Below, in pieces: positions 1-64,000 of a DNA stretch of 64,000 nt. Made by a program: the position numbers and the translations under genes. Under the pieces are notes generated by a model. That model had not been told where the DNA came from, searched no databases, and saw only the letters and a list, made by a program, of their open reading frames with translations. The DNA is from Rhodohalobacter sp. SW132 (GTDB taxonomy: Bacteria; Bacteroidota; Rhodothermia; Balneolales; Balneolaceae), in assembly GCF_003390325.1 (NCBI RefSeq), contig NZ_QUOK01000001.1, positions 992,001 to 1,056,000 on the forward strand, given 5' to 3'. Positions within the stretch are counted from its first letter, which is position 1. Each line of letters opens with the position of its first letter.

Positions 1-923
1 TTGTTAAGGAAACACACAATGTTTCTGTTTTAAGTAATATAGGTGGTTTTGGAGCTTTGTTTCAGCCCGATTTTTCATCCATGAAAGAACCTGTACTGGT
101 AAGCAGTGTGGATGGTGTTGGAACTAAATTGATCGTCGCTTTCAAATCAGGTAAATATAACACGGTAGGGCAGGATTTAGTGAATCACTGTGTAAACGAT
201 ATTGCCGTTTGCGGTGCCACTCCCCTTTTCTTTCTGGATTATTTTTCGACCGGATCTCTTGAAAAAGAAGTTGGGTTCCAGGTGATCAGCGGTTTCGCAA
301 AAGCGTGCAGGGAAAATGGAGTGGCTCTGATTGGTGGTGAGACAGCCGAGATGCCCGATATTTATCAAAAAGGAGAATTTGACCTGGCCGGAACAATTGT
401 TGGGGCGGTAGATAAATCAAAACTGATCACCGGAAATAAAATCCAAAAAGGTGACCTTGTTCTTGGTTTCAAAAGCAGCGGACTGCACACCAACGGATAT
501 TCCCTGGCACGAAATGTACTTTTCAGTGAATTTGAACTGGATGATTCACCTGATGAAATTGAAGGAACCATTAGTGAAGAGCTTTTAAGTATTCACAAAT
601 CATACCTGCCGTTAATCTCTGGATTGAAGAAGATTGAAGGTGTAAACGGCTTTTCACACATTACCGGTGGTGGTTTGATTAGCAATACGAATCGTGTGCT
701 GCCTGAAGGCCTCGAGCTGAATATCAGCTGGGATAGCTGGGAGCGGCCTGGAATTTTTAAGCTGATTAAAAAAACCGGAAATGTACCGGAAGATGATATG
801 AGACGAACATTTAACCTTGGGATCGGCCTTGTTTCGATTATCAATCCGGAAGTTAAAGACCAGGTCATTGAAGCCGCAGAACGCGTAAACGAAACCGTAA
901 TTGAGATTGGAGAAGTAGAATAA
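1..923 (+). CDS. purM: Phosphoribosylformylglycinamidine cyclo-ligase (AIR synthetase), 5'-truncated
   Basis: Fifth step of de novo purine synthesis: ATP-dependent closure of FGAM to AIR, in the cytosol. The frame is open from base 3 to the window edge, so the start lies outside; the TTG at 57 is internal, because the upstream codons read as the family's conserved N-terminal stretch ending in NIGGFGALF. Visible family motifs are DGVGTKL, NDIAVCGATPLFFLDYF, GGETAEMPD (ATP/substrate loops), GLHTNGYSLAR and HITGGGL. About 307 residues are present of a usual ~330-350, so only a short N-terminal piece is missing. The stop is one base before the next ATG, which indicates one transcript with the two genes behind it. 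Confidence 0.96.
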   Translation, partial: VKETHNVSVLSNIGGFGALFQPDFSSMKEPVLVSSVDGVGTKLIVAFKSGKYNTVGQDLVNHCVNDIAVCGATPLFFLDYFSTGSLEKEVGFQVISGFAKACRENGVALIGGETAEMPDIYQKGEFDLAGTIVGAVDKSKLITGNKIQKGDLVLGFKSSGLHTNGYSLARNVLFSEFELDDSPDEIEGTISEELLSIHKSYLPLISGLKKIEGVNGFSHITGGGLISNTNRVLPEGLELNISWDSWERPGIFKLIKKTGNVPEDDMRRTFNLGIGLVSIINPEVKDQVIEAAERVNETVIEIGEVE

Positions 924-924
924 T

Positions 925-1272
925 ATGGCAAAAGTAAAATTATTGGATATCGCACACGGAAGAAGCGGAGATAAAGGGAATGGAAGTAATGTTGGAATTA
1001 TCGCCCGGCACCCGGATGTGTATCCATTTCTTAAAGAGCATTTGACTGTAAAACGTGTTAAAGAACATATGAGCCATATATGTAAGGGAGAAGTTGAGCG
1101 TTATGAAATGCCGAATATCGGTGCGTTGAATTTTATTCTGAACGAAAGTCTTGGTGGCGGTGGTACCGTTTCACTGAAACTGGACGCCCAGGGAAAAACA
1201 CACGCTTCCACCCTGCTTCGTATGGAAGTAGAGGTACCAGACGTGCTTCTGGAGTCTGTTAAAAACAAATAG
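925..1272 (+). CDS. Small AtuA C-terminal-like (ferredoxin-fold) domain protein
   Basis: This 115-residue protein matches, by recalled pattern, the C-terminal domain of AtuA (acyclic terpene utilisation) proteins: an opening AHGRSGDKGNGSNVGIIAR block, then KGEVERYEMPN and NFILNESLGGGGT. In AtuA that domain follows a large DUF1446 N-terminal domain; here it stands alone. Free-standing versions are known in other bacteria, but I know of no firm function. It starts one base after the purM stop and is followed after 3 bases by the next gene, so co-transcription with purM is likely. There is no signal peptide or membrane segment, so it is probably cytosolic. Confidence 0.8.
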   Translation: MAKVKLLDIAHGRSGDKGNGSNVGIIARHPDVYPFLKEHLTVKRVKEHMSHICKGEVERYEMPNIGALNFILNESLGGGGTVSLKLDAQGKTHASTLLRMEVEVPDVLLESVKNK

Positions 1273-1275
1273 TTT

Positions 1276-2394
1276 TTGAAACGATCTGAGTTTTTATATC
1301 TGACCGGTGCTTTTGCATTCACAGCAGGATGCTCTACCCTTGCTGCACCCATCACACGATTTGGTCCAGACTCAAGGATTACCTTCTACAATGCTCACGG
1401 TCACCAGAATGGAAATGGTGAGTGGGAAATACCGATGCGCATTTACGCTTATGATCGAAGAAATAGCGTCGAAAGGCTGACTACCCGGATGGCCCGGGGC
1501 CGCTATAATCTAACTCCGGAAGAGGCAGACCGTTTTAGAAACAGAATCAGAGGGCTGGTTGCCGACAGTGAATCGCGACAAACAGTTTCGTTTGTGTTTG
1601 ATAACGATCCCGAAAATGAGGAGTTCTTTCTGCAGAACGAAAGTGGAAACCGTGCCCGAACAGATGCAAATGGAATTGCTGAGGGAAAAATATCACTAAG
1701 TAGCGAACGAGCCGAACAGCTGATGAATCTTCAGCGTTCTGATAAAGGTTGGCTCAGTTTTACTGCTGCATCCGGTCACAGGGGAAGCGGCCGGGCCCAG
1801 CTTATTGAACCGGAAGGGCTATCCATAATATCAGATATAGATGACACTATTAAAGTTACAGAGATTCCTGCCGGTTCAAGAATTGTGGTGAGAAATACAT
1901 TCTTTAAAGCGTATACAGATGCACCCGGTATGCAAAATATGTATCAGCAATGGGCTGATACCGCAGCTTTTCATTACGTGTCAGGTTCACCCTGGCAGCT
2001 TTATAATTCTCTGAGCAATTTTTTAATTGAGGAAACCGGGTTTCCTGAAGGAACTTTTCACATGAAAACAGTTCGGAAAAATCTACTGAATCTGAATTCC
2101 TGGAGAGATTTAAGAGAGTTGGCTACAAACGAGCTGATTACATACGAGCAGAAAATCTCGCAGATTGATCACCTGATGAATACCTATCCCAACCGCCGAT
2201 ATATTTTCATTGGAGATTCAGGAGAAATGGATCCGGAAGTGTATTCCACTATCCGGGAAGATCACGCCGAAAAGATACAGGAAATTGTCATACGAGATGT
2301 TATTAATGCAAGAGAACTACAGCCTGAACGACTGGAGGGAATGCGGGTGATAAATGCACGAACGGTTACTCCCGGGGTGTCGCAGTTTGGTTAG
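1276..2394 (+). CDS. App1-like (DUF2183) phosphatase domain lipoprotein
   Basis: The start is a TTG 3 bases after the previous stop; it gives a hydrophobic signal with a lipobox ending TAGC (Cys19), so the product is probably a lipoprotein. The C-terminal half carries the DUF2183/App1 catalytic domain: the HAD-type nucleophile motif DIDDT at residues 187-191 (after LSIIS) and the late acidic motif FIGDSGEMDPEVY near 314-326. Yeast App1 is a phosphatidate phosphatase; bacterial members are assigned by this domain and their substrate is not established. The N-terminal ~180 residues look like a beta-rich accessory domain. It sits third in the purM operon and converges on the serine hydrolase at 2407. 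Confidence 0.83.
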   Translation: MKRSEFLYLTGAFAFTAGCSTLAAPITRFGPDSRITFYNAHGHQNGNGEWEIPMRIYAYDRRNSVERLTTRMARGRYNLTPEEADRFRNRIRGLVADSESRQTVSFVFDNDPENEEFFLQNESGNRARTDANGIAEGKISLSSERAEQLMNLQRSDKGWLSFTAASGHRGSGRAQLIEPEGLSIISDIDDTIKVTEIPAGSRIVVRNTFFKAYTDAPGMQNMYQQWADTAAFHYVSGSPWQLYNSLSNFLIEETGFPEGTFHMKTVRKNLLNLNSWRDLRELATNELITYEQKISQIDHLMNTYPNRRYIFIGDSGEMDPEVYSTIREDHAEKIQEIVIRDVINARELQPERLEGMRVINARTVTPGVSQFG

Positions 2395-2416
2395 AGCTAA
2401 TTAAAGCTATAACCAA
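2387..2416 (+). terminator. Hairpin shared by two convergent genes
   Basis: TTGGTTA (2387-2393) pairs with TAACCAA (2410-2416); inside it AGCT pairs with AGCT around an AATTAA loop. A TTTT run follows on the plus strand. The stem takes in the stop codon of the App1-like gene (2392-2394) and that of the minus-strand hydrolase (2407-2409). It could end transcription of the plus-strand operon; a T-run for the minus strand is not seen. Confidence 0.5.
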
Positions 2417-3423
2417 TTTTCTGAAATAACCATACCTATTCTTTGAAAGGCATTTTCGGCATCACTTAGCTGATTATAATCTTTAGCACAAACCGAGACA
2501 ACAATCGGTTTTTGATCCTGTTGAGGATAGATAACACCAACATTACATGCACGGCCAATAAGAGTCCCGGTTTTCTGAGCAAACCTGATACCTTCTGGCA
2601 GTCCCGCCTTGATTCGGTGATCCCCGGTGGCAATTACTTCCATAATTTCAATCAGCAGATCAGTATTTTCTTCGTTCAAATACTCTCCCTCAACCAGGCG
2701 TTCAAGCATTACGCTCATGGCTTCCATAGTGCCTGAATTTAGGCCGCCATCATAATATTTATAGAAAGCATCTACAATATTTTCTGCATTCAGTTCATCT
2801 CTGTCGACGTCCATTATTCGTACTAATTCATCGAGTCTTTCAGACATGTTTGATATGCCACGAAGACGGATAATATCGAGGTTAGTAAGATTTTCAGCAT
2901 TTTCGTGCAATTCACCATAGGCTTCGTACCGTACTTGTAATATGGTTGTTATTCTTTCTATCCCTTCACTAACCAATTCATCCTGAATAAACTGATTCAG
3001 TTCCTCCTCCCCAATATACCGAATAAGCATATCTGTAGCGGTACTGTCGCTATCCTTCATCATTTTCTCGAGAAGTGTTCTTATAGTATAAACAGAACCT
3101 GCATCCTGCCAGTGCATATCACCAGCTCCATCTACCTTATCTGAATCCTGCAATGTTAATTCATCATCCAGGGATAATTCTCCATCTTCCACTTTTTTTA
3201 GGATTGCAATCGCTACAGGTATTTTTGTGGTTGAAGCCAGGTACCAGCGCTGATCGCCGTTATGATTAACAATTTGCCCATCTTCCAGATTTTTTATGTA
3301 AACGCCGACATCACCTGAAAACTCATCATCAATTTGTTGAAGTTTTTCCTGAAGCCCGGAGTTTAAAACATGGACGGGTGAAACTAAAAATAGTATGAAA
3401 GGAAGTACTATAAATTTTAACAT
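2407..3423 (-). CDS. Secreted class A beta-lactamase-like serine hydrolase
   Basis: A 338-residue protein with an N-terminal hydrophobic signal (residues 1-20), so exported. It shows the penicillin-recognising serine enzyme motifs in order: STTK (Ser64-Lys67), SDS at 125-127 in the place of SDN (followed by TATD), and QKTGT near residue 293. This is the class A beta-lactamase / PBP-type fold. A clear class A omega-loop glutamate (ExxLN) is not obvious, and an extra ~60-residue helical stretch lies in the second half, so it may be a peptidase or esterase-like relative rather than an antibiotic-hydrolysing enzyme. It lies 50 bases upstream of nothing in its own strand but follows the DUF418 gene at 3474 and could share its transcript. 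Confidence 0.82.
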   Translation of the reverse strand: MLKFIVLPFILFLVSPVHVLNSGLQEKLQQIDDEFSGDVGVYIKNLEDGQIVNHNGDQRWYLASTTKIPVAIAILKKVEDGELSLDDELTLQDSDKVDGAGDMHWQDAGSVYTIRTLLEKMMKDSDSTATDMLIRYIGEEELNQFIQDELVSEGIERITTILQVRYEAYGELHENAENLTNLDIIRLRGISNMSERLDELVRIMDVDRDELNAENIVDAFYKYYDGGLNSGTMEAMSVMLERLVEGEYLNEENTDLLIEIMEVIATGDHRIKAGLPEGIRFAQKTGTLIGRACNVGVIYPQQDQKPIVVSVCAKDYNQLSDAENAFQRIGMVISENWL

Positions 3424-3473
3424 AGTAGGTAATTTTGATATGACCGCTCTCTATGTAATAGGTAAAAAAATAA

Positions 3474-4742
3474 TTAGAGTTCCCTTTTTTTCTTGTTACT
3501 CAGTAAGCGGCCGTATGTTAAAACTCTCCAGATCCACTCGAGTGGTCCATATTTAAATTTCATTAACCAGAGGGAACTGATGAGAATCTGAAAAACAAAA
3601 ACTACAAAAACAGCAAGAGTCAGATAAGCAGAGCCTAAATACTCGCCCAATCCTAATCCAATACCGTAAAAAAGAAATATTCCTATGAATGACTGGAGTA
3701 TATAATTGGTAAGTGCTGTTTTGCCTACCGAGTTAAAAAGTTTAGTAAGCACCTGCCTGAAACGTGTAAGATAAAGGAGCATAAAAGCTGCAACATAACC
3801 GGCTGTAAGAAAAAGGTATCCGATAGGCTCCAGCATTTCTTTGATAAGCTGAAACGTGGCATTATCTAAACCTGCCGGAGCATCCATCACAAAACCAATA
3901 TTTAAAATTAAGCCAAATATAAAACCTGTTACTGCAATTTTAATTAAAAGTGACCGATTCTCGTGTAACTTATGGAGCATAAGCTGTCTGCCGGTCCACA
4001 GACCTATAATGAATACTCCTAATACATTAAAAAAACGAGCATCCAGGGCGTAAATATAACCACGAAGCAGCGGGCCAATATAGTTGAAGGTCAAAACTGT
4101 ACTCCATGAAGAGCTTTGAATAATCTCCACCACATCTCTCATCTGAAAATAATTGTTTTCATTTGAGTGGGGTAAATCAAGTGAATTCCATTGTTGATTT
4201 AAATATTCATAAATATGATTCACATACCCACCATCATTTGTATTCAGGTACCAGATATATAATCCCGGAATACAAAGTGTAAGGAAGCCGGCCCAAAGCA
4301 ATGCACGATTGGAAAAACTCTGGAAAAAAATCAAAACATAGCCACAAAGTGCATATAGAACCAATATATCACTAAACCATATCCCCCATAAATGGATGAC
4401 ACCAATAATCAATAAAATAAATAGACGGCGGCTGAAATGGCGGTTAAAAGACTGATCAGCAGAAGATGCCCGAATAAATTGAATGGCGAAACCGATCCCA
4501 AACATCAGTGAAAAAAGTGTGTAGAATTTACCACTGAAGAATACGGTATGAAAAATATCAAAAACTGGATTCCAGTCAGCCAGCAGCAGTTCATTTTTTT
4601 CATCACCAAGCATATACGCATAACCGCTGAATACACGGGCATTGATCATGAAAATTCCGAAAATAGCAAACCCTCGCAAAGCATCCAGCACGTGTATGCG
4701 TTCATTGCTTCCAACAGGATTGAATGATGATTTTTTATTCAT
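3474..4742 (-). CDS. DUF418 family membrane protein (YeiB-like)
   Basis: The 422-residue product is a polytopic inner membrane protein. It opens with the family signature RIHVLDALRGFAIFGI and then FSGKFYTLFSLMFGIGFAIQ, both typical of DUF418/YeiB proteins, and closes with a C-terminal DUF418 block that ends in GPLEWIWRVLTYG. About ten hydrophobic segments are visible. The family is related to membrane acyltransferase-3-type proteins; the substrate is unknown. It is followed after 50 bases by the beta-lactamase-like hydrolase on the same strand. Confidence 0.88.
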   Translation of the reverse strand: MNKKSSFNPVGSNERIHVLDALRGFAIFGIFMINARVFSGYAYMLGDEKNELLLADWNPVFDIFHTVFFSGKFYTLFSLMFGIGFAIQFIRASSADQSFNRHFSRRLFILLIIGVIHLWGIWFSDILVLYALCGYVLIFFQSFSNRALLWAGFLTLCIPGLYIWYLNTNDGGYVNHIYEYLNQQWNSLDLPHSNENNYFQMRDVVEIIQSSSWSTVLTFNYIGPLLRGYIYALDARFFNVLGVFIIGLWTGRQLMLHKLHENRSLLIKIAVTGFIFGLILNIGFVMDAPAGLDNATFQLIKEMLEPIGYLFLTAGYVAAFMLLYLTRFRQVLTKLFNSVGKTALTNYILQSFIGIFLFYGIGLGLGEYLGSAYLTLAVFVVFVFQILISSLWLMKFKYGPLEWIWRVLTYGRLLSNKKKREL

Positions 4743-5268
4743 CAGTAACTCTATATCATGTTAATGAATAATTGATATTTGGGTTATGCTAACCTTTCCC
4801 TGTTTCCCTCCTGCACTGTGAAAGAAATCTGTTAATCAGATTTCAAATACGTATAGGTTTTTTAAAATGTATTCGATATTCAAACAACCGATAAAGCTGC
4901 CATTGGTTAAAAAACCGGTTTTGCAAAACCATCTATAATTATCTGTTTTAGAAGGATTACAGCGTATTGTTTATCACATTTAAAATTAATCCAGGTATGT
5001 TTTCACTCAGTATTACTCTGATTTAATAGCTGGGTTCCTCTGATGATATAGTGCCAAATTATCCGTATATTGTGAGATTACTGCCGCAAATATAAAGCGG
5101 TACTTCCCCACAGATGAATATTGCTCGTATCGTTTCCCTTCTTTTTTGAATAAGTAAGAGAGCTGAATTCCGGCAACATTAATGAGGGAGATGATCTGTC
5201 TCGAAAAACGGGCGATCGATCCGGCTGAAATGTCCGGTATTCTATAATCATTCAAATCGTATACAATT
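4743..5268. other. Gene-poor 526-bp gap before the helicase
   Basis: Divergent region between the DUF418 gene (minus) and the DEAD-box helicase (plus). I see no convincing gene. It may hold both promoters and a long leader for the helicase, since mRNAs of cold-shock helicases often have long 5' UTRs; no specific structure could be proven by eye. A short palindrome AACCGGTTTTGCAAAACC is present at about 4913-4929. Confidence 0.4.
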
Positions 5269-6726
5269 TTGGAATCAACTTCATTTACTGATCTTGGCAT
5301 CAGTGCACCTATTTTAAAAGCCATCGAAGAGATGGGTTTCGAAACTTCAACAAAAATTCAGGCTGCAGCTATACCTGCAATCATGCAGGGCAGCGATTTA
5401 GCCGGACAGGCGCAAACCGGAACCGGGAAAACCGCAGCATTTGCGATTCCGGTATTAGAAAAGGTCGATCCGGAATCGAAAAATGTACAGGCGATTGTGA
5501 TGTGTCCGACTCGTGAACTTGCGGTCCAGGTAACCGGTGAGTTCATTAAACTCGCAAAGTTTATCAAGGGTGTGTATGTAACTCCTGTTTACGGCGGACA
5601 ACCCATTTCTCGCCAAATCAAACAGATCAAATCGGGAACACAGATTGTTGTTGGAACTCCTGGCCGGGTGATTGATCACCTGAAACGGGGAACGCTGAAA
5701 CTGGATCATCTGAAAATGGTGATTCTGGATGAAGCCGACGAAATGCTCAACATGGGTTTTCGGGATGATATCGAAACCATTCTCGGGTATTCATCGGAAT
5801 CGGAGAAAAGACAGACAATTATGTTTTCCGCTACGATGTCCAAAGATATTAAACGGATTATGAACCGGTTCTTTACGGATCCCGAGATGATCAAGGTGGA
5901 GGGCAAAGCGCCTGCTGCCGACGGAATTGAGCAGTACATTGTTGAGGCCCGCGATTCGATGCGTACGGAAGGAATTTGCCGGCTGCTGGATATTAACGAT
6001 TATAAACTGGCACTGATTTTCTGCAACACCAAACGAAAATGTGATTCTCTTGTAGGTGAAATGCAGTCAAGAGGTTACTCCAGTGATGCGCTGCACGGCG
6101 ATATGAGTCAAAATGTTCGCGACAAAGTGATGAGCAAATTCAGAACCGGAAAAATTGAAGTTCTGATTGCCACTGATGTTGCCGCGCGCGGACTCGATGT
6201 GGATGATGTTGAGGTGGTGTTTAATTACGATGTTCCACAGGATCCTGAATATTACGTTCACCGGATTGGGCGAACTGGCCGTGCCGGTCGAAAAGGAGTA
6301 GCATATACATTCTCATCAGGCAGAAAAAGTAAAAACCTCAGGTTTATTGAAAAAAATCTGAAAATTAATCTGAAAACGATTCCTCTCCCGTCCATGGAAG
6401 ATGTTCAGAACTCGGTGATGGACAGTTTTCACAATGAGATCAAACAGACATTGGAAGCGGGTGGACTTCGTACGTATATCGAACAGATTGAATCACTTGC
6501 AGGCGACCAGTATACACCTATCGAAGTGGCTGCTGCAATTTTGAAACAGGCTCAGGGAAAAAAATTAGCACAACCTAAAAAATCATCTTCAGATACAGGT
6601 TCAAAACCAGATCGGGATCAATCAAACCGTAAACGGCCTAAAAAAGATAAAACGGATGAACCGTTTTATAAACCGTTCACAGGTGGTAAAACAATGAGAG
6701 GCAGGAAAAAAGGGAAAAAGAGATAG
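5269..6726 (+). CDS. DEAD-box ATP-dependent RNA helicase (DeaD/RhlE type)
   Basis: Cytosolic RNA helicase acting in ribosome assembly or mRNA turnover by family analogy. Motifs in order: Q-motif region (residues 5-31), Walker A AQTGTGKT (48-55), PTREL (80-84), DEAD (154-157), SAT (187-189), ARGLD, and HRIGRTGR (331-338). After the helicase core comes a ~70-residue linker domain and a Lys/Arg-rich tail (from ~430, PKKSSSDTG to RGRKKGKKR) likely to bind RNA. The start is a TTG; the frame closes upstream at a TAA at 5245, so few alternatives exist. At 485 residues it is shorter than E. coli DeaD (629) and lacks a clear DbpA-type RNA-binding domain. Confidence 0.95.
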   Translation: MESTSFTDLGISAPILKAIEEMGFETSTKIQAAAIPAIMQGSDLAGQAQTGTGKTAAFAIPVLEKVDPESKNVQAIVMCPTRELAVQVTGEFIKLAKFIKGVYVTPVYGGQPISRQIKQIKSGTQIVVGTPGRVIDHLKRGTLKLDHLKMVILDEADEMLNMGFRDDIETILGYSSESEKRQTIMFSATMSKDIKRIMNRFFTDPEMIKVEGKAPAADGIEQYIVEARDSMRTEGICRLLDINDYKLALIFCNTKRKCDSLVGEMQSRGYSSDALHGDMSQNVRDKVMSKFRTGKIEVLIATDVAARGLDVDDVEVVFNYDVPQDPEYYVHRIGRTGRAGRKGVAYTFSSGRKSKNLRFIEKNLKINLKTIPLPSMEDVQNSVMDSFHNEIKQTLEAGGLRTYIEQIESLAGDQYTPIEVAAAILKQAQGKKLAQPKKSSSDTGSKPDRDQSNRKRPKKDKTDEPFYKPFTGGKTMRGRKKGKKR

Positions 6727-7109
6727 ACAGACTCAAATATCGTATAGGATAATTGAGGCTATAAAAATTGGATTGATCCAAAAATCAACTCCATAAATAT
6801 TTAACGTATTTATGTACGATTAGAGTTGTACTAGATATGTGTATTTAGTAGACTTACAGCCGATAAAAAAAGGGGTAGGTTAAATATCAACAGTGATTTA
6901 TAACGGGTCTGCCTGATCGCTTTCAGAGGGTTGACCCGTATATAAAATCAGGGGCTGTATTATACCTTAACATCGTGAGTTAAAATGCCGATAAAGATAT
7001 ATGTGTAAAGAATACGGTAGATAAAAAAAGCTCTCCTGCGTGGCAGGTTTAACTGTTGATCCTTTAAAATCCGGAATAGAACTACGTGTACTCTGTTGGC
7101 AAACATACT
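6727..7109. other. Intergenic region with a possible hairpin
   Basis: No gene seen. An inverted repeat ACGGGTC (6904-6910) / GACCCGT (6934-6940) could form a loose hairpin with a 23-base loop, with no T-run after it. The rest is AT-rich and probably contains the histidine kinase promoter. Confidence 0.3.
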
Positions 7110-10100
7110 ATGTCTGAAAAACGTCTGCCTGTTCCGCTGAAGAAGCAAGAGAGAGCACATACTTTATCGCAATACAATCTATTGGACTTCCTTCCGGAAG
7201 AAAGATTCAATCGTTTGACAAAAATCGCTTCTGCACTGTGCGGCACTCCTATTTCCATGATTACGATGATGGATAAAAACCGTCACTGGATTAAGTCAAT
7301 CCGCGGGTTGGATATTTATGAATCGTCATTCGAAGATCCGTTTTGCCACTATACAATTATGCAGGATGGAATCTTTGAAGTTGAGAATATTGAGACGGAT
7401 AAGCGATTTTCAGTTTACCCGCCTTTTTCAACGAATTTTACGATCAGGTTTTTTGCCGGTAAAGCATTGATAGATCCGGACGGATTCGCCCTGGGAACAT
7501 TATGTGTGATGGATCACAAACCACGCAAACTTACTGATCAGCAAAAAGAAGCGCTGAACGATCTCGCCGATGAAGTGATGGATACAATTCTCGCCCGAAA
7601 AGAGAAGGAAGAGCTAATAAAAACCAATAAATTTCTCCAGCAAAGCAATGAGGCCGCTAAAGTTGGGGGTTGGGAACTGGATCTCCGAAATGACAGACTG
7701 GAATGGACTTCTGTAACAAAAAAGATTCATGAAATAAATGAAGATTTTGTACCGGATGCGGAGTTCGCTGTACGTTTTTATAAAGATGAAGAGAATCGCG
7801 ATATAATTCGGGAGTCGGTTAGTCGCGTAATAGAAACAGGCGGACAGTTTTCGCATGATTTACAAATCATCACGGCACAGGGAAATCATAAATGGGTTCG
7901 CGTTAACGGTAATGCAGAATTTGATGAAGAAGGCTGCAAGCGGGTATATGGAACATTCCAGGATATAAACGAACAAAAACGGAGTGAACTGGCTCTGTTT
8001 GAAGAGAAAGATAAGCTCGAAAACGTTTTGATAGGAACTCACTCGGGAACGTACGAATGGGATGTGCAGCCAGATCATATGTATGTGAATAATCGTCTGG
8101 CCGAAATGCTCGGATACAAAGCTGAGGAGATCAATCCGCTCACAAAATATACCTGGATCAAAATGGCTCATCCGGAGGATCTGGGTGAAGTTGAGCAGGC
8201 CCTTACCAAATGTCTGAACCGGGAAAAAGACCATTACGATTGTGTGTTCCGGATGAAGCATAAAGATGGACACTGGGTTTGGATTCGCGATCGCGGAAAA
8301 GTGAGAAGCTGGTCCGGGGATGGGAAACCACTGAAAATGTATGGCACCTATGTAGATGTGTCGCTCAGAAAAAACGCGGAGATTTCATTGATCGAAAGCC
8401 GGGATCATTTCCAGTCTTTAATTACAAACGTACCGGGAGCTTCATACCGGTGCGAACTCTTCCCCGATGGTACCATTCTCGAATCTCCGCTTAAGTTCAT
8501 GAGTAAACAGGTAGAGGATATTACAGGATATCCCTCATCGGATTTTATAAATGGCGAAGTAAGAAATTTTTCTGATGTCATCCATCCCGATGACCTTGAT
8601 CATGTGATTGAAAATGTGCAAAAAGCGATCACCGGAATAGAAAAAGATTGGGAAATGGAGTATCGGGTGATCCATAAAAACGGTGAGGTAAGATGGTGCA
8701 GTGAACGCGGCCGATCATACCGGGATCAGCTGAGCGGTGTAATTTATCTCACAGGTCTGATTTTTGATATAACCGACCGCAAAAAAACAGACCAGGCGCT
8801 GATCGAGAAACAGACATTACTCGAAACCATTCTCGAATCGATTGATGTTGGGATTGCATCCTGCGACTCCAGTGGAAAACAGACACTCCTTAACCGGGCG
8901 GCACGTATTTGGTACGGTAGATCATCAGATAATCTTGAGCTGGACTCTTTCCTGATAGATTTTTCACTCTATCAGGCCGACGGGAAAACGCCGCTTGAAA
9001 ATCATGAAATTCCGCTTGTACAAGCATTGAATGAGGGTAAGTCCGTACGAAAGGAGATTGTAGTAAAATCGGAAGGTAAACCGTCCCGGACAATCAACAC
9101 ACATGGCACGCAGCTAAGAGGTCCGGACGGAGAGCTTTTCGGGGCCGTAACCACGATGCAGGATATTTCCGATCGAAAATCTGGTGAAATTCGAATTCGC
9201 CAAAGTGAAGAGCAGTTCAGAAAAACATTTGAATATGCAGCAAACGGCATGGCTGTACTCGATCTTGACGGAAAATGGCTGAAAGTGAATAAGCAGCTTG
9301 GAGCAATTCTGGGCTATTCTCAGAAAGAACTTCAGGGTATGAACTTCCGTGATGTTACCCACCCCGATGAAATTGAAAAAGATAACCGCCTTCTTCAGGA
9401 ACTGATTGACGGTAAGCGGGAATACTACAATGTAGAAAAACGGTATATCCACAAAAACGGAGATGTGCGTTGGGTGCTCACAGCTGTTTCAGCACTTGAA
9501 GATGAAGAGAGTGAAAAAACACGGTTTATTTCGCAGTATACTAATATCACGAGCCAGAAAGAGGCGGAACAACAGCTTCATGAAACCCTGAAAAAGCTGG
9601 AAGGAATACTGGAAGCGAGTACACAAGTTGTGATTGTAAGTACAGATCCCGATGGAGTCATCACCTCGTTCAATGCAGGAGCGGAAAATCTTCTCGGATA
9701 CACCGCAGATGAAATGATAGGAAAAGAAACCCCGCTTCTCTATCATCTCGAAAGCGAGATAGAAGAACGAAGCAGGGAGCTTGCCAAAAAAGTAAATCAC
9801 CCCGTTGAAGGGTTTGATCTGTTTCGTGTGAATAAATGCAACGAAACGCACGAAACCCATGAATGGACACTCATCAAAAAGAATGGCGATACATTTCCGG
9901 TCCAGCTCACCGCTACGGCTATAAGAAACAGCCGGGGTGATACCATTGGCCATTTAGGTATTGCTACAGATATTAGCGAACTGAAACGCTCTGAAGAAGA
10001 GATGAAACAGCTTTTGGAGATGAACCAGGATCAAAATCAGCGGCTGCTTAATTTTGCGCATATTGTGTCGCACAATCTCAGGGGGCATGCTACCAATTTC

Positions 10101-10718
10101 AGTATGATTACCGAAATTTTAAGCTTTGAAGAAGATCCCGAAGAGATAAAACAGTTACAGTCAATGCTGAAAACGGCATCGGACAACCTGAGTGAAACGG
10201 TAGAAAATCTGAACGAGATTGTAAAAATAAACACTTCTACCAACCATGCTCTGAAACCGGTACATATTAGAAAAAGGCTCGAAAAAGCGATTGAAAATAA
10301 TCGCGCATTCATCTCAGAAACCTCTGCCCGCATTGAGATTGGTGATTCTATTGATGAAAATCTGAGTGTTCAAGGCGTACCGGCCTACATCGACAGTATT
10401 CTGATGAACCTGATCAATAATGCAATCAAATACAGGCGCCCGGATCAGGATCCTGTTGTAAAAATCAACAGCCGGACGGCAGATGATGGCAATGTTGTAA
10501 TTTCAGTAGAAGATAACGGTCTGGGTATTGATCTGAATAAACATGGTGACTACCTCTTCTCACTCTACAAAACATTCCATGGAAATCGCGATGCCAGGGG
10601 TGTGGGCCTCTACATCACCAAAAACCAGGTAGATGCAATGGAAGGAAAAATTGAAGTAAAAAGCACAATAGGGAAAGGAACTAAATTTGACGTGTACCTG
10701 GCTAAGAGCAGGGAGTAG
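7110..10718 (+). CDS. GAF / six-PAS hybrid-free sensor histidine kinase
   Basis: Start chosen at the ATG at 7110 (a GTG lies 24 bases upstream in frame), giving 1202 residues. Order: GAF domain (~15-165, with DPFCHYTIMQ and FAGKALIDPDGFALGTLCVMD), then six PAS/PAC units ending in markers such as TFQDINEQKRSE, TYVDVSLRKNAE, LIFDITDRKKTD, TMQDISDRKSGE, QYTNITSQKEAE and IATDISELKRSE. The dimerisation helix has HIVSHNLRGH with the likely phospho-His988, followed by an HATPase: N-box LMNLINNAIKYR (~1100), G1 VEDNGLGID, G2 GVGLYITKNQV. No membrane segment and no receiver domain, so a soluble kinase whose response regulator is elsewhere. Ligands of the PAS units cannot be read from sequence. Confidence 0.93.
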   Translation: MSEKRLPVPLKKQERAHTLSQYNLLDFLPEERFNRLTKIASALCGTPISMITMMDKNRHWIKSIRGLDIYESSFEDPFCHYTIMQDGIFEVENIETDKRFSVYPPFSTNFTIRFFAGKALIDPDGFALGTLCVMDHKPRKLTDQQKEALNDLADEVMDTILARKEKEELIKTNKFLQQSNEAAKVGGWELDLRNDRLEWTSVTKKIHEINEDFVPDAEFAVRFYKDEENRDIIRESVSRVIETGGQFSHDLQIITAQGNHKWVRVNGNAEFDEEGCKRVYGTFQDINEQKRSELALFEEKDKLENVLIGTHSGTYEWDVQPDHMYVNNRLAEMLGYKAEEINPLTKYTWIKMAHPEDLGEVEQALTKCLNREKDHYDCVFRMKHKDGHWVWIRDRGKVRSWSGDGKPLKMYGTYVDVSLRKNAEISLIESRDHFQSLITNVPGASYRCELFPDGTILESPLKFMSKQVEDITGYPSSDFINGEVRNFSDVIHPDDLDHVIENVQKAITGIEKDWEMEYRVIHKNGEVRWCSERGRSYRDQLSGVIYLTGLIFDITDRKKTDQALIEKQTLLETILESIDVGIASCDSSGKQTLLNRAARIWYGRSSDNLELDSFLIDFSLYQADGKTPLENHEIPLVQALNEGKSVRKEIVVKSEGKPSRTINTHGTQLRGPDGELFGAVTTMQDISDRKSGEIRIRQSEEQFRKTFEYAANGMAVLDLDGKWLKVNKQLGAILGYSQKELQGMNFRDVTHPDEIEKDNRLLQELIDGKREYYNVEKRYIHKNGDVRWVLTAVSALEDEESEKTRFISQYTNITSQKEAEQQLHETLKKLEGILEASTQVVIVSTDPDGVITSFNAGAENLLGYTADEMIGKETPLLYHLESEIEERSRELAKKVNHPVEGFDLFRVNKCNETHETHEWTLIKKNGDTFPVQLTATAIRNSRGDTIGHLGIATDISELKRSEEEMKQLLEMNQDQNQRLLNFAHIVSHNLRGHATNFSMITEILSFEEDPEEIKQLQSMLKTASDNLSETVENLNEIVKINTSTNHALKPVHIRKRLEKAIENNRAFISETSARIEIGDSIDENLSVQGVPAYIDSILMNLINNAIKYRRPDQDPVVKINSRTADDGNVVISVEDNGLGIDLNKHGDYLFSLYKTFHGNRDARGVGLYITKNQVDAMEGKIEVKSTIGKGTKFDVYLAKSRE

Positions 10719-10750
10719 TAAACGGGTTAAATCTAAAGTGGTTAAATTTC

Positions 10751-10900
10751 CCGACCTTTTGGGTCGGAAAGGATAAAATTCCCCCTTTGAAGGGGGAAGC
10801 GAACAGAGAGAGTTGGGGGATGACTCTCTGAGTTCGGAAGTGCCCATTTGTAGTTGTTAAACATAAAAGGTCATCCCCCATTGCCCCCTTCGAAGGGGGA
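10751..10900. repeat. Palindromic dispersed repeat (CCCCCTTCGAAGGGGG family), long copy
   Basis: After the kinase stop comes a small hairpin CCGACC/GGTCGG (10751-10767) and then a 120-bp element. Its left end (10781-10823) runs from CCCCCTTTGAAGGGGG to GGGGGATGA and its right end (10872-10900) is the inverse, TCATCCCCC to CCCCCTTCGAAGGGGGA. Copies of the same arm occur at 19751-19794 (same strand) and 22211-22255 (inverted). Confidence 0.75.
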
Positions 10901-11051
10901 CACTTCAAAATAAACTCGATATTGACCAAAAAGTTATGGATTCTAAGTGGATACCTCGTGGGCTTTGCCCCGAGGTAGTTCATTTTTGAGGAAACTTTAC
11001 TTTCGATTATTCGTAGATGAAATTTACTGCTAACCTTAGTGGAATTTCATC

Positions 11052-12425
11052 ATGGCTCAACATCGTATATTCATTGTTCTCTTTTTTACTATTCTCTTTT
11101 CATCAGCAGTTCCAAACGCTCTCATCGCTCAGTCAGATCCTGACCTTGAATACAGAAAGGTTCGGGTTACGTTTGTGCCCGGCCTCAGCACCAACGGTAT
11201 AGAAGCACCCCAATACAGCGCGAAATACTCGCTCAATATCCTGGCGGGGTATCACGGCGGTCTGGACGGTTATGAGCTCGGTATCGTAAATATCAACCGA
11301 TACTATTCACGTGGAGTGCAAATCGGTGTGTTGAATGCAACGGGGGGTGATCTTGCGGGAATTCAAATGGCGGGGTTGTCGAACTTTTCGGGGGATGATC
11401 AGGAGGGAATCCAGTTTTCAGGTTTAGGAAATATCTCCGGAGGCACAATGCAGGGAATTCAGTTTTCCGGTTTATCCAATATTGCGGCTGAAAGTTTACA
11501 GGGACTACAATTTACGGGAGGTATAAATTTGTCGGATGAGATGCAGGGGCTGCAGTTAGCAGGGATCGGAAACATAGCAGGCGGTTCCATGGAGGGTCTT
11601 CAATTTGCCGGAATTGTAAACCTCGCTGGCGGATCATCCCAGGGGCTTCTTGTATCGGGTGGAGCAAATATTTCGGGAGGTGAAATGCAGGGCTTGATAT
11701 TTTCCGGGGCAGCCAACATCTCAGGAGGTGAAACTCAGGGGTTGATTTTATCAGGCGGGGTGAATATTACCAGTGAGATGCAGGGGATTATTGGATCGGG
11801 AATCCTGAACACCGCATCACGCATGCAGGGAATTCAATTTACAGGGGGAGCCAATATTTTTAATACCGCGCAGGGAGTTCAAATCGGACTGGTAAATGTG
11901 GGGCGCGAATTCCGGGGAGTTCCCGTCGGGCTCATCAGCTTTTATGGCAATGGCCGTAAAAATGTTGATTTTTGGTTTAGTGATGGCGGCTTTGCACATC
12001 TTGGACTGAATCTTGGCACACACGAAATCTATAATAAAATTTTTGCCGGATACAACACTCTGATCGCTGAACGTGATGTGTGGACGCTCGGTTGGTCTAT
12101 CGGTTCATACCGAACACTGGATGAAGCCTGGAATCGTCCGCAACTGGATGATTACTATTCAACACACGATTTCACAATTAAAAACATATTTGATTCCGAA
12201 TGGTCCCGAACTCCAAACTGGATATATAGCTACAGCTACCTGCTGGGTCGAAATTTCAACAACGGGTTGTCGGTCTACGCCGGTCCGTCAGCTAATCTTC
12301 AGATTTCATCACAAGAAGGAAACAGCGATTATACCTGGTATTCACTGATAGAAAGGAGCCGTGCCGAACGGGATATTCGATTTTGGATTGGAATTAATGC
12401 CGGTATTCGTCTATTTGGTCAGTAG
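11052..12425 (+). CDS. LA_2272-type surface repeat protein (secreted, beta-solenoid-like)
   Basis: A 457-residue exported protein; the signal peptide ends near IAQSDPD (residue ~26-30). Residues ~85-300 consist of about 12 tandem units of 14-16 residues with consensus G-h-Q-h-S-G-h-x-N-h-x-G-G-x-M-Q (for example GIQFSGLGNISGGTMQ and GLQFAGIVNLAGGSSQ). This pattern is that of the LA_2272/LA_2273-like surface repeat proteins and would fit a right-handed beta-solenoid. The C-terminal ~150 residues (from FYGNGRKNVDFWFSDGGF) look like an outer-membrane beta-barrel or a beta domain with aromatic strand ends. Function unknown; location probably outer membrane or cell surface. It follows the sensor kinase but is separated from it by a repeat-rich 330 bp. 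Confidence 0.72.
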   Translation: MAQHRIFIVLFFTILFSSAVPNALIAQSDPDLEYRKVRVTFVPGLSTNGIEAPQYSAKYSLNILAGYHGGLDGYELGIVNINRYYSRGVQIGVLNATGGDLAGIQMAGLSNFSGDDQEGIQFSGLGNISGGTMQGIQFSGLSNIAAESLQGLQFTGGINLSDEMQGLQLAGIGNIAGGSMEGLQFAGIVNLAGGSSQGLLVSGGANISGGEMQGLIFSGAANISGGETQGLILSGGVNITSEMQGIIGSGILNTASRMQGIQFTGGANIFNTAQGVQIGLVNVGREFRGVPVGLISFYGNGRKNVDFWFSDGGFAHLGLNLGTHEIYNKIFAGYNTLIAERDVWTLGWSIGSYRTLDEAWNRPQLDDYYSTHDFTIKNIFDSEWSRTPNWIYSYSYLLGRNFNNGLSVYAGPSANLQISSQEGNSDYTWYSLIERSRAERDIRFWIGINAGIRLFGQ

Positions 12426-12517
12426 AAAAACGTTATGAAAAAAGGATATGGAAGGTAGCTCAGAATGCCTATTTTTAGAGTAAATCTGTTTCTTTGCTCT
12501 AATTGCTATCTTCCGCT

Positions 12518-13444
12518 ATGAAAATAAATACCTCCCGCCTTTCGGTACTATTGTTTCTTGCTATCTTGTTATCTGCCTGTGGATCAAAGGAGGAAGATCT
12601 TGGCCCGGCGCCGGTATCAGACTCTTATGAGCAGGAATTGCAGCAATGGATTGATGAACGAATAGAAACCCTGAAAGAACCCACAGGTTGGCTTCGGCTT
12701 GCCGGAATGCATATTCTTGAGGAAGGCGAAAACCGGTTTGGAAGCGGGAGCGATCAGGATATTCAATTTCCCGATCGCACGATTGCCGAACACGCAGGTA
12801 TCTTTGATCTGCAAAATGGTCAGGTCACGATGGAAGCGGCAGACGGTGTTGAAATCACAACCGATGGTGAAGCCGTTCAGCAGATGACAATTTATGATGG
12901 CGAGGATACTCCGGAGATTGAGCATGGTTCACTTGTGTGGCATGTGATCGAGCGCCAGGATTTGATTGCAATCCGCCTCTACAACAAAGAGAATGAAAAA
13001 GCTGATCAGTTTGAAGGATTTGACCGCTTTCCCGCCGATACCGAATGGCACCTGAAAGCGAGGTTTGATGAAAACCCCGAAGGAACCACAATATCTGTAA
13101 CCAATGTTTTAGGACAGACCGATGAAGTTTCCAATCCCGGCGCGCTTACTTTCAAAAAAGATGGAGAGTACTACACTATTGAAGCACTCGACAGCGCAAG
13201 CGGACGCCTTTTTTTGATTGTAGGAGATGAAACCAATCGCACCGAAACCTACCAGGCTGGACGGTTTATGTATGTAGATTATCCGGATGAATCGGGGCAT
13301 ACAATTATTGATTTTAACAAAATCTACAACCCGCCGTGTGCGTATAACCTCTATACCACATGCCAGCTGCCACCCGCGTCAAACCGGCTCGACCTTGAAA
13401 TTACGGCCGGCGAATTACGCCCGGTTGACTGGGAAGGATTATAG
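12518..13444 (+). CDS. DUF1684 lipoprotein, first of a tandem pair
   Basis: The ATG at 12518 gives a clean lipoprotein signal (lipobox LSAC); an earlier in-frame start at 12503 only adds five residues. DUF1684 hallmarks: TGWLRLAGMHILEEGEN near the N-terminus, GRFMYVDYPDE, and the C-terminal DFNKIYNPPCAYN / TTCQLPP. Length 308 residues fits the family. Function of DUF1684 proteins is not known. It lies 12 bases before its paralogue at 13457, so the two form a duplicated operon; both probably sit in the periplasm anchored to a membrane. Confidence 0.88.
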   Translation: MKINTSRLSVLLFLAILLSACGSKEEDLGPAPVSDSYEQELQQWIDERIETLKEPTGWLRLAGMHILEEGENRFGSGSDQDIQFPDRTIAEHAGIFDLQNGQVTMEAADGVEITTDGEAVQQMTIYDGEDTPEIEHGSLVWHVIERQDLIAIRLYNKENEKADQFEGFDRFPADTEWHLKARFDENPEGTTISVTNVLGQTDEVSNPGALTFKKDGEYYTIEALDSASGRLFLIVGDETNRTETYQAGRFMYVDYPDESGHTIIDFNKIYNPPCAYNLYTTCQLPPASNRLDLEITAGELRPVDWEGL

Positions 13445-13456
13445 TTTCACAAATTG

Positions 13457-14377
13457 ATGAATAGATTTACACTTATTCCACTTCTTACGGTATTAACCCT
13501 CCTTTTGATTGGCTGCAATCAGCAGGAACTTGGCCCTGAACCGATACCCGATGATTACGATCAGGTTTTTCAGGATTGGCAGGAGCACAGAATTGAGGTT
13601 CTCACCGATACCACCGGCTGGCTGCGTCTGCTCGATCTGGCCTGGCTGGATGAGGGCCAGAATAGTTTTGGGAGCGGAGACGATCGGGATGTGCGGTTTC
13701 CGGAAAACTCCATTGCCGAACATGCCGGTACATTTACTCTGCAAAATGGCGAAGTGTGGATGGATGTTGCTTCAGGTGTGGAAATCGTTCACCGCGAAGA
13801 GCCAGTCGATTCCCTGATGATGTTATCATACGATACTGAAGAAAGAATTCACGCACATCATGGCGAGCTGACCTGGTTTATCGACAGCCGCGGAGATCAG
13901 CGAGGAGTGAAAATTTTCAGTATGGACACACCTGCTGCAGATCAGTTTGAGGGTTTTCCACGATATGATGTGCAGGAGGAGTGGCATCTGCGCGGTCGAT
14001 TTGTGCACCATCCGGAAGAGACGGAGGTTGAGGTTGTTAATGTTTTGGGTGAAACCTCAGGCCGCAGCTCACCGGGGCGGGTTGAATTTCGGGCAGGCGA
14101 TCAGAAGTATTCCATCGATGCATTTGAAGCTTCCAGCGGTCTTTTTCTGATGTTTACCGATCTGACCAATCAGGATGAAACCTATCAGGCCGGGAGATAC
14201 ATGATCGTGGATTTTCCTGATGATGACGGGTTCATTACACTCGATTTTAATAAGGCGTATAATCCGCCGTGTGCATTCAATAAATTTACAACCTGTCAGC
14301 TCCCTCCTCCCCAGAACCGGCTCGATCTTGCTATACCGGCCGGAGAAAAACGCCCCGTTGATTTTGAAGGGATTTGA
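13457..14377 (+). CDS. DUF1684 lipoprotein, second of a tandem pair
   Basis: Start at the ATG at 13457, directly after an in-frame TTG. Lipobox LIGC precedes NQQELGPEP, close to DLGPAP in the upstream paralogue. It keeps the same landmarks: TGWLRLLDLAWLDEGQN, GRYMIVDFPDDDG and NKAYNPPCAFNKFTTCQLPP. The two proteins can be aligned end to end without large gaps, which points to a local tandem duplication followed by divergence. No function is known for the family; the conserved Cys pair near the C-terminus (PPCA and TCQLPP) is kept in both copies and may form a disulfide or bind metal. Confidence 0.88.
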   Translation: MNRFTLIPLLTVLTLLLIGCNQQELGPEPIPDDYDQVFQDWQEHRIEVLTDTTGWLRLLDLAWLDEGQNSFGSGDDRDVRFPENSIAEHAGTFTLQNGEVWMDVASGVEIVHREEPVDSLMMLSYDTEERIHAHHGELTWFIDSRGDQRGVKIFSMDTPAADQFEGFPRYDVQEEWHLRGRFVHHPEETEVEVVNVLGETSGRSSPGRVEFRAGDQKYSIDAFEASSGLFLMFTDLTNQDETYQAGRYMIVDFPDDDGFITLDFNKAYNPPCAFNKFTTCQLPPPQNRLDLAIPAGEKRPVDFEGI

Positions 14378-14435
14378 TTATTTTCCCCAAAAAGCATGGA
14401 TGGCAAAACAGAGCGTCTAAAAATATGGGAAATGG

Positions 14436-14477
14436 ATTTTACCACGAGTGCACCAGGGCTCGAAGTGCCACGAAGTG
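14436..14477. repeat. Short ACCACGAAG/CACGAAGTG-type dispersed repeat
   Basis: The stretch TTTTACCACGAG ... GCCACGAAGTGTA resembles the longer copy at 51661-51757. It abuts the palindrome at 14492. Only part of the element is present. Confidence 0.5.
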
Positions 14478-14491
14478 TATATCTATCTGGA

Positions 14492-14721
14492 AACCTGAGT
14501 TCTATTTATCAATTAGGTGTTATTTAAATGTTAAAAAGTGGCTTATACGGCCCAAAAGGGCGTGCAACAAAGAATATTATCCTTAATACTGTCATACCGG
14601 ACTTTGATCCGGTATCTCCTGCCTGTATTAGGGATAGGAGATCCCGCATCAAGCGCGGGATGACGTCCTTTTGGGCACAATCAGCCACTTTTTTACTCAA
14701 TTTTAGAATAGAACTCAGGTT
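14492..14721. repeat. 230-bp imperfect palindrome (MITE-like), CATCCCGCGCTTGATGCGGGAT family
   Basis: Ends are inverted: AACCTGAGTTCTATT at 14492 and AATAGAACTCAGGTT ending 14721. A second inverted pair is AAAAAGTGGCT...GCCCAAAAGGGCG (14533-14562) against CGTCCTTTTGGGC...AGCCACTTTTT (14664-14694). The centre has two head-to-head copies of a GTCAT(A/C)CCG...TTGAT...CGGGATCTCCT core (14591-14664). A related copy lies at 45998-46155. It contains no gene; the long open frame through it is an extension of the next gene's frame. Confidence 0.8.
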
Positions 14722-14758
14722 GGAAACGATATGGTGCAGGGCTCATGTTTTAGATGAT

Positions 14759-15310
14759 ATGAAATTCAAAATTCCATCTATACTCCTGCTACTCTTTTCT
14801 CTATCGTTCTTTTCCTGTGCATCAGCGCAGACATTTACCACTGAAGCGATCATCCATCAACCTGCCGGATCGAGTATTACGGTTGAGGTTGGAAATCAAA
14901 CCGAATCCGCTGAAAACAGGGATCAACCGCTATACAGCGGGGATGATGTGCTGCTCTACCTCCCCGCTCCTGCCAATATCGGGTTCATTCAATCACCGGG
15001 TGGTTCTGTTGAAACCGTAATCCTGGCACCGGCCATTCGTGCCGATTCTGAAATTGAAATCATTCCGATTGCGATGATGGAATTTGGTGCCTCCGATCGT
15101 ATCCAGCGAGTGATTCTGTCTATTCCGGCAGACCCATCTCTTCAGGTGATCAAATCACCGAGCATGCAGCAGCTTCGGCTGAACTATCCCGGTGTGATTG
15201 AAATTCTCACAACCTGGTTTACAAATGCATACAGTGATCGAATTACGGAATTACTGGATGTGAAAGATGAGAAGAAAACTGTTCAGTATCTCAAAAACCA
15301 TTCGCTGTAG
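14759..15310 (+). CDS. Secreted protein of unknown function
   Basis: Start set at the ATG at 14759, which gives a strong signal peptide ending ...FFSCASAQ (lipobox-like SC or signal peptidase I site AQ); the longer upstream frame runs through a palindromic repeat and is rejected. The 183-residue product has a beta-rich middle (SITVEVGNQTESAENRD, LYSGDDVLLYLPAP) and a helical C-terminus (IEILTTWFTNAYSDRITELLDVKDEKK). I do not recognise a family. It stands alone between repeats, with 256 bp of non-coding DNA downstream. Confidence 0.6.
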   Translation: MKFKIPSILLLLFSLSFFSCASAQTFTTEAIIHQPAGSSITVEVGNQTESAENRDQPLYSGDDVLLYLPAPANIGFIQSPGGSVETVILAPAIRADSEIEIIPIAMMEFGASDRIQRVILSIPADPSLQVIKSPSMQQLRLNYPGVIEILTTWFTNAYSDRITELLDVKDEKKTVQYLKNHSL

Positions 15311-15566
15311 CCAGATATATTGGATTGATCGACTACCTGCGCGGGAATAAAGAGTAGGGAACTATGGTGCGTAAAGGTGTAGGATCCTGATCTCATCCTT
15401 AGACAAGTCCTCTCAGAACAGCGTGCAAGGGAACAATTACTGTTCTAACCTATTCATAATACATGTATCCGTAACCGTATACTACTTATAATAAACGGTT
15501 TAGGAACGAATGGAAGTGAAGTTATTTCCGTTGTCATTATGAACTTACACAAAAAAAAATGCACCC

Positions 15567-17328
<1,762 letters not shown>

Positions 17329-17437
17329 GCAGGCCTGCAGATTGTAGATAACCTTATAATTCTATTTATGATGCGGGAATTTGGATTTGATCGGATTCCT
17401 GAATAAAATGGTATAGGCGTTCACTAATCGCTGTGCT

Positions 17438-18100
17438 ATGAAGATTTACTCTGCCATATCCCTTCTTCTGATCCTGATCTTAACCAGCTGCGCCACGTCC
17501 AGAGATCATCCCGTTAAGACCTACTACCCTTTCGAATATGAAGGTGTGATATACGAAATTCTCGGTCACCATGGAGATGATGCCCCCGCAAATTTTCTGA
17601 TCTACCGCGTGGATGACCGAACCATTTTCAGAGCTGTTGACCGGAATCTGGACAGTACCATCGATTTTGTGCTCACCGGTGATATTGATCTGATCAAAGC
17701 TAATGAAATCTACAGAGAGGGAATCCGCCAGGCCCAGGCGGCTGATAAATTCCAGGAATCGGATCGTGTTCGTGAGTTTATGACATTATATGAAGAGTAC
17801 CGGCTGGTAATTCAAACCATACTGGTTGACAGAAACCGTTATCTGAATCGTTTTACGGTATTTGACATGCAGTGGAGGCCGCTCGCCCAGTTTATAGATG
17901 AAAATGGAGATGGAGAACTCAATCGGATGGAGATGGGTGAAATAGATCTGGAAGAAGCGAATCAATTATACCAGATTGCAGTTGAACGAGCTGCTGATGA
18001 GAACCGGTTTGAAAGCGATCACCAGGATCGGTTTATTCTGACGTTAGACCAACCCATCGAGGAGATCAATCGTAACAGGGATATCAGTATGTCACGATAA
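17438..18100 (+). CDS. EF-hand lipoprotein with internal duplication
   Basis: A 220-residue lipoprotein (lipobox LTSC, Cys18). Residues 154-165 are a canonical EF-hand loop, DENGDGELNRME, with ligands at positions 1, 3, 5, 7, 9 and 12. An N-terminal counterpart at residue 68 (DRNLDSTIDFVL) is degenerate at position 12. Both loops are followed by the same block, TGDIDLIKANEIY and GEIDLEEANQLY, then an alpha-helical segment, so the protein is an internal duplication. It is probably anchored in the periplasm or outer membrane and binds calcium. No named family is recognised beyond EF-hand/dockerin-like loops. Confidence 0.7.
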   Translation: MKIYSAISLLLILILTSCATSRDHPVKTYYPFEYEGVIYEILGHHGDDAPANFLIYRVDDRTIFRAVDRNLDSTIDFVLTGDIDLIKANEIYREGIRQAQAADKFQESDRVREFMTLYEEYRLVIQTILVDRNRYLNRFTVFDMQWRPLAQFIDENGDGELNRMEMGEIDLEEANQLYQIAVERAADENRFESDHQDRFILTLDQPIEEINRNRDISMSR

Positions 18101-18113
18101 TCGTTTTATTTTA

Positions 18114-18250
18114 CCCCCCCCCCTCTCTCTTAAAATCAGAAGCTCATTCTTCCGGATTTTAAACTCTTTTCTCCCTTCGGATAGAAAAATTATAAACTCT
18201 ATATACTCATTCTATATACTCATACTGTTACCGCTGTCGTCGGGGGGGGG
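18114..18250. repeat. Poly-C (10) and poly-G (9) tracts enclosing AT-rich direct repeats
   Basis: Between the EF-hand lipoprotein and a small ORF lies a C10 run (18114-18123) followed by CTCTCTCT, and 120 bp later a G9 run (18242-18250). Between them is a direct repeat, CTATATACTCAT twice (about 18199-18222). Such tracts are prone to slippage in replication and in sequencing. Confidence 0.7.
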
Positions 18251-18274
18251 TATAAGAAGCTGATTTTTTGATGA

Positions 18275-18448
18275 ATGAAGACGTACCAGGCATCGGTCAA
18301 ACTATATTTTAATGGAAAGTATCCGGGAGTCTGCCAAAAATCGATTCAGGAAGAGGATGAATTCTTTTCAATAAGCGGGAATGCTTTGGAAGTAAAAAAA
18401 TTCGTGATTAAAAATGGAATGATAAAACAATCAGTAACATTCATATAG
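18275..18448 (+). CDS. Possible 57-residue small protein
   Basis: An ATG at 18275 opens a frame of 57 codons closing with TAG at 18446-18448. The product begins MKTYQASVKLYFNGKYPG and ends NGMIKQSVTFI; composition is protein-like (Lys/Glu balanced, alternating hydrophobic residues as in a beta-hairpin). It ends 50 bases before the ATP-grasp gene on the same strand. There is no clear Shine-Dalgarno sequence. No family is recognised. It could be a small partner or substrate of the ATP-grasp gene, or a chance frame. Confidence 0.38.
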   Translation: MKTYQASVKLYFNGKYPGVCQKSIQEEDEFFSISGNALEVKKFVIKNGMIKQSVTFI

Positions 18449-18498
18449 TAACTTATTGCAACCCAACATTTTACTTTTAAAAAAGGCATCAAACGATT

Positions 18499-19722
18499 AT
18501 GAAAAATAAAGTAGCGCTATTGGGCTGGAGTCTTCCAGCAATAGAAAGCATGCAAAAAACAGACCGACCCTTTGTTGTGGTTAGTTTTCCTGAATTTGAA
18601 CAGACTGCCAAAGAGAATGATATTGAGTTTGTGGGTTGGAATTTCAAGGAGTGGAATGAGAAATCAAACAGTCTTCAGCTGAAGGAGTTGCTGGATGAAC
18701 ATAATGCAGATTTTGCAGTTCCGCTGTATGAAGAAACCGTGGAGTGGGCCGGCGCTCTGAACTCAATTTGGCGGGATGATCCCCGGCTGCTGAACAGAGC
18801 GTATCTTTTTCGCAACAAAGCCATAATGAAGCGGAAGGCGCTCCTGGCAGGTCTCAGAGTGGGATTGTTTGAAGAGGTTTATACAAAACAGGGAGTTCAC
18901 GATTTTATGAGTCGGCTTAATGAAGCCAACCTTCAGCTTTCCGGTGAGGAAGATGCATGGGTACACCTGAAGCCGTTTAGCGCGGCCGGTACCGTGGGGC
19001 ACAAACTTCTTCGTTCAAAACAGGATATCGAGGATAAAGTGATCGACAAGGATTTTCCCTGCATGGTTGAAAGTCATTTGCCGGGGAAAGAATTCTCCTG
19101 CGAAGCGTTTATTCACAACGGTGAAATCCGGTTTCTGAACATTACTGAATATGTGAAACTGGGATACTCCAACTTTGTGCCTGCCAGTCCCGAGCTGGAA
19201 GCAAAACGTCCTCTCATCCGCGAATCGATGGAGAAACTGGTGAAATCGTTCGGTATTGAATATGGAATGATTCACCCGGAGTGGTTTCTTACGGAAGACA
19301 ATACACTCAGTTTTGGCGAAGTAGCCTGCCGTATTCCCGGGGGACATATTTTTGAGCTGATCGAAAAAGCGCATGGTTTCGATCCGATTCAAGCGCTTGT
19401 GCTGTGCAGTGATCCATCAGCAACAGACGAGGAGATCAAAGACTTCTTCCCCAGCCAGGATATTGATGAAAATCAGGAGTATGCCGGCAGCGTGATGGTA
19501 TATCCCAAGCCAGGGCGAATCACCAAACTGCAGATTCCAGACGAATTGAAGGAAGATTCGTTCTTTGAAGATCATACACTTTACGCACCTTCAGAGCATA
19601 AGGTATCTGACCAGCGGGAAGGATTCGGAAACCATTATGGAACCGTATTTTTTAACGGCAATGATCCCGATCGAATGCGCGAACTTTTGCGCCATTACCA
19701 GGATGTGGATTTTTATGCTTAA
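18499..19722 (+). CDS. ATP-grasp domain ligase
   Basis: A 407-residue cytosolic protein with all parts of an ATP-grasp fold: an N-terminal Rossmann-like domain (MKNKVALLGWS), a central ATP-binding part with HLKPFSAAGTVG and VESHLPGKEFSCEAFI, and the Mg-binding end with HPEWFLTEDN and FGEVACRIPGGHIFELI. Enzymes of this type join a carboxylate to an amine or thiol with ATP. The nearest look-alikes are the L-amino acid ligase / carbamoyl-phosphate-synthase-like ATP-grasp proteins. A C-terminal domain of ~80 residues (from QEYAGSVMVYPKPG) is of the kind seen in that group. It precedes the papain-like protein and the racemase, all on the same strand, which suggests an amide or peptide product. Confidence 0.85.
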   Translation: MKNKVALLGWSLPAIESMQKTDRPFVVVSFPEFEQTAKENDIEFVGWNFKEWNEKSNSLQLKELLDEHNADFAVPLYEETVEWAGALNSIWRDDPRLLNRAYLFRNKAIMKRKALLAGLRVGLFEEVYTKQGVHDFMSRLNEANLQLSGEEDAWVHLKPFSAAGTVGHKLLRSKQDIEDKVIDKDFPCMVESHLPGKEFSCEAFIHNGEIRFLNITEYVKLGYSNFVPASPELEAKRPLIRESMEKLVKSFGIEYGMIHPEWFLTEDNTLSFGEVACRIPGGHIFELIEKAHGFDPIQALVLCSDPSATDEEIKDFFPSQDIDENQEYAGSVMVYPKPGRITKLQIPDELKEDSFFEDHTLYAPSEHKVSDQREGFGNHYGTVFFNGNDPDRMRELLRHYQDVDFYA

Positions 19723-19750
19723 ATATTTTCATTTAGGGTAGATAAAAGTC

Positions 19751-19794
19751 CCCCCTTCGAAGGGGGAGAGCGAACGGAGTGAGCAGGGGGATGA
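19751..19794 (+). repeat. CCCCCTTCGAAGGGGG family repeat, left of the 660-residue gene
   Basis: CCCCCTTCGAAGGGGGA at 19751-19767 followed by GAGCGAACGGAGTGAGCAGG and GGGATGA. It is the inverse of the copy at 22211-22255, so the gene at 20063-22045 is framed by an inverted pair about 2.5 kb apart. Confidence 0.75.
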
Positions 19795-19865
19795 TCAATG
19801 CAGTTATGCATGGTCCAAAATTTGATTTCTGAGCACAATTAATTTGATCATTGTGTAAATGGAGA

Positions 19866-19917
19866 ACACCCCTCAAGAGAAAAGCTGAATGCTTTTCTCT
19901 ATCTCCCCTCGAGGTGA
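19866..19917 (+). repeat. Short copy of the ACACCCCTC/CCCCTC repeat with a 9-bp hairpin
   Basis: ACACCCCTCAAGAG is followed by a perfect hairpin GAGAAAAGC/GCTTTTCTC (19877-19885 / 19891-19899) and then CTCCCCTCGAGGTGAGA. It resembles the arms of the palindromes at 23483-23871 and 58305-58525. Confidence 0.55.
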
Positions 19918-19936
19918 GATCTAACTAAGTCACCGC

Positions 19937-19970
19937 AGACCTCCAAGGTTTAAAAAAACCTTGGAGGTCT
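19937..19970 (+). terminator. 15-bp perfect hairpin after the ATP-grasp gene
   Basis: AGACCTCCAAGGTTT (19937-19951) pairs fully with AAACCTTGGAGGTCT (19956-19970) around an AAAA loop. No T-run follows, so it may be a dispersed hairpin of the type common in Bacteroidota rather than a true terminator. It lies between the ATP-grasp and the 660-residue genes and could uncouple their expression. Confidence 0.45.
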
Positions 19971-20062
19971 ATATTACCCTAAAGATATTTGAAACAATTG
20001 GGGGCAACATTAACTTCACTACAGCAGTACCAAAAATTTAAAACCCCGAGAAAAAGAGTCAT

Positions 20063-22045
20063 TTGAAAAAAAACAGTAAACAAATACCCAAGGGCGTACG
20101 AACTAAATTTTATGAAACGCTTGAAAACTTCAGGGAAGCTACACCCCTGTTAGCTGAGGGACACAAAAAGAAACTACTCAGCAGCCTCGATCTTTTGACA
20201 GATACAGAGGATGGTGTTCAGTTTTTATACGATAACATCAGTGACCTTGTCGATGCCGGAATATTTAAAGATACGATGTGGGATGATCCTGCACGTTTGG
20301 TGCCTTCTCTCGTAGGCGGTACGCTGAAAGCAGGGGATCATACTACCATTGTTGAAGTATTAAGTGAGCTGCGAATGCTGGCGATTGCTGAGGGAACCAT
20401 CAAACAGAAAAGTTTCTCTGCTGGTAAAGCCAAAACCTTTCTTGAAGAAGCACTGGTAAATAATATCGACCTTATTTTTCCGGGCGGATCGGAGGAGGAC
20501 AGAAATCTGGATGCCGATACGAGGAAAAAAATAAGTGTACTGTTTCATTATTTAACGGATCAAATCTCCATACAGAAGATTAAGGGTAGGCTTGCAAAAG
20601 AGATTGAGCTGATTTGTGCACAGCGTCCCGTGGTAACAGGCCGTGTTCTGGAGATCATCTCCACGGTGAAAAACGAGATGGAGCTTTCAGCGGAAAGTGA
20701 CGACGACCGGCGACTGAAATACTACGTGAACTCGGTTTACAGCCCTTCTGAAAAAGCGGGAGAGCTCGATCCTGATGAGTACAAATCTTACCTCGAACAG
20801 GTGAAACGAAAAGAGATTGTCCATGAGTGCGAGCAGCTGGCCGATACCATGCATGAAACGGGCCTGGCCACGGAATATCACGCACTATTACTGAACCATG
20901 TGGCGAATGAGGGATCTCTTGTGAAGCTTGCACTGGGTCTTGACAACGTTGGAAAAGCAGAGCTGGACAAACACCGAAAATTTGTGACTGAGTTGATCCA
21001 GAGAGTGATTCATCCCGAAACGGCACGATCCTGCTATGGACTCGCAAAACTTCTGGAACGCTCGCTGTTGTCTCATCAGCCGGTAAAAAGCGGGTTGCAG
21101 CGAATTATGGGAATGGAACTTCATAAAGAAGTTGCGAAAAATATTCGTAAGTCCCGGGAGAACAGTACGCTTGATCCCTCCCATATTTTAACAGCTGAAT
21201 GCCTGGGAATTTTAGGTCAGCCGCTTGGTGTGGGTCAGGGCTGGAACCCGACCTGCCAGTCGGCCCGGGGCATCAGTTTATGGAGCAGTCACGCTCCCGG
21301 AAAACTATTAAGAATGGTGGAAAGTGCAGCGAAATCAAACAGCCTGTCGATGCGGTTCGAGGGGGATGTGATCAAATCGGAAGAGCAAATTCTTGGACTC
21401 GTAAAGGAGCTGGATTACAACCTGGATGCTGTGTCGGTTGTGCTGGTTCCTCATCTGGATAAAATCTACAACGAAATGATGCGGCGTGCGGCAAACCGGG
21501 CGGATGACCCCCACAAATGGGTGAACCCGGCGATGTATGGTCACTGGATCCCTACAGGGTTTATTTCCGCATATGATTACCTGACCAACTCGATCAAAGA
21601 ATATGAAAAATTTATCCGGACGTTTTACATTACACATCACCCCGAATATAATGGAGGCAACGACCTTGCTTATCCAAACCCGGTGGGAATTTTTCTGACG
21701 TCATCCACAGGAAAGCTGATTGGATTTCACGCGGTCTCCATTCTTCGTGTTCGTAAAGTGAAGGGACAGGTGCGGGTGTTTATTCTGAACCCCAACAATG
21801 AGGGGCGCCAGCGGTGGCAGGAGAATATGAGGCCAACCGTTGCCGGGAACGGGGAGCGTGCCGGGGAATCATCCCTGCCGTTTCATCAGTTTGCATCGCG
21901 TCTTTATGCATATCACTTTAACCAGTCTGATATCGACGATCTAAACAAAGTGAGCAAAGAAGAAGTTGATAAAGTAACGGAGCTGGCAAAATCCAGCTGG
22001 GGCGAATCCTATCAGTGGATGGAGCCGGCGGGTATTAAGTTGTGA
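20063..22045 (+). CDS. Large protein with a putative papain-like Cys-His-Asn domain
   Basis: I do not recognise a named family for this 660-residue protein. Its first ~370 residues are mostly helical and charged. The C-terminal part has the geometry of a papain-like (clan CA) cysteine peptidase: Gln392 lies six residues before Cys398 in GQGWNPTCQSARGISLWS, as Gln19 and Cys25 do in papain; His556 is in GFHAVSIL, like the HAV motif after papain's His; Asn576 or Asn578 follows 20-22 residues later in FILNPNNEG. Such a fold may hydrolyse amides or act as a transpeptidase. No signal peptide or membrane segment is seen, so it is likely cytosolic. The start (TTG at 20063) is uncertain by a few codons. 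It lies between the ATP-grasp and racemase genes and is framed by inverted repeats. Confidence 0.72.
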   Translation: MKKNSKQIPKGVRTKFYETLENFREATPLLAEGHKKKLLSSLDLLTDTEDGVQFLYDNISDLVDAGIFKDTMWDDPARLVPSLVGGTLKAGDHTTIVEVLSELRMLAIAEGTIKQKSFSAGKAKTFLEEALVNNIDLIFPGGSEEDRNLDADTRKKISVLFHYLTDQISIQKIKGRLAKEIELICAQRPVVTGRVLEIISTVKNEMELSAESDDDRRLKYYVNSVYSPSEKAGELDPDEYKSYLEQVKRKEIVHECEQLADTMHETGLATEYHALLLNHVANEGSLVKLALGLDNVGKAELDKHRKFVTELIQRVIHPETARSCYGLAKLLERSLLSHQPVKSGLQRIMGMELHKEVAKNIRKSRENSTLDPSHILTAECLGILGQPLGVGQGWNPTCQSARGISLWSSHAPGKLLRMVESAAKSNSLSMRFEGDVIKSEEQILGLVKELDYNLDAVSVVLVPHLDKIYNEMMRRAANRADDPHKWVNPAMYGHWIPTGFISAYDYLTNSIKEYEKFIRTFYITHHPEYNGGNDLAYPNPVGIFLTSSTGKLIGFHAVSILRVRKVKGQVRVFILNPNNEGRQRWQENMRPTVAGNGERAGESSLPFHQFASRLYAYHFNQSDIDDLNKVSKEEVDKVTELAKSSWGESYQWMEPAGIKL

Positions 22046-22052
22046 GATTCTA

Positions 22053-22073
22053 CCCCCCCCCCCCCCCCCCCCC
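22053..22073. repeat. 21-bp poly-C tract
   Basis: A run of 21 C followed directly by seven A, eight bases after the stop of the 660-residue gene. Length-variable tracts can affect transcription or simply be sequencing artefacts; it is outside any reading frame. Confidence 0.85.
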
Positions 22074-22080
22074 AAAAAAA

Positions 22081-22121
22081 TCAAGTCCCGTTAGTGCGCG
22101 ACAGTGAAGGGGTGGGGGGCG
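22081..22121 (+). repeat. TCAAGTCCCGTTAG module shared with 51982-52024
   Basis: TCAAGTCCCGTTAG and GCGCGA, then AGTGAAGGGGTGGGGGG. The reverse complement of 51982-52024 reads nearly the same (TCAAGTCCCGTTAG, GCGCGA, AGGGAGGGGACGGGGG). It is probably a fragment of a longer dispersed element. Confidence 0.6.
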
Positions 22122-22210
22122 TAACACGTTCAGTGATTGAGCTGGGAGGAATAACTCTGTATACTTTGATATATTTTTGAAACCTTGTAAAGCTTATAAT
22201 CATTACAAAA

Positions 22211-22255
22211 CATCCCCCGGCTCACTCCGCTCGCTTCCCCCTTCGAAGGGGGACT
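22211..22255 (-). repeat. CCCCCTTCGAAGGGGG family repeat, right of the 660-residue gene
   Basis: CATCCCCC, GGCTCACTCCGCTCGCTT, then CCCCCTTCGAAGGGGGA. This is the inverse of the copy at 19751-19794 with few changes. It lies 40 bases before the racemase start. Confidence 0.75.
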
Positions 22256-22294
22256 TTCCTAATAGAACCCATAAACTAAATCATACCACTGAAA

Positions 22295-23452
22295 ATGGTC
22301 CGTCACTCTTCAAGAATCGAACTGAGCCTGGCGGCTCTGAAACAGAATATAAATTTCATACGAAAGAAGATCGGTACGGATGCCATCTTTTCCTCCGTTG
22401 TGAAGGCAGATGCGTTTGGTCACGGGATCGGCACATTTGTACCCATGGCGGAGAAAGCCGGCATCAGGCATTTTTCCGTGGCATCGAGCTACGAGGCGTG
22501 GGAGGTCAGCGAAGCCCGAACGAAAGAGAGCACAATCATGATCATGGGAATTTTGTATGATGATGATATGGAGTGGGTCATCAAAAATGAGGTTGAGTTT
22601 TTTGTGTTTGATCTTCCCAGACTGAAAAAAGCGAAAGCTGCGGCCGAAATGATTGGTAAAAAGGCAATTATTCATCTCGAAGTGGAGACAGGCGGAAACC
22701 GGACCGGTTTGGAGGAATCAAAGCTTGATGAGGCCCTTGAATATATTAAGCAACATTCTGAGTGGATCCGGTTTGAAGGATTTTGCACGCATTATGCTGG
22801 GATTGAGTCTCTTTCAAATCAATTTCGGACCAGGAAGCAGCTGGACAAGTTCGAAAAGCTTTATGAGCGGACAACGCAGAGCGGTATTGAACCAAACCTG
22901 AAACACACAGCCTGTTCAGCCGCAGCTCTTGCTTTCCCGGAAACGGTGATGGACCTCGTACGGATCGGCACAGCACATTACGGTATGTGGCCCAGTCCTG
23001 ATATTTACAACGTACACTTGCAGCAGACAGGTAAAAAAAGGGATGCCCCGTTAAAGCGCGTACTGACCTGGAAGACCGATGTGATGCACATCAAGGAGAT
23101 CAAAAAAGATGAGTTTGTGGGATACGGAACGAGCTACCAGGCTCCCCGCGATATGAAGATTGCCGTGCTGCCGCTGGGCTACAGCAACGGCTACCCGAGA
23201 ACGCTTTCCAACCGTGGAGAAGTGATAATTCGCGGTAAAAAAGCTCCGGTTGTTGGGCTGATCAATATGAATGTGTTTATGGTGGATGTAAGCCACAATG
23301 AAAATGTTGAAGTAGGCGATGAAGTGGTACTGATCGGCCGGCAGAAAAATCATGTGATCAGTATCCGGTCCTTTTCAGAGTTTACCAACGCTATTAACAA
23401 TGAGCTGGTGAGCCGGCTTCCGGATGCAATACCGCGCGTTGCGGTTAAGTGA
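22295..23452 (+). CDS. alr: Alanine racemase-like PLP enzyme
   Basis: A 385-residue fold-type III PLP enzyme. The PLP lysine is Lys37 in VVKADAFGHG; the catalytic tyrosine of the other subunit's C-terminal domain fits Tyr277 in VGYGTSYQAP; VRIGTAHYGMWPS and LINMNVFMVDVS take the places of the family's RPGIALYG and GRICMDQLMVDV motifs. The last one departs from consensus (INMN for ICMD), so substrate may not be alanine. Length is that of a normal Alr. It catalyses L/D interconversion of an amino acid, in the cytosol. It is the last gene of the co-oriented ATP-grasp locus. Whether it is the cell's housekeeping racemase cannot be told from the window. Confidence 0.87.
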   Translation: MVRHSSRIELSLAALKQNINFIRKKIGTDAIFSSVVKADAFGHGIGTFVPMAEKAGIRHFSVASSYEAWEVSEARTKESTIMIMGILYDDDMEWVIKNEVEFFVFDLPRLKKAKAAAEMIGKKAIIHLEVETGGNRTGLEESKLDEALEYIKQHSEWIRFEGFCTHYAGIESLSNQFRTRKQLDKFEKLYERTTQSGIEPNLKHTACSAAALAFPETVMDLVRIGTAHYGMWPSPDIYNVHLQQTGKKRDAPLKRVLTWKTDVMHIKEIKKDEFVGYGTSYQAPRDMKIAVLPLGYSNGYPRTLSNRGEVIIRGKKAPVVGLINMNVFMVDVSHNENVEVGDEVVLIGRQKNHVISIRSFSEFTNAINNELVSRLPDAIPRVAVK

Positions 23453-23482
23453 GTACTATTTACTTTCAACTACAATAGGTAT

Positions 23483-23871
23483 TAACCTCAGTTCGATTAT
23501 AGATAAAAGTCTCCCCTAAAGAGGCTGTGAGGAAATTGTTTTCCAAAGAAAATGCACTTAAATAAATGGTTCTACAGGAATTCTTGTGGGTTAATTTTGT
23601 CGGCGAAGGAATCCCCTCTTGAGAGGGGTATGTGAAGACAAATATCCGCCGGCGGCGGAGGATTTGTCAAACGAGGGGTGTGTCCCGGAATGCCAGTATT
23701 AAGTAACAAGATGAATCAAATAGCGAACACACCCCTCGTCAGTCAACAAATCACGACAAGTCGTGTTTTTGACTAACTTTTCCCCTCTCAAGAGGGGATT
23801 CCGTTGCTACTACTTTTGATTTACCCACAAAAATTCCTGTAGAACCTATTTATTAATAGAACTCAGGTTAT
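23483..23871. repeat. 389-bp imperfect palindrome (MITE-like)
   Basis: Nested inverted arms: TAACCTCAGTTCGATTAT at the left end against the inverse at 23852-23871; GGTTCTACAGGAATTCTTG (from 23567) against its inverse at 23827-23848; GGAATCCCCTCTTGAGAGGGG's perfect 21-bp partner pair at 23608-23628 and 23782-23802; and GAGGGGTGTGTC against AACACACCCCTC near the centre. No gene is contained. It also carries GTGAGGAAATTGTTTTCC (23526-), which recurs at 51901-. Related arms lie at 51879-52121, 58305-58525 and 19866-19917. Confidence 0.85.
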
Positions 23872-23883
23872 TAGTTTTTTATA

Positions 23884-24708
23884 TCAAGAAGCCGGTTTTT
23901 TTGCATATGCAACCACAAACTCTCCGGGAACCTCATATCCGCTTCCAACCCGGAACGGTTCAATAGAATCGAGGTACTCCTGGTGAATTTCCGCTTTGAT
24001 TTGATCATCGAACTTCTGGTAGGCCAGGGCAACCGCTCCCCCATCAAACGCCGCCATCAGGGCTACTTTATCATTTGGATAGTCAAGGGTGACGCTCATC
24101 CGTTCAACTTCAATTTTCTCAAAACCGGCCGATTGTAATGAGTTTCGGAGTGTATCACCGGTCCCCTGTTGGAAGAACATCGGGCAGACATCCGAGGCAA
24201 CGCGCTTATCCACAATCGGGAATAGTTCTGCCCAGCCGCAATTTTTCCGTTCACCCCAGATAGCCACAACTGCCCTTCCTCCAGGTTTTAATACTCGATG
24301 CATCTCTTTTAAGGCCTTTGCGGGAAACGGAAAATACATCAAACCGAGGCTGCAAATGGCCGCATCGAACTGGTTATCTTCGAAATCGAGCTGTTCGGCA
24401 TCCATTCGCTGAAATTGAATATTTGATGATGAATTCCCATTGGTCAGCTTCCTCGCCTCATCGATCATCTTTTCGGAAAGATCGGTTGCGATCACTTTGC
24501 CTCCATTGGCAACCTGACGAGCAGCGCGAAGGGTAACCAGTCCCGTTCCGCAGGAGGTTTCCAACACCTTTTCTCCTAGTTGCAGGTCAGCTATTTCAAG
24601 CAGCTTATCTTGTGCCGGCTTTAGCTGAGCTTTCCAAGAATCGTCATAAAATTTCGCGGCTTTGTCCCAGCCGTATCGTTGAACGCGTCGCTGTAATTGT
24701 GGTTCCAT
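23884..24708 (-). CDS. Class I SAM-dependent methyltransferase (UbiE-like)
   Basis: A 274-residue soluble protein. The SAM-binding motif I reads KVLETSCGTGLVTL, followed by KVIATDLSEKMI (motif II acid loop), the DAEQLDF adenine loop, and MHRVLKPGGRAVVAIWG (motif post III). This is the layout of UbiE/COQ5-type small-molecule methyltransferases; the acceptor is unknown. The N-terminal RYGWDKAAKFYDDSW helix is typical of the group. It is the first of five such enzymes in the window. Downstream on the same strand there is only the long palindrome. Confidence 0.9.
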   Translation of the reverse strand: MEPQLQRRVQRYGWDKAAKFYDDSWKAQLKPAQDKLLEIADLQLGEKVLETSCGTGLVTLRAARQVANGGKVIATDLSEKMIDEARKLTNGNSSSNIQFQRMDAEQLDFEDNQFDAAICSLGLMYFPFPAKALKEMHRVLKPGGRAVVAIWGERKNCGWAELFPIVDKRVASDVCPMFFQQGTGDTLRNSLQSAGFEKIEVERMSVTLDYPNDKVALMAAFDGGAVALAYQKFDDQIKAEIHQEYLDSIEPFRVGSGYEVPGEFVVAYAKKPAS

Positions 24709-24854
24709 GTTGGTTTAGGGTTGAGTTGTAAGTGTTGAAAAGTGAGAAGGGAAAAGTGAAAGGTGAAAAGTGAAAAAAGTTTACCACTCAAAAAGTGTAT
24801 TTCAGGTGCAGCTGTGTCTCCTTTTAGATATTTATCACTCATAATTTTTATACG

Positions 24855-25400
24855 CTACGAAATTTTTTGCCTTTTCCCTTTTGACCTTTCCCTTTTCGCT
24901 ATTTTTACTTCCCGTTCAATTTTCATAGGCTTCCTGAAATTGGCCAGGATCGGGCTGTGATCATCTGCCGTTTTAATCATTTCATGAATGTCATCTTCCG
25001 AAGCCGGACTTTCGATCGTAACGGTATATCTCATCTCTGTATATCCCGGTTCAGCGTTATCGATTCCAAAGTTACCCCGTGCATCCACATCGGCTTCCAC
25101 ATCCACCTCCAAATGATCGATCCGTATATCCATCTGTGCCGCCCAGATTGCGTATCCAATAGCGAGACAACTTCCAAGGGATGCTCTGTAGAATATACCC
25201 GGCCCGGGACCTTCATCATTCCCGCCCTGCTGTTTGCCAACATCGGCAGTAAATTTCCAGTGTTTGTGTTCCACTTCGCATGACGTGCCGTTTGTGAGCC
25301 GAATCTTCGTTGATGTTGTGTACTGACCTTTTTCAGGTTTCAGGTTCAGTAGTTTAACATTGCGTTCAAAGGCGTTTTTGATGGTTTTTGTATCTGCCAT
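24855..25400 (-). CDS. OsmC family protein with one of the two peroxidatic cysteines
   Basis: A 181-residue cytosolic protein of the OsmC/Ohr superfamily, which usually reduces organic hydroperoxides with two cysteines. Cys78 in ASLGSCLAIGYAI is the first; at the place of the second, DHSPILANF has His-Ser instead of Cys, so a classical Ohr mechanism is unlikely and a YhfA-like role is more probable. The last ~15 residues (KRERSKGKRQKIS) are encoded by AG-rich repeat-like sequence and may be a recent extension. The start codon is preceded by the AGCCGA-N15-CTATCA motif at 25471-25497. Confidence 0.88.
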   Translation of the reverse strand: MADTKTIKNAFERNVKLLNLKPEKGQYTTSTKIRLTNGTSCEVEHKHWKFTADVGKQQGGNDEGPGPGIFYRASLGSCLAIGYAIWAAQMDIRIDHLEVDVEADVDARGNFGIDNAEPGYTEMRYTVTIESPASEDDIHEMIKTADDHSPILANFRKPMKIEREVKIAKRERSKGKRQKIS

Positions 25401-25470
25401 AAGTGACTGTTTGATGATGTTTTGTAACGGAATTGCCGATTATGTAAACCGACATGCATCTACTTATAAA

Positions 25471-25497
25471 AGCCGAAAAAATGGAGGGGTTCTATCA
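25471..25497 (-). promoter_or_regulatory. Two-part motif upstream of osmC-like gene (copy A)
   Basis: On the plus strand AGCCGA (25471-25476), 15 bases, CTATCA (25492-25497); read on the minus strand TGATAG-N15-TCGGCT followed by TTTTA. The 15-base spacing is the same in copies B (34839) and C (42245). It lies 70 bases upstream of the OsmC start. It may be a promoter for an alternative sigma factor or a two-site operator. Confidence 0.5.
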
Positions 25498-25573
25498 TCA
25501 AAAAGACACCGATGGCACGAATATGTATATCAATGATTCTTAACAGGTGATTGGTTCAGAAAAATACCGCATG

Positions 25574-26395
25574 TTATTTATGAGCAATAATCATGAAAGT
25601 CTCCATCGGAAAAACCACTCCCTGGTCGTCTGTATAGGACTCGAGTGATCTGTTCAAATCAGTAACCAGCTTCTTTCGCCTCTCCGAATCCATCGTTTCG
25701 ATTTCCTCGGCGAGTGGTGAGCTGGCGGCTTCGCGTCTCAAAAACTCTTCGGGTGACGGATATAGCATGGAGATGATGTCAAGATGGATTTGTAAGTCCA
25801 CAAATCCTGCTTCTGATACCATGTTTCGTATTGTTTTTTGATTCCAGTCAGGGAACGGCGATCGCATCATGGTTCCGGCTGTTTCTCCGGCATGTTCTTC
25901 CAGTTCATCAGCCAGGATTTTGTAAGCCGGATTGAAATGAATGGATCGCAGGATGTTGAGCGCTAACGTTCCTCTTGGTTTGAGAACCCTTTGCATCTCC
26001 AATAATACTTGTTGTGGTTCCGGAAAAAACTGCATCGCCTGCTGGCAGAACAGGTGGTCGAAACGATTATTCTCAAACGGAAGTTGGCCAGCATCACCCT
26101 GTTTCCATTCGATCTCCAAACCTTCCTTCTCCGCCATTTCGGAAGCTTTGTTGAGCATCTGAGGGTTGATGTCGAGTCCGGTTACCCCGGTATCATTCCC
26201 GGCTTTTGCAGCCGCTGTTCGGGCAACAATTCCCGTTCCGCAGGCGACATCCAGGATGGTGCTGCCGGGTGCGGGTGATGAAAGGGTCACAAGTTTTTCA
26301 GCCCACGGTTTAAAGAAACCGGGCACAAGATATTCTTCGTAAGCGGCCGGACTGTCACCGGCTATTTGCCAAGAATCTATTTCTGTAGTTTGCAT
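25574..26395 (-). CDS. Class I SAM-dependent methyltransferase
   Basis: The ATG at 26395 is preferred (the 18 residues further upstream are an AT-rich run). Length 273 residues. Motif I STILDVACGTGIVAR, then VTGLDINPQMLNKA, GDAGQLPFENNRFD and MQRVLKPRGTLALNI. This is the same methyltransferase-11/UbiE type as the gene at 23884, with low overall similarity. Substrate unknown. It precedes the OsmC gene on the same strand by 173 bases, and follows the GNAT gene by 76 bases, so a loose GNAT-methyltransferase unit is possible. Confidence 0.9.
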   Translation of the reverse strand: MQTTEIDSWQIAGDSPAAYEEYLVPGFFKPWAEKLVTLSSPAPGSTILDVACGTGIVARTAAAKAGNDTGVTGLDINPQMLNKASEMAEKEGLEIEWKQGDAGQLPFENNRFDHLFCQQAMQFFPEPQQVLLEMQRVLKPRGTLALNILRSIHFNPAYKILADELEEHAGETAGTMMRSPFPDWNQKTIRNMVSEAGFVDLQIHLDIISMLYPSPEEFLRREAASSPLAEEIETMDSERRKKLVTDLNRSLESYTDDQGVVFPMETFMIIAHK

Positions 26396-26471
26396 AATGT
26401 TCTTCTGTGTTTTATAAATTATGATTTTTATTAAATAATTATATTTCAAACACTTAGCGAGTTTATTTTCT

Positions 26472-27083
26472 CTACATTGGATAGCGTATCATCGGGAAAA
26501 GCGGCGGTGAGTCATCGACCTGTATAACGCCGAGCACTTTAAATCCGTGACGTTCATAAAGAGGTTTGTTCTTAGGATTCGTATTCTCGAGATAGGCGAT
26601 GCTTCCCTGCTGGTCGATGAGTTCAAGGCCGTATTGAAGCAGTGCTGTTCCATATCCTTGGCCCTGTTTTGCGGGGTCTGTACCAATCAACGGCAGATGC
26701 CAGTGCGGCTCATCAGGCTGATAACGCTCCATCTGCTCAAGTACAGCCATTACGGTTTGGATTTTTGATTCATCAGCACTTTTATGGATCAGGTTCACCA
26801 GGTCTTCTTCATTGGGATGGAAATCAGGAGGCAGCCACAGAGCGACTCCCGAATAACCGCCAGCCTGGTGGGCAGAATTTTGTTCAAATGCATTACCGCC
26901 AAAAGCTTTAAAAAAATCAAAAGCGTAGGTTTGATACTGTAGTGGATCGGGATACAGGAATCGCAGTTGCGGATCAGAGGAAAATGCCAAAACAATCGTT
27001 TCAATCGCCCTGGTACGGTCTTTGGCATTCACTTTCTTGATTTCTGAACTGCTCAGCTCTTGTTCTATCAGTTGTTCTTTCAT
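26472..27083 (-). CDS. GNAT family N-acetyltransferase
   Basis: A 203-residue cytosolic acetyltransferase. The acetyl-CoA pyrophosphate loop is visible as PLIGTDPAKQGQGYGTALL (Q140-G-Q-G-Y-G145), and the end of the fold as LYERHGFKVLGV. The N-terminal half includes ALWLPPDFHP, common in a GNAT subgroup near toxin/antibiotic-type acetyltransferases. Acceptor substrate cannot be read. It is 76 bases upstream of the methyltransferase at 25574-26395 on the same strand. Confidence 0.88.
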   Translation of the reverse strand: MKEQLIEQELSSSEIKKVNAKDRTRAIETIVLAFSSDPQLRFLYPDPLQYQTYAFDFFKAFGGNAFEQNSAHQAGGYSGVALWLPPDFHPNEEDLVNLIHKSADESKIQTVMAVLEQMERYQPDEPHWHLPLIGTDPAKQGQGYGTALLQYGLELIDQQGSIAYLENTNPKNKPLYERHGFKVLGVIQVDDSPPLFPMIRYPM

Positions 27084-27457
27084 TTTTCTGTATGAGTTGT
27101 TTTATTTTTCAATTGAATTTCATTGCTCTTGCTTGTTACAAAGTATAGGAAGATCAGAATCACAAATCATGAGTGCCAGCACGTATTTTCAACACGCAGA
27201 CACGCAGCAGGAGAAAAGGTGAGAAACTTAAAGAAAGTGTGCGAATCCCTTTGAGGTGTCAGGTACAGAGTTCATGGCAGGCATAGGTTAAAGCAAGGCT
27301 CACGTATGTGAAAAGTGGTCGTGAAATTGTAGTCGAATCCTCCTATAATAGAAATCCATAGGGGGCAAATTACAAATTCATACTTCAGCTGTTCCGTAAC
27401 TCTTAAAAGGTCAGATATATTCTGTCTGTAAAAACATCAACACAAAATTTCACCATT
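27084..27457. other. 374-bp divergent intergenic region
   Basis: Between the GNAT (minus) and oxidoreductase (plus) genes. A short AACACGCAGACACGCAG stretch (about 27189-27206) resembles low-complexity dispersed repeats of Bacteroidota. Both promoters should lie here; no clear motif is recognised and no gene is seen. Confidence 0.35.
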
Positions 27458-28741
27458 ATGAAACGACGTACTTTTTTGAAGAAATCTGCACTCGGAGCTG
27501 CAGCAATGGCAGGCTCATTTTATATGCCGGCTTTTGGGAAACAACAAAAAATTAAGGTTGGCTTAATCGGTGCCGGATGGTACGGCATGGTAATCAGCGA
27601 AGCTGCACTGGATGTTGGCGGTGTGGAAATTGTTGCGGTTTGTGATGTGGATACGGAACATTTGAACAACAGTGCCAGCCGGCTGGATGAGCTTCAGGGA
27701 AGTCGCCCACAAACCTTCGCAGATTACAGGGATTTGCTCGAAGTTGATGGTCTTGAAGCCGTGTTTATTGCCACACCACCGCAGTGGCATGCGCTTCAGT
27801 TTATAGATGCATGCGAAAAAGGCCTCGACATCTTTCTCGAAAAGCCACTGAGCTATGATCCGATGGAGGGAGTCGCGATGGTTGAGGCGGCTGAAAAAGC
27901 AGACAACATTGTAGCGATCGGTTTTCAACGCAGGCATAGTGCAGCTTTTAAACACGCTCAACAGTTTATTCAGGATGGAAAAGCCGGGGAGATTCATAAA
28001 GTTGTAGCCCAGATACATTATCGTGCCAATGCGGGCGATACAACTATTCAGGACCCGCCTGAGTCACTGGATTGGGATGCGTGGTGCGGACCCGCTCCAA
28101 AATTATCCTACCGCCCAAGTATCGGTCATTTTAACTGGAGGCTGGAGAAAGAGTACGGCAACGGCCATTTGTCAGATTGGGGTATTCATCACATCGACAT
28201 TATCCGGCGAACGCTCGGGCTTTCAATTCCCGACCGCATACACGCAACCGGTGGCATCTATGCACTCAAAGATCAGATCACCACTCCCGATACACTGAAT
28301 GCAACCATGCAGTTTGGAGATCTTCCGGTTGTATGGCAGCACAGAATGTGGGGTTCACTGGAAGAGAATCCGGATTACAACAACGGGATTTTTTACCACG
28401 GTGACAAGGCAAGCCTGTTTGTTTCGGATAACCGGTTCATTACCTGGCAAACCGGTGATGAAAACCGTAAAAAAGAGATGCAGATATCAACTGAAGGTGG
28501 TATGCAACAACTTCACATGAAAGAATTTATTGATGCGGTTAAAAGTCACGATGAATCTGGACTCAGTAGTAAAGTGCAGGATGCGTTCTTATCGTCAGCT
28601 ACCGTACAGCTCGCGGCAATCTCTTATGAAACCGGGAGCGTGGTGGAATGGGATCATCAGGAAAAAACGATTCGAAACAATCCCGAAGCTGCCGCTCTGC
28701 TAAAACGCGATTACAGAAGCCCCTGGCAGCATCCGGGGTAG
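27458..28741 (+). CDS. Gfo/Idh/MocA family oxidoreductase, Tat-exported
   Basis: A 427-residue NAD(P)-dependent sugar or inositol oxidoreductase. The N-terminus MKRRTFLKKSALGAAAMAGS is a twin-arginine signal (RRTFLKK). The Rossmann motif GLIGAGWYGMV follows at residues 35-45, and EKPL of the active-site loop at about 128-131; the dimerisation domain has DWGIHHIDIIRRTLG. Secreted members of the family are common near glycan genes in Bacteroidota. It lies 177 bases before the GH5 gene, which also carries a Tat signal, so the pair may handle one carbohydrate. Confidence 0.9.
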   Translation: MKRRTFLKKSALGAAAMAGSFYMPAFGKQQKIKVGLIGAGWYGMVISEAALDVGGVEIVAVCDVDTEHLNNSASRLDELQGSRPQTFADYRDLLEVDGLEAVFIATPPQWHALQFIDACEKGLDIFLEKPLSYDPMEGVAMVEAAEKADNIVAIGFQRRHSAAFKHAQQFIQDGKAGEIHKVVAQIHYRANAGDTTIQDPPESLDWDAWCGPAPKLSYRPSIGHFNWRLEKEYGNGHLSDWGIHHIDIIRRTLGLSIPDRIHATGGIYALKDQITTPDTLNATMQFGDLPVVWQHRMWGSLEENPDYNNGIFYHGDKASLFVSDNRFITWQTGDENRKKEMQISTEGGMQQLHMKEFIDAVKSHDESGLSSKVQDAFLSSATVQLAAISYETGSVVEWDHQEKTIRNNPEAAALLKRDYRSPWQHPG

Positions 28742-28918
28742 TATAATTAAGTTTATAATTACCCGTCAGTTCGAGCCGCTAATTTTTTATCTGTAACCGG
28801 TACGAAATCGAGAATTCATCCGAAGATCAGATTCAATTCTCAAAAAGTCTTTGAGGGTGGTTATGTTTTTTTTGGTATATAAAAGTGCTGGCAACGTTAA
28901 AACCTAACATGACTAAGT

Positions 28919-30076
28919 ATGGAAATTAAAGTAAACCAATCGCGACGTGACTTTTTAAAAACATCCGGATTGGCTGCCGCTGCCATTGGCCTGGCAGGGC
29001 CATCCGTATTTACAAAATCAAAAAGAAGAGTAAGCATACCGCAATGGAATGGTTTTAACCTGCTCGATTTCTTCTCGCCTGATCCGGCAAATCCGAGGCC
29101 GCCTTCAAAAGAAGAGTATTTTAAATGGATGAAGGACTGGGGTTTTGATTTTGTTAGAATCCCAATGGCCTATCCCTATTATGTGGAATTTGACCGGAGC
29201 AGAAATATCACCCCGGAAGAGGTGTACAATATCAGCGAAGAGAAGGTGGAGAGAATTGATGAGCTGGTAGCTATGGCACACAAATACAATTTGCATGTGA
29301 GCCTGAACCTGCACCGTGCACCGGGATATTGCATAAACGCAGGCTTCCACGAGCCTTACAATCTCTGGCTTGATGAGGAAGCGCAGCAGGCATTTAATTA
29401 TCACTGGGAGTTTTGGGCAAAACGGTGCAGAAACACATCACCCGATAAAATCAGTTTTGACCTGGTGAATGAGCCGGCCATGAGAGATGACCCAAACGAT
29501 CAGCATTCACCCATTTCCTCCATTCCCGGCGATGTGTACCGTAAAGTGGCAAAGGGAGCCAAGGAGGCGATTCATTCTGCGAATCAGAATCATCTTGTGA
29601 TTGCCGGAGGCAACGATGTGGGTACCACCGTAGTACCGGAACTGCTCGACCTCGGCATTGCGAAAAGTAACCGCGGTTATTATCCGGCACAAATTTCACA
29701 CTACAGGGCTCCATGGGCATTTTCCGATATCGATGCCCTTCCCGAACCCAAATGGCCGGGACAGGTGGGCGACCGCTATTTCAATCGTGAAATGCTCGAG
29801 GAACATTATGCTCCGTGGATTGAAGTGGTAAACCAGGGAATCGGAGTTCACTGCGGTGAGCTTGGCTGTTACAATGAAACTCCTCATGAAGTTTTTCTCG
29901 CCTGGTTCGATGATACGCTGGATATCCTAACTTCTAACGGAATCGGATACGGACTGTGGGAATTTTCCGGCAGTTTCGGGCTTCTTAACTCCGGCAGAAG
30001 TGATGTGGACTATGAAGACTGGTACGGCCACAAACTGGATCGCAAGCTGCTGGATTTACTGATAAAATATCAGTAG
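28919..30076 (+). CDS. Glycoside hydrolase family 5-like endoglycosidase, Tat-exported
   Basis: A 385-residue protein with a twin-arginine signal (SRRDFLKTSGLAAAAIG). The GH5 catalytic pair is visible: acid/base Glu185 in FDLVNEP and nucleophile Glu314 in GVHCGELGCYN. Earlier GH5 markers are FDFVRIPMAYPYY and HVSLNLHRAPGY. It is the length of a single catalytic domain, with no binding module. GH5 covers cellulases, mannanases and others, so substrate is not inferred. The neighbouring Gfo/Idh/MocA gene (177 bases upstream, same strand) suggests a linked sugar pathway. Confidence 0.9.
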   Translation: MEIKVNQSRRDFLKTSGLAAAAIGLAGPSVFTKSKRRVSIPQWNGFNLLDFFSPDPANPRPPSKEEYFKWMKDWGFDFVRIPMAYPYYVEFDRSRNITPEEVYNISEEKVERIDELVAMAHKYNLHVSLNLHRAPGYCINAGFHEPYNLWLDEEAQQAFNYHWEFWAKRCRNTSPDKISFDLVNEPAMRDDPNDQHSPISSIPGDVYRKVAKGAKEAIHSANQNHLVIAGGNDVGTTVVPELLDLGIAKSNRGYYPAQISHYRAPWAFSDIDALPEPKWPGQVGDRYFNREMLEEHYAPWIEVVNQGIGVHCGELGCYNETPHEVFLAWFDDTLDILTSNGIGYGLWEFSGSFGLLNSGRSDVDYEDWYGHKLDRKLLDLLIKYQ

Positions 30077-30173
30077 CGTAGTGTCACGGATGTAATGTCG
30101 TGTAGCTCCGAAAGCTATCGGGGTGAGTTTTTCGAAAAGCCATCTGGATTGCAACATGATAATCTTGAAACAT

Positions 30174-31913
30174 TCAATTCGGACTACCTGATTGAATATT
30201 CTGATTTTTAAGAAGACCATTTTTGTGCACATAGGTAATTGCATCTGCCCGTGCGGACCTGCCCGAAATACCCAGTTTTGCATATATATTTGAAACGTGC
30301 CGCTCCACCGTACGAACACTAATAAAAAGATCAGATGCTATTTCAGGATTACTTTTCCCCCTGGCCATTTCACATAATATTTCCATTTCCCTGCCGGTAA
30401 AGGTATCAGGTGTTAATCCATCTGTTTGGCCTGATGGAATACTTTTTATCTTTTTCAGAACGGTTTTTGCCCGCTTTTCTTCAGGCAATGCTCCAAGTTT
30501 ATTAAATGTTTCAAGGGCGGAATGGAGCACATGTAAAGCAGGTTTTTTTCTGTTCAAATGGTGCAAAGAGCGTGCAAGGCCGACTCGGGCGCGAGAAGCT
30601 TGAAAGGGATTTTCATTCTTTTCAAACAGCTCAACAGCACGTTCAAATTTTTTACAGGCGCCTTTATAATTTGCGGTTCCCAGGCAAAGCATTCCTTCAA
30701 CAAAGCATGCTGAAGCATGCAGAGGCTCGGTCCCGATAAATTCTGCAATGGATCGCAATTCATTAGCCGTTTCTGATGCTGTGTTTAATTCTCCCAACTC
30801 AACCCTTGCCAAAGCAAGGATCTCCAGCCCTTGGGGTAACACCACCCGGCATTCACTGGGTGTGTTTTCAAGATATCGTTCAGCAAGGCTTTCTGCGGTT
30901 TCAAGCTGACCGCGGTCATAGGCAAGAGCAGCTTTTGCCAATAACTGAAAGTTTGCGCCCAGCATTCGAAAAGGTTTTTTCCCAGCCTTTTTCAGAAGTG
31001 CAGCTGCTTCATCAAATCTGCCCCGTCGCCGGTACAGGTCCGCTCTTCTTACCATACCTTCGGCCGCGTGAGCCGGCCGAGTAGTCATCAAGCTTTCAGA
31101 TGCTTCGATCAGCAGCTCTTCAGCCTCATCCCAATCTCCCCGCCAAATCAGCACTGACGTATAATGGATTTGGCAAAGGAAAAACATCAGCGGATAGGTT
31201 CCGCCACTGGTGGTTTTTTTCACATTATAACACCATTGTACGGCACGATTGTAATCCTGTACCCTCTCACAGGCTGTAATCAGGTAGCAGCACACATTTA
31301 CAGCAACTTCCAGCTCTGATATTTCTCCGGCTATTGAAGCTGTAGCAGCTTCATCCAGCCGTTGCATACCGGCATCCACATGGCCGGCGCAGACCATCGC
31401 CAGACCTTCCAGGGCAATCCCCATCATTTCCAGGTCAAAATCGTTCAGCTTTTTTGCAATTTCTACAGCTTCACTGCCCAAGCGAAGTGCTGTTTCTGGG
31501 TCGTGTTCCACTTCTATGGCAACATTTCCATCCCATTCTTTCACCCATCCATGTTCAGGCGACAGTTCCACATCTTCAAGCAAGCGTTGTGCCCGGCGGC
31601 TCCAGCCGTTGGAAATAGCATATTCCCCACGAAAAGAATGATAGTCGTAAGCAAGAGCAATGGCCACACGTGCGGCACATCTGGAATCACCACGCTCACG
31701 ATAAAGTTTGTATGCTTTTTCCCTGGCTTCGAGGGCCGTTGAGGCATCATCCAGCCACCAGGCGGCCCGGCCCAATAGTTCAAAAGCTTCGGGAATCTCT
31801 TCTTGACGAACCACCGATTGAAAACAGTCCCGGGCCAGCGTCCACTCGGTTTGTTCGAGGGCTTTTTGGCCTTCTTCTAACTTGTCATAAATGGTGCCGG
31901 AAATGGATTCCAT
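30174..31913 (-). CDS. LuxR-type transcription regulator with N-terminal TPRs
   Basis: Start set at the ATG at 31913 (the annotated frame could begin 9 residues earlier). Product 579 residues. The N-terminal ~460 residues are a tetratricopeptide-type helical array (e.g. AWWLDDASTALEAREKAYKLY). The C-terminal LuxR helix-turn-helix reads FTGREMEILCEMARGKSNPE, then IASDLFISVRTVERHVSNIY and AKLGISGRSARADAI. There is no receiver domain and no nucleotide-binding domain, so it belongs to the TPR-LuxR type. It is divergent from the DUF2784 gene (start 32145) and convergent with GH5. Targets unknown. Confidence 0.9.
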   Translation of the reverse strand: MESISGTIYDKLEEGQKALEQTEWTLARDCFQSVVRQEEIPEAFELLGRAAWWLDDASTALEAREKAYKLYRERGDSRCAARVAIALAYDYHSFRGEYAISNGWSRRAQRLLEDVELSPEHGWVKEWDGNVAIEVEHDPETALRLGSEAVEIAKKLNDFDLEMMGIALEGLAMVCAGHVDAGMQRLDEAATASIAGEISELEVAVNVCCYLITACERVQDYNRAVQWCYNVKKTTSGGTYPLMFFLCQIHYTSVLIWRGDWDEAEELLIEASESLMTTRPAHAAEGMVRRADLYRRRGRFDEAAALLKKAGKKPFRMLGANFQLLAKAALAYDRGQLETAESLAERYLENTPSECRVVLPQGLEILALARVELGELNTASETANELRSIAEFIGTEPLHASACFVEGMLCLGTANYKGACKKFERAVELFEKNENPFQASRARVGLARSLHHLNRKKPALHVLHSALETFNKLGALPEEKRAKTVLKKIKSIPSGQTDGLTPDTFTGREMEILCEMARGKSNPEIASDLFISVRTVERHVSNIYAKLGISGRSARADAITYVHKNGLLKNQNIQSGSPN

Positions 31914-32144
31914 TATAATTATATATGCATATTTAGGCAATTAAACCCTTGTTTAGTAAATATATAACTAAGGGGAGGTTTACAAATTATGCTTCTGATT
32001 GTTTGGCGGCTATTTTCACTTTTTGAATTGCAACACTTTTCTAACCGTTTTACAGGATATCTTAATTGCCCGTTCAACTATAATAAAACAGTAATAATGA
32101 TGTTTTGGATCAGTTATCACTGAGTCTTTTGCTAAAAATTATTT

Positions 32145-32513
32145 ATGATATACAGTATTCTTGCAGATATCGTCGTTTTTATCCACTTCCTTTTCATTGT
32201 TTTTGCTGTAATCGGCGGCGTATTAGTATTAAAGTGGTGGTGGGTTATTTACCCGCACCTGATCTCGGCATTCTGGGCCGCTATGGTAATTTCAATGGGA
32301 TGGATCTGCCCGCTGACACCGCTCGAAAACAGCCTGAGACAATCTGCCGGTGAGGCCGGCTATTCTGGCGGTTTTATCGAACACTATTTTCTGCCGATTA
32401 TTTACCCGGAAGGCCTCACCAGGGAAATACAGGTATGGCTCGGGGTTGGCGTTATTTTGATTAATGCAGTTATCTACTCCATTATACTTTATAAGCGATT
32501 TAAATCGGCATAA
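32145..32513 (+). CDS. DUF2784 small membrane protein
   Basis: A 122-residue protein with three to four hydrophobic segments. The family pattern is clear: LADIVVFIHFLFIVFAVIGG, then GWICPLTPLENSLRQSAGE and GGFIEHYFLPIIYPEGLTR. DUF2784 proteins are inner-membrane proteins of unknown role. It is divergent from the LuxR gene and ends 6 bases before the convergent methyltransferase gene; a mini hairpin ATAAC/GTTAT spans the two stops. Confidence 0.88.
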   Translation: MIYSILADIVVFIHFLFIVFAVIGGVLVLKWWWVIYPHLISAFWAAMVISMGWICPLTPLENSLRQSAGEAGYSGGFIEHYFLPIIYPEGLTREIQVWLGVGVILINAVIYSIILYKRFKSA

Positions 32514-32519
32514 CATGCG

Positions 32520-33167
32520 TTATAACTCAGCTGCAATACATATCGATTCGAGCCTGATCACCTTTCCACTCTCCTCAAATCCGGGATCTGTTTTTTGATA
32601 TGTGTTTTTTATTGTAAAGCCATTATCCTTTAATAAACTGCTCCATTCTTCCACGCTGTATAGCTTGAAACCAAACTTTGTAAACGGCAGCTGAAGCATA
32701 GTTTCTTTTGATCTCATGCCGGTATAAAATTTCCCTGTGGATTTCATAACTCTGCGGATTTCTTTCAGGTGAACTTCCGGGTTATCCCAAAAATAGATCA
32801 CCATATTGCAGAATACAATATCGAAAGTATGATCTGCATAAGGCAGCCGGTCACTGCCCCCTTCGGCAAGAAACAGCTGCCCTTTTTTAATTAATTTTTT
32901 ATTTCGGCCCGCTGCCTGCCTCACCATATCCTCAGAATAATCGATCCCATAGACAGTCAGGCTGTCTTCAAGCGATAAGAGTTCAGGAAAATGAAAGCCA
33001 TTACCAAATCCAATTTCCAGGATAGTATCCCCTTTATTGAGATCGAGTCTGTTGAATGTCAGATCGTAGAGGGGCTGATTCCCTTCATTCATCTTTTCCG
33101 CGATTGTGGCTGCAAAATCGCCTGATGGTTTCCGAAGCTGACTGGCTATGAATTCAAGGTCTTTCAT
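32520..33167 (-). CDS. Class I SAM-dependent methyltransferase
   Basis: Length 215 residues. Motif I TILEIGFGNGFHFPEL, motif II YGIDYSEDMVRQA, then DRLPYADHTFDIV and IRRVMKSTGKFY. This is a methyltransferase-11-type small enzyme without other domains. The N-terminal ~40 residues (ASQLRKPSGDFAATIAEKMN) are as in enzymes acting on small metabolites. Substrate unknown. It is 123 bases from the SDR gene upstream on the same strand. Confidence 0.9.
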   Translation of the reverse strand: MKDLEFIASQLRKPSGDFAATIAEKMNEGNQPLYDLTFNRLDLNKGDTILEIGFGNGFHFPELLSLEDSLTVYGIDYSEDMVRQAAGRNKKLIKKGQLFLAEGGSDRLPYADHTFDIVFCNMVIYFWDNPEVHLKEIRRVMKSTGKFYTGMRSKETMLQLPFTKFGFKLYSVEEWSSLLKDNGFTIKNTYQKTDPGFEESGKVIRLESICIAAEL

Positions 33168-33289
33168 ATCTTTTTCTCACTTTATATTCGGTTATTTGAT
33201 GGGTACTCCGTTTAAATAAAGCTTATTTAAGAGCTGAAGTCTATCAAAAGAGGAAAAAACGATTTAGCAGTCTGGCGTTAATTCATAAT

Positions 33290-34123
33290 CTATTTTTCTG
33301 TTTCTGATTTTTCCAGAGTTATTTTCTCAGCAAACTCCGGTGTACCAAACGCTTTGTGAAGGGTGGTTTTTATTCCGGGTATCGCTTCCTGCAGCATGAA
33401 TAGCGGTTTCATCGGCAGCGGATTAATGATCAGCTCAGGTATATTTTTCTTGATGCAGCGAACTACACCTTTGGCTACTTTTTCAGGGGTGGTCGGTTTC
33501 AGGATTTTAGGTGCCGGACCGGCGCGTTCCTCCATCCGGGCGTACATGCCGTCATCCGACACAAAGCCTGGACAAACAACCGAAGCACCAATCTGTGTAT
33601 CACCCAGCTCAATCCTCAGGGAGTGGGTGAACATAATCAGCCCCGCTTTTGAAGCCGCATAGGGTGTTTGGGTTGGGAATCCGGTTTTGCCTGCCAAAGA
33701 TGAGATATTTACGAAATGGCCCCGGTTTCGCTTCAGCATTCCGGGCATTACAGCCCGTGTCAGGAGCATCGGGACAGTTAAATTCAGGGTGATCATCTTC
33801 TGTATGTCATCCGGAGAAAACTTTTCATACGGAGTTGATATCTCAATTCCTGCATTGTTCACCAGGATATCGATCGGGCCCAGTTTCTTTTCTGCTTCTG
33901 CGATGAGCGAATCAAAATTGCCCGTCTCTGTAAGATCTGCCGGGATCACCACAGCTTTCACGTCGTAAGTCATCATTTCATCCCGAACTTTTTCAAGGGC
34001 ATCAGCAGAACGTGCTATCAACACAAGATTTACTCCCTCTTTGGCCAGCGCCCTGGCGATGTGCACTCCCAGTCCTTTTGAAGCTCCGGTGAGGATTGCG
34101 TTGTTCCATGAAAGATTCTTCAT
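33290..34123 (-). CDS. Short-chain dehydrogenase/reductase
   Basis: A 277-residue SDR enzyme. Cofactor motif TGASKGLGVHIARAL (12-26), NNAG at 89-92, catalytic Ser141/142 in VNISSLAGKTG, and Tyr155/Lys159 in TPYAASK. The acidic/basic residue after the second beta-strand (LIARSADAL) favours NADP. The C-terminal hydrophobic stretch (ELIINPLPMKPLFMLQEAIPG) is typical of lipid-type SDRs; a substrate such as a ketoacyl lipid or steroid-like alcohol is only a guess. Upstream of the methyltransferase at 32520-33167. Confidence 0.9.
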   Translation of the reverse strand: MKNLSWNNAILTGASKGLGVHIARALAKEGVNLVLIARSADALEKVRDEMMTYDVKAVVIPADLTETGNFDSLIAEAEKKLGPIDILVNNAGIEISTPYEKFSPDDIQKMITLNLTVPMLLTRAVMPGMLKRNRGHFVNISSLAGKTGFPTQTPYAASKAGLIMFTHSLRIELGDTQIGASVVCPGFVSDDGMYARMEERAGPAPKILKPTTPEKVAKGVVRCIKKNIPELIINPLPMKPLFMLQEAIPGIKTTLHKAFGTPEFAEKITLEKSETEK

Positions 34124-34268
34124 AAAATGTTCTGAAAAAGGATGGAAATTTAGGTTTTAGCTACCACCCGAACTGTTTATGATGGTGTGGACTGAAATTG
34201 TTTTAGTATGATAAAATACCGGAGTCAATGCAACTATTCAGACTTGAATATCCCTGAAATTCCTCAAG

Positions 34269-34733
34269 TTAATCCATTTCAGTTGCATCCACGGGTTCTT
34301 CAAATGCGATAAACAGCAGGCAAGGCTCATCAGATACGCAGCTTGTTGTATGAGGGAGTTCTGCCGGACCATAAGCATACGTTCCGGGTTTCATCACAAC
34401 GGGATCTTGTCCTTCATAATCCACACGCAGCTCTCCGGAAACCAGGATCATTCGCTCAGCAGATGTATGCCAGTGATTGGCAACATCGCTGTTTCCCTGC
34501 AGCTTAAAGAAAACATCAGCATTAGGTCCGGCAGGATCACCCTGCAATACAGCAAGCCGGCAATCATCGGGCATAAATTCGGGACATGAGGCCCATTCAA
34601 GGCCTGCATCATTTTTATGAAAAATAAAGGCCTCTTCATCTCCTGATATATTCTGGGCTTTCAGAGGAGAGTAGCAGAGTATGAGAAACGAAAAAATTAG
34701 TGGCAGAATCGATGTGATTTTTAATATTGTCAT
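34269..34733 (-). CDS. Secreted cupin domain protein
   Basis: Start placed at the ATG at 34733 to give a clear signal peptide (MTILKITSILPLIFSFLILC ... LKAQ); 154 residues. A single cupin follows: ANHWHTSAERMILVSGELRV supplies the two metal-binding His and the Glu, and MKPGTYAYGPAELPHTTSC the third His. Two Cys pairs (SCPEFMPDDC and SCVSDEPC) are typical of this exported subgroup. Function unknown. It carries the AGCCGA-N15-CTATCA motif 106 bases upstream. Confidence 0.8.
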   Translation of the reverse strand: MTILKITSILPLIFSFLILCYSPLKAQNISGDEEAFIFHKNDAGLEWASCPEFMPDDCRLAVLQGDPAGPNADVFFKLQGNSDVANHWHTSAERMILVSGELRVDYEGQDPVVMKPGTYAYGPAELPHTTSCVSDEPCLLFIAFEEPVDATEMD

Positions 34734-34838
34734 AATTTCAGGTTTAAACTTGATGGCTGGTTTGGAAAAAGACGGTTTCATTCCTAATAATCGGGGTTCA
34801 GGTGAATGGCATTAATTTCAAAACCCTTTACTAATAAA

Positions 34839-34865
34839 AGCCGAAAATTGTAGCTCTCTCTATCA
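34839..34865 (-). promoter_or_regulatory. Two-part motif upstream of the cupin gene (copy B)
   Basis: Plus-strand AGCCGA (34839-34844), 15 bases, CTATCA (34860-34865). Flanks also match copy A: TAATAAAAGCCGAAAA here against TTATAAAAGCCGAAAA. It lies 106 bases upstream of the cupin start on the minus strand. Confidence 0.5.
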
Positions 34866-35161
34866 AAAGATCTGTAGTGATCAAAGATGAATTATTGCTT
34901 GAAGATAGGTATTCTATGCAATAGCAGATCCGTCATCCGACCAATTGTAGAGGGCTTTCAGGTTGGAGCCAAATCAAGTTTTGAATATCTCCAGAGCAGG
35001 ATCGGTTGATAAGTGATGCTTCAGAGATTTCCCCTTTTCACCTTCGAAATGAGGGTTTTTAATATGATTCCTTTAGTTAGATGGTTCTGATTTTAGGAAA
35101 AAGTAATGAGAATAGCCTACATTCCTTTAAAGCAGTTTACCATCAAAACCATCAGCCGATT
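34866..35161. other. Divergent intergenic region before GH78
   Basis: About 300 bases with no recognisable gene. It should hold the promoter of the GH78 gene; no conserved box was identified by eye. Confidence 0.3.
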
Positions 35162-37555
35162 ATGCATTTTCGATCTTCACCTGTCTTGATAGTGCTTACC
35201 GCTTTACTGATTGCCACTATATCATCAGAAGCCCGTCAATCAGACTTAATGGATACGGATCTACTAAACAAAACCTGGGATGCTCATTGGATTATGCATC
35301 CCTCAGCATCAACCACTGATTTTGGAGTATTTCATTTTCGCCGTTCCTTTGAACTGGATACAATCCCTGATTCTTTTGTAATTCACGTTTCCGGCGATAC
35401 CCGGTATCGTCTGTTTATTAATGGGAAATCCGTATCGAAAGGGCCGGCTGTAGGGGATAAACATAACTGGCGTTTCGAGACAGTGGATATAGCAGAGTAT
35501 CTGCACGAAGGTAAAAATATAGCTGCGGCAACGGTTTGGAATTTTGGAGAACATAATGCTATATCACACCACAGCTACAGAACGGCATTTTTACTACAGG
35601 GAAATTCTGAAAATGAATCCATCGTAAATACCAACAGCTCCTGGTTTGTAAAGCAGAATGACGGCTACAGCCCCATCCCTGTGAGTTATCAAACTGTGGC
35701 TGGATATTATGCGGCTCCACCGGGTGAAAAATTTGTTGCAGAACATTATCCACATGGGTGGATGGAAACCGGTTACGATGTTACGGAGTGGGAAACTGCA
35801 CGAACTTACCAGCAGGGTCAGCCGCGCGGCACTAACCCATACGGCAATCTTTATGGCTGGAACCTGGTTCCGCGAAACATACCTATGATGGAAGAGCATA
35901 AAGAACGCATTCTGGAATTGCGGCGAACGGAAGGTATTGCCATGAACGGTGGTTTTCTGGAAGGAACCGAACCCCTTGAAGTTCCTGCTGACAGCCGAGT
36001 TGTGCTGCTTGTTGATCAAACATATATCATAAACGCCTACCCGGTGCTGATAGTGAGCGGCGGACGCGATGCAGAGATAAGGCTGATTTATGCCGAAGCC
36101 CTACGCGAAGCAGACAATACTAAAGGAAACCGTAACGAAATTGAGGGAAAAGAAATCCTTGGTTTCCACGATTCATTTATTTTAAATGGCGGTCAAAACA
36201 GAACTCTGCAGCCGCTTTGGCTCCGGTCTTACCGCTATATTCAGCTTGAAATAGAAACGGCTTCCGATCCTCTTATCCTGCATGATATGTACGGAATTTT
36301 TACCGGCTACCCGTTTGAAGAGAACGCACGGTTTGCGAGCAGCGACGAAAGCCTTGATGATATCTGGGAAGCCGGCTGGCGAACGGCCCGGCTGAACGCG
36401 TTTGAGTCGTACTGGGATTGCGCGTATTACGAGCAGCTGCAATATGTGGGCGATACCCGGATCCAGGCTTTGATTTCTTTATATGTTTCGGGTGATGACC
36501 GCCTGATGAGAAATGCCATTGAGCATTTTAACGATTCCCGAATGCCCGATGGAATAACCATGAGCAGGTATCCGTCTCATCATCCGCAATATATACCACC
36601 GTATTCACTTCTCTGGATTTCTATGGTGCACGATTACTGGATGCATCGCGATGATGACGAGTTTGTAAAACAGTTTTTGCCCGGTATTCGAAGCGTAATT
36701 AACTGGTATGAAGAGTACCTGGATGATGAGCTTGATCTGCTGGGACCGATGCCGTGGTGGAATTATGTTGATGCCGCACAGGGATTTGACCGCGGAACCC
36801 CACCCGGATCTGACGACGGTAACTCAATCGTGATTTCTCTGCAAATACTCTATGTTCTTGATTATGCCGCCGAACTTGCCGAAGCATACGGCAACTACCG
36901 TGATGCCGGTCATTACCGTGAATTGATGGAGCGCCTCCAGAAGTCAATCCTAAAATATGGCTGGAATACCGAACGGCAGCTGATTGCCGATACTCCCGAT
37001 CAAAACGACTACAGCCAGCAGGCAAATATTCTGGCGGTATTGACCGGTGTCGTTCCGGAGGATCAGCAAAAAAATCTGATGGAAAGAATCCTGGTCGAAG
37101 AAGACCTGGTACAGGCAACGTACTATTTTCGGTTTTATCTTTTCCGGGCGATGCGAAAAGCTGGTTTGGGCAATCAATACCTGGATCAGCTTGACCCTTG
37201 GTACGATGCCCTTGCACTCGGAATGACCACTTTCCCCGAGCATCCCGAGCCCAGCAGATCGGATGCCCATGCGTGGAGCTCCAGTCCCAATTACGATTTT
37301 TTTGCCACCGTTGCCGGTATCCGTCCTTACTCTCCCGGATTTAGCCAAGTACTCATCGAACCTCAGCCCGGTGCCCTCGAATGGATTCAGGCTGCCATTC
37401 CGCACCCTAAAGGTAACATCAGTGTTGATTTTAGTTTTGATGAGGATTCAGTTAGGGGTGAAATCAACCTTCCCGATGGCTTAACCGGACGATTCACATG
37501 GAATGGCCGGGAGATTGAGATAGGCAGCGGGTTGAATCAAATAGAAATGAAGTGA
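35162..37555 (+). CDS. Glycoside hydrolase family 78 alpha-L-rhamnosidase-like enzyme
   Basis: Start placed at the ATG at 35162 to give a signal peptide (HFRSSPVLIVLTALLIATIS); 797 residues, secreted. Domain order fits GH78: N-terminal beta-sandwich (HFRRSFELD, YRLFINGKSVSKGP), a middle beta region, an (alpha/alpha)6 barrel, and a C-terminal beta-sandwich. Catalytic acid candidates are Asp419 and Glu424 in YWDCAYYEQLQYVGD, spaced five apart as in the Bacillus enzyme RhaB, and Glu693 in GMTTFPEHPEPSRS as general base. It should cleave terminal alpha-L-rhamnose from glycans; the substrate is not provable here. It stands alone, with the cupin gene divergent. Confidence 0.88.
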   Translation: MHFRSSPVLIVLTALLIATISSEARQSDLMDTDLLNKTWDAHWIMHPSASTTDFGVFHFRRSFELDTIPDSFVIHVSGDTRYRLFINGKSVSKGPAVGDKHNWRFETVDIAEYLHEGKNIAAATVWNFGEHNAISHHSYRTAFLLQGNSENESIVNTNSSWFVKQNDGYSPIPVSYQTVAGYYAAPPGEKFVAEHYPHGWMETGYDVTEWETARTYQQGQPRGTNPYGNLYGWNLVPRNIPMMEEHKERILELRRTEGIAMNGGFLEGTEPLEVPADSRVVLLVDQTYIINAYPVLIVSGGRDAEIRLIYAEALREADNTKGNRNEIEGKEILGFHDSFILNGGQNRTLQPLWLRSYRYIQLEIETASDPLILHDMYGIFTGYPFEENARFASSDESLDDIWEAGWRTARLNAFESYWDCAYYEQLQYVGDTRIQALISLYVSGDDRLMRNAIEHFNDSRMPDGITMSRYPSHHPQYIPPYSLLWISMVHDYWMHRDDDEFVKQFLPGIRSVINWYEEYLDDELDLLGPMPWWNYVDAAQGFDRGTPPGSDDGNSIVISLQILYVLDYAAELAEAYGNYRDAGHYRELMERLQKSILKYGWNTERQLIADTPDQNDYSQQANILAVLTGVVPEDQQKNLMERILVEEDLVQATYYFRFYLFRAMRKAGLGNQYLDQLDPWYDALALGMTTFPEHPEPSRSDAHAWSSSPNYDFFATVAGIRPYSPGFSQVLIEPQPGALEWIQAAIPHPKGNISVDFSFDEDSVRGEINLPDGLTGRFTWNGREIEIGSGLNQIEMK

Positions 37556-37655
37556 TTTTGTCTATGTAATACTTAAAACCACAGTTTAAATCCAATCAGG
37601 TCATTATTTAACAAACTCAGGTCTAAAAGAATCACAACTACAGAACCCGAATCAA

Positions 37656-38474
37656 CTACCTGAAAATTATGGATTGTAGATAAAGGTTTTCGACTATGGC
37701 TGTTCCATCATCTGCAATATTATACCGATCGAAAACAGTTTTCAGGTCTCTTAGTAAATCTTTTTTCTGATCTTCATTTATTTTTTCAAGGGCATTCAGG
37801 GTTGGGCCGAACCAGTTGCTGAAAACCTCTACAGCATGATCTGTTGACAGGTAATATTGAAGTGCTTTCCGATTTTCACTTTTGATCGATTTTGCGGTAT
37901 CACCCAGCAGTTCATGGAGGCCTACTTCTGTTCCCCATCGCAGCGGTGGTTTCACACCGGGAGGCGGTGGTACATATCTGCCGTGAGTGGTAAAGAAATC
38001 GCCGCTCCAGCCTTCCGGGATGGGGCTGGCCAGGCCAATTTTCCCGCCTGGCTTGCAGACCCTCAACATCTCCGCTGCTGCTTTCTCCTGATTTGGCGCA
38101 AATTGCACGCCATATACTGATAGAATCACATCGAAGCTGTTATCGGGAAACGGCAGATCCTGTGCGTCTGCTACAAGAAATTCAGAAGACAGACCGCCTG
38201 CTTCCGCTCGCTTTCGGGCCCTGGTAATCAGCTCCGGTACGTAATCAATGCCTGTAACATCGCAGTACCTGCGGGCGGCTACAAGCGCTGCCGTTCCGCT
38301 GCCGCAGGCCAGGTCCAGTACCTTTTGCCCGGGATGCGGGTCCACGGCACTTACAAGCTTTTCGGCCATCACCACATTCTGGCGGGCAATTTCATTGAAA
38401 TCGCCTTTGCTCCAGGTTTGCTTTTGATTGTTGGTGATTTCAAGGAACTTGTCTTTAGATTTAACTTTTTTCAT
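37656..38474 (-). CDS. Class I SAM-dependent methyltransferase
   Basis: Length 272 residues. Motif I KVLDLACGSGTAALVAA, motif II CDVTGIDYVPELIT, ADAQDLPFPDNSFD, and MLRVCKPGGKIGLA. It has an insert with GRYVPPPPGVKPPLRWGTE that is found in a recurrent bacterial methyltransferase-11 subgroup. Substrate unknown. It ends opposite the GH78 gene and is followed on the same strand by nothing. It is one of five methyltransferases in the window. Confidence 0.9.
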   Translation of the reverse strand: MKKVKSKDKFLEITNNQKQTWSKGDFNEIARQNVVMAEKLVSAVDPHPGQKVLDLACGSGTAALVAARRYCDVTGIDYVPELITRARKRAEAGGLSSEFLVADAQDLPFPDNSFDVILSVYGVQFAPNQEKAAAEMLRVCKPGGKIGLASPIPEGWSGDFFTTHGRYVPPPPGVKPPLRWGTEVGLHELLGDTAKSIKSENRKALQYYLSTDHAVEVFSNWFGPTLNALEKINEDQKKDLLRDLKTVFDRYNIADDGTAIVENLYLQSIIFR

Positions 38475-38514
38475 AATCGGTCACTTGTAGAGTTTTGAAT
38501 TGATGGTGACTATA

Positions 38515-38581
38515 AAAACCTGTCAGGTTTTGTGTGGTTGAGATTTCGGATTCTCCCAGAATGTTCAAACCTGACAGGTTT
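38515..38581. repeat. Pair of AAACCTGNCAGGTTT palindromes
   Basis: AAACCTGTCAGGTTT at 38516-38530 and AAACCTGACAGGTTT at 38567-38581, both near-perfect 15-bp palindromes in a 90-bp gap between two minus-strand genes. It resembles dispersed hairpins of Bacteroidota, and could also be a pair of operator sites. Confidence 0.5.
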
Positions 38582-38601
38582 GTCCATCTTAATCGCGTTA
38601 T

Positions 38602-38868
38602 TCAGACCTGAATTCCTTCAGGCAGCCCGATGGCGTGTTCGGTAAGCACAGGGAAGTACTGCTGTGTACTGGCCGGATTCAGTTTTTGGTCCAGGTATTC
38701 GCTCAGCCTCTCGATGGAGGGAGCTTCGTAAAGACAAACCGCACGACTCATATCTATTGCTGGAAAGAACTGATGTACGTGCAGGTCATCCGGCAGAGGA
38801 AAAACCTCTTCTGCACATTGTTGAAATTTTTCAGGATCACGGATGGTGTGTTCGATGGCTATAAACAT
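38602..38868 (-). CDS. Small dimeric alpha/beta-barrel-like protein
   Basis: Start chosen at the ATG at 38868 (88 residues). The pattern MFIAIEHTIRDPEKFQQC, AVCLYEAPSIERLSEYLD and STQQYFPVLTEHAIGLP is the small ferredoxin-like / dimeric alpha-beta barrel protein type, close to DUF4242-like proteins. I do not recognise a defined function. It lies just upstream of the AraC gene's 3' side on the same strand and after the methyltransferase. Confidence 0.68.
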   Translation of the reverse strand: MFIAIEHTIRDPEKFQQCAEEVFPLPDDLHVHQFFPAIDMSRAVCLYEAPSIERLSEYLDQKLNPASTQQYFPVLTEHAIGLPEGIQV

Positions 38869-39042
38869 GGGTATCACCTTTCTTTGATTTAGGTTTATAA
38901 TTAGACTTGTCAGCATTCCGCCGGATGGCGTGTTCTGACAGCGTCGGTGCTTCGTTTGTTGAACTCTGCCAGGTCCTACCGGACTCTTGCAGGTTCAGCC
39001 GTAACCTAAACCATGCTTATAAGCCCTGCTTTGCTTAAACGT

Positions 39043-39912
39043 TCAAAGGTTTTGCTCAGACGTTTTTTTAGCCTCAACCGGAGAGATTCCATACTGATCT
39101 TTAAAAGCACGACTGAAATGTGAATGATTTTTCAATCCACAATCCAATGCAGCCTCAGTTACCGATTTATCGGTTTTTTGAAGCAGATACCGGCCATACT
39201 CAATCCGTTTCCGGGTCAGCCATCTGCCGGGGGTGGTATTGTAGATCTTTTTGAAATCTCTTTTGAAAAGTGAAAGGCTTCGCCCGCTCAGGCGCGCATA
39301 CTCCTCCAGCTTCATCGGGTAGGTGAAATTTGACTCCATGACAGACTGCAGCGGTGGCCGGGATCTGTTGCAAAGTTCATGGAAATACAAGGCAACAGCC
39401 GCATTTTCCCTCATGGTTGCCACAATCATGATTAACTCTCTGAATTTGAGCTCTGCAAGCTTCGCATCCGGTTGTCCGCTGGTGGAAATGTATGACAAAA
39501 AGGATAGAAAGTAGGATTGGAGAATTTCATTATTCTGTACCCGAAGGATTGGCGCGGGATAATACTCACGGTCATTTACGGAGATTTCAATCCGGTTACT
39601 GATGACGGTTTCTTTAATGAAATGATCCGGTACAAACATAAACAGCGAGCAAAATTCATCATCAAAATATTGATAGATCGAATGAGCACCCTTTTTCACA
39701 AATATACAATCTCCCTCACCAGCAATCACCTCTTTATCTCCTGCAAACCATTTCTTCTTCCCCTTCATCACATACACAAAGTAGTTGTGATGGGTCCACA
39801 TATCGAACCGGGAGTGACTTAGCGGACACTTGTAGTCAGCAAACAGGAGATCGTTTACGATGAGCCGTTTGCTGGCCGGAAGGTCTTTCATGAAGTCGTA
39901 TACATTGAGCAT
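39043..39912 (-). CDS. AraC-family transcription regulator
   Basis: A 289-residue regulator. The N-terminal ~150 residues form a cupin-like sensor domain (WTHHNYFVYVMKGKKKW, ADGEGDCIFVKKGAHSIY-type pattern); the C-terminal ~95 residues carry two HTH units: EYARLSGRSLSLFKRDFKKI and SVTEAALDCGLKNHSHFSRA, ending FKDQYGISPVEAKK. Its ligand is unknown. A likely target is the neighbouring minus-strand gene for the small barrel protein or the TPR protein, but that is inference. Confidence 0.92.
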   Translation of the reverse strand: MLNVYDFMKDLPASKRLIVNDLLFADYKCPLSHSRFDMWTHHNYFVYVMKGKKKWFAGDKEVIAGEGDCIFVKKGAHSIYQYFDDEFCSLFMFVPDHFIKETVISNRIEISVNDREYYPAPILRVQNNEILQSYFLSFLSYISTSGQPDAKLAELKFRELIMIVATMRENAAVALYFHELCNRSRPPLQSVMESNFTYPMKLEEYARLSGRSLSLFKRDFKKIYNTTPGRWLTRKRIEYGRYLLQKTDKSVTEAALDCGLKNHSHFSRAFKDQYGISPVEAKKTSEQNL

Positions 39913-40011
39913 GAGGCGGCGTTTAAAACGTTATACATTAATGCCGGTGGCTTTAACACACACGAATTTCCTATAATCTGTTTTTTATCCCTGACAGATA
40001 ACGAACCAGAT

Positions 40012-40057
40012 AAAAAAAGAGCTGCACATCCGGTTAAATCCCGGAAGAGCAGCTCTT
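40012..40057 (-). terminator. Rho-independent terminator of the TPR protein gene
   Basis: On the minus strand AAGAGCTGC (40057-40049) pairs with GCAGCTCTT (40021 side), the loop holds a second small stem CCGG/CCGG, and a run of seven T follows (40018-40012). Lies 46 bases after the stop of the TPR gene at 40103. Confidence 0.75.
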
Positions 40058-40102
40058 GATCTGATCATGTAAACCGTTTAACCAATTCTTTCTAACTGAT
40101 TA

Positions 40103-41752
40103 TCAAAAATCTCTGTGAGCCGTTCTTGTTAATTCCGGTTCAAAGTCATCAGGAAGATTACTCTTCATCAATTTTTCAAAATAGGACCTTGCCATTTGCT
40201 CCTCACCGATCATTCTGGCCGCAAGAGCAGCGCCCATAAGCGTATTCATTCGGCCCGGCCAGATTTCATTCGATTCCTCATACGCTTCCATCGCATTTCT
40301 GGGCTGATCAATCGCCATGTAAAGATCACCTAAAGCTTCACGCGGTGGCTGCAGGGCACCCGGTGTTACGGGGTGTTTTTCTACAGAAGCTTCCAGCTCT
40401 GTTGCTTTTTGAGTCAGCTCAATCGCTTTATCTTCATCTCCTTCCTCCAGCGCAATTCTGCCAGCCAGCACGTGGCGTTCCGTATCAATATAGACGACCA
40501 TATTATCATCGCCTCTCTCCATAGCGACATCCCGAAGTTCGGCGAGGCGTTGTTCGGCTTCTTTTGCGAGTTCAAGATCACCGGTGTGAATGGCTCCCAT
40601 TCCTTTGGCATACCAGGTTAATCCTTCTGCCCAGGGAGATGCATCCCAGGGTAAATAATCAGGCGTTCTCGGTTCAAGGTTAACAGCCCGCTCCCAGTCG
40701 CGCTGTTCCACGGCAAGGCGTGCCGGAATAGCTGAAAAGTGAAAAGCACTGACAAACGTTTGCTGATGTTGATCCCGGGTCAATGCTTCCCTGTAAACTT
40801 GCTCAGCCTTCTCATCATTACCGCTTTGAAGATAAGCGTATACCATGTAATCAATGGCGTGAATGTAGTGGTGTGATTCTGCTCCGTTTACCGGGAAGTT
40901 GAGAGCAGCATCGGCTGATTGCTGGTTCCAACTGATCACCTGAGGCCAGTCGCCCAGGCGGACATAGATATGCGACGGCATATGGAGCGCATGAGGAACC
41001 TGTGGCGCGATTTCGGCATACGCTTCTACGATATCGAGCGCATTCTCTGCACGGCCATCTACATCCGTAGCGTGAATGCTGTAGTGGATGGCACCGGGAT
41101 GGGCTTGTTCGCGGTTGTAAACATCACGAAGAATTCGTTCCGCTTCGTCGAAAAGCGCATCTCTTTCATCGGTAAACTGTGCCTGGGTCATGAGTGAGAG
41201 GCCATAGAAGGCGGCTATATCCAGGTCATCGGGATGGGCACGATACGCCTCTTCAACTCCTTCTGTCCACCGGTCGATTCGGGTTCGGAAGTCCGCGGTT
41301 TCAGGTTCTTTGAAGAATTGGTAGGTAGATTTTACCAAGAGCTCTTCCCTGTCGGAATTTACCTCTTCCATCGCCCGGTTGATCATCTCCCAACCCCGGT
41401 TCAAATCCTCTTCACTGGGCCGGGTTCCCCAGATTGGCTGGAAAAGTGTTGTAGCAGCACCCCAGTAGGCCATTGCACAATTGGGATCTGCGCCGATGAT
41501 CTCTTCGAATTCTTCCCGGGCTGTCATATACATCATATGATGCAGCATCCCAATCGCGTGATCTACATCATCGCGCACATCCTCTGCGCAGTTTACCTGA
41601 AAATTGATCTCGCCAATGGACTGCCCTTCAGGGACCGGGTGATCGTCGTGCATATTGTGATGATCCTGAGCCGTTGTGGATACGTGCATCAGGCTGATTA
41701 GCAATAGCGTAGCTGAAATGATCAGAAGTAATTTTTTTAGAAGTATTTTCAT
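40103..41752 (-). CDS. Exported TPR-repeat protein
   Basis: A 549-residue protein with a signal peptide (KILLKKLLLIISATLLLISL ... TTAQ). A His-rich stretch (QDHHNMHDDHP) follows. The remainder is a TPR-type helical array with units such as CAMAYWGAATTLFQPIWGTRP, AFYGLSLMTQAQF and DLYMAIDQPRNAMEAYEES. It belongs to a recurrent TPR protein type in Bacteroidota and Rhodothermota; no biochemical function is known to me. Probably periplasmic. It has its own terminator (40012-40057). Confidence 0.85.
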   Translation of the reverse strand: MKILLKKLLLIISATLLLISLMHVSTTAQDHHNMHDDHPVPEGQSIGEINFQVNCAEDVRDDVDHAIGMLHHMMYMTAREEFEEIIGADPNCAMAYWGAATTLFQPIWGTRPSEEDLNRGWEMINRAMEEVNSDREELLVKSTYQFFKEPETADFRTRIDRWTEGVEEAYRAHPDDLDIAAFYGLSLMTQAQFTDERDALFDEAERILRDVYNREQAHPGAIHYSIHATDVDGRAENALDIVEAYAEIAPQVPHALHMPSHIYVRLGDWPQVISWNQQSADAALNFPVNGAESHHYIHAIDYMVYAYLQSGNDEKAEQVYREALTRDQHQQTFVSAFHFSAIPARLAVEQRDWERAVNLEPRTPDYLPWDASPWAEGLTWYAKGMGAIHTGDLELAKEAEQRLAELRDVAMERGDDNMVVYIDTERHVLAGRIALEEGDEDKAIELTQKATELEASVEKHPVTPGALQPPREALGDLYMAIDQPRNAMEAYEESNEIWPGRMNTLMGAALAARMIGEEQMARSYFEKLMKSNLPDDFEPELTRTAHRDF

Positions 41753-41807
41753 GACAGAATAGGTTTAGTCAACATTTGTTTGTTTCAAGTCGTATTGAAA
41801 AAGGTGT

Positions 41808-42086
41808 TTAGGCACCTTCAGAGCTGGTGATTTCCAGCACGTAATCGATTTCAAAAATATTGGTTATCGGTGCATCGGCGTGGTCCGCATGCTTTCTTAC
41901 TAAGTCGATATTATCCGCGACATACACACAGTGTGATTTATCTTTACTGATGTAGGAGTGAATCCAGTGAATTTCAGGGCCGATTTCTTTTGCTGCCCTG
42001 TATGAGTTGAGGGCAGCGGCTTTTTTATCCCTCTCATTCAGGGCGTGAATTCCGGGAAGATCTCTTTCAATTACAAATTTTGGCAT
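41808..42086 (-). CDS. DUF4242 (SCO4226-like) small protein
   Basis: Start chosen at the ATG at 42086 (92 residues). The opening PKFVIERDLPGIHALNERD, then IHWIHSYISKDKSHCVYVAD and KHADHADAPITNIFEIDYVL, is the pattern of DUF4242 proteins, a dimeric alpha-beta barrel fold for which a nickel-binding member (SCO4226) is known. The motif AGCCGA-N15-CTATCA lies 158 bases upstream. Role unknown; the similar fold at 38602 makes a pair in the window. Confidence 0.82.
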   Translation of the reverse strand: MPKFVIERDLPGIHALNERDKKAAALNSYRAAKEIGPEIHWIHSYISKDKSHCVYVADNIDLVRKHADHADAPITNIFEIDYVLEITSSEGA

Positions 42087-42244
42087 AACATATATTTTCG
42101 GGTTTTGAGGGACTTTTTTATTAGAATACTGTTTCAGTGGCAAATAAATTGGCATTACTTTTTGACAGAGAGGGTTTCGGACGTTAGATTATATGTATTG
42201 ATGGATAGTAACGACTGAAAACAATCCACCCTCTGATTATTTAA

Positions 42245-42271
42245 AGCCGAAAAAAAGGGAAGTGTCTATCA
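42245..42271 (-). promoter_or_regulatory. Two-part motif upstream of the DUF4242 gene (copy C)
   Basis: AGCCGA (42245-42250), 15 bases, CTATCA (42266-42271), with TTAAAGCCGAAAAA as left flank. The spacing is identical to copies A and B. The ECF sigma gene at 42343 lies on the other side; the motif direction that fits all three copies is the minus strand. Confidence 0.5.
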
Positions 42272-42342
42272 CGGGCGGAGAAGTTTTCAGGCGAGGGGTC
42301 ACAAATTGTGGAGTTTTCACGAGTAATTGACGGGAGGTAAAC

Positions 42343-42906
42343 ATGGGTAATCCCCGTATTACGAAATTACTTCAAGCTCATAAATCGGGTAAGGAGGAGG
42401 CTTTGGATCAGTTAATCCCTCTCGTGTACAGCGAAATGCAGAAGATGGCAAAGGGGCGAATGAGAGGTGAAGACCCAGACCATACGTTTAGCGCAACAGC
42501 TCTTGTTCACGAAGCTTATCTGAAGTTAATCAATTTCAACCGGATCGACTGGCAGAACCGGAACCACTTTTACGCCATCGCCTCCCAGGTGATGAGGAAT
42601 ATTCTCGTAGATTATGCTGTAAAACAAAATGCCCAAAAACGTGGCGGCAACCGATACAGGGTAACACTCGGCCAAGAACATGTGAAACATGAAGTTAACC
42701 TGGAGGAGATTATTTCGGTTGACCAGGCACTGAAAAAGCTGGAAAATATTGATGAACGACAGGCCCGGGTTGTGGAGTGCCGTTTCTTTGGGGGATTGAC
42801 GATTGAGGAGACCGCAAAAACACTGGGGATCTCGGAGCCAACCGTCAGCCGTGACTGGAAAGCCGCCCGGGCATGGCTGAACAGGGAGCTCGGGGAGGAG
42901 GGCTAA
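42343..42906 (+). CDS. ECF-type RNA polymerase sigma factor (TIGR02999-like)
   Basis: A 187-residue sigma factor with a strong Shine-Dalgarno GGAGG five bases before the ATG. Region 2: TALVHEAYLKLINFNRIDWQ and FYAIASQVMRNILVDYAVK; region 4: VVECRFFGGLTIEETAKTLG and ISEPTVSRDWKAARAWL. The block 'LVHEAYL.L' and 'RN.LVD.A' is the mark of the acidobacteria/planctomycete-type ECF group that is often coupled to a Ser/Thr kinase. The kinase at 43447 is its likely partner, although a four-helix-bundle gene separates them. Confidence 0.92.
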   Translation: MGNPRITKLLQAHKSGKEEALDQLIPLVYSEMQKMAKGRMRGEDPDHTFSATALVHEAYLKLINFNRIDWQNRNHFYAIASQVMRNILVDYAVKQNAQKRGGNRYRVTLGQEHVKHEVNLEEIISVDQALKKLENIDERQARVVECRFFGGLTIEETAKTLGISEPTVSRDWKAARAWLNRELGEEG

Positions 42907-43001
42907 GCGCATTACGCATAGGGCATGGCGCATGGCGAAAAAAAGTGTAAGGGTTTGTGATATTTTGGTTCATATAGGTATGTAATCAAACTATAACTTA
43001 T

Positions 43002-43373
43002 ATGGATATTTTTATGGCAAAGTTCAGATTTGAAGATTTAGAAATTTGGGAATTGGCAATTGAAATCGCTGATCGACTTTTTGATATAGCAGATGATCTT
43101 GAACGGAGAAGGCTATATCGATTTGCGGGTCAGTTAAGAGGAGCTGGTATGAGTATGTCAAACAATATTGCTGAGGGTTCGGGCTCAAGGTCGAATAAAG
43201 TATTTATTCAATATCTGGAATACGCAAGGAATTCAACTTTTGAAAATGCAAACATACTGATATTAATGAATCGAAGAGGATTAGTTTCTGATTCTCATAA
43301 AGAAGTGATCTCAGAGGAACTGGATAAACTCTGCAGGAAGATAACAAACTTTCAAAAATCATTAAAACGCTAA
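43002..43373 (+). CDS. Four-helix bundle protein (TIGR02436 / S23 type)
   Basis: A 123-residue protein (or 119 from a second ATG at 43014). The pattern KFRFEDLEIWELAIEIADRL, then YRFAGQLRGAGMSMSNNIAE and GSGSRSNKVFIQYLEYARNS is the four-helix-bundle family also found in 23S rRNA intervening sequences. The family is small, helical and of unknown role, with many dispersed genomic copies. It is flanked by related low-complexity stretches (ATAGGGCATGGCGC at 42917-42930 and ATAGGGCATGTCGC at 43391-43404), which suggests it arrived as an insertion between the sigma and kinase genes. Confidence 0.92.
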   Translation: MDIFMAKFRFEDLEIWELAIEIADRLFDIADDLERRRLYRFAGQLRGAGMSMSNNIAEGSGSRSNKVFIQYLEYARNSTFENANILILMNRRGLVSDSHKEVISEELDKLCRKITNFQKSLKR

Positions 43374-43446
43374 GCGCTAAGTGCTTAGCACATAGGGCAT
43401 GTCGCTCTGCCCTATGCGCTCTGCCCAAAGCGTCAAGCACTCTGCC

Positions 43447-45996
43447 ATGAATAATTGGGAAAAAATAAAAGAGATTTTTTCCAACGCCCTTCAATTAAAG
43501 GGCGACGAGAGAGAATCGTATATGCAGCAGGCTTGCGGCAGCGACGAAGACCTATACCGGGAAGTACGCTCGTTAATTGAGGCTGATCAACAGGCAAGCA
43601 TCCTCGACCGGCCGTTGGATCGGTTCACCAGAGAAATTTTTGACAGCACTCGTGAACCGGGTGAGATTATCGGGAGATACAAAATTTTGAAAGAGCTTGG
43701 TGAGGGAGGGATGGGTAGTGTATACCTTGCAGAGCGGGCAGATGGACAGTTTGAGCAGAACGTAGCGATTAAAATTTTAAAATCGGGTTTTCATACCGAA
43801 GATCAGCTGAAGCGTTTTATCGCAGAACGTCAAATTCTGGCAACCCTGAATCACGAACATATTGCCAGGCTTTATGATGGTGGGGTTACAGATAATGGGC
43901 AGCCCTGGTTTGCTATGGAACTGATCGAGGGAAGTCCAATCGATGAATATTGCAGGAAACATCAGCCAAACCTGAAAGAGAGACTTTCACTTTTTATGGA
44001 AGTGTGTGATGCTGTTCAGTATGCACACAGAAAGCTTATTGTCCATGGTGATATCAAACCGTCGAATATCCTGGTAACAGACAGCGGTCAGGTGAAACTG
44101 GTCGATTTTGGTATATCAAAAATACTGAAATCGGGTGAGGATCTGGGTGATGACAACGAAAAAAGCGTATCGCAGTTCATACCGGTTACACCTGCATATG
44201 CCAGCCCGGAACAACTGCAGGGCGGACAGATCACTACATCTTCTGATATATATCAACTCGGGCTGGTTTTGTATGAATTAATTACAGGAAGAGGCCCTTT
44301 TCAGCTTGATGAACTAACTCATCAAGAGATAAAGCAGGTGATTTGTAACACCTCCCCACCTGCTGCGGGTGACATTCTGAGCGAGAATGAAAAAAGAGAT
44401 GAACTTGAAAAATGGCCTGTCAAAGCCAGAGACGTTCGCGGTGATCTGGATGCCATTTTAATGAAAGCGATTGATCCCGAACCAGATCAACGGTATCACT
44501 CGGCTGAACAGATTGTGGCTGACATTCAGCGCCACTTTCAGAAACAACCGGTCATTGCACGTGATCAAACCTGGACGTATCAATTAAACCGATTTTTTGC
44601 CCGACATAAAACTGGTACAGCATCAATTGCAGCTGTGTTAACACTTTTAGTTGTATATGCAATTTCTGTTACTTCGCATTCTAAACAGACAGAAGAAGCA
44701 CTCGAGCAAGCACGTTTAGAAGCGGAAAAATCAGAACAGATTGCCAATTTCATGATGGGTATGTTCGAAGCCGGTGATCCTTATGAAAATCTTGGGGATA
44801 CCGTAACTGCCCGTGTATTGCTTGATCGGGGCATACAATATGCTGAAGAACTTGATAGTCAGCCGACTGTACAGGCCAGGATGTTCAATGTGGTTGGGCG
44901 TGTTCACCGAGAGCTTGGGGAGTATGAAAAAGCTTACCCTTTATTGAAAAAATCGTTACTACTTAAGAAAGAGCATCAGCCGTCAGAAGAAATTGCAATT
45001 GCCGATAGTTACTACAGGCTGGGTACTGTGATGCACCATATGGGAGAGTACAGAGAGTCGAACGAATACTTTGAGAACGCGCTGGATATTTATGGGAAGC
45101 ATCCGAAGCACGAATCAGCAGAGTACGCCAGCTCACTATTTGCACATGCAAATGTTCGGAATGTCCACCGCGATCCGGAGACAGCTCTTAAACTGCACAA
45201 ACAGGCTTATGAGATGAGAAGAAAGCTTTTTGGCGAATATCACGCAGATGTAGCGGCAAGCAGCCGGTCACTCGGCTTCACCTACCATCTGTTGGAGCAA
45301 CCGGATACGGCAGACCACTTCCTGAAGGAATCATATGATATCTATCATGAAATATACGATCCACATCATCCTTCAATAGCGGAACTGTTAACCGTATATG
45401 CCCGTGTGGTTGAGCGGAACGGAGATTCACAGCGGGCGATTGAAATGCTGAAGGATGCCGTTGAAATCCGTAGCCGGGCATTTGGAGAGTTTCATACCAA
45501 GACCGGTACGAGTCAGAAAGCTCTTGCGGATCTTTACAGAAACAACGGAAATTTTGAAACTGCTGAGGAGATTTACCTTGACCTTCTGTGGGCGATCGAA
45601 AACAGGCTGGGTGGAAATAATCCGCTGTATCGTCCGGTGGTGCAGGCGCTCGGAAAATTGTACCTGGAAACGGATCGCTTTGAGGAGGCAGAGCCGAGAC
45701 TTCGTCAGACGGTGAATTTGCTTGAATCGGTGCTGAATGAATCACACCCACGGGTACTATCCGCACGGCGTGACCTTGCAGGCTGTCTGATTGAACTGTT
45801 TCGGCTGGATGAAGCGAATGAACTTCTCGCTGAAAACCTCAATGTACTTACCCGGCAGGAAGATGATCAGTACCTGGACGAGAAGGTGGAAACGCTGCGG
45901 AAACTTGTGAAGCTGCATCAATCGTGGGACCGGTTTGAAGATGCATCCGAATATGAAGATCAACTGGAACAGGTCGCATTGGCAGCCCGCAATTAA
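43447..45996 (+). CDS. TPR-containing Ser/Thr protein kinase
   Basis: Start at the ATG at 43447 (849 residues). N-terminal ~75 residues: helical sigma-partner-like region (IKEIFSNALQLKGDERESYM). Kinase domain: GEGGMGSVYLAE P-loop, Lys109 in VAIKIL, Asp202 in IVHGDIKPSNIL (HGD, not HRD), DFG at 220-222, and SPEQ for the APE motif. One transmembrane helix at ~389-408 (TASIAAVLTLLVVYAISV). C-terminal ~430 residues: tetratricopeptide repeats (e.g. GEYEKAYPLLKKSLLLKK), placing the TPR on the other side of the membrane. The set of ECF sigma factor and kinase suggests signal transduction by phosphorylation of the sigma factor. Confidence 0.93.
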   Translation: MNNWEKIKEIFSNALQLKGDERESYMQQACGSDEDLYREVRSLIEADQQASILDRPLDRFTREIFDSTREPGEIIGRYKILKELGEGGMGSVYLAERADGQFEQNVAIKILKSGFHTEDQLKRFIAERQILATLNHEHIARLYDGGVTDNGQPWFAMELIEGSPIDEYCRKHQPNLKERLSLFMEVCDAVQYAHRKLIVHGDIKPSNILVTDSGQVKLVDFGISKILKSGEDLGDDNEKSVSQFIPVTPAYASPEQLQGGQITTSSDIYQLGLVLYELITGRGPFQLDELTHQEIKQVICNTSPPAAGDILSENEKRDELEKWPVKARDVRGDLDAILMKAIDPEPDQRYHSAEQIVADIQRHFQKQPVIARDQTWTYQLNRFFARHKTGTASIAAVLTLLVVYAISVTSHSKQTEEALEQARLEAEKSEQIANFMMGMFEAGDPYENLGDTVTARVLLDRGIQYAEELDSQPTVQARMFNVVGRVHRELGEYEKAYPLLKKSLLLKKEHQPSEEIAIADSYYRLGTVMHHMGEYRESNEYFENALDIYGKHPKHESAEYASSLFAHANVRNVHRDPETALKLHKQAYEMRRKLFGEYHADVAASSRSLGFTYHLLEQPDTADHFLKESYDIYHEIYDPHHPSIAELLTVYARVVERNGDSQRAIEMLKDAVEIRSRAFGEFHTKTGTSQKALADLYRNNGNFETAEEIYLDLLWAIENRLGGNNPLYRPVVQALGKLYLETDRFEEAEPRLRQTVNLLESVLNESHPRVLSARRDLAGCLIELFRLDEANELLAENLNVLTRQEDDQYLDEKVETLRKLVKLHQSWDRFEDASEYEDQLEQVALAARN

Positions 45997-45997
45997 T

Positions 45998-46155
45998 AAC
46001 CTGAATTCGATTTTAAAATTGAGTAATAAAATGATGATGCCCTAAGGGTCTCATCCCGTGCTTGATGCACTGATTTTTTGAACGCGAAATGAGATCTCCC
46101 ATCCTCAATACATACAGGAGATACCCTGCCGAGGCGTGGCATGACGGTACTGATG
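45998..46155 (+). repeat. Copy of the CATCCCGCGCTTGATGC element
   Basis: AACCTGAATTCGATTTTAAA (45998-) and TTGAGTAA, then GCCCTAAGGG, TCATCCCGTGCTTGATGC, GATCTCCCATCCTC, CAGGAGATACCC and GGCATGACGGTACT. In this order it matches the reverse complement of the right arm of 14492-14721. Immediately after it is a hairpin CACACCTG/CAGGTGTG (46164-46194). No gene is contained. Confidence 0.7.
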
Positions 46156-46231
46156 AAAAACATCACACCTGCCCCATTTCAACGGACAGGTGTGGTAAAG
46201 CTTTCAACACCTTTCTATATCGTAACCTCTG

Positions 46232-46960
46232 TTACACATCATCAGAGTTGATATCCACGGTAATCATAAACCCGTTGGTTCCGGATGATTCAAAGCTGTT
46301 TTCACCTTCATGATAGCCCTGAACTTCATTCGGCATCATTACGAATCCATCGTGGCGTGGTGCTCCCCAGTAGATAATATTCGTGAGAACTGCGGGCTCA
46401 TCGTTCATTGCGGTAGGCGGATGAATCAGCCGCATCTCAGCAGAGTTTCCGCCATCCAAAAGTGCGGTTGCGCGGGAATTATCAGCAGTCCATGTAATCG
46501 GTTTGTCTTCTTTTATTTCGAAAGAACGCCATTCAACCGGGACAAGGTGCTCAAGTACGGCAGCAATTCCGGCACGCTGTTCATCCGTAACCGAGGGATC
46601 AAAATGGATAACGGCCCAGTCCATCGTGCCATCTTCCCATCCTTCCCCGAGATCACCGGCAACCCAGTATGTAGCACCGGAAAGGTCGGTGTCACCATGA
46701 TGTCCCTCATTTACCTGCCAGGCGATGTTAAATTTGCAGTAGTGCTCCTCTTCCTCATCATGTGAGTGGCTGTGAGAAGCGGGTTCCATATTAAAGTAGC
46801 ATTGACAAAACATCGGGCAGGTGCAGGCTTCGATTGCAGTGGCGTTTAGCGACCATTCTGTTTGATGAACTTCCGGATGAGCTTCATCGGGCTGGTAAAT
46901 CAGAAATGCTGTTCCAAACAGAAGTATAACGAGAGATGCTGTAATTATGGTTCTGTACAT
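46232..46960 (-). CDS. DUF1326 domain exported protein
   Basis: The ATG at 46960 has a strong Shine-Dalgarno AAAGGAGG 9 bases upstream. The N-terminal hydrophobic helix (YRTIITASLVILLFGTAFLI) is a signal anchor. The Cys-rich motif of DUF1326, WSLNATAIEACTCPMFCQCYF, follows, then a His-rich insert (HSHSHDEEEEHYCKF) likely to bind metal. DUF1326 proteins are of unknown role. It is the last gene of a minus-strand run. Confidence 0.78.
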   Translation of the reverse strand: MYRTIITASLVILLFGTAFLIYQPDEAHPEVHQTEWSLNATAIEACTCPMFCQCYFNMEPASHSHSHDEEEEHYCKFNIAWQVNEGHHGDTDLSGATYWVAGDLGEGWEDGTMDWAVIHFDPSVTDEQRAGIAAVLEHLVPVEWRSFEIKEDKPITWTADNSRATALLDGGNSAEMRLIHPPTAMNDEPAVLTNIIYWGAPRHDGFVMMPNEVQGYHEGENSFESSGTNGFMITVDINSDDV

Positions 46961-47087
46961 GAGTAAACCTCCTTTAGAGCTGATCCGGCCGGAGGCTAAT
47001 ATTTTTGAATGGATAAACACCACCCGGCTCAGTCAGCTGCTTGATTAAAATTATATCTTGTACTCATGTAAGCTGAAAAGCGGGAAA

Positions 47088-47873
47088 TTATTTATCATAG
47101 TCACACGCGCATTTCACCAGTTCTTTAAAAAGCCGCCTCTGCCTCCTCACCTGGATCAGATACTCAGGATGCCACTGTACGCCGATCACATAATTGTATC
47201 CGGGATGCTCTAATGCCTGGTTTATCTCGGTATGCAGCTCACGGGCAACAAGCTTCACTCCTTCGCCGGGAGTGTCGATCGCCTGGTTGTGCAGTGCATT
47301 CACATTACAGACCGTAGTATTCAGAACCTCATGCAATTTTGATCCTTTTTCGATCTGGATTCTTTTTTTCGGGAAGATAGATGAGACTTGCGGGGTTTCC
47401 TCGTAATACCCGCTGATGTCCTGGTGAAGATTTCCCTGGAAGTGGACATTCATAAGCTGCATTCCGCGGCAGATGCCAAGTACCGGTTTATTCTCAGCCA
47501 GGGCATCGTGCAGCAGTGTAAGTTCCAGTTTATCACGATCTGTGTCGATTGGTGCAGATTTCGTATGCTGAAAATAACGGGCCAGCCAGTAGATTGGGAA
47601 AAACAGGATAGACAACACCCACTCAAAAATGGTGCGGCCGTCTTTCGCCAGCTTCGCTTTTTCAACTCTCTCCTGGCCATAACGGAGTGGCTCAACATCC
47701 GCCCCTCCGCCGATAATAAGGCCGTCAATTTCGGTGATCTCTGCAGGATTTTTCACGGTAATTCGCTGCGGTTTTCCACCAGCAAGACGAATAGAAAGCG
47801 CTGTAAATAACCATGCACCGGTCCCGCCTTCATCCGGGCCGGTAACTCCAATTACAGGTCGTTTACGAATCAT
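47088..47873 (-). CDS. Class I glutamine amidotransferase / gamma-glutamyl hydrolase-like (peptidase C26)
   Basis: A 261-residue protein of the PuuD/GATase-1 type. Nucleophile Cys135 in GICRGMQLMNVH; His235 and Glu237 in GVQWHPEYLI complete the triad; the oxyanion region is IIGGGADVEP (53-62). Unusual is an extra hydrophobic stretch at ~83-101 (FEWVLSILFFPIYWLARYF) that could dip into the membrane. The ATG overlaps the stop end of the amidoligase gene by 11 bases (translational coupling). The pair is a known neighbourhood type: a ligase adding an amine to a carboxylate and a hydrolase for gamma-glutamyl bonds. Confidence 0.86.
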   Translation of the reverse strand: MIRKRPVIGVTGPDEGGTGAWLFTALSIRLAGGKPQRITVKNPAEITEIDGLIIGGGADVEPLRYGQERVEKAKLAKDGRTIFEWVLSILFFPIYWLARYFQHTKSAPIDTDRDKLELTLLHDALAENKPVLGICRGMQLMNVHFQGNLHQDISGYYEETPQVSSIFPKKRIQIEKGSKLHEVLNTTVCNVNALHNQAIDTPGEGVKLVARELHTEINQALEHPGYNYVIGVQWHPEYLIQVRRQRRLFKELVKCACDYDK

Positions 47874-48870
47874 TTTTTACCCATCTGTCCATAAATTGAA
47901 TCCATTTCTGTTCAAATCGTATCAGTGTACCTTTCTTGATTTTAAACCATGCGCTGCAGTACTGGGAGAGCACCCTCTCATCATGAGCAAGCTTTTCAAC
48001 CAGTACCCAGCGGTTCCATTCATCGGCGAGTGTCCATCCCGGTTTTTCGATAGAGCAGTTCGGGAGCCTGTAGTGATAGGTGGGACGACTGCTGGTCAGA
48101 GTATCATCGAGCAGTTTGGATGTGTAATCGGGGTCGAGGTGCATAAAAACCGGCAGCATATCGAGCGGACGATTCCTGGAGTTTTCAAACCGAAAGTAAT
48201 CACGGATCAATCCCCGGAGGTCCGGAGTGTAACTTTCATTTAAAATCAGATTCAGGTATTCCTCTTTATACTCATTGATATAGGGAGTAAGGCGCCGGCT
48301 GATATTGATGTTGGCATCTTTACGAATCCAGGGGTCCAGCAATACATATGCACGTAGATGATTCAGAAGGCTTTTGGGTGAATCGTCTGGAATTTCAGGG
48401 TTGATGTGCAGGCCAAATGCATAAAAAACAGAACTGCCTGTACCCTTCGCCTTCCATATACGTAGTTCATCAAGCAGCCGGTTGAGCTGTTCCATTTCTG
48501 ACAGCCGCACGGGAGGAGTGATAATTTCGAAGGGGACGACTGAAGAAGCCATCTGCTTAAGGCGTTCTTCAATTGTAGCAAGATTTTTAAATGATTTGAT
48601 ATGAATGCCGATCGTGTCCAGGTACGATTCATACTTTTTATCCCGAAGTAACTGCGCATCCAGTTCCAGCTGGAACAGTCCTAAAGTGGTATCCACCACC
48701 AAATGCTTATAGGTGCTCACCCGCTGGATCGTTCCGCCGTACAAATCCTGGATCACACCGGCAGCATCCGACATCTCCACACCTGTAAACTCAAATTCAT
48801 ACCCTGCCGATCGTTCATCTCCGGCAGGATTTGTTGTAACAGGAGGTTGGTTAAATGCCTGTTTGGCCAT
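47863..48870 (-). CDS. Amidoligase family protein (Amidoligase_2)
   Basis: A 335-residue protein of the COOH-NH2 ligase group related to glutamine synthetase. Family landmarks: GYEFEFTGVE at the start (Glu residues of metal binding), VVPFEIITPPVRLSEMEQLN (characteristic 'EI(I/V)(T/S)PP' block), FGLHINPEIPDD (the G-x-H-x-N/H motif) and SLLNHLRAYVLLDPWIR. The likely reaction is ATP-driven amide formation on a glutamate-type carboxylate. No signal peptide. It overlaps the amidotransferase gene by 11 bases; these two form one unit. Substrate unknown; related enzymes are thought to modify peptides or make small gamma-glutamyl metabolites. Confidence 0.84.
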   Translation of the reverse strand: MAKQAFNQPPVTTNPAGDERSAGYEFEFTGVEMSDAAGVIQDLYGGTIQRVSTYKHLVVDTTLGLFQLELDAQLLRDKKYESYLDTIGIHIKSFKNLATIEERLKQMASSVVPFEIITPPVRLSEMEQLNRLLDELRIWKAKGTGSSVFYAFGLHINPEIPDDSPKSLLNHLRAYVLLDPWIRKDANINISRRLTPYINEYKEEYLNLILNESYTPDLRGLIRDYFRFENSRNRPLDMLPVFMHLDPDYTSKLLDDTLTSSRPTYHYRLPNCSIEKPGWTLADEWNRWVLVEKLAHDERVLSQYCSAWFKIKKGTLIRFEQKWIQFMDRWVKNDS

Positions 48871-49178
48871 TTTCTTTCAAACGTTCAGTTAATCGGTTTT
48901 TGCAGATGGATATTATGTATGAATTACTAAAGGCATGAACGTCAATACACTGCAAGAAATTCAATAGCTAAAAAAATAAATCAGATGTAAGTTGTTTTGA
49001 TGGGTATTCGATCAGTATCAAATAGAAAAACTTTATACTGATTTGTGTGGAATCAATTCTTTCCAGATTATCTTGTATTGCACACGTCAGCTCCAAAGGA
49101 GCGCCGGTCAAAAACATCGTGCAACGCGCGATGACATTTAAAGAATCCAATTCTTAAAATCAGAAAAACTGAACGAAT
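48871..49178. other. 308-bp intergenic region
   Basis: No gene seen. GCTCCAAAGGAGC at about 49090-49102 is a short hairpin, and GTGCAACGCGCGATGACATTT follows nearby, similar to dispersed repeats in Bacteroidota. An open frame of 60 residues on the minus strand crosses this and is rejected. Confidence 0.35.
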
Positions 49179-49415
49179 TTAGTGGCAGTGCTGATGCGCA
49201 TCAGACCATACAGTTCCGGGAGGGCAATCGACGGGACTTCCGCCTCCGAATAGTGACATGGCAACCAGGATCAAAACAATAAAGACGACTGCAGCTACGC
49301 CGATCATTGCTATTTTTGATGAACGTCCGGCTTCATCATTTTTCTGGCAGCAATTTTTATACTTTTTCCCGCTTCCGCAGTGGCACGGTTCATTACGTTT
49401 TGGTCGGTCAGCCAT
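49179..49415 (-). CDS. SEC-C zinc-binding motif small membrane protein
   Basis: A 78-residue protein. The SEC-C zinc knuckle is in front: EPCHCGSGKKYKNCC (residues ~10-23; C-x-C...C-C). A single transmembrane helix follows (IAMIGVAAVVFIVLILVAMS), then a Cys/His tail (VDCPPGTVWSDAHQHCH). SEC-C is best known from SecA's C-terminus. Role not known. It lies between the amidoligase and the DgcA-like gene on the same strand. Confidence 0.85.
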   Translation of the reverse strand: MADRPKRNEPCHCGSGKKYKNCCQKNDEAGRSSKIAMIGVAAVVFIVLILVAMSLFGGGSPVDCPPGTVWSDAHQHCH

Positions 49416-49488
49416 AATCTTCTAATTCTGTTTAATGAAAGTATTGGATAAAATGCGCAAGATTGTATCCAAGTACAAAGCAATACTT

Positions 49489-50463
49489 TTATCCCCAGAG
49501 TTCAGGCGAGAAGGGGTGAATTCCGTTCTCATCAAAATGAAGCGGGTGATCGCGGTCTTCAGCCAGCAGGAGCGGCCCGTCGAGATCCACGATTTCAACT
49601 CCTTGTGCAACAAGGAGCGCCGGCGCCATGGCAAGTGAACTCCCAACCATGCAGCCCACCATTATTGAATATCCTTCCTTTATGGCGGCATCACGCAGGG
49701 CGAGAGCTTCGGTCAGACCGCCCGTTTTATCAAGTTTGATGTTGACCATGTCGTAGCGGTCTTTTAGTGCCGGAAGACTTTGACGATCGTGGCACGATTC
49801 ATCTGCACAAACCGGCAGAGGTCGTTCGATCTCTTCAAGAAGTGCGTCATCACTGGCGGGCAGCGGTTGTTCCACCATTTTTACCCCGAGACGGAGCAGG
49901 TGGGGTGCCAGCTCTTTGTAGACATCAGCAGTCCAGCCCTCATTTGCATCTACAATTATATCAGATTTTGGTGCGCCCTTTCTTACGGCTTCGAGGCGGG
50001 GCATATCATCCGGCGTTCCCAGTTTAATTTTTAACAGCGGGCGAAACGAATGTTTTTTGGCCGCCGCCTGCATTCGTTCGGGAGTGTCGAGCGATAGCGT
50101 GAAAGCGGTAATTTGCGGAATTGGTTTTTCAAGGCCGGCAAGCTGCCATACCCTTAAATTTTTGGATTTTGCTTCGAGGTCCCATAGAGCGCAATCAACC
50201 ACATTCCGTGCAGCTCCGGCCGGCAACAGATCCTGGAGATCAGTGCGTGTAAACATTGACGGCAGAGATTGAATCTGTTCGGTAACGCTCTGCAGTGTTT
50301 CATCATAACGGGAATATGGAACGCACTCACCCCTCCCGATGATGCCATCTGCTGTGATTTCTGCGGTTAATACTTCGGCATGCGTTCTGGAACCGCGTGC
50401 AATGGTAAAAACTTCAGCGAGCGGAAAAGAATCTGTCCATACGTTAACCTGAAAGTTTGCCAT
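49489..50463 (-). CDS. dgcA: Enolase superfamily dipeptide epimerase-like (DgcA-like)
   Basis: A 324-residue enzyme of the muconate-lactonising/dipeptide-epimerase type. Acid-base lysine in LLKIKLGTPD (K145-I-K147), metal ligands Asp172 (IVDANEGWT), Glu198 (MVEQPL), Asp221 (CADES), and second lysine K243/K246 in NIKLDKTGG. Such enzymes epimerise L-Ala-D/L-Glu; the paralogue DgcA racemises N-acetyl-D-glutamate. It is coupled (TAATG, one-base overlap) to the DUF1611 gene, which is the DgcN partner in the marine-bacterial D-glutamate pathway as I recall it. Substrate assignment is inferred from this pairing. Confidence 0.82.
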   Translation of the reverse strand: MANFQVNVWTDSFPLAEVFTIARGSRTHAEVLTAEITADGIIGRGECVPYSRYDETLQSVTEQIQSLPSMFTRTDLQDLLPAGAARNVVDCALWDLEAKSKNLRVWQLAGLEKPIPQITAFTLSLDTPERMQAAAKKHSFRPLLKIKLGTPDDMPRLEAVRKGAPKSDIIVDANEGWTADVYKELAPHLLRLGVKMVEQPLPASDDALLEEIERPLPVCADESCHDRQSLPALKDRYDMVNIKLDKTGGLTEALALRDAAIKEGYSIMVGCMVGSSLAMAPALLVAQGVEIVDLDGPLLLAEDRDHPLHFDENGIHPFSPELWG

Positions 50464-51464
50464 TAAATCTCCTCAAGTGCATCTACAAGACGCCCGGCAC
50501 CGTGGCGGTATGGATCAACAGTGGGAAGTCCCATCCGGGATTCAACTTCTGCCAGGTATTCATTCGCCTCCTCATCAGAAAGAGCGGCTGTGTTAATCGA
50601 GATGCCTGTAACTTTGCAGTTACCGTTCACAATTTTAGCCATCTCCAGTGAGAGGTCCCGCAGGGCTTCGAGTGAGGGAAGCTTGTAACCGGGAATTCCG
50701 CGCATATGCTCACGGGTCGGTTCATGACATAAAACGAGAGCGTCCGGCTGCCCCCCGTGAATAAGTGCGAGTGTTACCCCGGAAAAGGATACATGGAATA
50801 GTGAACCCTGTCCTTCAATAAGGTCCCAGTGATCGTCATCGTTGTCGGGCGTGAGCCATTCAATCGAACCGGCCATAAAATCGGCTGCAACTGCATCCAG
50901 CGGCACGCCTTCTCCGGTGATCAAAATTCCGGTTTGTCCGGTGGCACGGAAATCTACATTCATCTCGCGTTTTTTCATCTCTCGCTCCATCGCAAGTGCG
51001 GTATACATTTTCCCAACAGAGCAGTCAGTACCCACGGCGAGACACCGTTTTCCGCTTCGCTTTTCACCGGTGGCGATCGGGTATTCGTGCTGAGGCACGC
51101 GTACATCAATCAGCTGTCGGTTGAGTTTACCCGCTTTTTCTGCCAGAACCGGATCATTACGGAGCAGTTTATGCAGTCCGGACGCGAGATCAAATCCTTT
51201 ATCAAGAGCTTCCAGCATGATCTCTTTCCATGATTCGGAGATCAAACCTCCGCGATTTGCCACCCCGATGATCATCGTTTCAGCTCCGGCCTCTTTCGCT
51301 TCATCCAGCGTCATATCGGGAAGGCCGAGATCGCCTTTACAGCCGGGTAGCCTCAGCTGGCCAATTGCATATTCGGGTCGCCAGTCACGGACGCCTTTGG
51401 CAACTTTTACAGCAAGCTGGTCGTGGGCATCCCCTAAAAAAAGTAAATATGGGGTTTTAATCAT
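50463..51464 (-). CDS. dgcN: DUF1611 family protein (DgcN-like N-acetyltransferase)
   Basis: A 333-residue protein of the DUF1611 family. A P-loop-like motif AVGTDCSVGKMYTALAME is at 143-160, and the family's N-terminal KGVRDWRPEYAIGQLRLPGC and LITGEGVPLDAVAADFMAGS blocks are readable. DgcN is thought to N-acetylate D-glutamate before racemisation by DgcA; other members have been called NAD-dependent or unknown. The stop overlaps the epimerase start by one base. Upstream 800 bp are repeat-filled with no gene. Confidence 0.8.
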   Translation of the reverse strand: MIKTPYLLFLGDAHDQLAVKVAKGVRDWRPEYAIGQLRLPGCKGDLGLPDMTLDEAKEAGAETMIIGVANRGGLISESWKEIMLEALDKGFDLASGLHKLLRNDPVLAEKAGKLNRQLIDVRVPQHEYPIATGEKRSGKRCLAVGTDCSVGKMYTALAMEREMKKREMNVDFRATGQTGILITGEGVPLDAVAADFMAGSIEWLTPDNDDDHWDLIEGQGSLFHVSFSGVTLALIHGGQPDALVLCHEPTREHMRGIPGYKLPSLEALRDLSLEMAKIVNGNCKVTGISINTAALSDEEANEYLAEVESRMGLPTVDPYRHGAGRLVDALEEI

Positions 51465-51600
51465 TTCGTGCAGAGTGTTTAAAGGTAACAGGTTAAGCCG
51501 CTAATGATAGGAATAAAACGATCAACTTCCCACTTCAAGGCCGATCTCATTGAGCTGATTTACCGAAAAACCTGACTTTGATTGTTGAATTTTAAAAACA

Positions 51601-51840
51601 AAAGTCCCCCTTAAAAAGAGGGTGTGAGGAAATACTTAATCAAAGATATCGGCCATTTATTTTTACCACGAAGACGCAAAGCCACGAGGGTACACGAAGT
51701 GTAACAAAATCAAATTACTAGCCTTCGTGATTCTTCGTGTCATCGTGACTTCGTGGCCAAATTGAAGGAGTTTTTTTAATGCTTGTTGATTTATTTTCTC
51801 ACAGCCTCAAAAAAGGGGAATGAGGGGAATGAGGGGGATG
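51601..51840. repeat. Palindromic element carrying a nested ACCACGAAG element
   Basis: AAAGTCCCCCTTAAAAAGAG and GGTGTGAGGAAAT on the left (51601-51633) against the inverse TTTATTTTCTCACAGCCTC and AAAAAAGGGG on the right (51790-51816). Between them lies a second, ~90-bp inverted repeat (51666-51757): CCACGAAGACGCAAAGCCACG against TTCGTGTCATCGTGACTTCG and TGG. No gene. Confidence 0.7.
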
Positions 51841-51878
51841 TTCATCAGAGTATGGAAAAATTCGATGGACACCCCTCT

Positions 51879-52121
51879 AAATCTCCCCTTGTTAGGGGTT
51901 GTGAGTAAATTATTTTCCAAAGAAAATGCATGTAAATAAAAGAAGAGTTCTGCCATTTTCATAGCTCTCAGGCTTTCTGACCCACCCCCGTCCCCTCCCT
52001 ATCGCGCCCTAACGGGACTTGATATGGAGGGGAGCTTCAATACAAGCTTCTACACCGTAAAAAAAATATTGCCAACGAAGTAGAGTGTAAATTCTCACAA
52101 CCTCGTTAGGGGAGACTTAAT
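51879..52121. repeat. 243-bp inverted element adjoining the one above
   Basis: Left arm AAATCTCCCCTTGTTAGG and GGTTGTGAGTAAATTATT (51879-51914); right arm is its inverse at 52086-52121 (ATTCTCACAACCTCGTTAGG, GGAGACTTA). Within: GTGAGTAAATTATTTTCC and AAAGAAAATGC match the 23526-23566 stretch, and 51982-52024 is the inverse of the module at 22081. No gene is contained. Confidence 0.7.
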
Positions 52122-52281
52122 ACCTAATAAAGGACATTATTTAGGAATCGAAGTGAGGTGAAAAAGACTGATCGATCAGAACCGTCAAAATTTCGTTACG
52201 GGTTGATTCAATCTTTGTATACTAAAGATCTGAACTTCGAATAAAGCTGAATCAAAAGATTAATACTAAATATTCTCCCTC

Positions 52282-53853
52282 ATGCACGGAAAAAAGAGAT
52301 ACATCCTGATTCTCCCATTTCTGCTGATTCTCTTAACTGTGAATTTTTACCCGGAATCCAATCATCAAAATTCGGATGTGAATACGGTTAGCATCACTAT
52401 TGATCTCTCATCGGAACAGCAAACGATTCATGGATTTGGAGCCTCAGATGCGTGGAGCACCCAATTTGTAGGTAAAAACTGGCCGCTGGAAAAGAGAGAG
52501 CAGATTGCGGATTACCTGTTTAGCCGGGAAACTGACCGGGATGGAAATCCGGAGGGGATTGGCCTTTCGATCTGGAGATTTAACATCGGCGGAGGAAGTG
52601 CGGCCCAGGGTGAGGAGAGTAAAATCAGCGATGAATGGAGACGGGCGGAAGGATTTTTGCAGGATGATTTCAGCTACGATTGGTCACAGCAGTCGGGTCA
52701 GCAGTGGTTTTTGCAGGCAGCAAAAGAGCGCGGTACTGAAACATTTATCGGGTTTTCAAACAGCCCGCCGGTTCAGCTTACACGCAATGGGCGGGCCAAC
52801 GGTGAAGGCGGAAGCTCCGCAAATCTTGCCGAAGAGTACTACAGTGATTACGCTGAATTTCTTGGAAATGTGGTTCAATATTTTGAAGAAGAAGGGATAT
52901 CGTTTCACTCCATCAGCCCTATGAATGAGCCGCAATGGGACTGGGCTGAAGGAAATAACCAGGAAGGGAGCCGGTGGCAGAACCATGAAATTGCCGGAGT
53001 TGTACGTGCAATTGATAGCCATTTTACGGAGGAGGGAATCCAAACGAAAATTGAGATACCGGAAGCAGCGCAGATCAATTTTCTATATTCTGACGGCCCC
53101 GACGGGCGCGGGCACCAGCTCGATTATTTCTGGGGTGATGAGGAGACTCGAATCGACGATCTGACGAAATTATCTCCAACGGTAGCAGCCCATAGTTACT
53201 TTACCACATGGCCGGTATCCGACTTGATCCGCCATCGCAAAGCACTTCGTGATAATATAAATGCGATGGACAACCCGCCCGAACTCTGGATGAGCGAATA
53301 TTGTATTCTGGAAGATAATGAAGAGGTGCAGGGTCCGGGAAGGGATACCGGGATGGATCCGGCGCTCTACATGGCCCGTGTGATGCATTATGAGCTGACC
53401 ATCACAAACTCAGCAACATGGCAATGGTGGCTCGGCGTGAGTCCATACGATTACAACGACGGACTGGTTTACATTGATCACGACAAATATGATGGCCAGG
53501 TGTACGATTCGAAAAAATTGTGGGTGATGGGAAACTTCAGCCGGTTTATCCGTCCGGGTGCAGTTCGTCTGGATCTATCAACAGACGATGGACTTACCGA
53601 GGAGGAGCGCGCTGAACAGGTGATGGTTTCTGCCTACAAAAACATCGATGGAAGTATCGTTACTGTTGCGATAAATTATTCCGAAGAGGAAAGGGTCCTT
53701 CAGGTAAAGACCGAAAATGGCGACGGGCAACCTTTAGAACAGACGGTATATACCACTTCATCACGCCACAACCTGGAGATTACAAATTCCGGCGATTCCG
53801 ATAGCCGTATACAACTTCCTGCCCGTTCTGTAGTAACACTTTTTATGGATTGA
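52282..53853 (+). CDS. Glycoside hydrolase family 30-like exported enzyme
   Basis: A 523-residue secreted glycosidase with a signal anchor (RYILILPFLLILLTVNFYP). The opening TIHGFGASDAWSTQFVG and FGASD are typical for GH30. Acid/base Glu216 in SPMNEPQWDW and nucleophile Glu339 in WMSEYCIL make the catalytic pair; the last ~100 residues are a beta-sandwich that usually follows the barrel. GH30 includes beta-1,6-galactanases, xylanases and glucosidases; which one is not readable. It stands with promoter in a repeat-rich 800-bp region. Confidence 0.88.
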   Translation: MHGKKRYILILPFLLILLTVNFYPESNHQNSDVNTVSITIDLSSEQQTIHGFGASDAWSTQFVGKNWPLEKREQIADYLFSRETDRDGNPEGIGLSIWRFNIGGGSAAQGEESKISDEWRRAEGFLQDDFSYDWSQQSGQQWFLQAAKERGTETFIGFSNSPPVQLTRNGRANGEGGSSANLAEEYYSDYAEFLGNVVQYFEEEGISFHSISPMNEPQWDWAEGNNQEGSRWQNHEIAGVVRAIDSHFTEEGIQTKIEIPEAAQINFLYSDGPDGRGHQLDYFWGDEETRIDDLTKLSPTVAAHSYFTTWPVSDLIRHRKALRDNINAMDNPPELWMSEYCILEDNEEVQGPGRDTGMDPALYMARVMHYELTITNSATWQWWLGVSPYDYNDGLVYIDHDKYDGQVYDSKKLWVMGNFSRFIRPGAVRLDLSTDDGLTEEERAEQVMVSAYKNIDGSIVTVAINYSEEERVLQVKTENGDGQPLEQTVYTTSSRHNLEITNSGDSDSRIQLPARSVVTLFMD

Positions 53854-53949
53854 GTGATGCATTACAAGAAAAATTAATGGCATTAAATCTCTGATTTTTG
53901 CATAATCATTCAGAGAGAGGTTTAAATACCAATAAGAGACAAAAGATTT

Positions 53950-54408
53950 ATGCAAGTTGAGATTACGACAGATCTAAAATTAAAAACGTTTTACCGCTCC
54001 GGCCTGATTCTACTGTTTTTCCTGATAACGATCCTTTTAAGTCTTCAAAACATAAATAGACCGATATTTGGATTTTACCTCCCTGATTTAGTTACAGGCC
54101 TTTTATCCGGGCTGGCAACGGGTGCATTCGTGGCGGGACTATTTTCACCGCGCTTTCCTGTAATCGTACTGGATGAAGACGGGATCTCAACAAAAAACAG
54201 TCTTTGGGATCAGTCCGCAAAATGGGATCGGCTGAGAAATCTGTCCCTCCATACCAATAAAATCGTGATAACCTACAACCAAACCGGCGCAAGCGATACG
54301 ATTCGGATACCGTGGCTTCTGCAAAAGAAATTAGATGAAATCGATGAAGCGATATCCCACTTTAGCAGTCTGCACAATCTGCAGTATTACTCAAAACGGA
54401 CTATATGA
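53950..54408 (+). CDS. Membrane-anchored hypothetical protein
   Basis: Length 152 residues. Two transmembrane helices (SGLILLFFLITILLSL and LVTGLLSGLATGAFVAGLF) followed by a cytoplasmic beta-type domain with VIVLDEDGISTKNSLWDQ and KIVITYNQTGAS, like a small PH-like domain of bacterial membrane proteins. I do not recognise a named family. It is the first of three membrane-protein genes on the plus strand. Confidence 0.65.
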   Translation: MQVEITTDLKLKTFYRSGLILLFFLITILLSLQNINRPIFGFYLPDLVTGLLSGLATGAFVAGLFSPRFPVIVLDEDGISTKNSLWDQSAKWDRLRNLSLHTNKIVITYNQTGASDTIRIPWLLQKKLDEIDEAISHFSSLHNLQYYSKRTI

Positions 54409-54424
54409 TTGACGGAGAAAAACC

Positions 54425-54829
54425 ATGCTGTCTGAAGAGGTATTAAAGCAATTTTTTGATGAGCACTTTAAGAAATCATCCGGGCTTTTTCTTTACAAAG
54501 ATAAACAGTTGCTGAAACAGAAAGATTATTCGGGATTCGCAGAACATCAGCTGAAAAAATCACGCACTATTTTCAGGGGCGCAATGCTGGCCTCTGTAGG
54601 ACTATTCACCTTCGGTTTACTCTATTTTTTCGCATACATGACGGCCCCTAAAGCCGATTCCTTCAATCTTTATATTTCATTCGCGTACATCATCGGGGCA
54701 CTCACTTCATTAACTTTCTCTGTAAAAGAGCATTACAGCATCAAAACCTCAATGAATCTGCTTCTGATGATTCTTGATGCGGAGAAAGCCACTGAACCTG
54801 ATGGTGTTCAGGTTTTGGAAAGTCAATGA
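54425..54829 (+). CDS. Two-helix membrane hypothetical protein
   Basis: Length 134 residues. A charged N-terminus (EEVLKQFFDEHFKKSSG), then two membrane helices (FRGAMLASVGLFTFGLLYFF and LYISFAYIIGALTSLTF), and a cytoplasmic tail. GGAG occurs ~10 bases before the start. No family recognised. It overlaps the next gene by 4 bases (ATGA), which means translational coupling. Confidence 0.65.
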   Translation: MLSEEVLKQFFDEHFKKSSGLFLYKDKQLLKQKDYSGFAEHQLKKSRTIFRGAMLASVGLFTFGLLYFFAYMTAPKADSFNLYISFAYIIGALTSLTFSVKEHYSIKTSMNLLLMILDAEKATEPDGVQVLESQ

Positions 54830-55065
54830 GAAGTTTGTCGCCTAAATATCATCAAGAGAGCGAGTGCAATTACCTTCTTCTCCTTTTTGGGTGCCTGATC
54901 TATGCAGCTGTACTTCTGTTCTGGCTTTTTGGTTATGGCGATACAACATTTATGATATTTGGCGGGATTTCAGCGCTGATCACGATTTTAAACAGTTATG
55001 ATTCAGGAGGAAAACCCCCAACAGGTACGGTAGTTGAGACTGGAATTGACTGCGAATCCATTTAG
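54826..55065 (+). CDS. Small two-helix membrane protein
   Basis: Length 79 residues. Two helices: YLLLLFGCLIYAAVLLFWLF and TTFMIFGGISALITIL, then a Gly/Thr-rich tail. Its ATG overlaps the previous stop (ATGA). It could be a subunit of a small membrane complex with the two genes before it. No family recognised. Confidence 0.6.
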   Translation: MRSLSPKYHQESECNYLLLLFGCLIYAAVLLFWLFGYGDTTFMIFGGISALITILNSYDSGGKPPTGTVVETGIDCESI

Positions 55066-55136
55066 CCCGTCAAAATGACTCATTGAACAGTAGCTGCATT
55101 AATGAATCTGGTTTTGTTTCAAGCCTCAGCATCCAA

Positions 55137-55270
55137 GTCTCGAAGAGACGACAGAATGTAGCCCCACAGTTCACTGTGGGGCGGGTTGGCCGGCAACGAA
55201 CCTCATCAGTGCCGGGACTCATTGGTTACCGGGTTTTCTGTTTTACTCCGAGGTATAGTATGGGCTACGG
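55137..55270. repeat. Structured dispersed element with several stems
   Basis: GTCTC/GAGAC (55137-55149), an 8-bp stem CCCCACAG/CTGTGGGG (55162-55169 / 55174-55181), CCGGCA/TGCCGG (55190-55195 / 55210-55215), and a long-range pair GTAGCCC/GGGCTAC (55158-55164 / 55262-55268) that competes with the 8-bp stem. I recall similar sequences as common intergenic repeats in Bacteroidota. No gene is contained. Confidence 0.5.
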
Positions 55271-55433
55271 TCTTTGGTATCTGCAAGGATTATGTTTGTC
55301 AGCTTAGCCATTCTTTAATCAGACTTCTGGACTTTGTTAGGAATGGATTTGGCTGATTTTTTGCATCCTTTTTCATTCAATTTCGTGTACATTCTACCGT
55401 TATTCATCTATCCCTAAACCGATCTTCTTTTAA

Positions 55434-58253
55434 ATGAAACGCACGTCTTTTTCTTTTTTGATTTTCTTTGCCGGTCTGATTTTATCTGCAGCCTGGAACC
55501 CATCCTATGGTCAAACTGATTTTTCTGTTGAGTATGAAAAATTTACGCTCGATAACGGCCTGGAGGTAATTTTCCACAAAGATGATTCAAATCCTGTCGT
55601 GGCAGTAGCGCTCACCATCCACGTGGGTTCGGCCCGGGAGCTGCCGGGACGAACCGGATTTGCTCACCTGTTTGAACATCTTCTCTTCCTTGAATCGGAA
55701 AACCTGGGGCGTGGCGGACTCGATCAAATGAGCAGCCGAATTGGCGGATCAGGGGCCAATGGTTCCACCAGCCGCGATCGCACCAACTACTTTCAAACCG
55801 TGCCGAAAGACGCCCTCGAAAAGATGATCTGGGCGGAAGCTGATAAAATGGGCTTCTTCATCAACACGGTAAGCAGCGAAGTTCTGGAGAAGGAGAAGCA
55901 GGTTGTGAAGAACGAAAAGCGTCAGGGTGTGGATAATGCGCCTTACGGTCATACGAACTTTGTGATCCATCAAAATCTCTACCCGGAAGGCCATCCGTAC
56001 AGCTGGCAAGTGATCGGCTCGCTGGATGATCTGCAGGCCGCTACGCTGGATGATGTGCGCCAGTTTTACAACAACTGGTACGTGCCGAACAACGCAACTT
56101 TAGTAATTGCGGGCGATTTCGATTCGGACCAGGCCCGCGAGTGGATTCACAAGTACTTTGATGAAATTCCGCGGGGCGATGAGATCGAGGCGATGGATAA
56201 AAAGCCGGCCAATCTTTCCGAAACAAAGAAACTCTATCACGAAGATAACTACGCCCGCCTTCCTGAACTGCGCATGACGTGGCCGGGAGTGGAGCAGTAT
56301 CACCCTGACAGCTACCCGCTTCAGATCCTGACCCAGCTCCTGGCCGATGGCAAAACGGCGCCGCTTTACCAGGTGCTCGTGGAAGAGGAAGAACTGACGT
56401 CCGGCATCAGCATGTTCAACTCAACCTCTGAACTCGCCGGTGAAATCGGGCTGCGGGTGAGAGCGTATCCAAATACCGATCTGAATGCCGTCTCCGAAGC
56501 AATTGGCAGTGCCTTTGAAAGGTTTGAAACCGACGGATTTTCTGATCGCGATCTTGAACGGGTGAAAGCGGGTATTGAAACGAGTTTTTATAACGGGCTG
56601 ACCAGCGTGCTCGGCAAGGCCTTTCAGCTTGCGCAATACAACATTTTTGCCGGGGATCCGGGCTACATCAACCGCGATATTCAGCAGACACTCGACGTCA
56701 CACGCAAGGATGTGCTGCGGGTGTACGAGCAGTACGTGAAAGGCAAGCATTATGTAGCTACCAGCTTTGTGCCACGAGGCCAGGCTGATCTCGCCCTGGA
56801 AGGCTCAGAGGAGGCCGAAGTGGTCGTCGAAGAGATCGTGGAGGGAGCCGAGGAGGAGATTATTGAACCGGGCGAACCCGACTTTGAACGCACCCCATCG
56901 AGCTTCGACCGAACGGCGGAGCCGCCTTACGGGGAAGCACCGCAAATCACCCCGCCAAATGTTTGGACCTCTGAACTCGGCAACGGTATGAGCCTGTATG
57001 GAATTGAGGATTTTGATCTTCCGCTGGTTCATTTTGATATTCGGATTCGGGGAGGATTGCTGGCTGAAGATCCCGAAAAAACAGGGGTTTCAAATCTTCT
57101 GGCCGGCGTGATGACCCGCGGCACAGAAAACCGCACGGCGGCTGAACTGGAGGAGGCGATCGATCTGCTTGGCGCAAGCATCAACGTGCGATCCGGGCAG
57201 CAGGAATTTGTGATCTCGGGAACAACGCTTTCGCGAAATTATGAGCAGACGATTGAGCTTGTGGAAGAGATTCTGATGGAGCCGCGCTGGGATGAGCGCG
57301 AATTTGAGCTGGCGCGCCAGAGTGTGCTCAGCCAGATCGCCCAGCAGAGCTCCAATCCAAACAGCATCGCCACAGCAGAATTCAATAAGCTGCTTTATGG
57401 CGAAGGGCACATTTTATCATTCAGTTCACTCGGTACTGAGGAAAGCGTTGAGGCGATTGCAATGGACGATTTGAAGGCATACTATAATGAGTATATCGCG
57501 CCGGAGCTCTCCACATTTCACGTTACAGGAGCGATCAGCCAAAACAATCTGGTCAGTTCGCTGGATGGAATTAACAGCCGGTGGGGAAATCGCGGAGCGG
57601 AAGTTGTCAATCCGGATATGCCGGAACCGGTGTCAGAATCCCGGGTCTATTTTTACGATGTGCCAAACGCTTCGCAGTCTGTTTTGCGAATCGGGTATCT
57701 CTCACTGGAAGAGACGGCTGACGATTACTACCCGGCAACCGTGATGAACTACATCCTGGGCGGCGTCGGGTTTGCATCCAGGCTCACGCAGCAGCTTCGT
57801 GAAGGACAGGGCTATACATATGGCATTCGCTCCGGTTTTAGCGGCTCTGATATTCAGGGGCCGTTTACCATCAACAGCGGCGTGCGAAGCAACGTTACGC
57901 TCGAAGCGACGGCGCTGATCCGGGATATTCTCGCCGACTATCCTGATACTTTCACCGATACAGATCTGGAAAACACAAAAAGTTTTCTATTGAAAAGCAA
58001 TGCGCGCGCATTTGAAACGCCGGGTGCCAAACTTGGTATTCTGCGCACAATGAGCAGCTATGGCTGGAGCGCCGAATATATCCGGGAGCAGGAGCAGGTT
58101 GTGGAGGATATCACCATAGAAGAAATTCGAACCCTGGCCCGCCAGTATGCCGATCCCGACCGGATGATCTACCTGGTAGTTGGGGATGCGCGAACCCAGT
58201 TATCCCGGCTGGGCAATCTCGGTTTTGGTGATCCGGTTTTGCTGAATGATTGA
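55434..58253 (+). CDS. Double-domain M16 zinc metallopeptidase
   Basis: A 939-residue exported insulinase-type peptidase (signal peptide SFSFLIFFAGLILSAAW). The inverted zinc motif is H78-L-F-E81-H82, with a downstream third ligand Glu in the EVLEKEKQVVKNE stretch. An acidic linker (EEAEVVVEEIVEGAEEE, near residue 465) separates it from a second M16 half, which lacks HxxEH and acts as the partner half: SLYGIEDFDLPLVHFDI, RQFYDQ-like helix and the R/Y pair IGYLSLEETADDYYPA. M16 pairs hydrolyse short peptides in a clamshell. Codon choice looks more GC-rich than in neighbours, but was not measured. Confidence 0.92.
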   Translation: MKRTSFSFLIFFAGLILSAAWNPSYGQTDFSVEYEKFTLDNGLEVIFHKDDSNPVVAVALTIHVGSARELPGRTGFAHLFEHLLFLESENLGRGGLDQMSSRIGGSGANGSTSRDRTNYFQTVPKDALEKMIWAEADKMGFFINTVSSEVLEKEKQVVKNEKRQGVDNAPYGHTNFVIHQNLYPEGHPYSWQVIGSLDDLQAATLDDVRQFYNNWYVPNNATLVIAGDFDSDQAREWIHKYFDEIPRGDEIEAMDKKPANLSETKKLYHEDNYARLPELRMTWPGVEQYHPDSYPLQILTQLLADGKTAPLYQVLVEEEELTSGISMFNSTSELAGEIGLRVRAYPNTDLNAVSEAIGSAFERFETDGFSDRDLERVKAGIETSFYNGLTSVLGKAFQLAQYNIFAGDPGYINRDIQQTLDVTRKDVLRVYEQYVKGKHYVATSFVPRGQADLALEGSEEAEVVVEEIVEGAEEEIIEPGEPDFERTPSSFDRTAEPPYGEAPQITPPNVWTSELGNGMSLYGIEDFDLPLVHFDIRIRGGLLAEDPEKTGVSNLLAGVMTRGTENRTAAELEEAIDLLGASINVRSGQQEFVISGTTLSRNYEQTIELVEEILMEPRWDEREFELARQSVLSQIAQQSSNPNSIATAEFNKLLYGEGHILSFSSLGTEESVEAIAMDDLKAYYNEYIAPELSTFHVTGAISQNNLVSSLDGINSRWGNRGAEVVNPDMPEPVSESRVYFYDVPNASQSVLRIGYLSLEETADDYYPATVMNYILGGVGFASRLTQQLREGQGYTYGIRSGFSGSDIQGPFTINSGVRSNVTLEATALIRDILADYPDTFTDTDLENTKSFLLKSNARAFETPGAKLGILRTMSSYGWSAEYIREQEQVVEDITIEEIRTLARQYADPDRMIYLVVGDARTQLSRLGNLGFGDPVLLND

Positions 58254-58304
58254 TTAATGAAGATCACTTGAGCGGGCAACCCCATTTAAAAGATGACAGT
58301 TGGA

Positions 58305-58525
58305 TAAATCCCCACTCGAGAGGGGATAGAATTGAGAAAGCGCGCGAAGCGAGGCTTTCGAAAATCAGGGGTGTGTTCCCAAAAGCTTTGATCAAAACTT
58401 AACTCTCATTGTGGCTCCTGGCCATTCCAACACACCCCTCGGTTTGAAAATCTGCGTTCCGCAGTTTTCAATTCCATTTTCGCTTGCGCGGGTAAAAAGA
58501 GGAACCCTCTCAAAAAGGGGATTTC
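58305..58525. repeat. Palindromic element with CCCCTC/GAGGGG arms
   Basis: Left AAATCCCCACTCGAGAGGGG and CAGGGGTGTGTTCC; centre CAACACACCCCTCGG (near 58428-58442); right GGAACCCTCT and AAAAGGGGATTT. It belongs to the same family as 23483-23871. A further fragment TCCCCTCTTGAGAGGGGATT with TAGGGGTGTGTTCG lies at 58609-58642. Confidence 0.7.
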
Positions 58526-58778
58526 CTTCAAGGAATAAATCTGTCATCAGCAGCTGCTAATTTCGCCTAAAAGCAGAGCAACACCATTTTTGAGGCAACA
58601 GTACAAAAGTCCCCTCTTGAGAGGGGATTTAGGGGTGTGTTCGTGATGGCAAAACACTTCGATTGAAGCCTGTAAAAAGCACATTTTACAATCTATCACC
58701 GTTAGGCTGTCCAAAAAGGTTGTCAGCTTCCCCATCACTTATTAGACAACCTCTTATCATTCAAGAATTGAACCCGGC

Positions 58779-59582
58779 TCAAATTGCCTTTAGTTTGGTA
58801 AAACAGACAATTCCTTTGTTGAATTGATCTTCAACTTTGAACCCTGCCCGTTCAAAAAGTGCGTTGCTCTCTTCAATCGTCCAGAATTGTAGTCCTCCAA
58901 ATCCGGCCGGTCCCTGTAGCAGTTTGCCGGCAATTGAGCCTGCTTTCAGGAGGTGCATCATAAAAAACAAACCGTCTTTTTTGATAACGCGCCGGCATTC
59001 ATACAGAACTTTCAGCTCATCGGTGAGTTCATTGAGGGTGCCGCCCATCATCAGTCCGTCAAACGTGCCGGCAAAAAACGGCATCTCGCGGGCATCGGCA
59101 CGAATCAGATAAAGGTCAACGGATTCTTTCGCTGCTTTTTTTCGCGCTTCCGATAGCATCGGCCGGGAGAAATCAATGGCTGCGACTGAGGAATCCGCAC
59201 TGATTTTTTTTACCGTTCGGGCATAAAGTGCTGTTGAACAGCCCACATCGAGATACAAACCGCCCGGTTTAGGTTCCAGCCAGTCGGTCAGAAGCTCTTT
59301 CTCTTTTTCGATAGGAAATGATTCGCCGGTAAGAATAGAGATCGACTGATTCCTCCAAAGATCTTCATAAACAGATGCGGTGATCCCGAAATGATTGCTT
59401 TGCTGGGCCAGGGAGTAGGAGTGTTTTTTTGTAAACAGATCGGCAATGTTGCTTTTAATCACGTACTCCTTTCCATTACCTGATGTGAGCGTTCCGGAGT
59501 AAGGTTCCGACAGTTTTGAGGCGGCTTCCGGAAGAAGAATGGAGTGCTGGTCGCTGTCGGGTGCACGTAATTTAAGGTCCAT
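58779..59582 (-). CDS. Class I SAM-dependent methyltransferase
   Basis: Length 267 residues. The N-terminal ~60 residues have a Trm112-like or 'RNA-binding small domain' look (LTSGNGKEYVIKSNIADLFT); then motif I GLYLDVGCSTALYART, VAAIDFSRPMLSEA, RADAREMPFFAGTFDG and YECRRVIKKDGLFFMMH. It is the fifth such enzyme. Substrate unknown. It lies 145 bases after the SAM hydroxide adenosyltransferase gene on the same strand. Confidence 0.9.
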   Translation of the reverse strand: MDLKLRAPDSDQHSILLPEAASKLSEPYSGTLTSGNGKEYVIKSNIADLFTKKHSYSLAQQSNHFGITASVYEDLWRNQSISILTGESFPIEKEKELLTDWLEPKPGGLYLDVGCSTALYARTVKKISADSSVAAIDFSRPMLSEARKKAAKESVDLYLIRADAREMPFFAGTFDGLMMGGTLNELTDELKVLYECRRVIKKDGLFFMMHLLKAGSIAGKLLQGPAGFGGLQFWTIEESNALFERAGFKVEDQFNKGIVCFTKLKAI

Positions 59583-59727
59583 AAGGCATTTTGAGTCTAA
59601 GGGTTAGGCCATGTTACGGCACAACACCGGCGGAGTTACAGGGGTTCTTTTTTCGGAAAGGAAGATTAGAAAAAGAAACGAAAAAATCGCTTATGAAAGA
59701 TAGAAACCGCCATTCGCTCTGTGTGCC

Positions 59728-60516
59728 TTACTTCTGAATCACAATCGATATTTGTGCTCCTTTTTCCACGCCCAGCATCTCGTGCGCATCACCTTTGTTG
59801 ATAGCGATCTCCAGCATGCCCGCGCTTCCGATGTAGGCAGCCGGTTCGCCTTCGGTTACCTCTCCAAATGTATTCACCAGCCGGTCAAGTATGGTATTTC
59901 CCACGTAGATTTTGATATTGGGATCCTCACCGGCTTCTTCAATCATCTCTTTTGGAATATTACTGATCAGGTTGCCGAATCGGTCGATATGCACAATCCA
60001 TCCCTGGATACCATCTTTATCTGATATGGGTACGGCCCAGCGGTAGGTTTCCAGGCTCTCCAGCGGCTTCCCCAGTTCATGGATATCTGTTCCGTTTGCA
60101 AGATGAGCGGCTACCGGCGCAAAAATATCGCGCCCGTGAAAAGTATTTGACGGGTTTGGCCGCCAGAATTTCGAATTTGTCAGTTCCACCGTGTGATGCT
60201 CATATTGATCGGCAATCAACGAGAAGATGCCGTTATCGGGTCCTACAAAAATCTGGTCCTTAATCTGCATGGCAATCGGTTTCCTCTGCGTGCCCACACC
60301 GGGATCTACAACTACCAGATGTATGCTATTTGGAGGAAACAGCATAGCCGAATTTCGCACAACCCATGCTCCGGCCATAATATCCTGCGGGGGAATTTCG
60401 TGAGAAATGTCGATCATCCTCACCCCGGGCGCGATTGAAAGAATCACTGCTTTTAACACTCCGACATAGTGATCCTGAACTCCGAAATCAGTTGTAAGAG
60501 TGATCAGTGGCAACAT
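59728..60516 (-). CDS. SAM hydroxide adenosyltransferase (DUF62)
   Basis: Start at the ATG at 60516 (262 residues), three bases after the dnaN stop; a TTG directly before it could be used too. Motifs of DUF62: LTTDFGVQDHYVGVLKAV, VVDPGVGTQRKPIA and GPDNGIFSL, with FHGRDIFAPVAAHL and HIDRFGNLISNIP. Such enzymes hydrolyse SAM to adenosine and methionine with a catalytic Asp from TDFG; some homologues make fluorinated or chlorinated nucleosides. It is co-transcribed with dnaN, most likely. No halogenase signature can be claimed. Confidence 0.92.
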   Translation of the reverse strand: MLPLITLTTDFGVQDHYVGVLKAVILSIAPGVRMIDISHEIPPQDIMAGAWVVRNSAMLFPPNSIHLVVVDPGVGTQRKPIAMQIKDQIFVGPDNGIFSLIADQYEHHTVELTNSKFWRPNPSNTFHGRDIFAPVAAHLANGTDIHELGKPLESLETYRWAVPISDKDGIQGWIVHIDRFGNLISNIPKEMIEEAGEDPNIKIYVGNTILDRLVNTFGEVTEGEPAAYIGSAGMLEIAINKGDAHEMLGVEKGAQISIVIQK

Positions 60517-60519
60517 CAA

Positions 60520-61635
60520 TCAGGCATAGCTGTTCAGCATCACGGGCATTACAAGCATCAGCATTTCTTCCCCTTCCGATTCATCCGCAGGTTTTACAAT
60601 TCCCGCACGATTAGGAGTTGAAAATTCAAATGTGGCTTCATTACCATCTACATTGCTCAGAATGTCGGCGAGATATTTGGCATTAAACCCGATCTCCATC
60701 TCTCCCGCATCGTATTCACAGCTGATGGTCTCCTTTGCCTCGCTGCTCATATCAATATCTTCTGCGCGGATTGTGATTTTATCACTGGAAAGCTGCAGAC
60801 GAATCTGGCGTGTTGTAGTGCTTGAAAAAACCGCTACACGTTTCACAGTGGAGAGCATCTGGTCTTTTTCAATACGGAGAATTTTGTCGTTATCCCGTGG
60901 AATTACTGATTCGTAATTTGGGTACTGCTCATTAATCAGCCGGGTGATGATGATGGTGTTGCCGCTCTTAAACTGAACGTGATCATCGGAGATAGTCAGG
61001 TCGCAGTCGGCACCGTCGAGTGCTTTCGATACAAGGTTGAGTGCTTTTTCGGGTACGATAAAACTGAGAGGGGTGTCGGAGCTGAGGTTTGAGTTGACAA
61101 ACCGTACAAGACGATGTCCGTCGGTTGCTACGAACTTGCTGCCAGATGTGCCGATATCGAAATAAACACCCATCATGGCCGGACGCAAATCATCCGTGGA
61201 TACCGCAAACATTGTGCGCTGGATTGCGTTAACGATCAGATCGGTATCGGTATTCAGATGAACTCCCTCATTCATATTTGGAATCTCGGGGTACTCATCA
61301 AAATCTTCACCAACCAGCTTATATTTCCCCTTATCAGTGCTAAAGGTTACGTTATGATTCTCATCAACGGTAAAGAAAACCGGGATGTTGGGAAGCTGGC
61401 GAAGCGTCTCCTGCAGACGTTTGGCAGGAATGGCAACGGCACCCTCTTCTTCGATATCCGCTTCGATGTACTCAACAATTGAAATCTCGAGGTCGGTGGC
61501 CGTTAATTTGAGCCGCCCGTCTTCGCATTCAAATAAAATCGTTTCGAGAATTGGCAGGGTTGCCTTTGAAGGAACCGCTCCGATGACGGCTGAAAGCCCT
61601 GCGTTAAGGTCACTGCTGGATACATTAAATTTCAT
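60520..61635 (-). CDS. dnaN: DNA polymerase III subunit beta (sliding clamp)
   Basis: A 371-residue clamp protein; three DnaN subdomains. Markers: KFNVSSSDLNAGLSAVIGAV at the start, ATDLEISIVEYIE, FVATDGHRLVRF, and LMLVMPVMLNSYA at the C-terminus. Length is standard. Cytosolic, in the replication complex. The usual dnaA and recF are not next to it in this window: the neighbours are a SAM hydroxide adenosyltransferase (3-base gap) and, upstream, an FNT-type channel. Confidence 0.96.
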   Translation of the reverse strand: MKFNVSSSDLNAGLSAVIGAVPSKATLPILETILFECEDGRLKLTATDLEISIVEYIEADIEEEGAVAIPAKRLQETLRQLPNIPVFFTVDENHNVTFSTDKGKYKLVGEDFDEYPEIPNMNEGVHLNTDTDLIVNAIQRTMFAVSTDDLRPAMMGVYFDIGTSGSKFVATDGHRLVRFVNSNLSSDTPLSFIVPEKALNLVSKALDGADCDLTISDDHVQFKSGNTIIITRLINEQYPNYESVIPRDNDKILRIEKDQMLSTVKRVAVFSSTTTRQIRLQLSSDKITIRAEDIDMSSEAKETISCEYDAGEMEIGFNAKYLADILSNVDGNEATFEFSTPNRAGIVKPADESEGEEMLMLVMPVMLNSYA

Positions 61636-61817
61636 AGCCCGGGATCAAAAAGTTGATAAATAACGGTCGTGTTTGATCAAAAAATACACCTTTTATAAGA
61701 CAAGGTATACTAATAAATCTTACCTCCTACCGCAACAAGTATTGAAACCAAAATTTAAATTCTGATCAGCTTATTCTATCGGTTAAAAATAATTCCTGAG
61801 CTGACAAACAGAGCCAC

Positions 61818-62681
61818 TCAATCGAAACGTGTCTCCCGGATAAATACAAAATAGTAGATAATGGCAATCATCACTCCGCCGCCGATAATATTGCCGATGG
61901 ATACGAAAAACAGGTTGCTGGATATAGACCAGAATGTGATTTCCGACGGAAGTTCCAGGTCTATATCATCCACTTCGGTAATCAGCGCAAAAAAGAACTG
62001 GAACATGTTCCCCGTGCTATGCTGAAAATTTAGTGCAGGAACAGCGGCAACAGGAACGAGAAGAGCAATAAATTTATCTGTTACCGTGCGTCCGGCCATT
62101 GCGATCCACAGCCCGGCACAAATCAGAAGGTTCCCGAAGATCCCGATCACCATCGTCTCCAGAGGTCCAAACGATAATTTTCGGGCAGATATGGTTTTGG
62201 CGGTTTCTATAAATGCATTATCGAGCTGGTTGGCAAGGCCCGAAAAGTAGAATAGTGTTACAATAAACATTGCACCGAACAAGTTTGCCAGCAGAACCAG
62301 GCTCCAGTTTTTTGATATCTCGAGCAGGGACAGTTTTCCGGAAGCCCAGCCCATGGCCGACAAATTGTTGGTTGTAAAAATTTCTGCGCCCGATATAAAT
62401 GCCATAATATATCCCACAGCGTAAAAGAAAGGGGCTATAATCAATGCCGTGCCGACATCAATTTCGGGATGAGCCATGATAAAAAGTTCATACAGGGCCC
62501 CGATTGATATAAACGCACCTCCCATCAAGCCGAGAGTTAAAGTTTTATAGATGGGGTAGCGCGTTTTTTTTACACCAACATCCATCACATGACGCGCAAC
62601 CATATCCGGCCGGTACGCTTCCATATCAATCGGACCGGTCTTGCTCTTACCGGATGTTTTATTCGCGTTTGTTTCGCTCAT
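61818..62681 (-). CDS. Formate/nitrite transporter (FNT) family channel
   Basis: A 287-residue inner-membrane protein with six helices. Family motifs: LTLGLMGGAFISIGALYEL, AEIFTTNNLSAMG, GNLLICAGLWIAMAGRTV, HSTGNMFQF and GNIIGGGVMIAIIY. FNT pores conduct formate, nitrite or hydrosulfide; substrate not readable here. N-terminal ~35 residues are charged and cytosolic (NKTSGKSKTG). Upstream is a gap of 130 bases to the ferredoxin gene; no operon is proven. Confidence 0.9.
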   Translation of the reverse strand: MSETNANKTSGKSKTGPIDMEAYRPDMVARHVMDVGVKKTRYPIYKTLTLGLMGGAFISIGALYELFIMAHPEIDVGTALIIAPFFYAVGYIMAFISGAEIFTTNNLSAMGWASGKLSLLEISKNWSLVLLANLFGAMFIVTLFYFSGLANQLDNAFIETAKTISARKLSFGPLETMVIGIFGNLLICAGLWIAMAGRTVTDKFIALLVPVAAVPALNFQHSTGNMFQFFFALITEVDDIDLELPSEITFWSISSNLFFVSIGNIIGGGVMIAIIYYFVFIRETRFD

Positions 62682-62814
62682 TACTGCTCAGGATAATTAA
62701 ATAGTTTCGCGTAAATGCCATTAAAGGGAATTCAAACTTCAAGCGTTCATCAAAGTAGATTCCTTTGCACGTTCAGCGTGAAAGCGATAGGTATGGCTCG
62801 CTTAATCAGATTCG

Positions 62815-63186
62815 TTAGGTGAGCGGATTCTTTGCAAATATATACTCTTCTACAGGCTCACCCTTGATCAGGTGTTCCTGAATGATTCGCTCAAGAACTC
62901 CCGGGGTACAGGAGTGATACCAAATCCCCTCTGGATAAACCACCGCAATCGGTCCGCGTTTGCACACCCTCAAACAATTCGCTTTTGTTCTGAATACCCC
63001 GCCGTCGCCATCAAGATCAAGTTTGCGCAGTCTCGATTTTAGGAATAGCCAGGATTTTAATCCATCTTCGTGGCGGCAGCATTTCGGATTGGTTTGATCC
63101 GCACAAATAAAGATGTGCCGCTTGATCCCGGAAATTTTAAGTTCGTTTGCCTTTTTTTGAAGTCGTTTTAAACTGCTTTGCTCCAT
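62815..63186 (-). CDS. Thioredoxin-like [2Fe-2S] ferredoxin
   Basis: A 123-residue protein of the thioredoxin-like 2Fe-2S type. Likely ligands are Cys28, Cys36 (or 37), Cys71 and Cys75, visible as [19 protein letters not shown] and [19 protein letters not shown]. The fold's C-terminal [16 protein letters not shown] completes the family pattern. Electron-transfer role is presumed; partner unknown. Cytosolic. Confidence 0.92.
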
Positions 63187-63289
63187 AGTTTTTATCTTCT
63201 CACATAATCAGGTACATCGAATAGATCCGGATCTGATAGATCATGGGAACGTAACTCTGACTGAAATATAAATTGAAAATCATTCATTC

Positions 63290-63856
63290 ATGACCGATTC
63301 ATCCGATTATTTGTCACAGATCCGAAAGCTCACGGCCAATCAACTGCGTGAAATCTTACAACAGCTGATTCACCATTCTGATGAAAATAAACAGATTTTA
63401 CAGCTTTATCTCGAAAAAGCACAATCTTCCGATAAATCAGCCCGGTTAACACTCACGGATGTTAAAAGAGAACTGAAGGAGCACCTGTATGGAAGATCTC
63501 ACTTTCCTGTGGTTAACTTTAAACAAGCACGGCAAACGGTGGAAAAATCGTGCATAGCATTTGAATCTGATCCAAAACAAAGAGCGGATGCACTTCTCTT
63601 TTATGTTGAGCTGGGTACAGAGATTTCCGCATCATTTGGTGATTTCGGATCGGATTTCAACGAATCACTCATGCAAACATTTGATCAATTCTGTGATCAC
63701 TTGAAAGAAAACCGGCATCTTTTAGTCCACTTCCAGGAAAGGCTGAACCGCGTATTATCTGATGCATCCGATTCTGCCGAAGAGGTTGAAACCTTCTTCA
63801 AAAACCGAACTCTTGAACTTGCATCTTCTTCCGTGGGAGATGAGCCGGGATCCTGA
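63290..63856 (+). CDS. Helical hypothetical protein
   Basis: A 188-residue protein with no signal or membrane segment. It is nearly all helical: MTDSSDYLSQIRKLTANQLR, LRE and IHHSDENKQILQLYLEK pattern at the start; RVLSDASDSAEEVETFF near the end. Composition (Glu/Lys/Ser-rich, few aromatic) fits a small cytosolic helical bundle. It may be related to Bacteroidota DUF6155-type proteins, but I could not confirm this. It faces the ferredoxin gene divergently and converges on the partial gene at 63893. Confidence 0.6.
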   Translation: MTDSSDYLSQIRKLTANQLREILQQLIHHSDENKQILQLYLEKAQSSDKSARLTLTDVKRELKEHLYGRSHFPVVNFKQARQTVEKSCIAFESDPKQRADALLFYVELGTEISASFGDFGSDFNESLMQTFDQFCDHLKENRHLLVHFQERLNRVLSDASDSAEEVETFFKNRTLELASSSVGDEPGS

Positions 63857-63892
63857 ATCCGGGTTTCCAGCCAGTTTTTCTGTAGATCTAAT

Positions 63893-64000
63893 TTATTTAT
63901 CAAAATATGCGGCAAGTGTGGTTGCCATCACCTCTTTTTCATCTTTCAGATCTTTTCGGATTTCGCCATTTTCAAGCAGAAGAATTCTGTTGCAAACATC
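63893..64000 (-). CDS. Partial C-terminus of a protein, possibly an ABC ATPase
   Basis: The frame ends with TAA (63893-63895, minus) and is open to the window edge, so only 35 residues are visible. They read DVCNRILLLENGEIRKDLKD and continue to a short helix ending AAYFDK. The stretch NRILLLENGEI is typical for the tail of an ABC transporter ATPase (just after the switch histidine). The rest of the gene lies beyond the window. Confidence 0.45.
   Translation of the reverse strand, partial: DVCNRILLLENGEIRKDLKDEKEVMATTLAAYFDK

Follow-up and report, generated by a model that had tools for sequence, protein, structure and literature searches.

The butirosin side chain is the work of the ATP-grasp enzyme BtrJ, the fold-III PLP decarboxylase BtrK and the papain-like acyltransferase BtrH. 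Glutathionylspermidine (Gsp) synthetase/amidase is an ATP-grasp ligase fused to an amidase of the papain superfamily (CHAP), and phytochelatin synthase (C83) is a papain-fold dipeptidyl transpeptidase that acts on a small gamma-peptide. RizA, BL00235 and BacD are ATP-grasp ligases for which we know of no pairing with a papain-fold enzyme. The BtrH_N domain has been assigned to the papain superfamily (PMC10318531), and the same source, which cites Iyer et al. (2009), connects the papain-like DUF3335 (PF11814) domains with ATP-grasp amidoligases and GNAT proteins.

The window analysed here, a stretch of 64,000 nucleotides from Rhodohalobacter sp. SW132, carries a three-gene locus in which a protein with a predicted papain fold is flanked by an ATP-grasp ligase and an alanine racemase, all encoded on the + strand. 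With the butirosin pathway it has three enzyme classes in common, namely an ATP-grasp ligase, a PLP enzyme of alanine-racemase fold and a papain-like acyltransferase; unlike in that pathway, BtrH_N does not occur among the matches listed and no acyl carrier protein was noticed in the loci. Gsp synthetase/amidase is one fused protein, in contrast to the two genes found here, and the families are unrelated. Phytochelatin synthase offers a model for the chemistry we propose, although its gene context is different and PF05023 is not among the matches listed for the papain-fold members. The DUF3335 domains, likewise predicted to be papain-like, are linked to GNAT and amidoligase genes, but with a different ligase type, and PF11814 is not among the matches listed for 66 members of the present family. 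Thus, the logic proposed below has precedents in other families. Likeness to the C1 (cathepsin B, papain) and C2 (calpain core) peptidases lies in the Gln-(6)-Cys...His...Asn order and spacing, the helix and strand positions and the best fold matches, whereas a helical N-terminal domain of 360 residues, an amino-acid ligase as partner and the lack of an apparent secretion signal set the window protein apart from both, as does the lack of detectable sequence or profile similarity.

Predicted active-site residues and fold

The gene of the papain-fold protein (20063..22045; 660 aa, TTG start) is open and intact by ORF call and translation. Differences from a 91%-identical homologue (L014) are distributed over the three codon positions as 40/28/264, and this excess at third positions shows the gene to be under purifying selection; together with full-length homologues in several phyla, the pattern identifies the frame as a real gene. 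Homologues are present at 80 loci of public genomes, on a Halomonas megaplasmid whose record is without annotation, and in 11 of 59 related genomes, that of the window included. Full-length ones span the Balneolota, Bacteroidota and Bacillota, as well as a MAG labelled Gemmatimonadota and the Halomonas plasmid. Phage records and viral contigs yielded no relatives, and a phage or defence origin was therefore dropped. The locus of one record named Chryseobacterium sp. ISL-80 (L056) is of Bacilli type and falls among the Bacilli in the tree; the record is likely mislabelled or contaminated.

A first-pass annotation had singled out a papain-like arrangement in which Gln392 (21236..21238) lies six residues before Cys398 (21254..21256), His556 (21728..21730) follows 158 residues after the cysteine in an FHAVS stretch, and Asn576 and Asn578 belong to an NPNN motif (residues 576-579; Asn576-Pro577-Asn578 at 21788..21796). 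This layout is accurate, and the conservation on which that reading hinged is complete: Gln392, Cys398, His556, Asn576 and Asn578 are identical in 91/91 aligned sequences spanning 30-91% identity. The same five residues, and with them Pro577 of the motif, are invariant, the five also in a 66-row alignment that takes in a divergent paralogue clade, the nine tandem Bacilli paralogues, which stand apart in the tree with a support of 100/100. Cys398, the predicted nucleophile, is the only invariant one among the five cysteines of the protein. Three histidines are invariant (His484, His556 and His618), so that conservation alone cannot choose between them, and His556 is taken as the predicted catalytic base because the modelled topology favours it. 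Gln392 is the predicted oxyanion-hole residue.

AlphaFold2 modelled the whole protein with confidence (66 sequences; pLDDT 87.5, pTM 0.82), and did likewise for residues 366-656 alone (pLDDT 87.7, pTM 0.86). The annotated long N-terminal helical region is found in the model, where residues 10-364 form helices only; from the model and regional conservation we delimit an all-helical domain of residues 12-365 (20096..21157), followed by the catalytic papain-like domain of residues 366-656 (21158..22030), the latter defined by the stand-alone model, Foldseek and conservation. The catalytic half holds 37 near-invariant positions, against 10 in the N-terminal half, a contrast to be expected if the enzyme acts on a fixed substrate; the mean frequency of the top residue is 0.66 in the catalytic and 0.50 in the N-terminal domain. 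No signal peptide or transmembrane segment is apparent from hydropathy (maximum KD19 1.3).

Both models display the papain order and with it the residue layout of the papain superfamily (clan CA; Pfam CL0125): Gln392, then Cys398 at the start of helix 398-410, His556 in strand 552-566, and Asn576, the predicted third triad residue, right after the next strand, 569-575. In a Foldseek search of the catalytic domain against the PDB (350,542 chains), nearly all of the best 50 matches belong to the papain superfamily, headed by cathepsin B (E 3.5e-3, probability 0.96) and including Der p 1, bleomycin hydrolase and PepW; calpain cores align over about 300 columns with a TMq of 0.33-0.38. The statistics of these matches are weak, with E never below 0.001 and TM-scores of 0.4 or less. 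The whole protein led again to cathepsin B and related proteases, more weakly than the domain alone, and a viral structure library returned nothing useful. Of the papain core that had been anticipated, the order of elements and the almost exclusive matching to papain-superfamily structures thus hold, with structural scores that stay weak even at their best. The catalytic domain, as modelled, likely has a papain fold, in a very divergent form.

Could the protein belong to a named family? Neither it nor its profile found a relative in Pfam, NCBIfam, PHROGs, PADLOC or the PDB sequences. PF00112 (C1) and PF00648 (C2) gave no Pfam match, and in direct profile comparison with hhalign, 19 bacterial C1 sequences aligned over 10 columns at a decoy-level score, and calpain C2, represented by a profile of three sequences only, reached prob 0.3 and E 0.19; judged against column-shuffled decoys, these scores lie within the decoy range or barely above it. 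Membership in C1 or C2 was rejected on these grounds. The Pfam models of C39, C58, NlpC/P60, BtrH_N, phytochelatin synthase and DUF3335 do not match the window protein, nor are they in the list for the 66 members, whose 25 Pfam families represent scattered chance matches. As the fold matches are weak and the C1/C2 comparison is empty, we place the protein in a remote papain-like family outside the named ones. The papain-like reading is probably right at the level of the superfamily, and the earlier claim of a new member of a cysteine-peptidase or transpeptidase family survives to that level, without a Pfam or profile match that would tie it to a named family of peptidases. We regard the protein as representing a new family that combines a known fold with a conserved partner gene, and that adds a sizeable unannotated group to the papain-like superfamily. 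The genome separately encodes a calpain-family (PF00648) protein (G000:C4:383551-384465, locus L124), a family with members in just 3 of the 148 genomes sampled.

Gene neighbourhood

The partner ligase (18499..19722; 407 aa) is assigned by Pfam, profile matches, synteny and co-occurrence as an L-amino-acid-ligase-like ATP-grasp protein. It matches PF13535 above cut-off (8.3e-7), and its family profile remotely matches the solved L-amino-acid ligases RizA (4wd3, 3e-11) and BL00235 (3vot, 2.3e-4). It lies directly upstream of the papain-fold gene at all loci that cover this side, and adjoins it in 31/31 Bacilli loci and in Halomonas. Within the 59 related genomes, an orthologous ligase of at least 73% identity is present in 10 of the 11 carriers, the locus of the eleventh being cut at a contig end, and in 0 of the 48 genomes without the papain-fold gene. 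Two of the latter contain short ligase fragments of 53-55% identity (G057:C18:2426-2545 and G017:C3:31987-32076), possibly remnants of a decayed locus. In the literature searched, we found no description of an operon with these parts.

The racemase gene (22295..23452; 385 aa) matches PF01168 (1.2e-44, 153 bits) and PF00842 (2.6e-40, 137 bits), both above cut-off, and is one of three alanine racemase copies in the genome. At 53 loci, of Bacteroidota and Balneolota type, a racemase gene lies downstream of the papain-fold gene; it is found in nearly all Bacteroidota-type loci, often overlapping the end of the papain-fold gene. It occurs in none of the Bacilli loci, and the Gemmatimonadota-labelled and Halomonas loci, both complete, lack it as well. 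Most Bacilli loci (25) have a divergent GNAT gene, and nine have a second papain-fold paralogue. In one Bacillus MAG (L061:2985-5442), the GNAT-ligase-papain cluster is preceded upstream by saccharopine-dehydrogenase-type and Orn/DAP-decarboxylase-type genes, which form a carboxynorspermidine-like pair.

Genes of the arginine pathway, named partly by Pfam and for the remainder read from the sequences, stand near the papain-fold gene at 13 loci in several arrangements. An argB-argD-argC-argJ run leads straight into the ligase (L050); the argB/argD/argC/argJ set lies downstream of the racemase, in full (L035, L037) or in part or for the most part (L030, L048, L051), or is divergent (L045); two loci have a divergent arginine operon of argF' type (L021, L025). 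Among loci with paralogues, argC-argJ-argB is found downstream of the first paralogue (L061), and argC-argJ-argB-argD (L064) or argJ alone (L069) between the two. At most arg-linked loci the module would yield ornithine and has no argF/G/H nearby. The linkage recurs in two phyla, and this gene order makes ornithine or arginine a candidate building block. The genome of the window itself has argB-argC-argJ elsewhere. Across the related genomes, argJ is present in 10/11 carriers of the papain-fold gene versus 19/48 non-carriers, a co-occurrence that is suggestive only, because argJ may simply mark arginine prototrophy. Neither racemase, GNAT nor arg genes are universal: the pathway may vary between lineages, or these genes may be mere neighbours.

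Proposed function and its alternatives

What can be concluded about the role of this protein? The invariant residues, the predicted fold, the strict pairing with a ligase, the dedicated racemase and the repeated arg linkage lead us to think it rather probable that it is a papain-fold acyltransferase or amidase, operating through Cys398, His556, Asn576 and Gln392 and sharing one amino-acid pathway with the adjacent ligase. The pairing with the ligase, along with racemase or ornithine genes, indicates acyl transfer or amide hydrolysis on small molecules. In the scheme we envisage, the papain-fold enzyme would act in the cytosol. The ligase would spend ATP to couple one amino acid to a second, or to an amine, in the manner of L-amino-acid ligases; the acyl group of the resulting amide would pass to Cys398 as an acyl-enzyme, in the C-terminal half (366-656), with His556 as base, Asn576 completing the triad and Gln392 forming the oxyanion hole. 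From there, it would be handed to another amine, in an acyltransfer or transpeptidation, or to water, in a trimming or deprotection step. The all-helical N-terminal half probably aids substrate binding or orientation. In Bacteroidota-type genomes the racemase would supply a D-amino acid building block, and ornithine could be a further one in those lineages that have an argB/C/D/J module attached.

From ligase, racemase and ornithine module together we predict that many marine, saline and soil bacteria make a small amino-acid metabolite that is new, and this may represent an overlooked use of the papain fold in peptide-bond formation. More tentatively, and as a possibility that we would not yet call probable, dipeptide-type ligase and large papain-fold acyltransferase may be a hitherto undescribed two-enzyme core that makes a small peptide or osmolyte containing ornithine and/or a D-amino acid by a non-ribosomal, NRPS-independent route common to Bacteroidota, Balneolota, Bacilli and Halomonas; an osmolyte is considered on account of the saline or marine origin of many hosts.

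Alternatively, the two enzymes could form a reversible pair, the ligase making an amide that the papain-fold enzyme cleaves again in regulation or recycling. Such a logic of ligase and papain-like amidase is known from Gsp synthetase/amidase, and the carboxynorspermidine-type dehydrogenase/decarboxylase-like genes of L061 would be in keeping with it. However, polyamine genes occur at this one locus only, the ligase resembles L-amino-acid ligases and not Gsp synthetase, and the racemase and ornithine genes are better matched by synthesis, which makes a purely hydrolytic partner fairly unlikely.

We are more sceptical still of a cytosolic cysteine peptidase that cuts proteins or peptides next to an independent ligase and racemase. 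Its appeal lies in the papain-like fold and triad, the nearest folds being endopeptidases. Yet the ligase co-occurs strictly across Bacteroidota, Bacilli and Halomonas, neither propeptide nor secretion signal is apparent, and the very high conservation of the active site is typical of a fixed small substrate. Given this gene context, 'peptidase' is the less likely label compared with a biosynthetic acyltransferase or amidase.

A different objection concerns the fold itself, as another cysteine-enzyme fold might produce the residue order by chance. The low TM-scores, E-values above 0.001, the lack of a profile match and the ambiguity among three invariant histidines would all agree with this, but almost every top Foldseek match of the domain belongs to the papain superfamily, the same group leads for the whole protein, and all three residues occupy the secondary-structure positions seen in papain; we judge a chance resemblance very unlikely. 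Least credible of all is a RimK-type protein modification with an amino-acid tag added and removed by the two enzymes, for although pairs of ATP-grasp enzyme and protease exist, such as RimK with RimB (PMC11957791), and a protein partner could dock on the large helical domain, a conserved substrate protein gene is absent from the examined loci, the ligase most resembles dipeptide ligases that use free amino acids, and it is free amino acids that the arg and racemase genes supply.

Other features of the window

Both gaps of the three-gene locus are occupied by the palindrome CCCCCTTCGAAGGGGG (19751-19766 and 22237-22252), which recurs in intergenic gaps at 10781-10796 and 10884-10899. The genome has 23 exact copies, while chance alone would place no copy in the window; it is probably an interspersed palindromic repeat. 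About 21 consecutive C residues (22053-22073) come directly after the papain-fold gene's stop codon and could be a slippage-prone stretch or an assembly feature. Further upstream, 12503-14374 holds two tandem, similar lipoprotein-like genes of about 310 aa each, with a common PVSDSYEQ/PIPDDYDQ...GWLR region.
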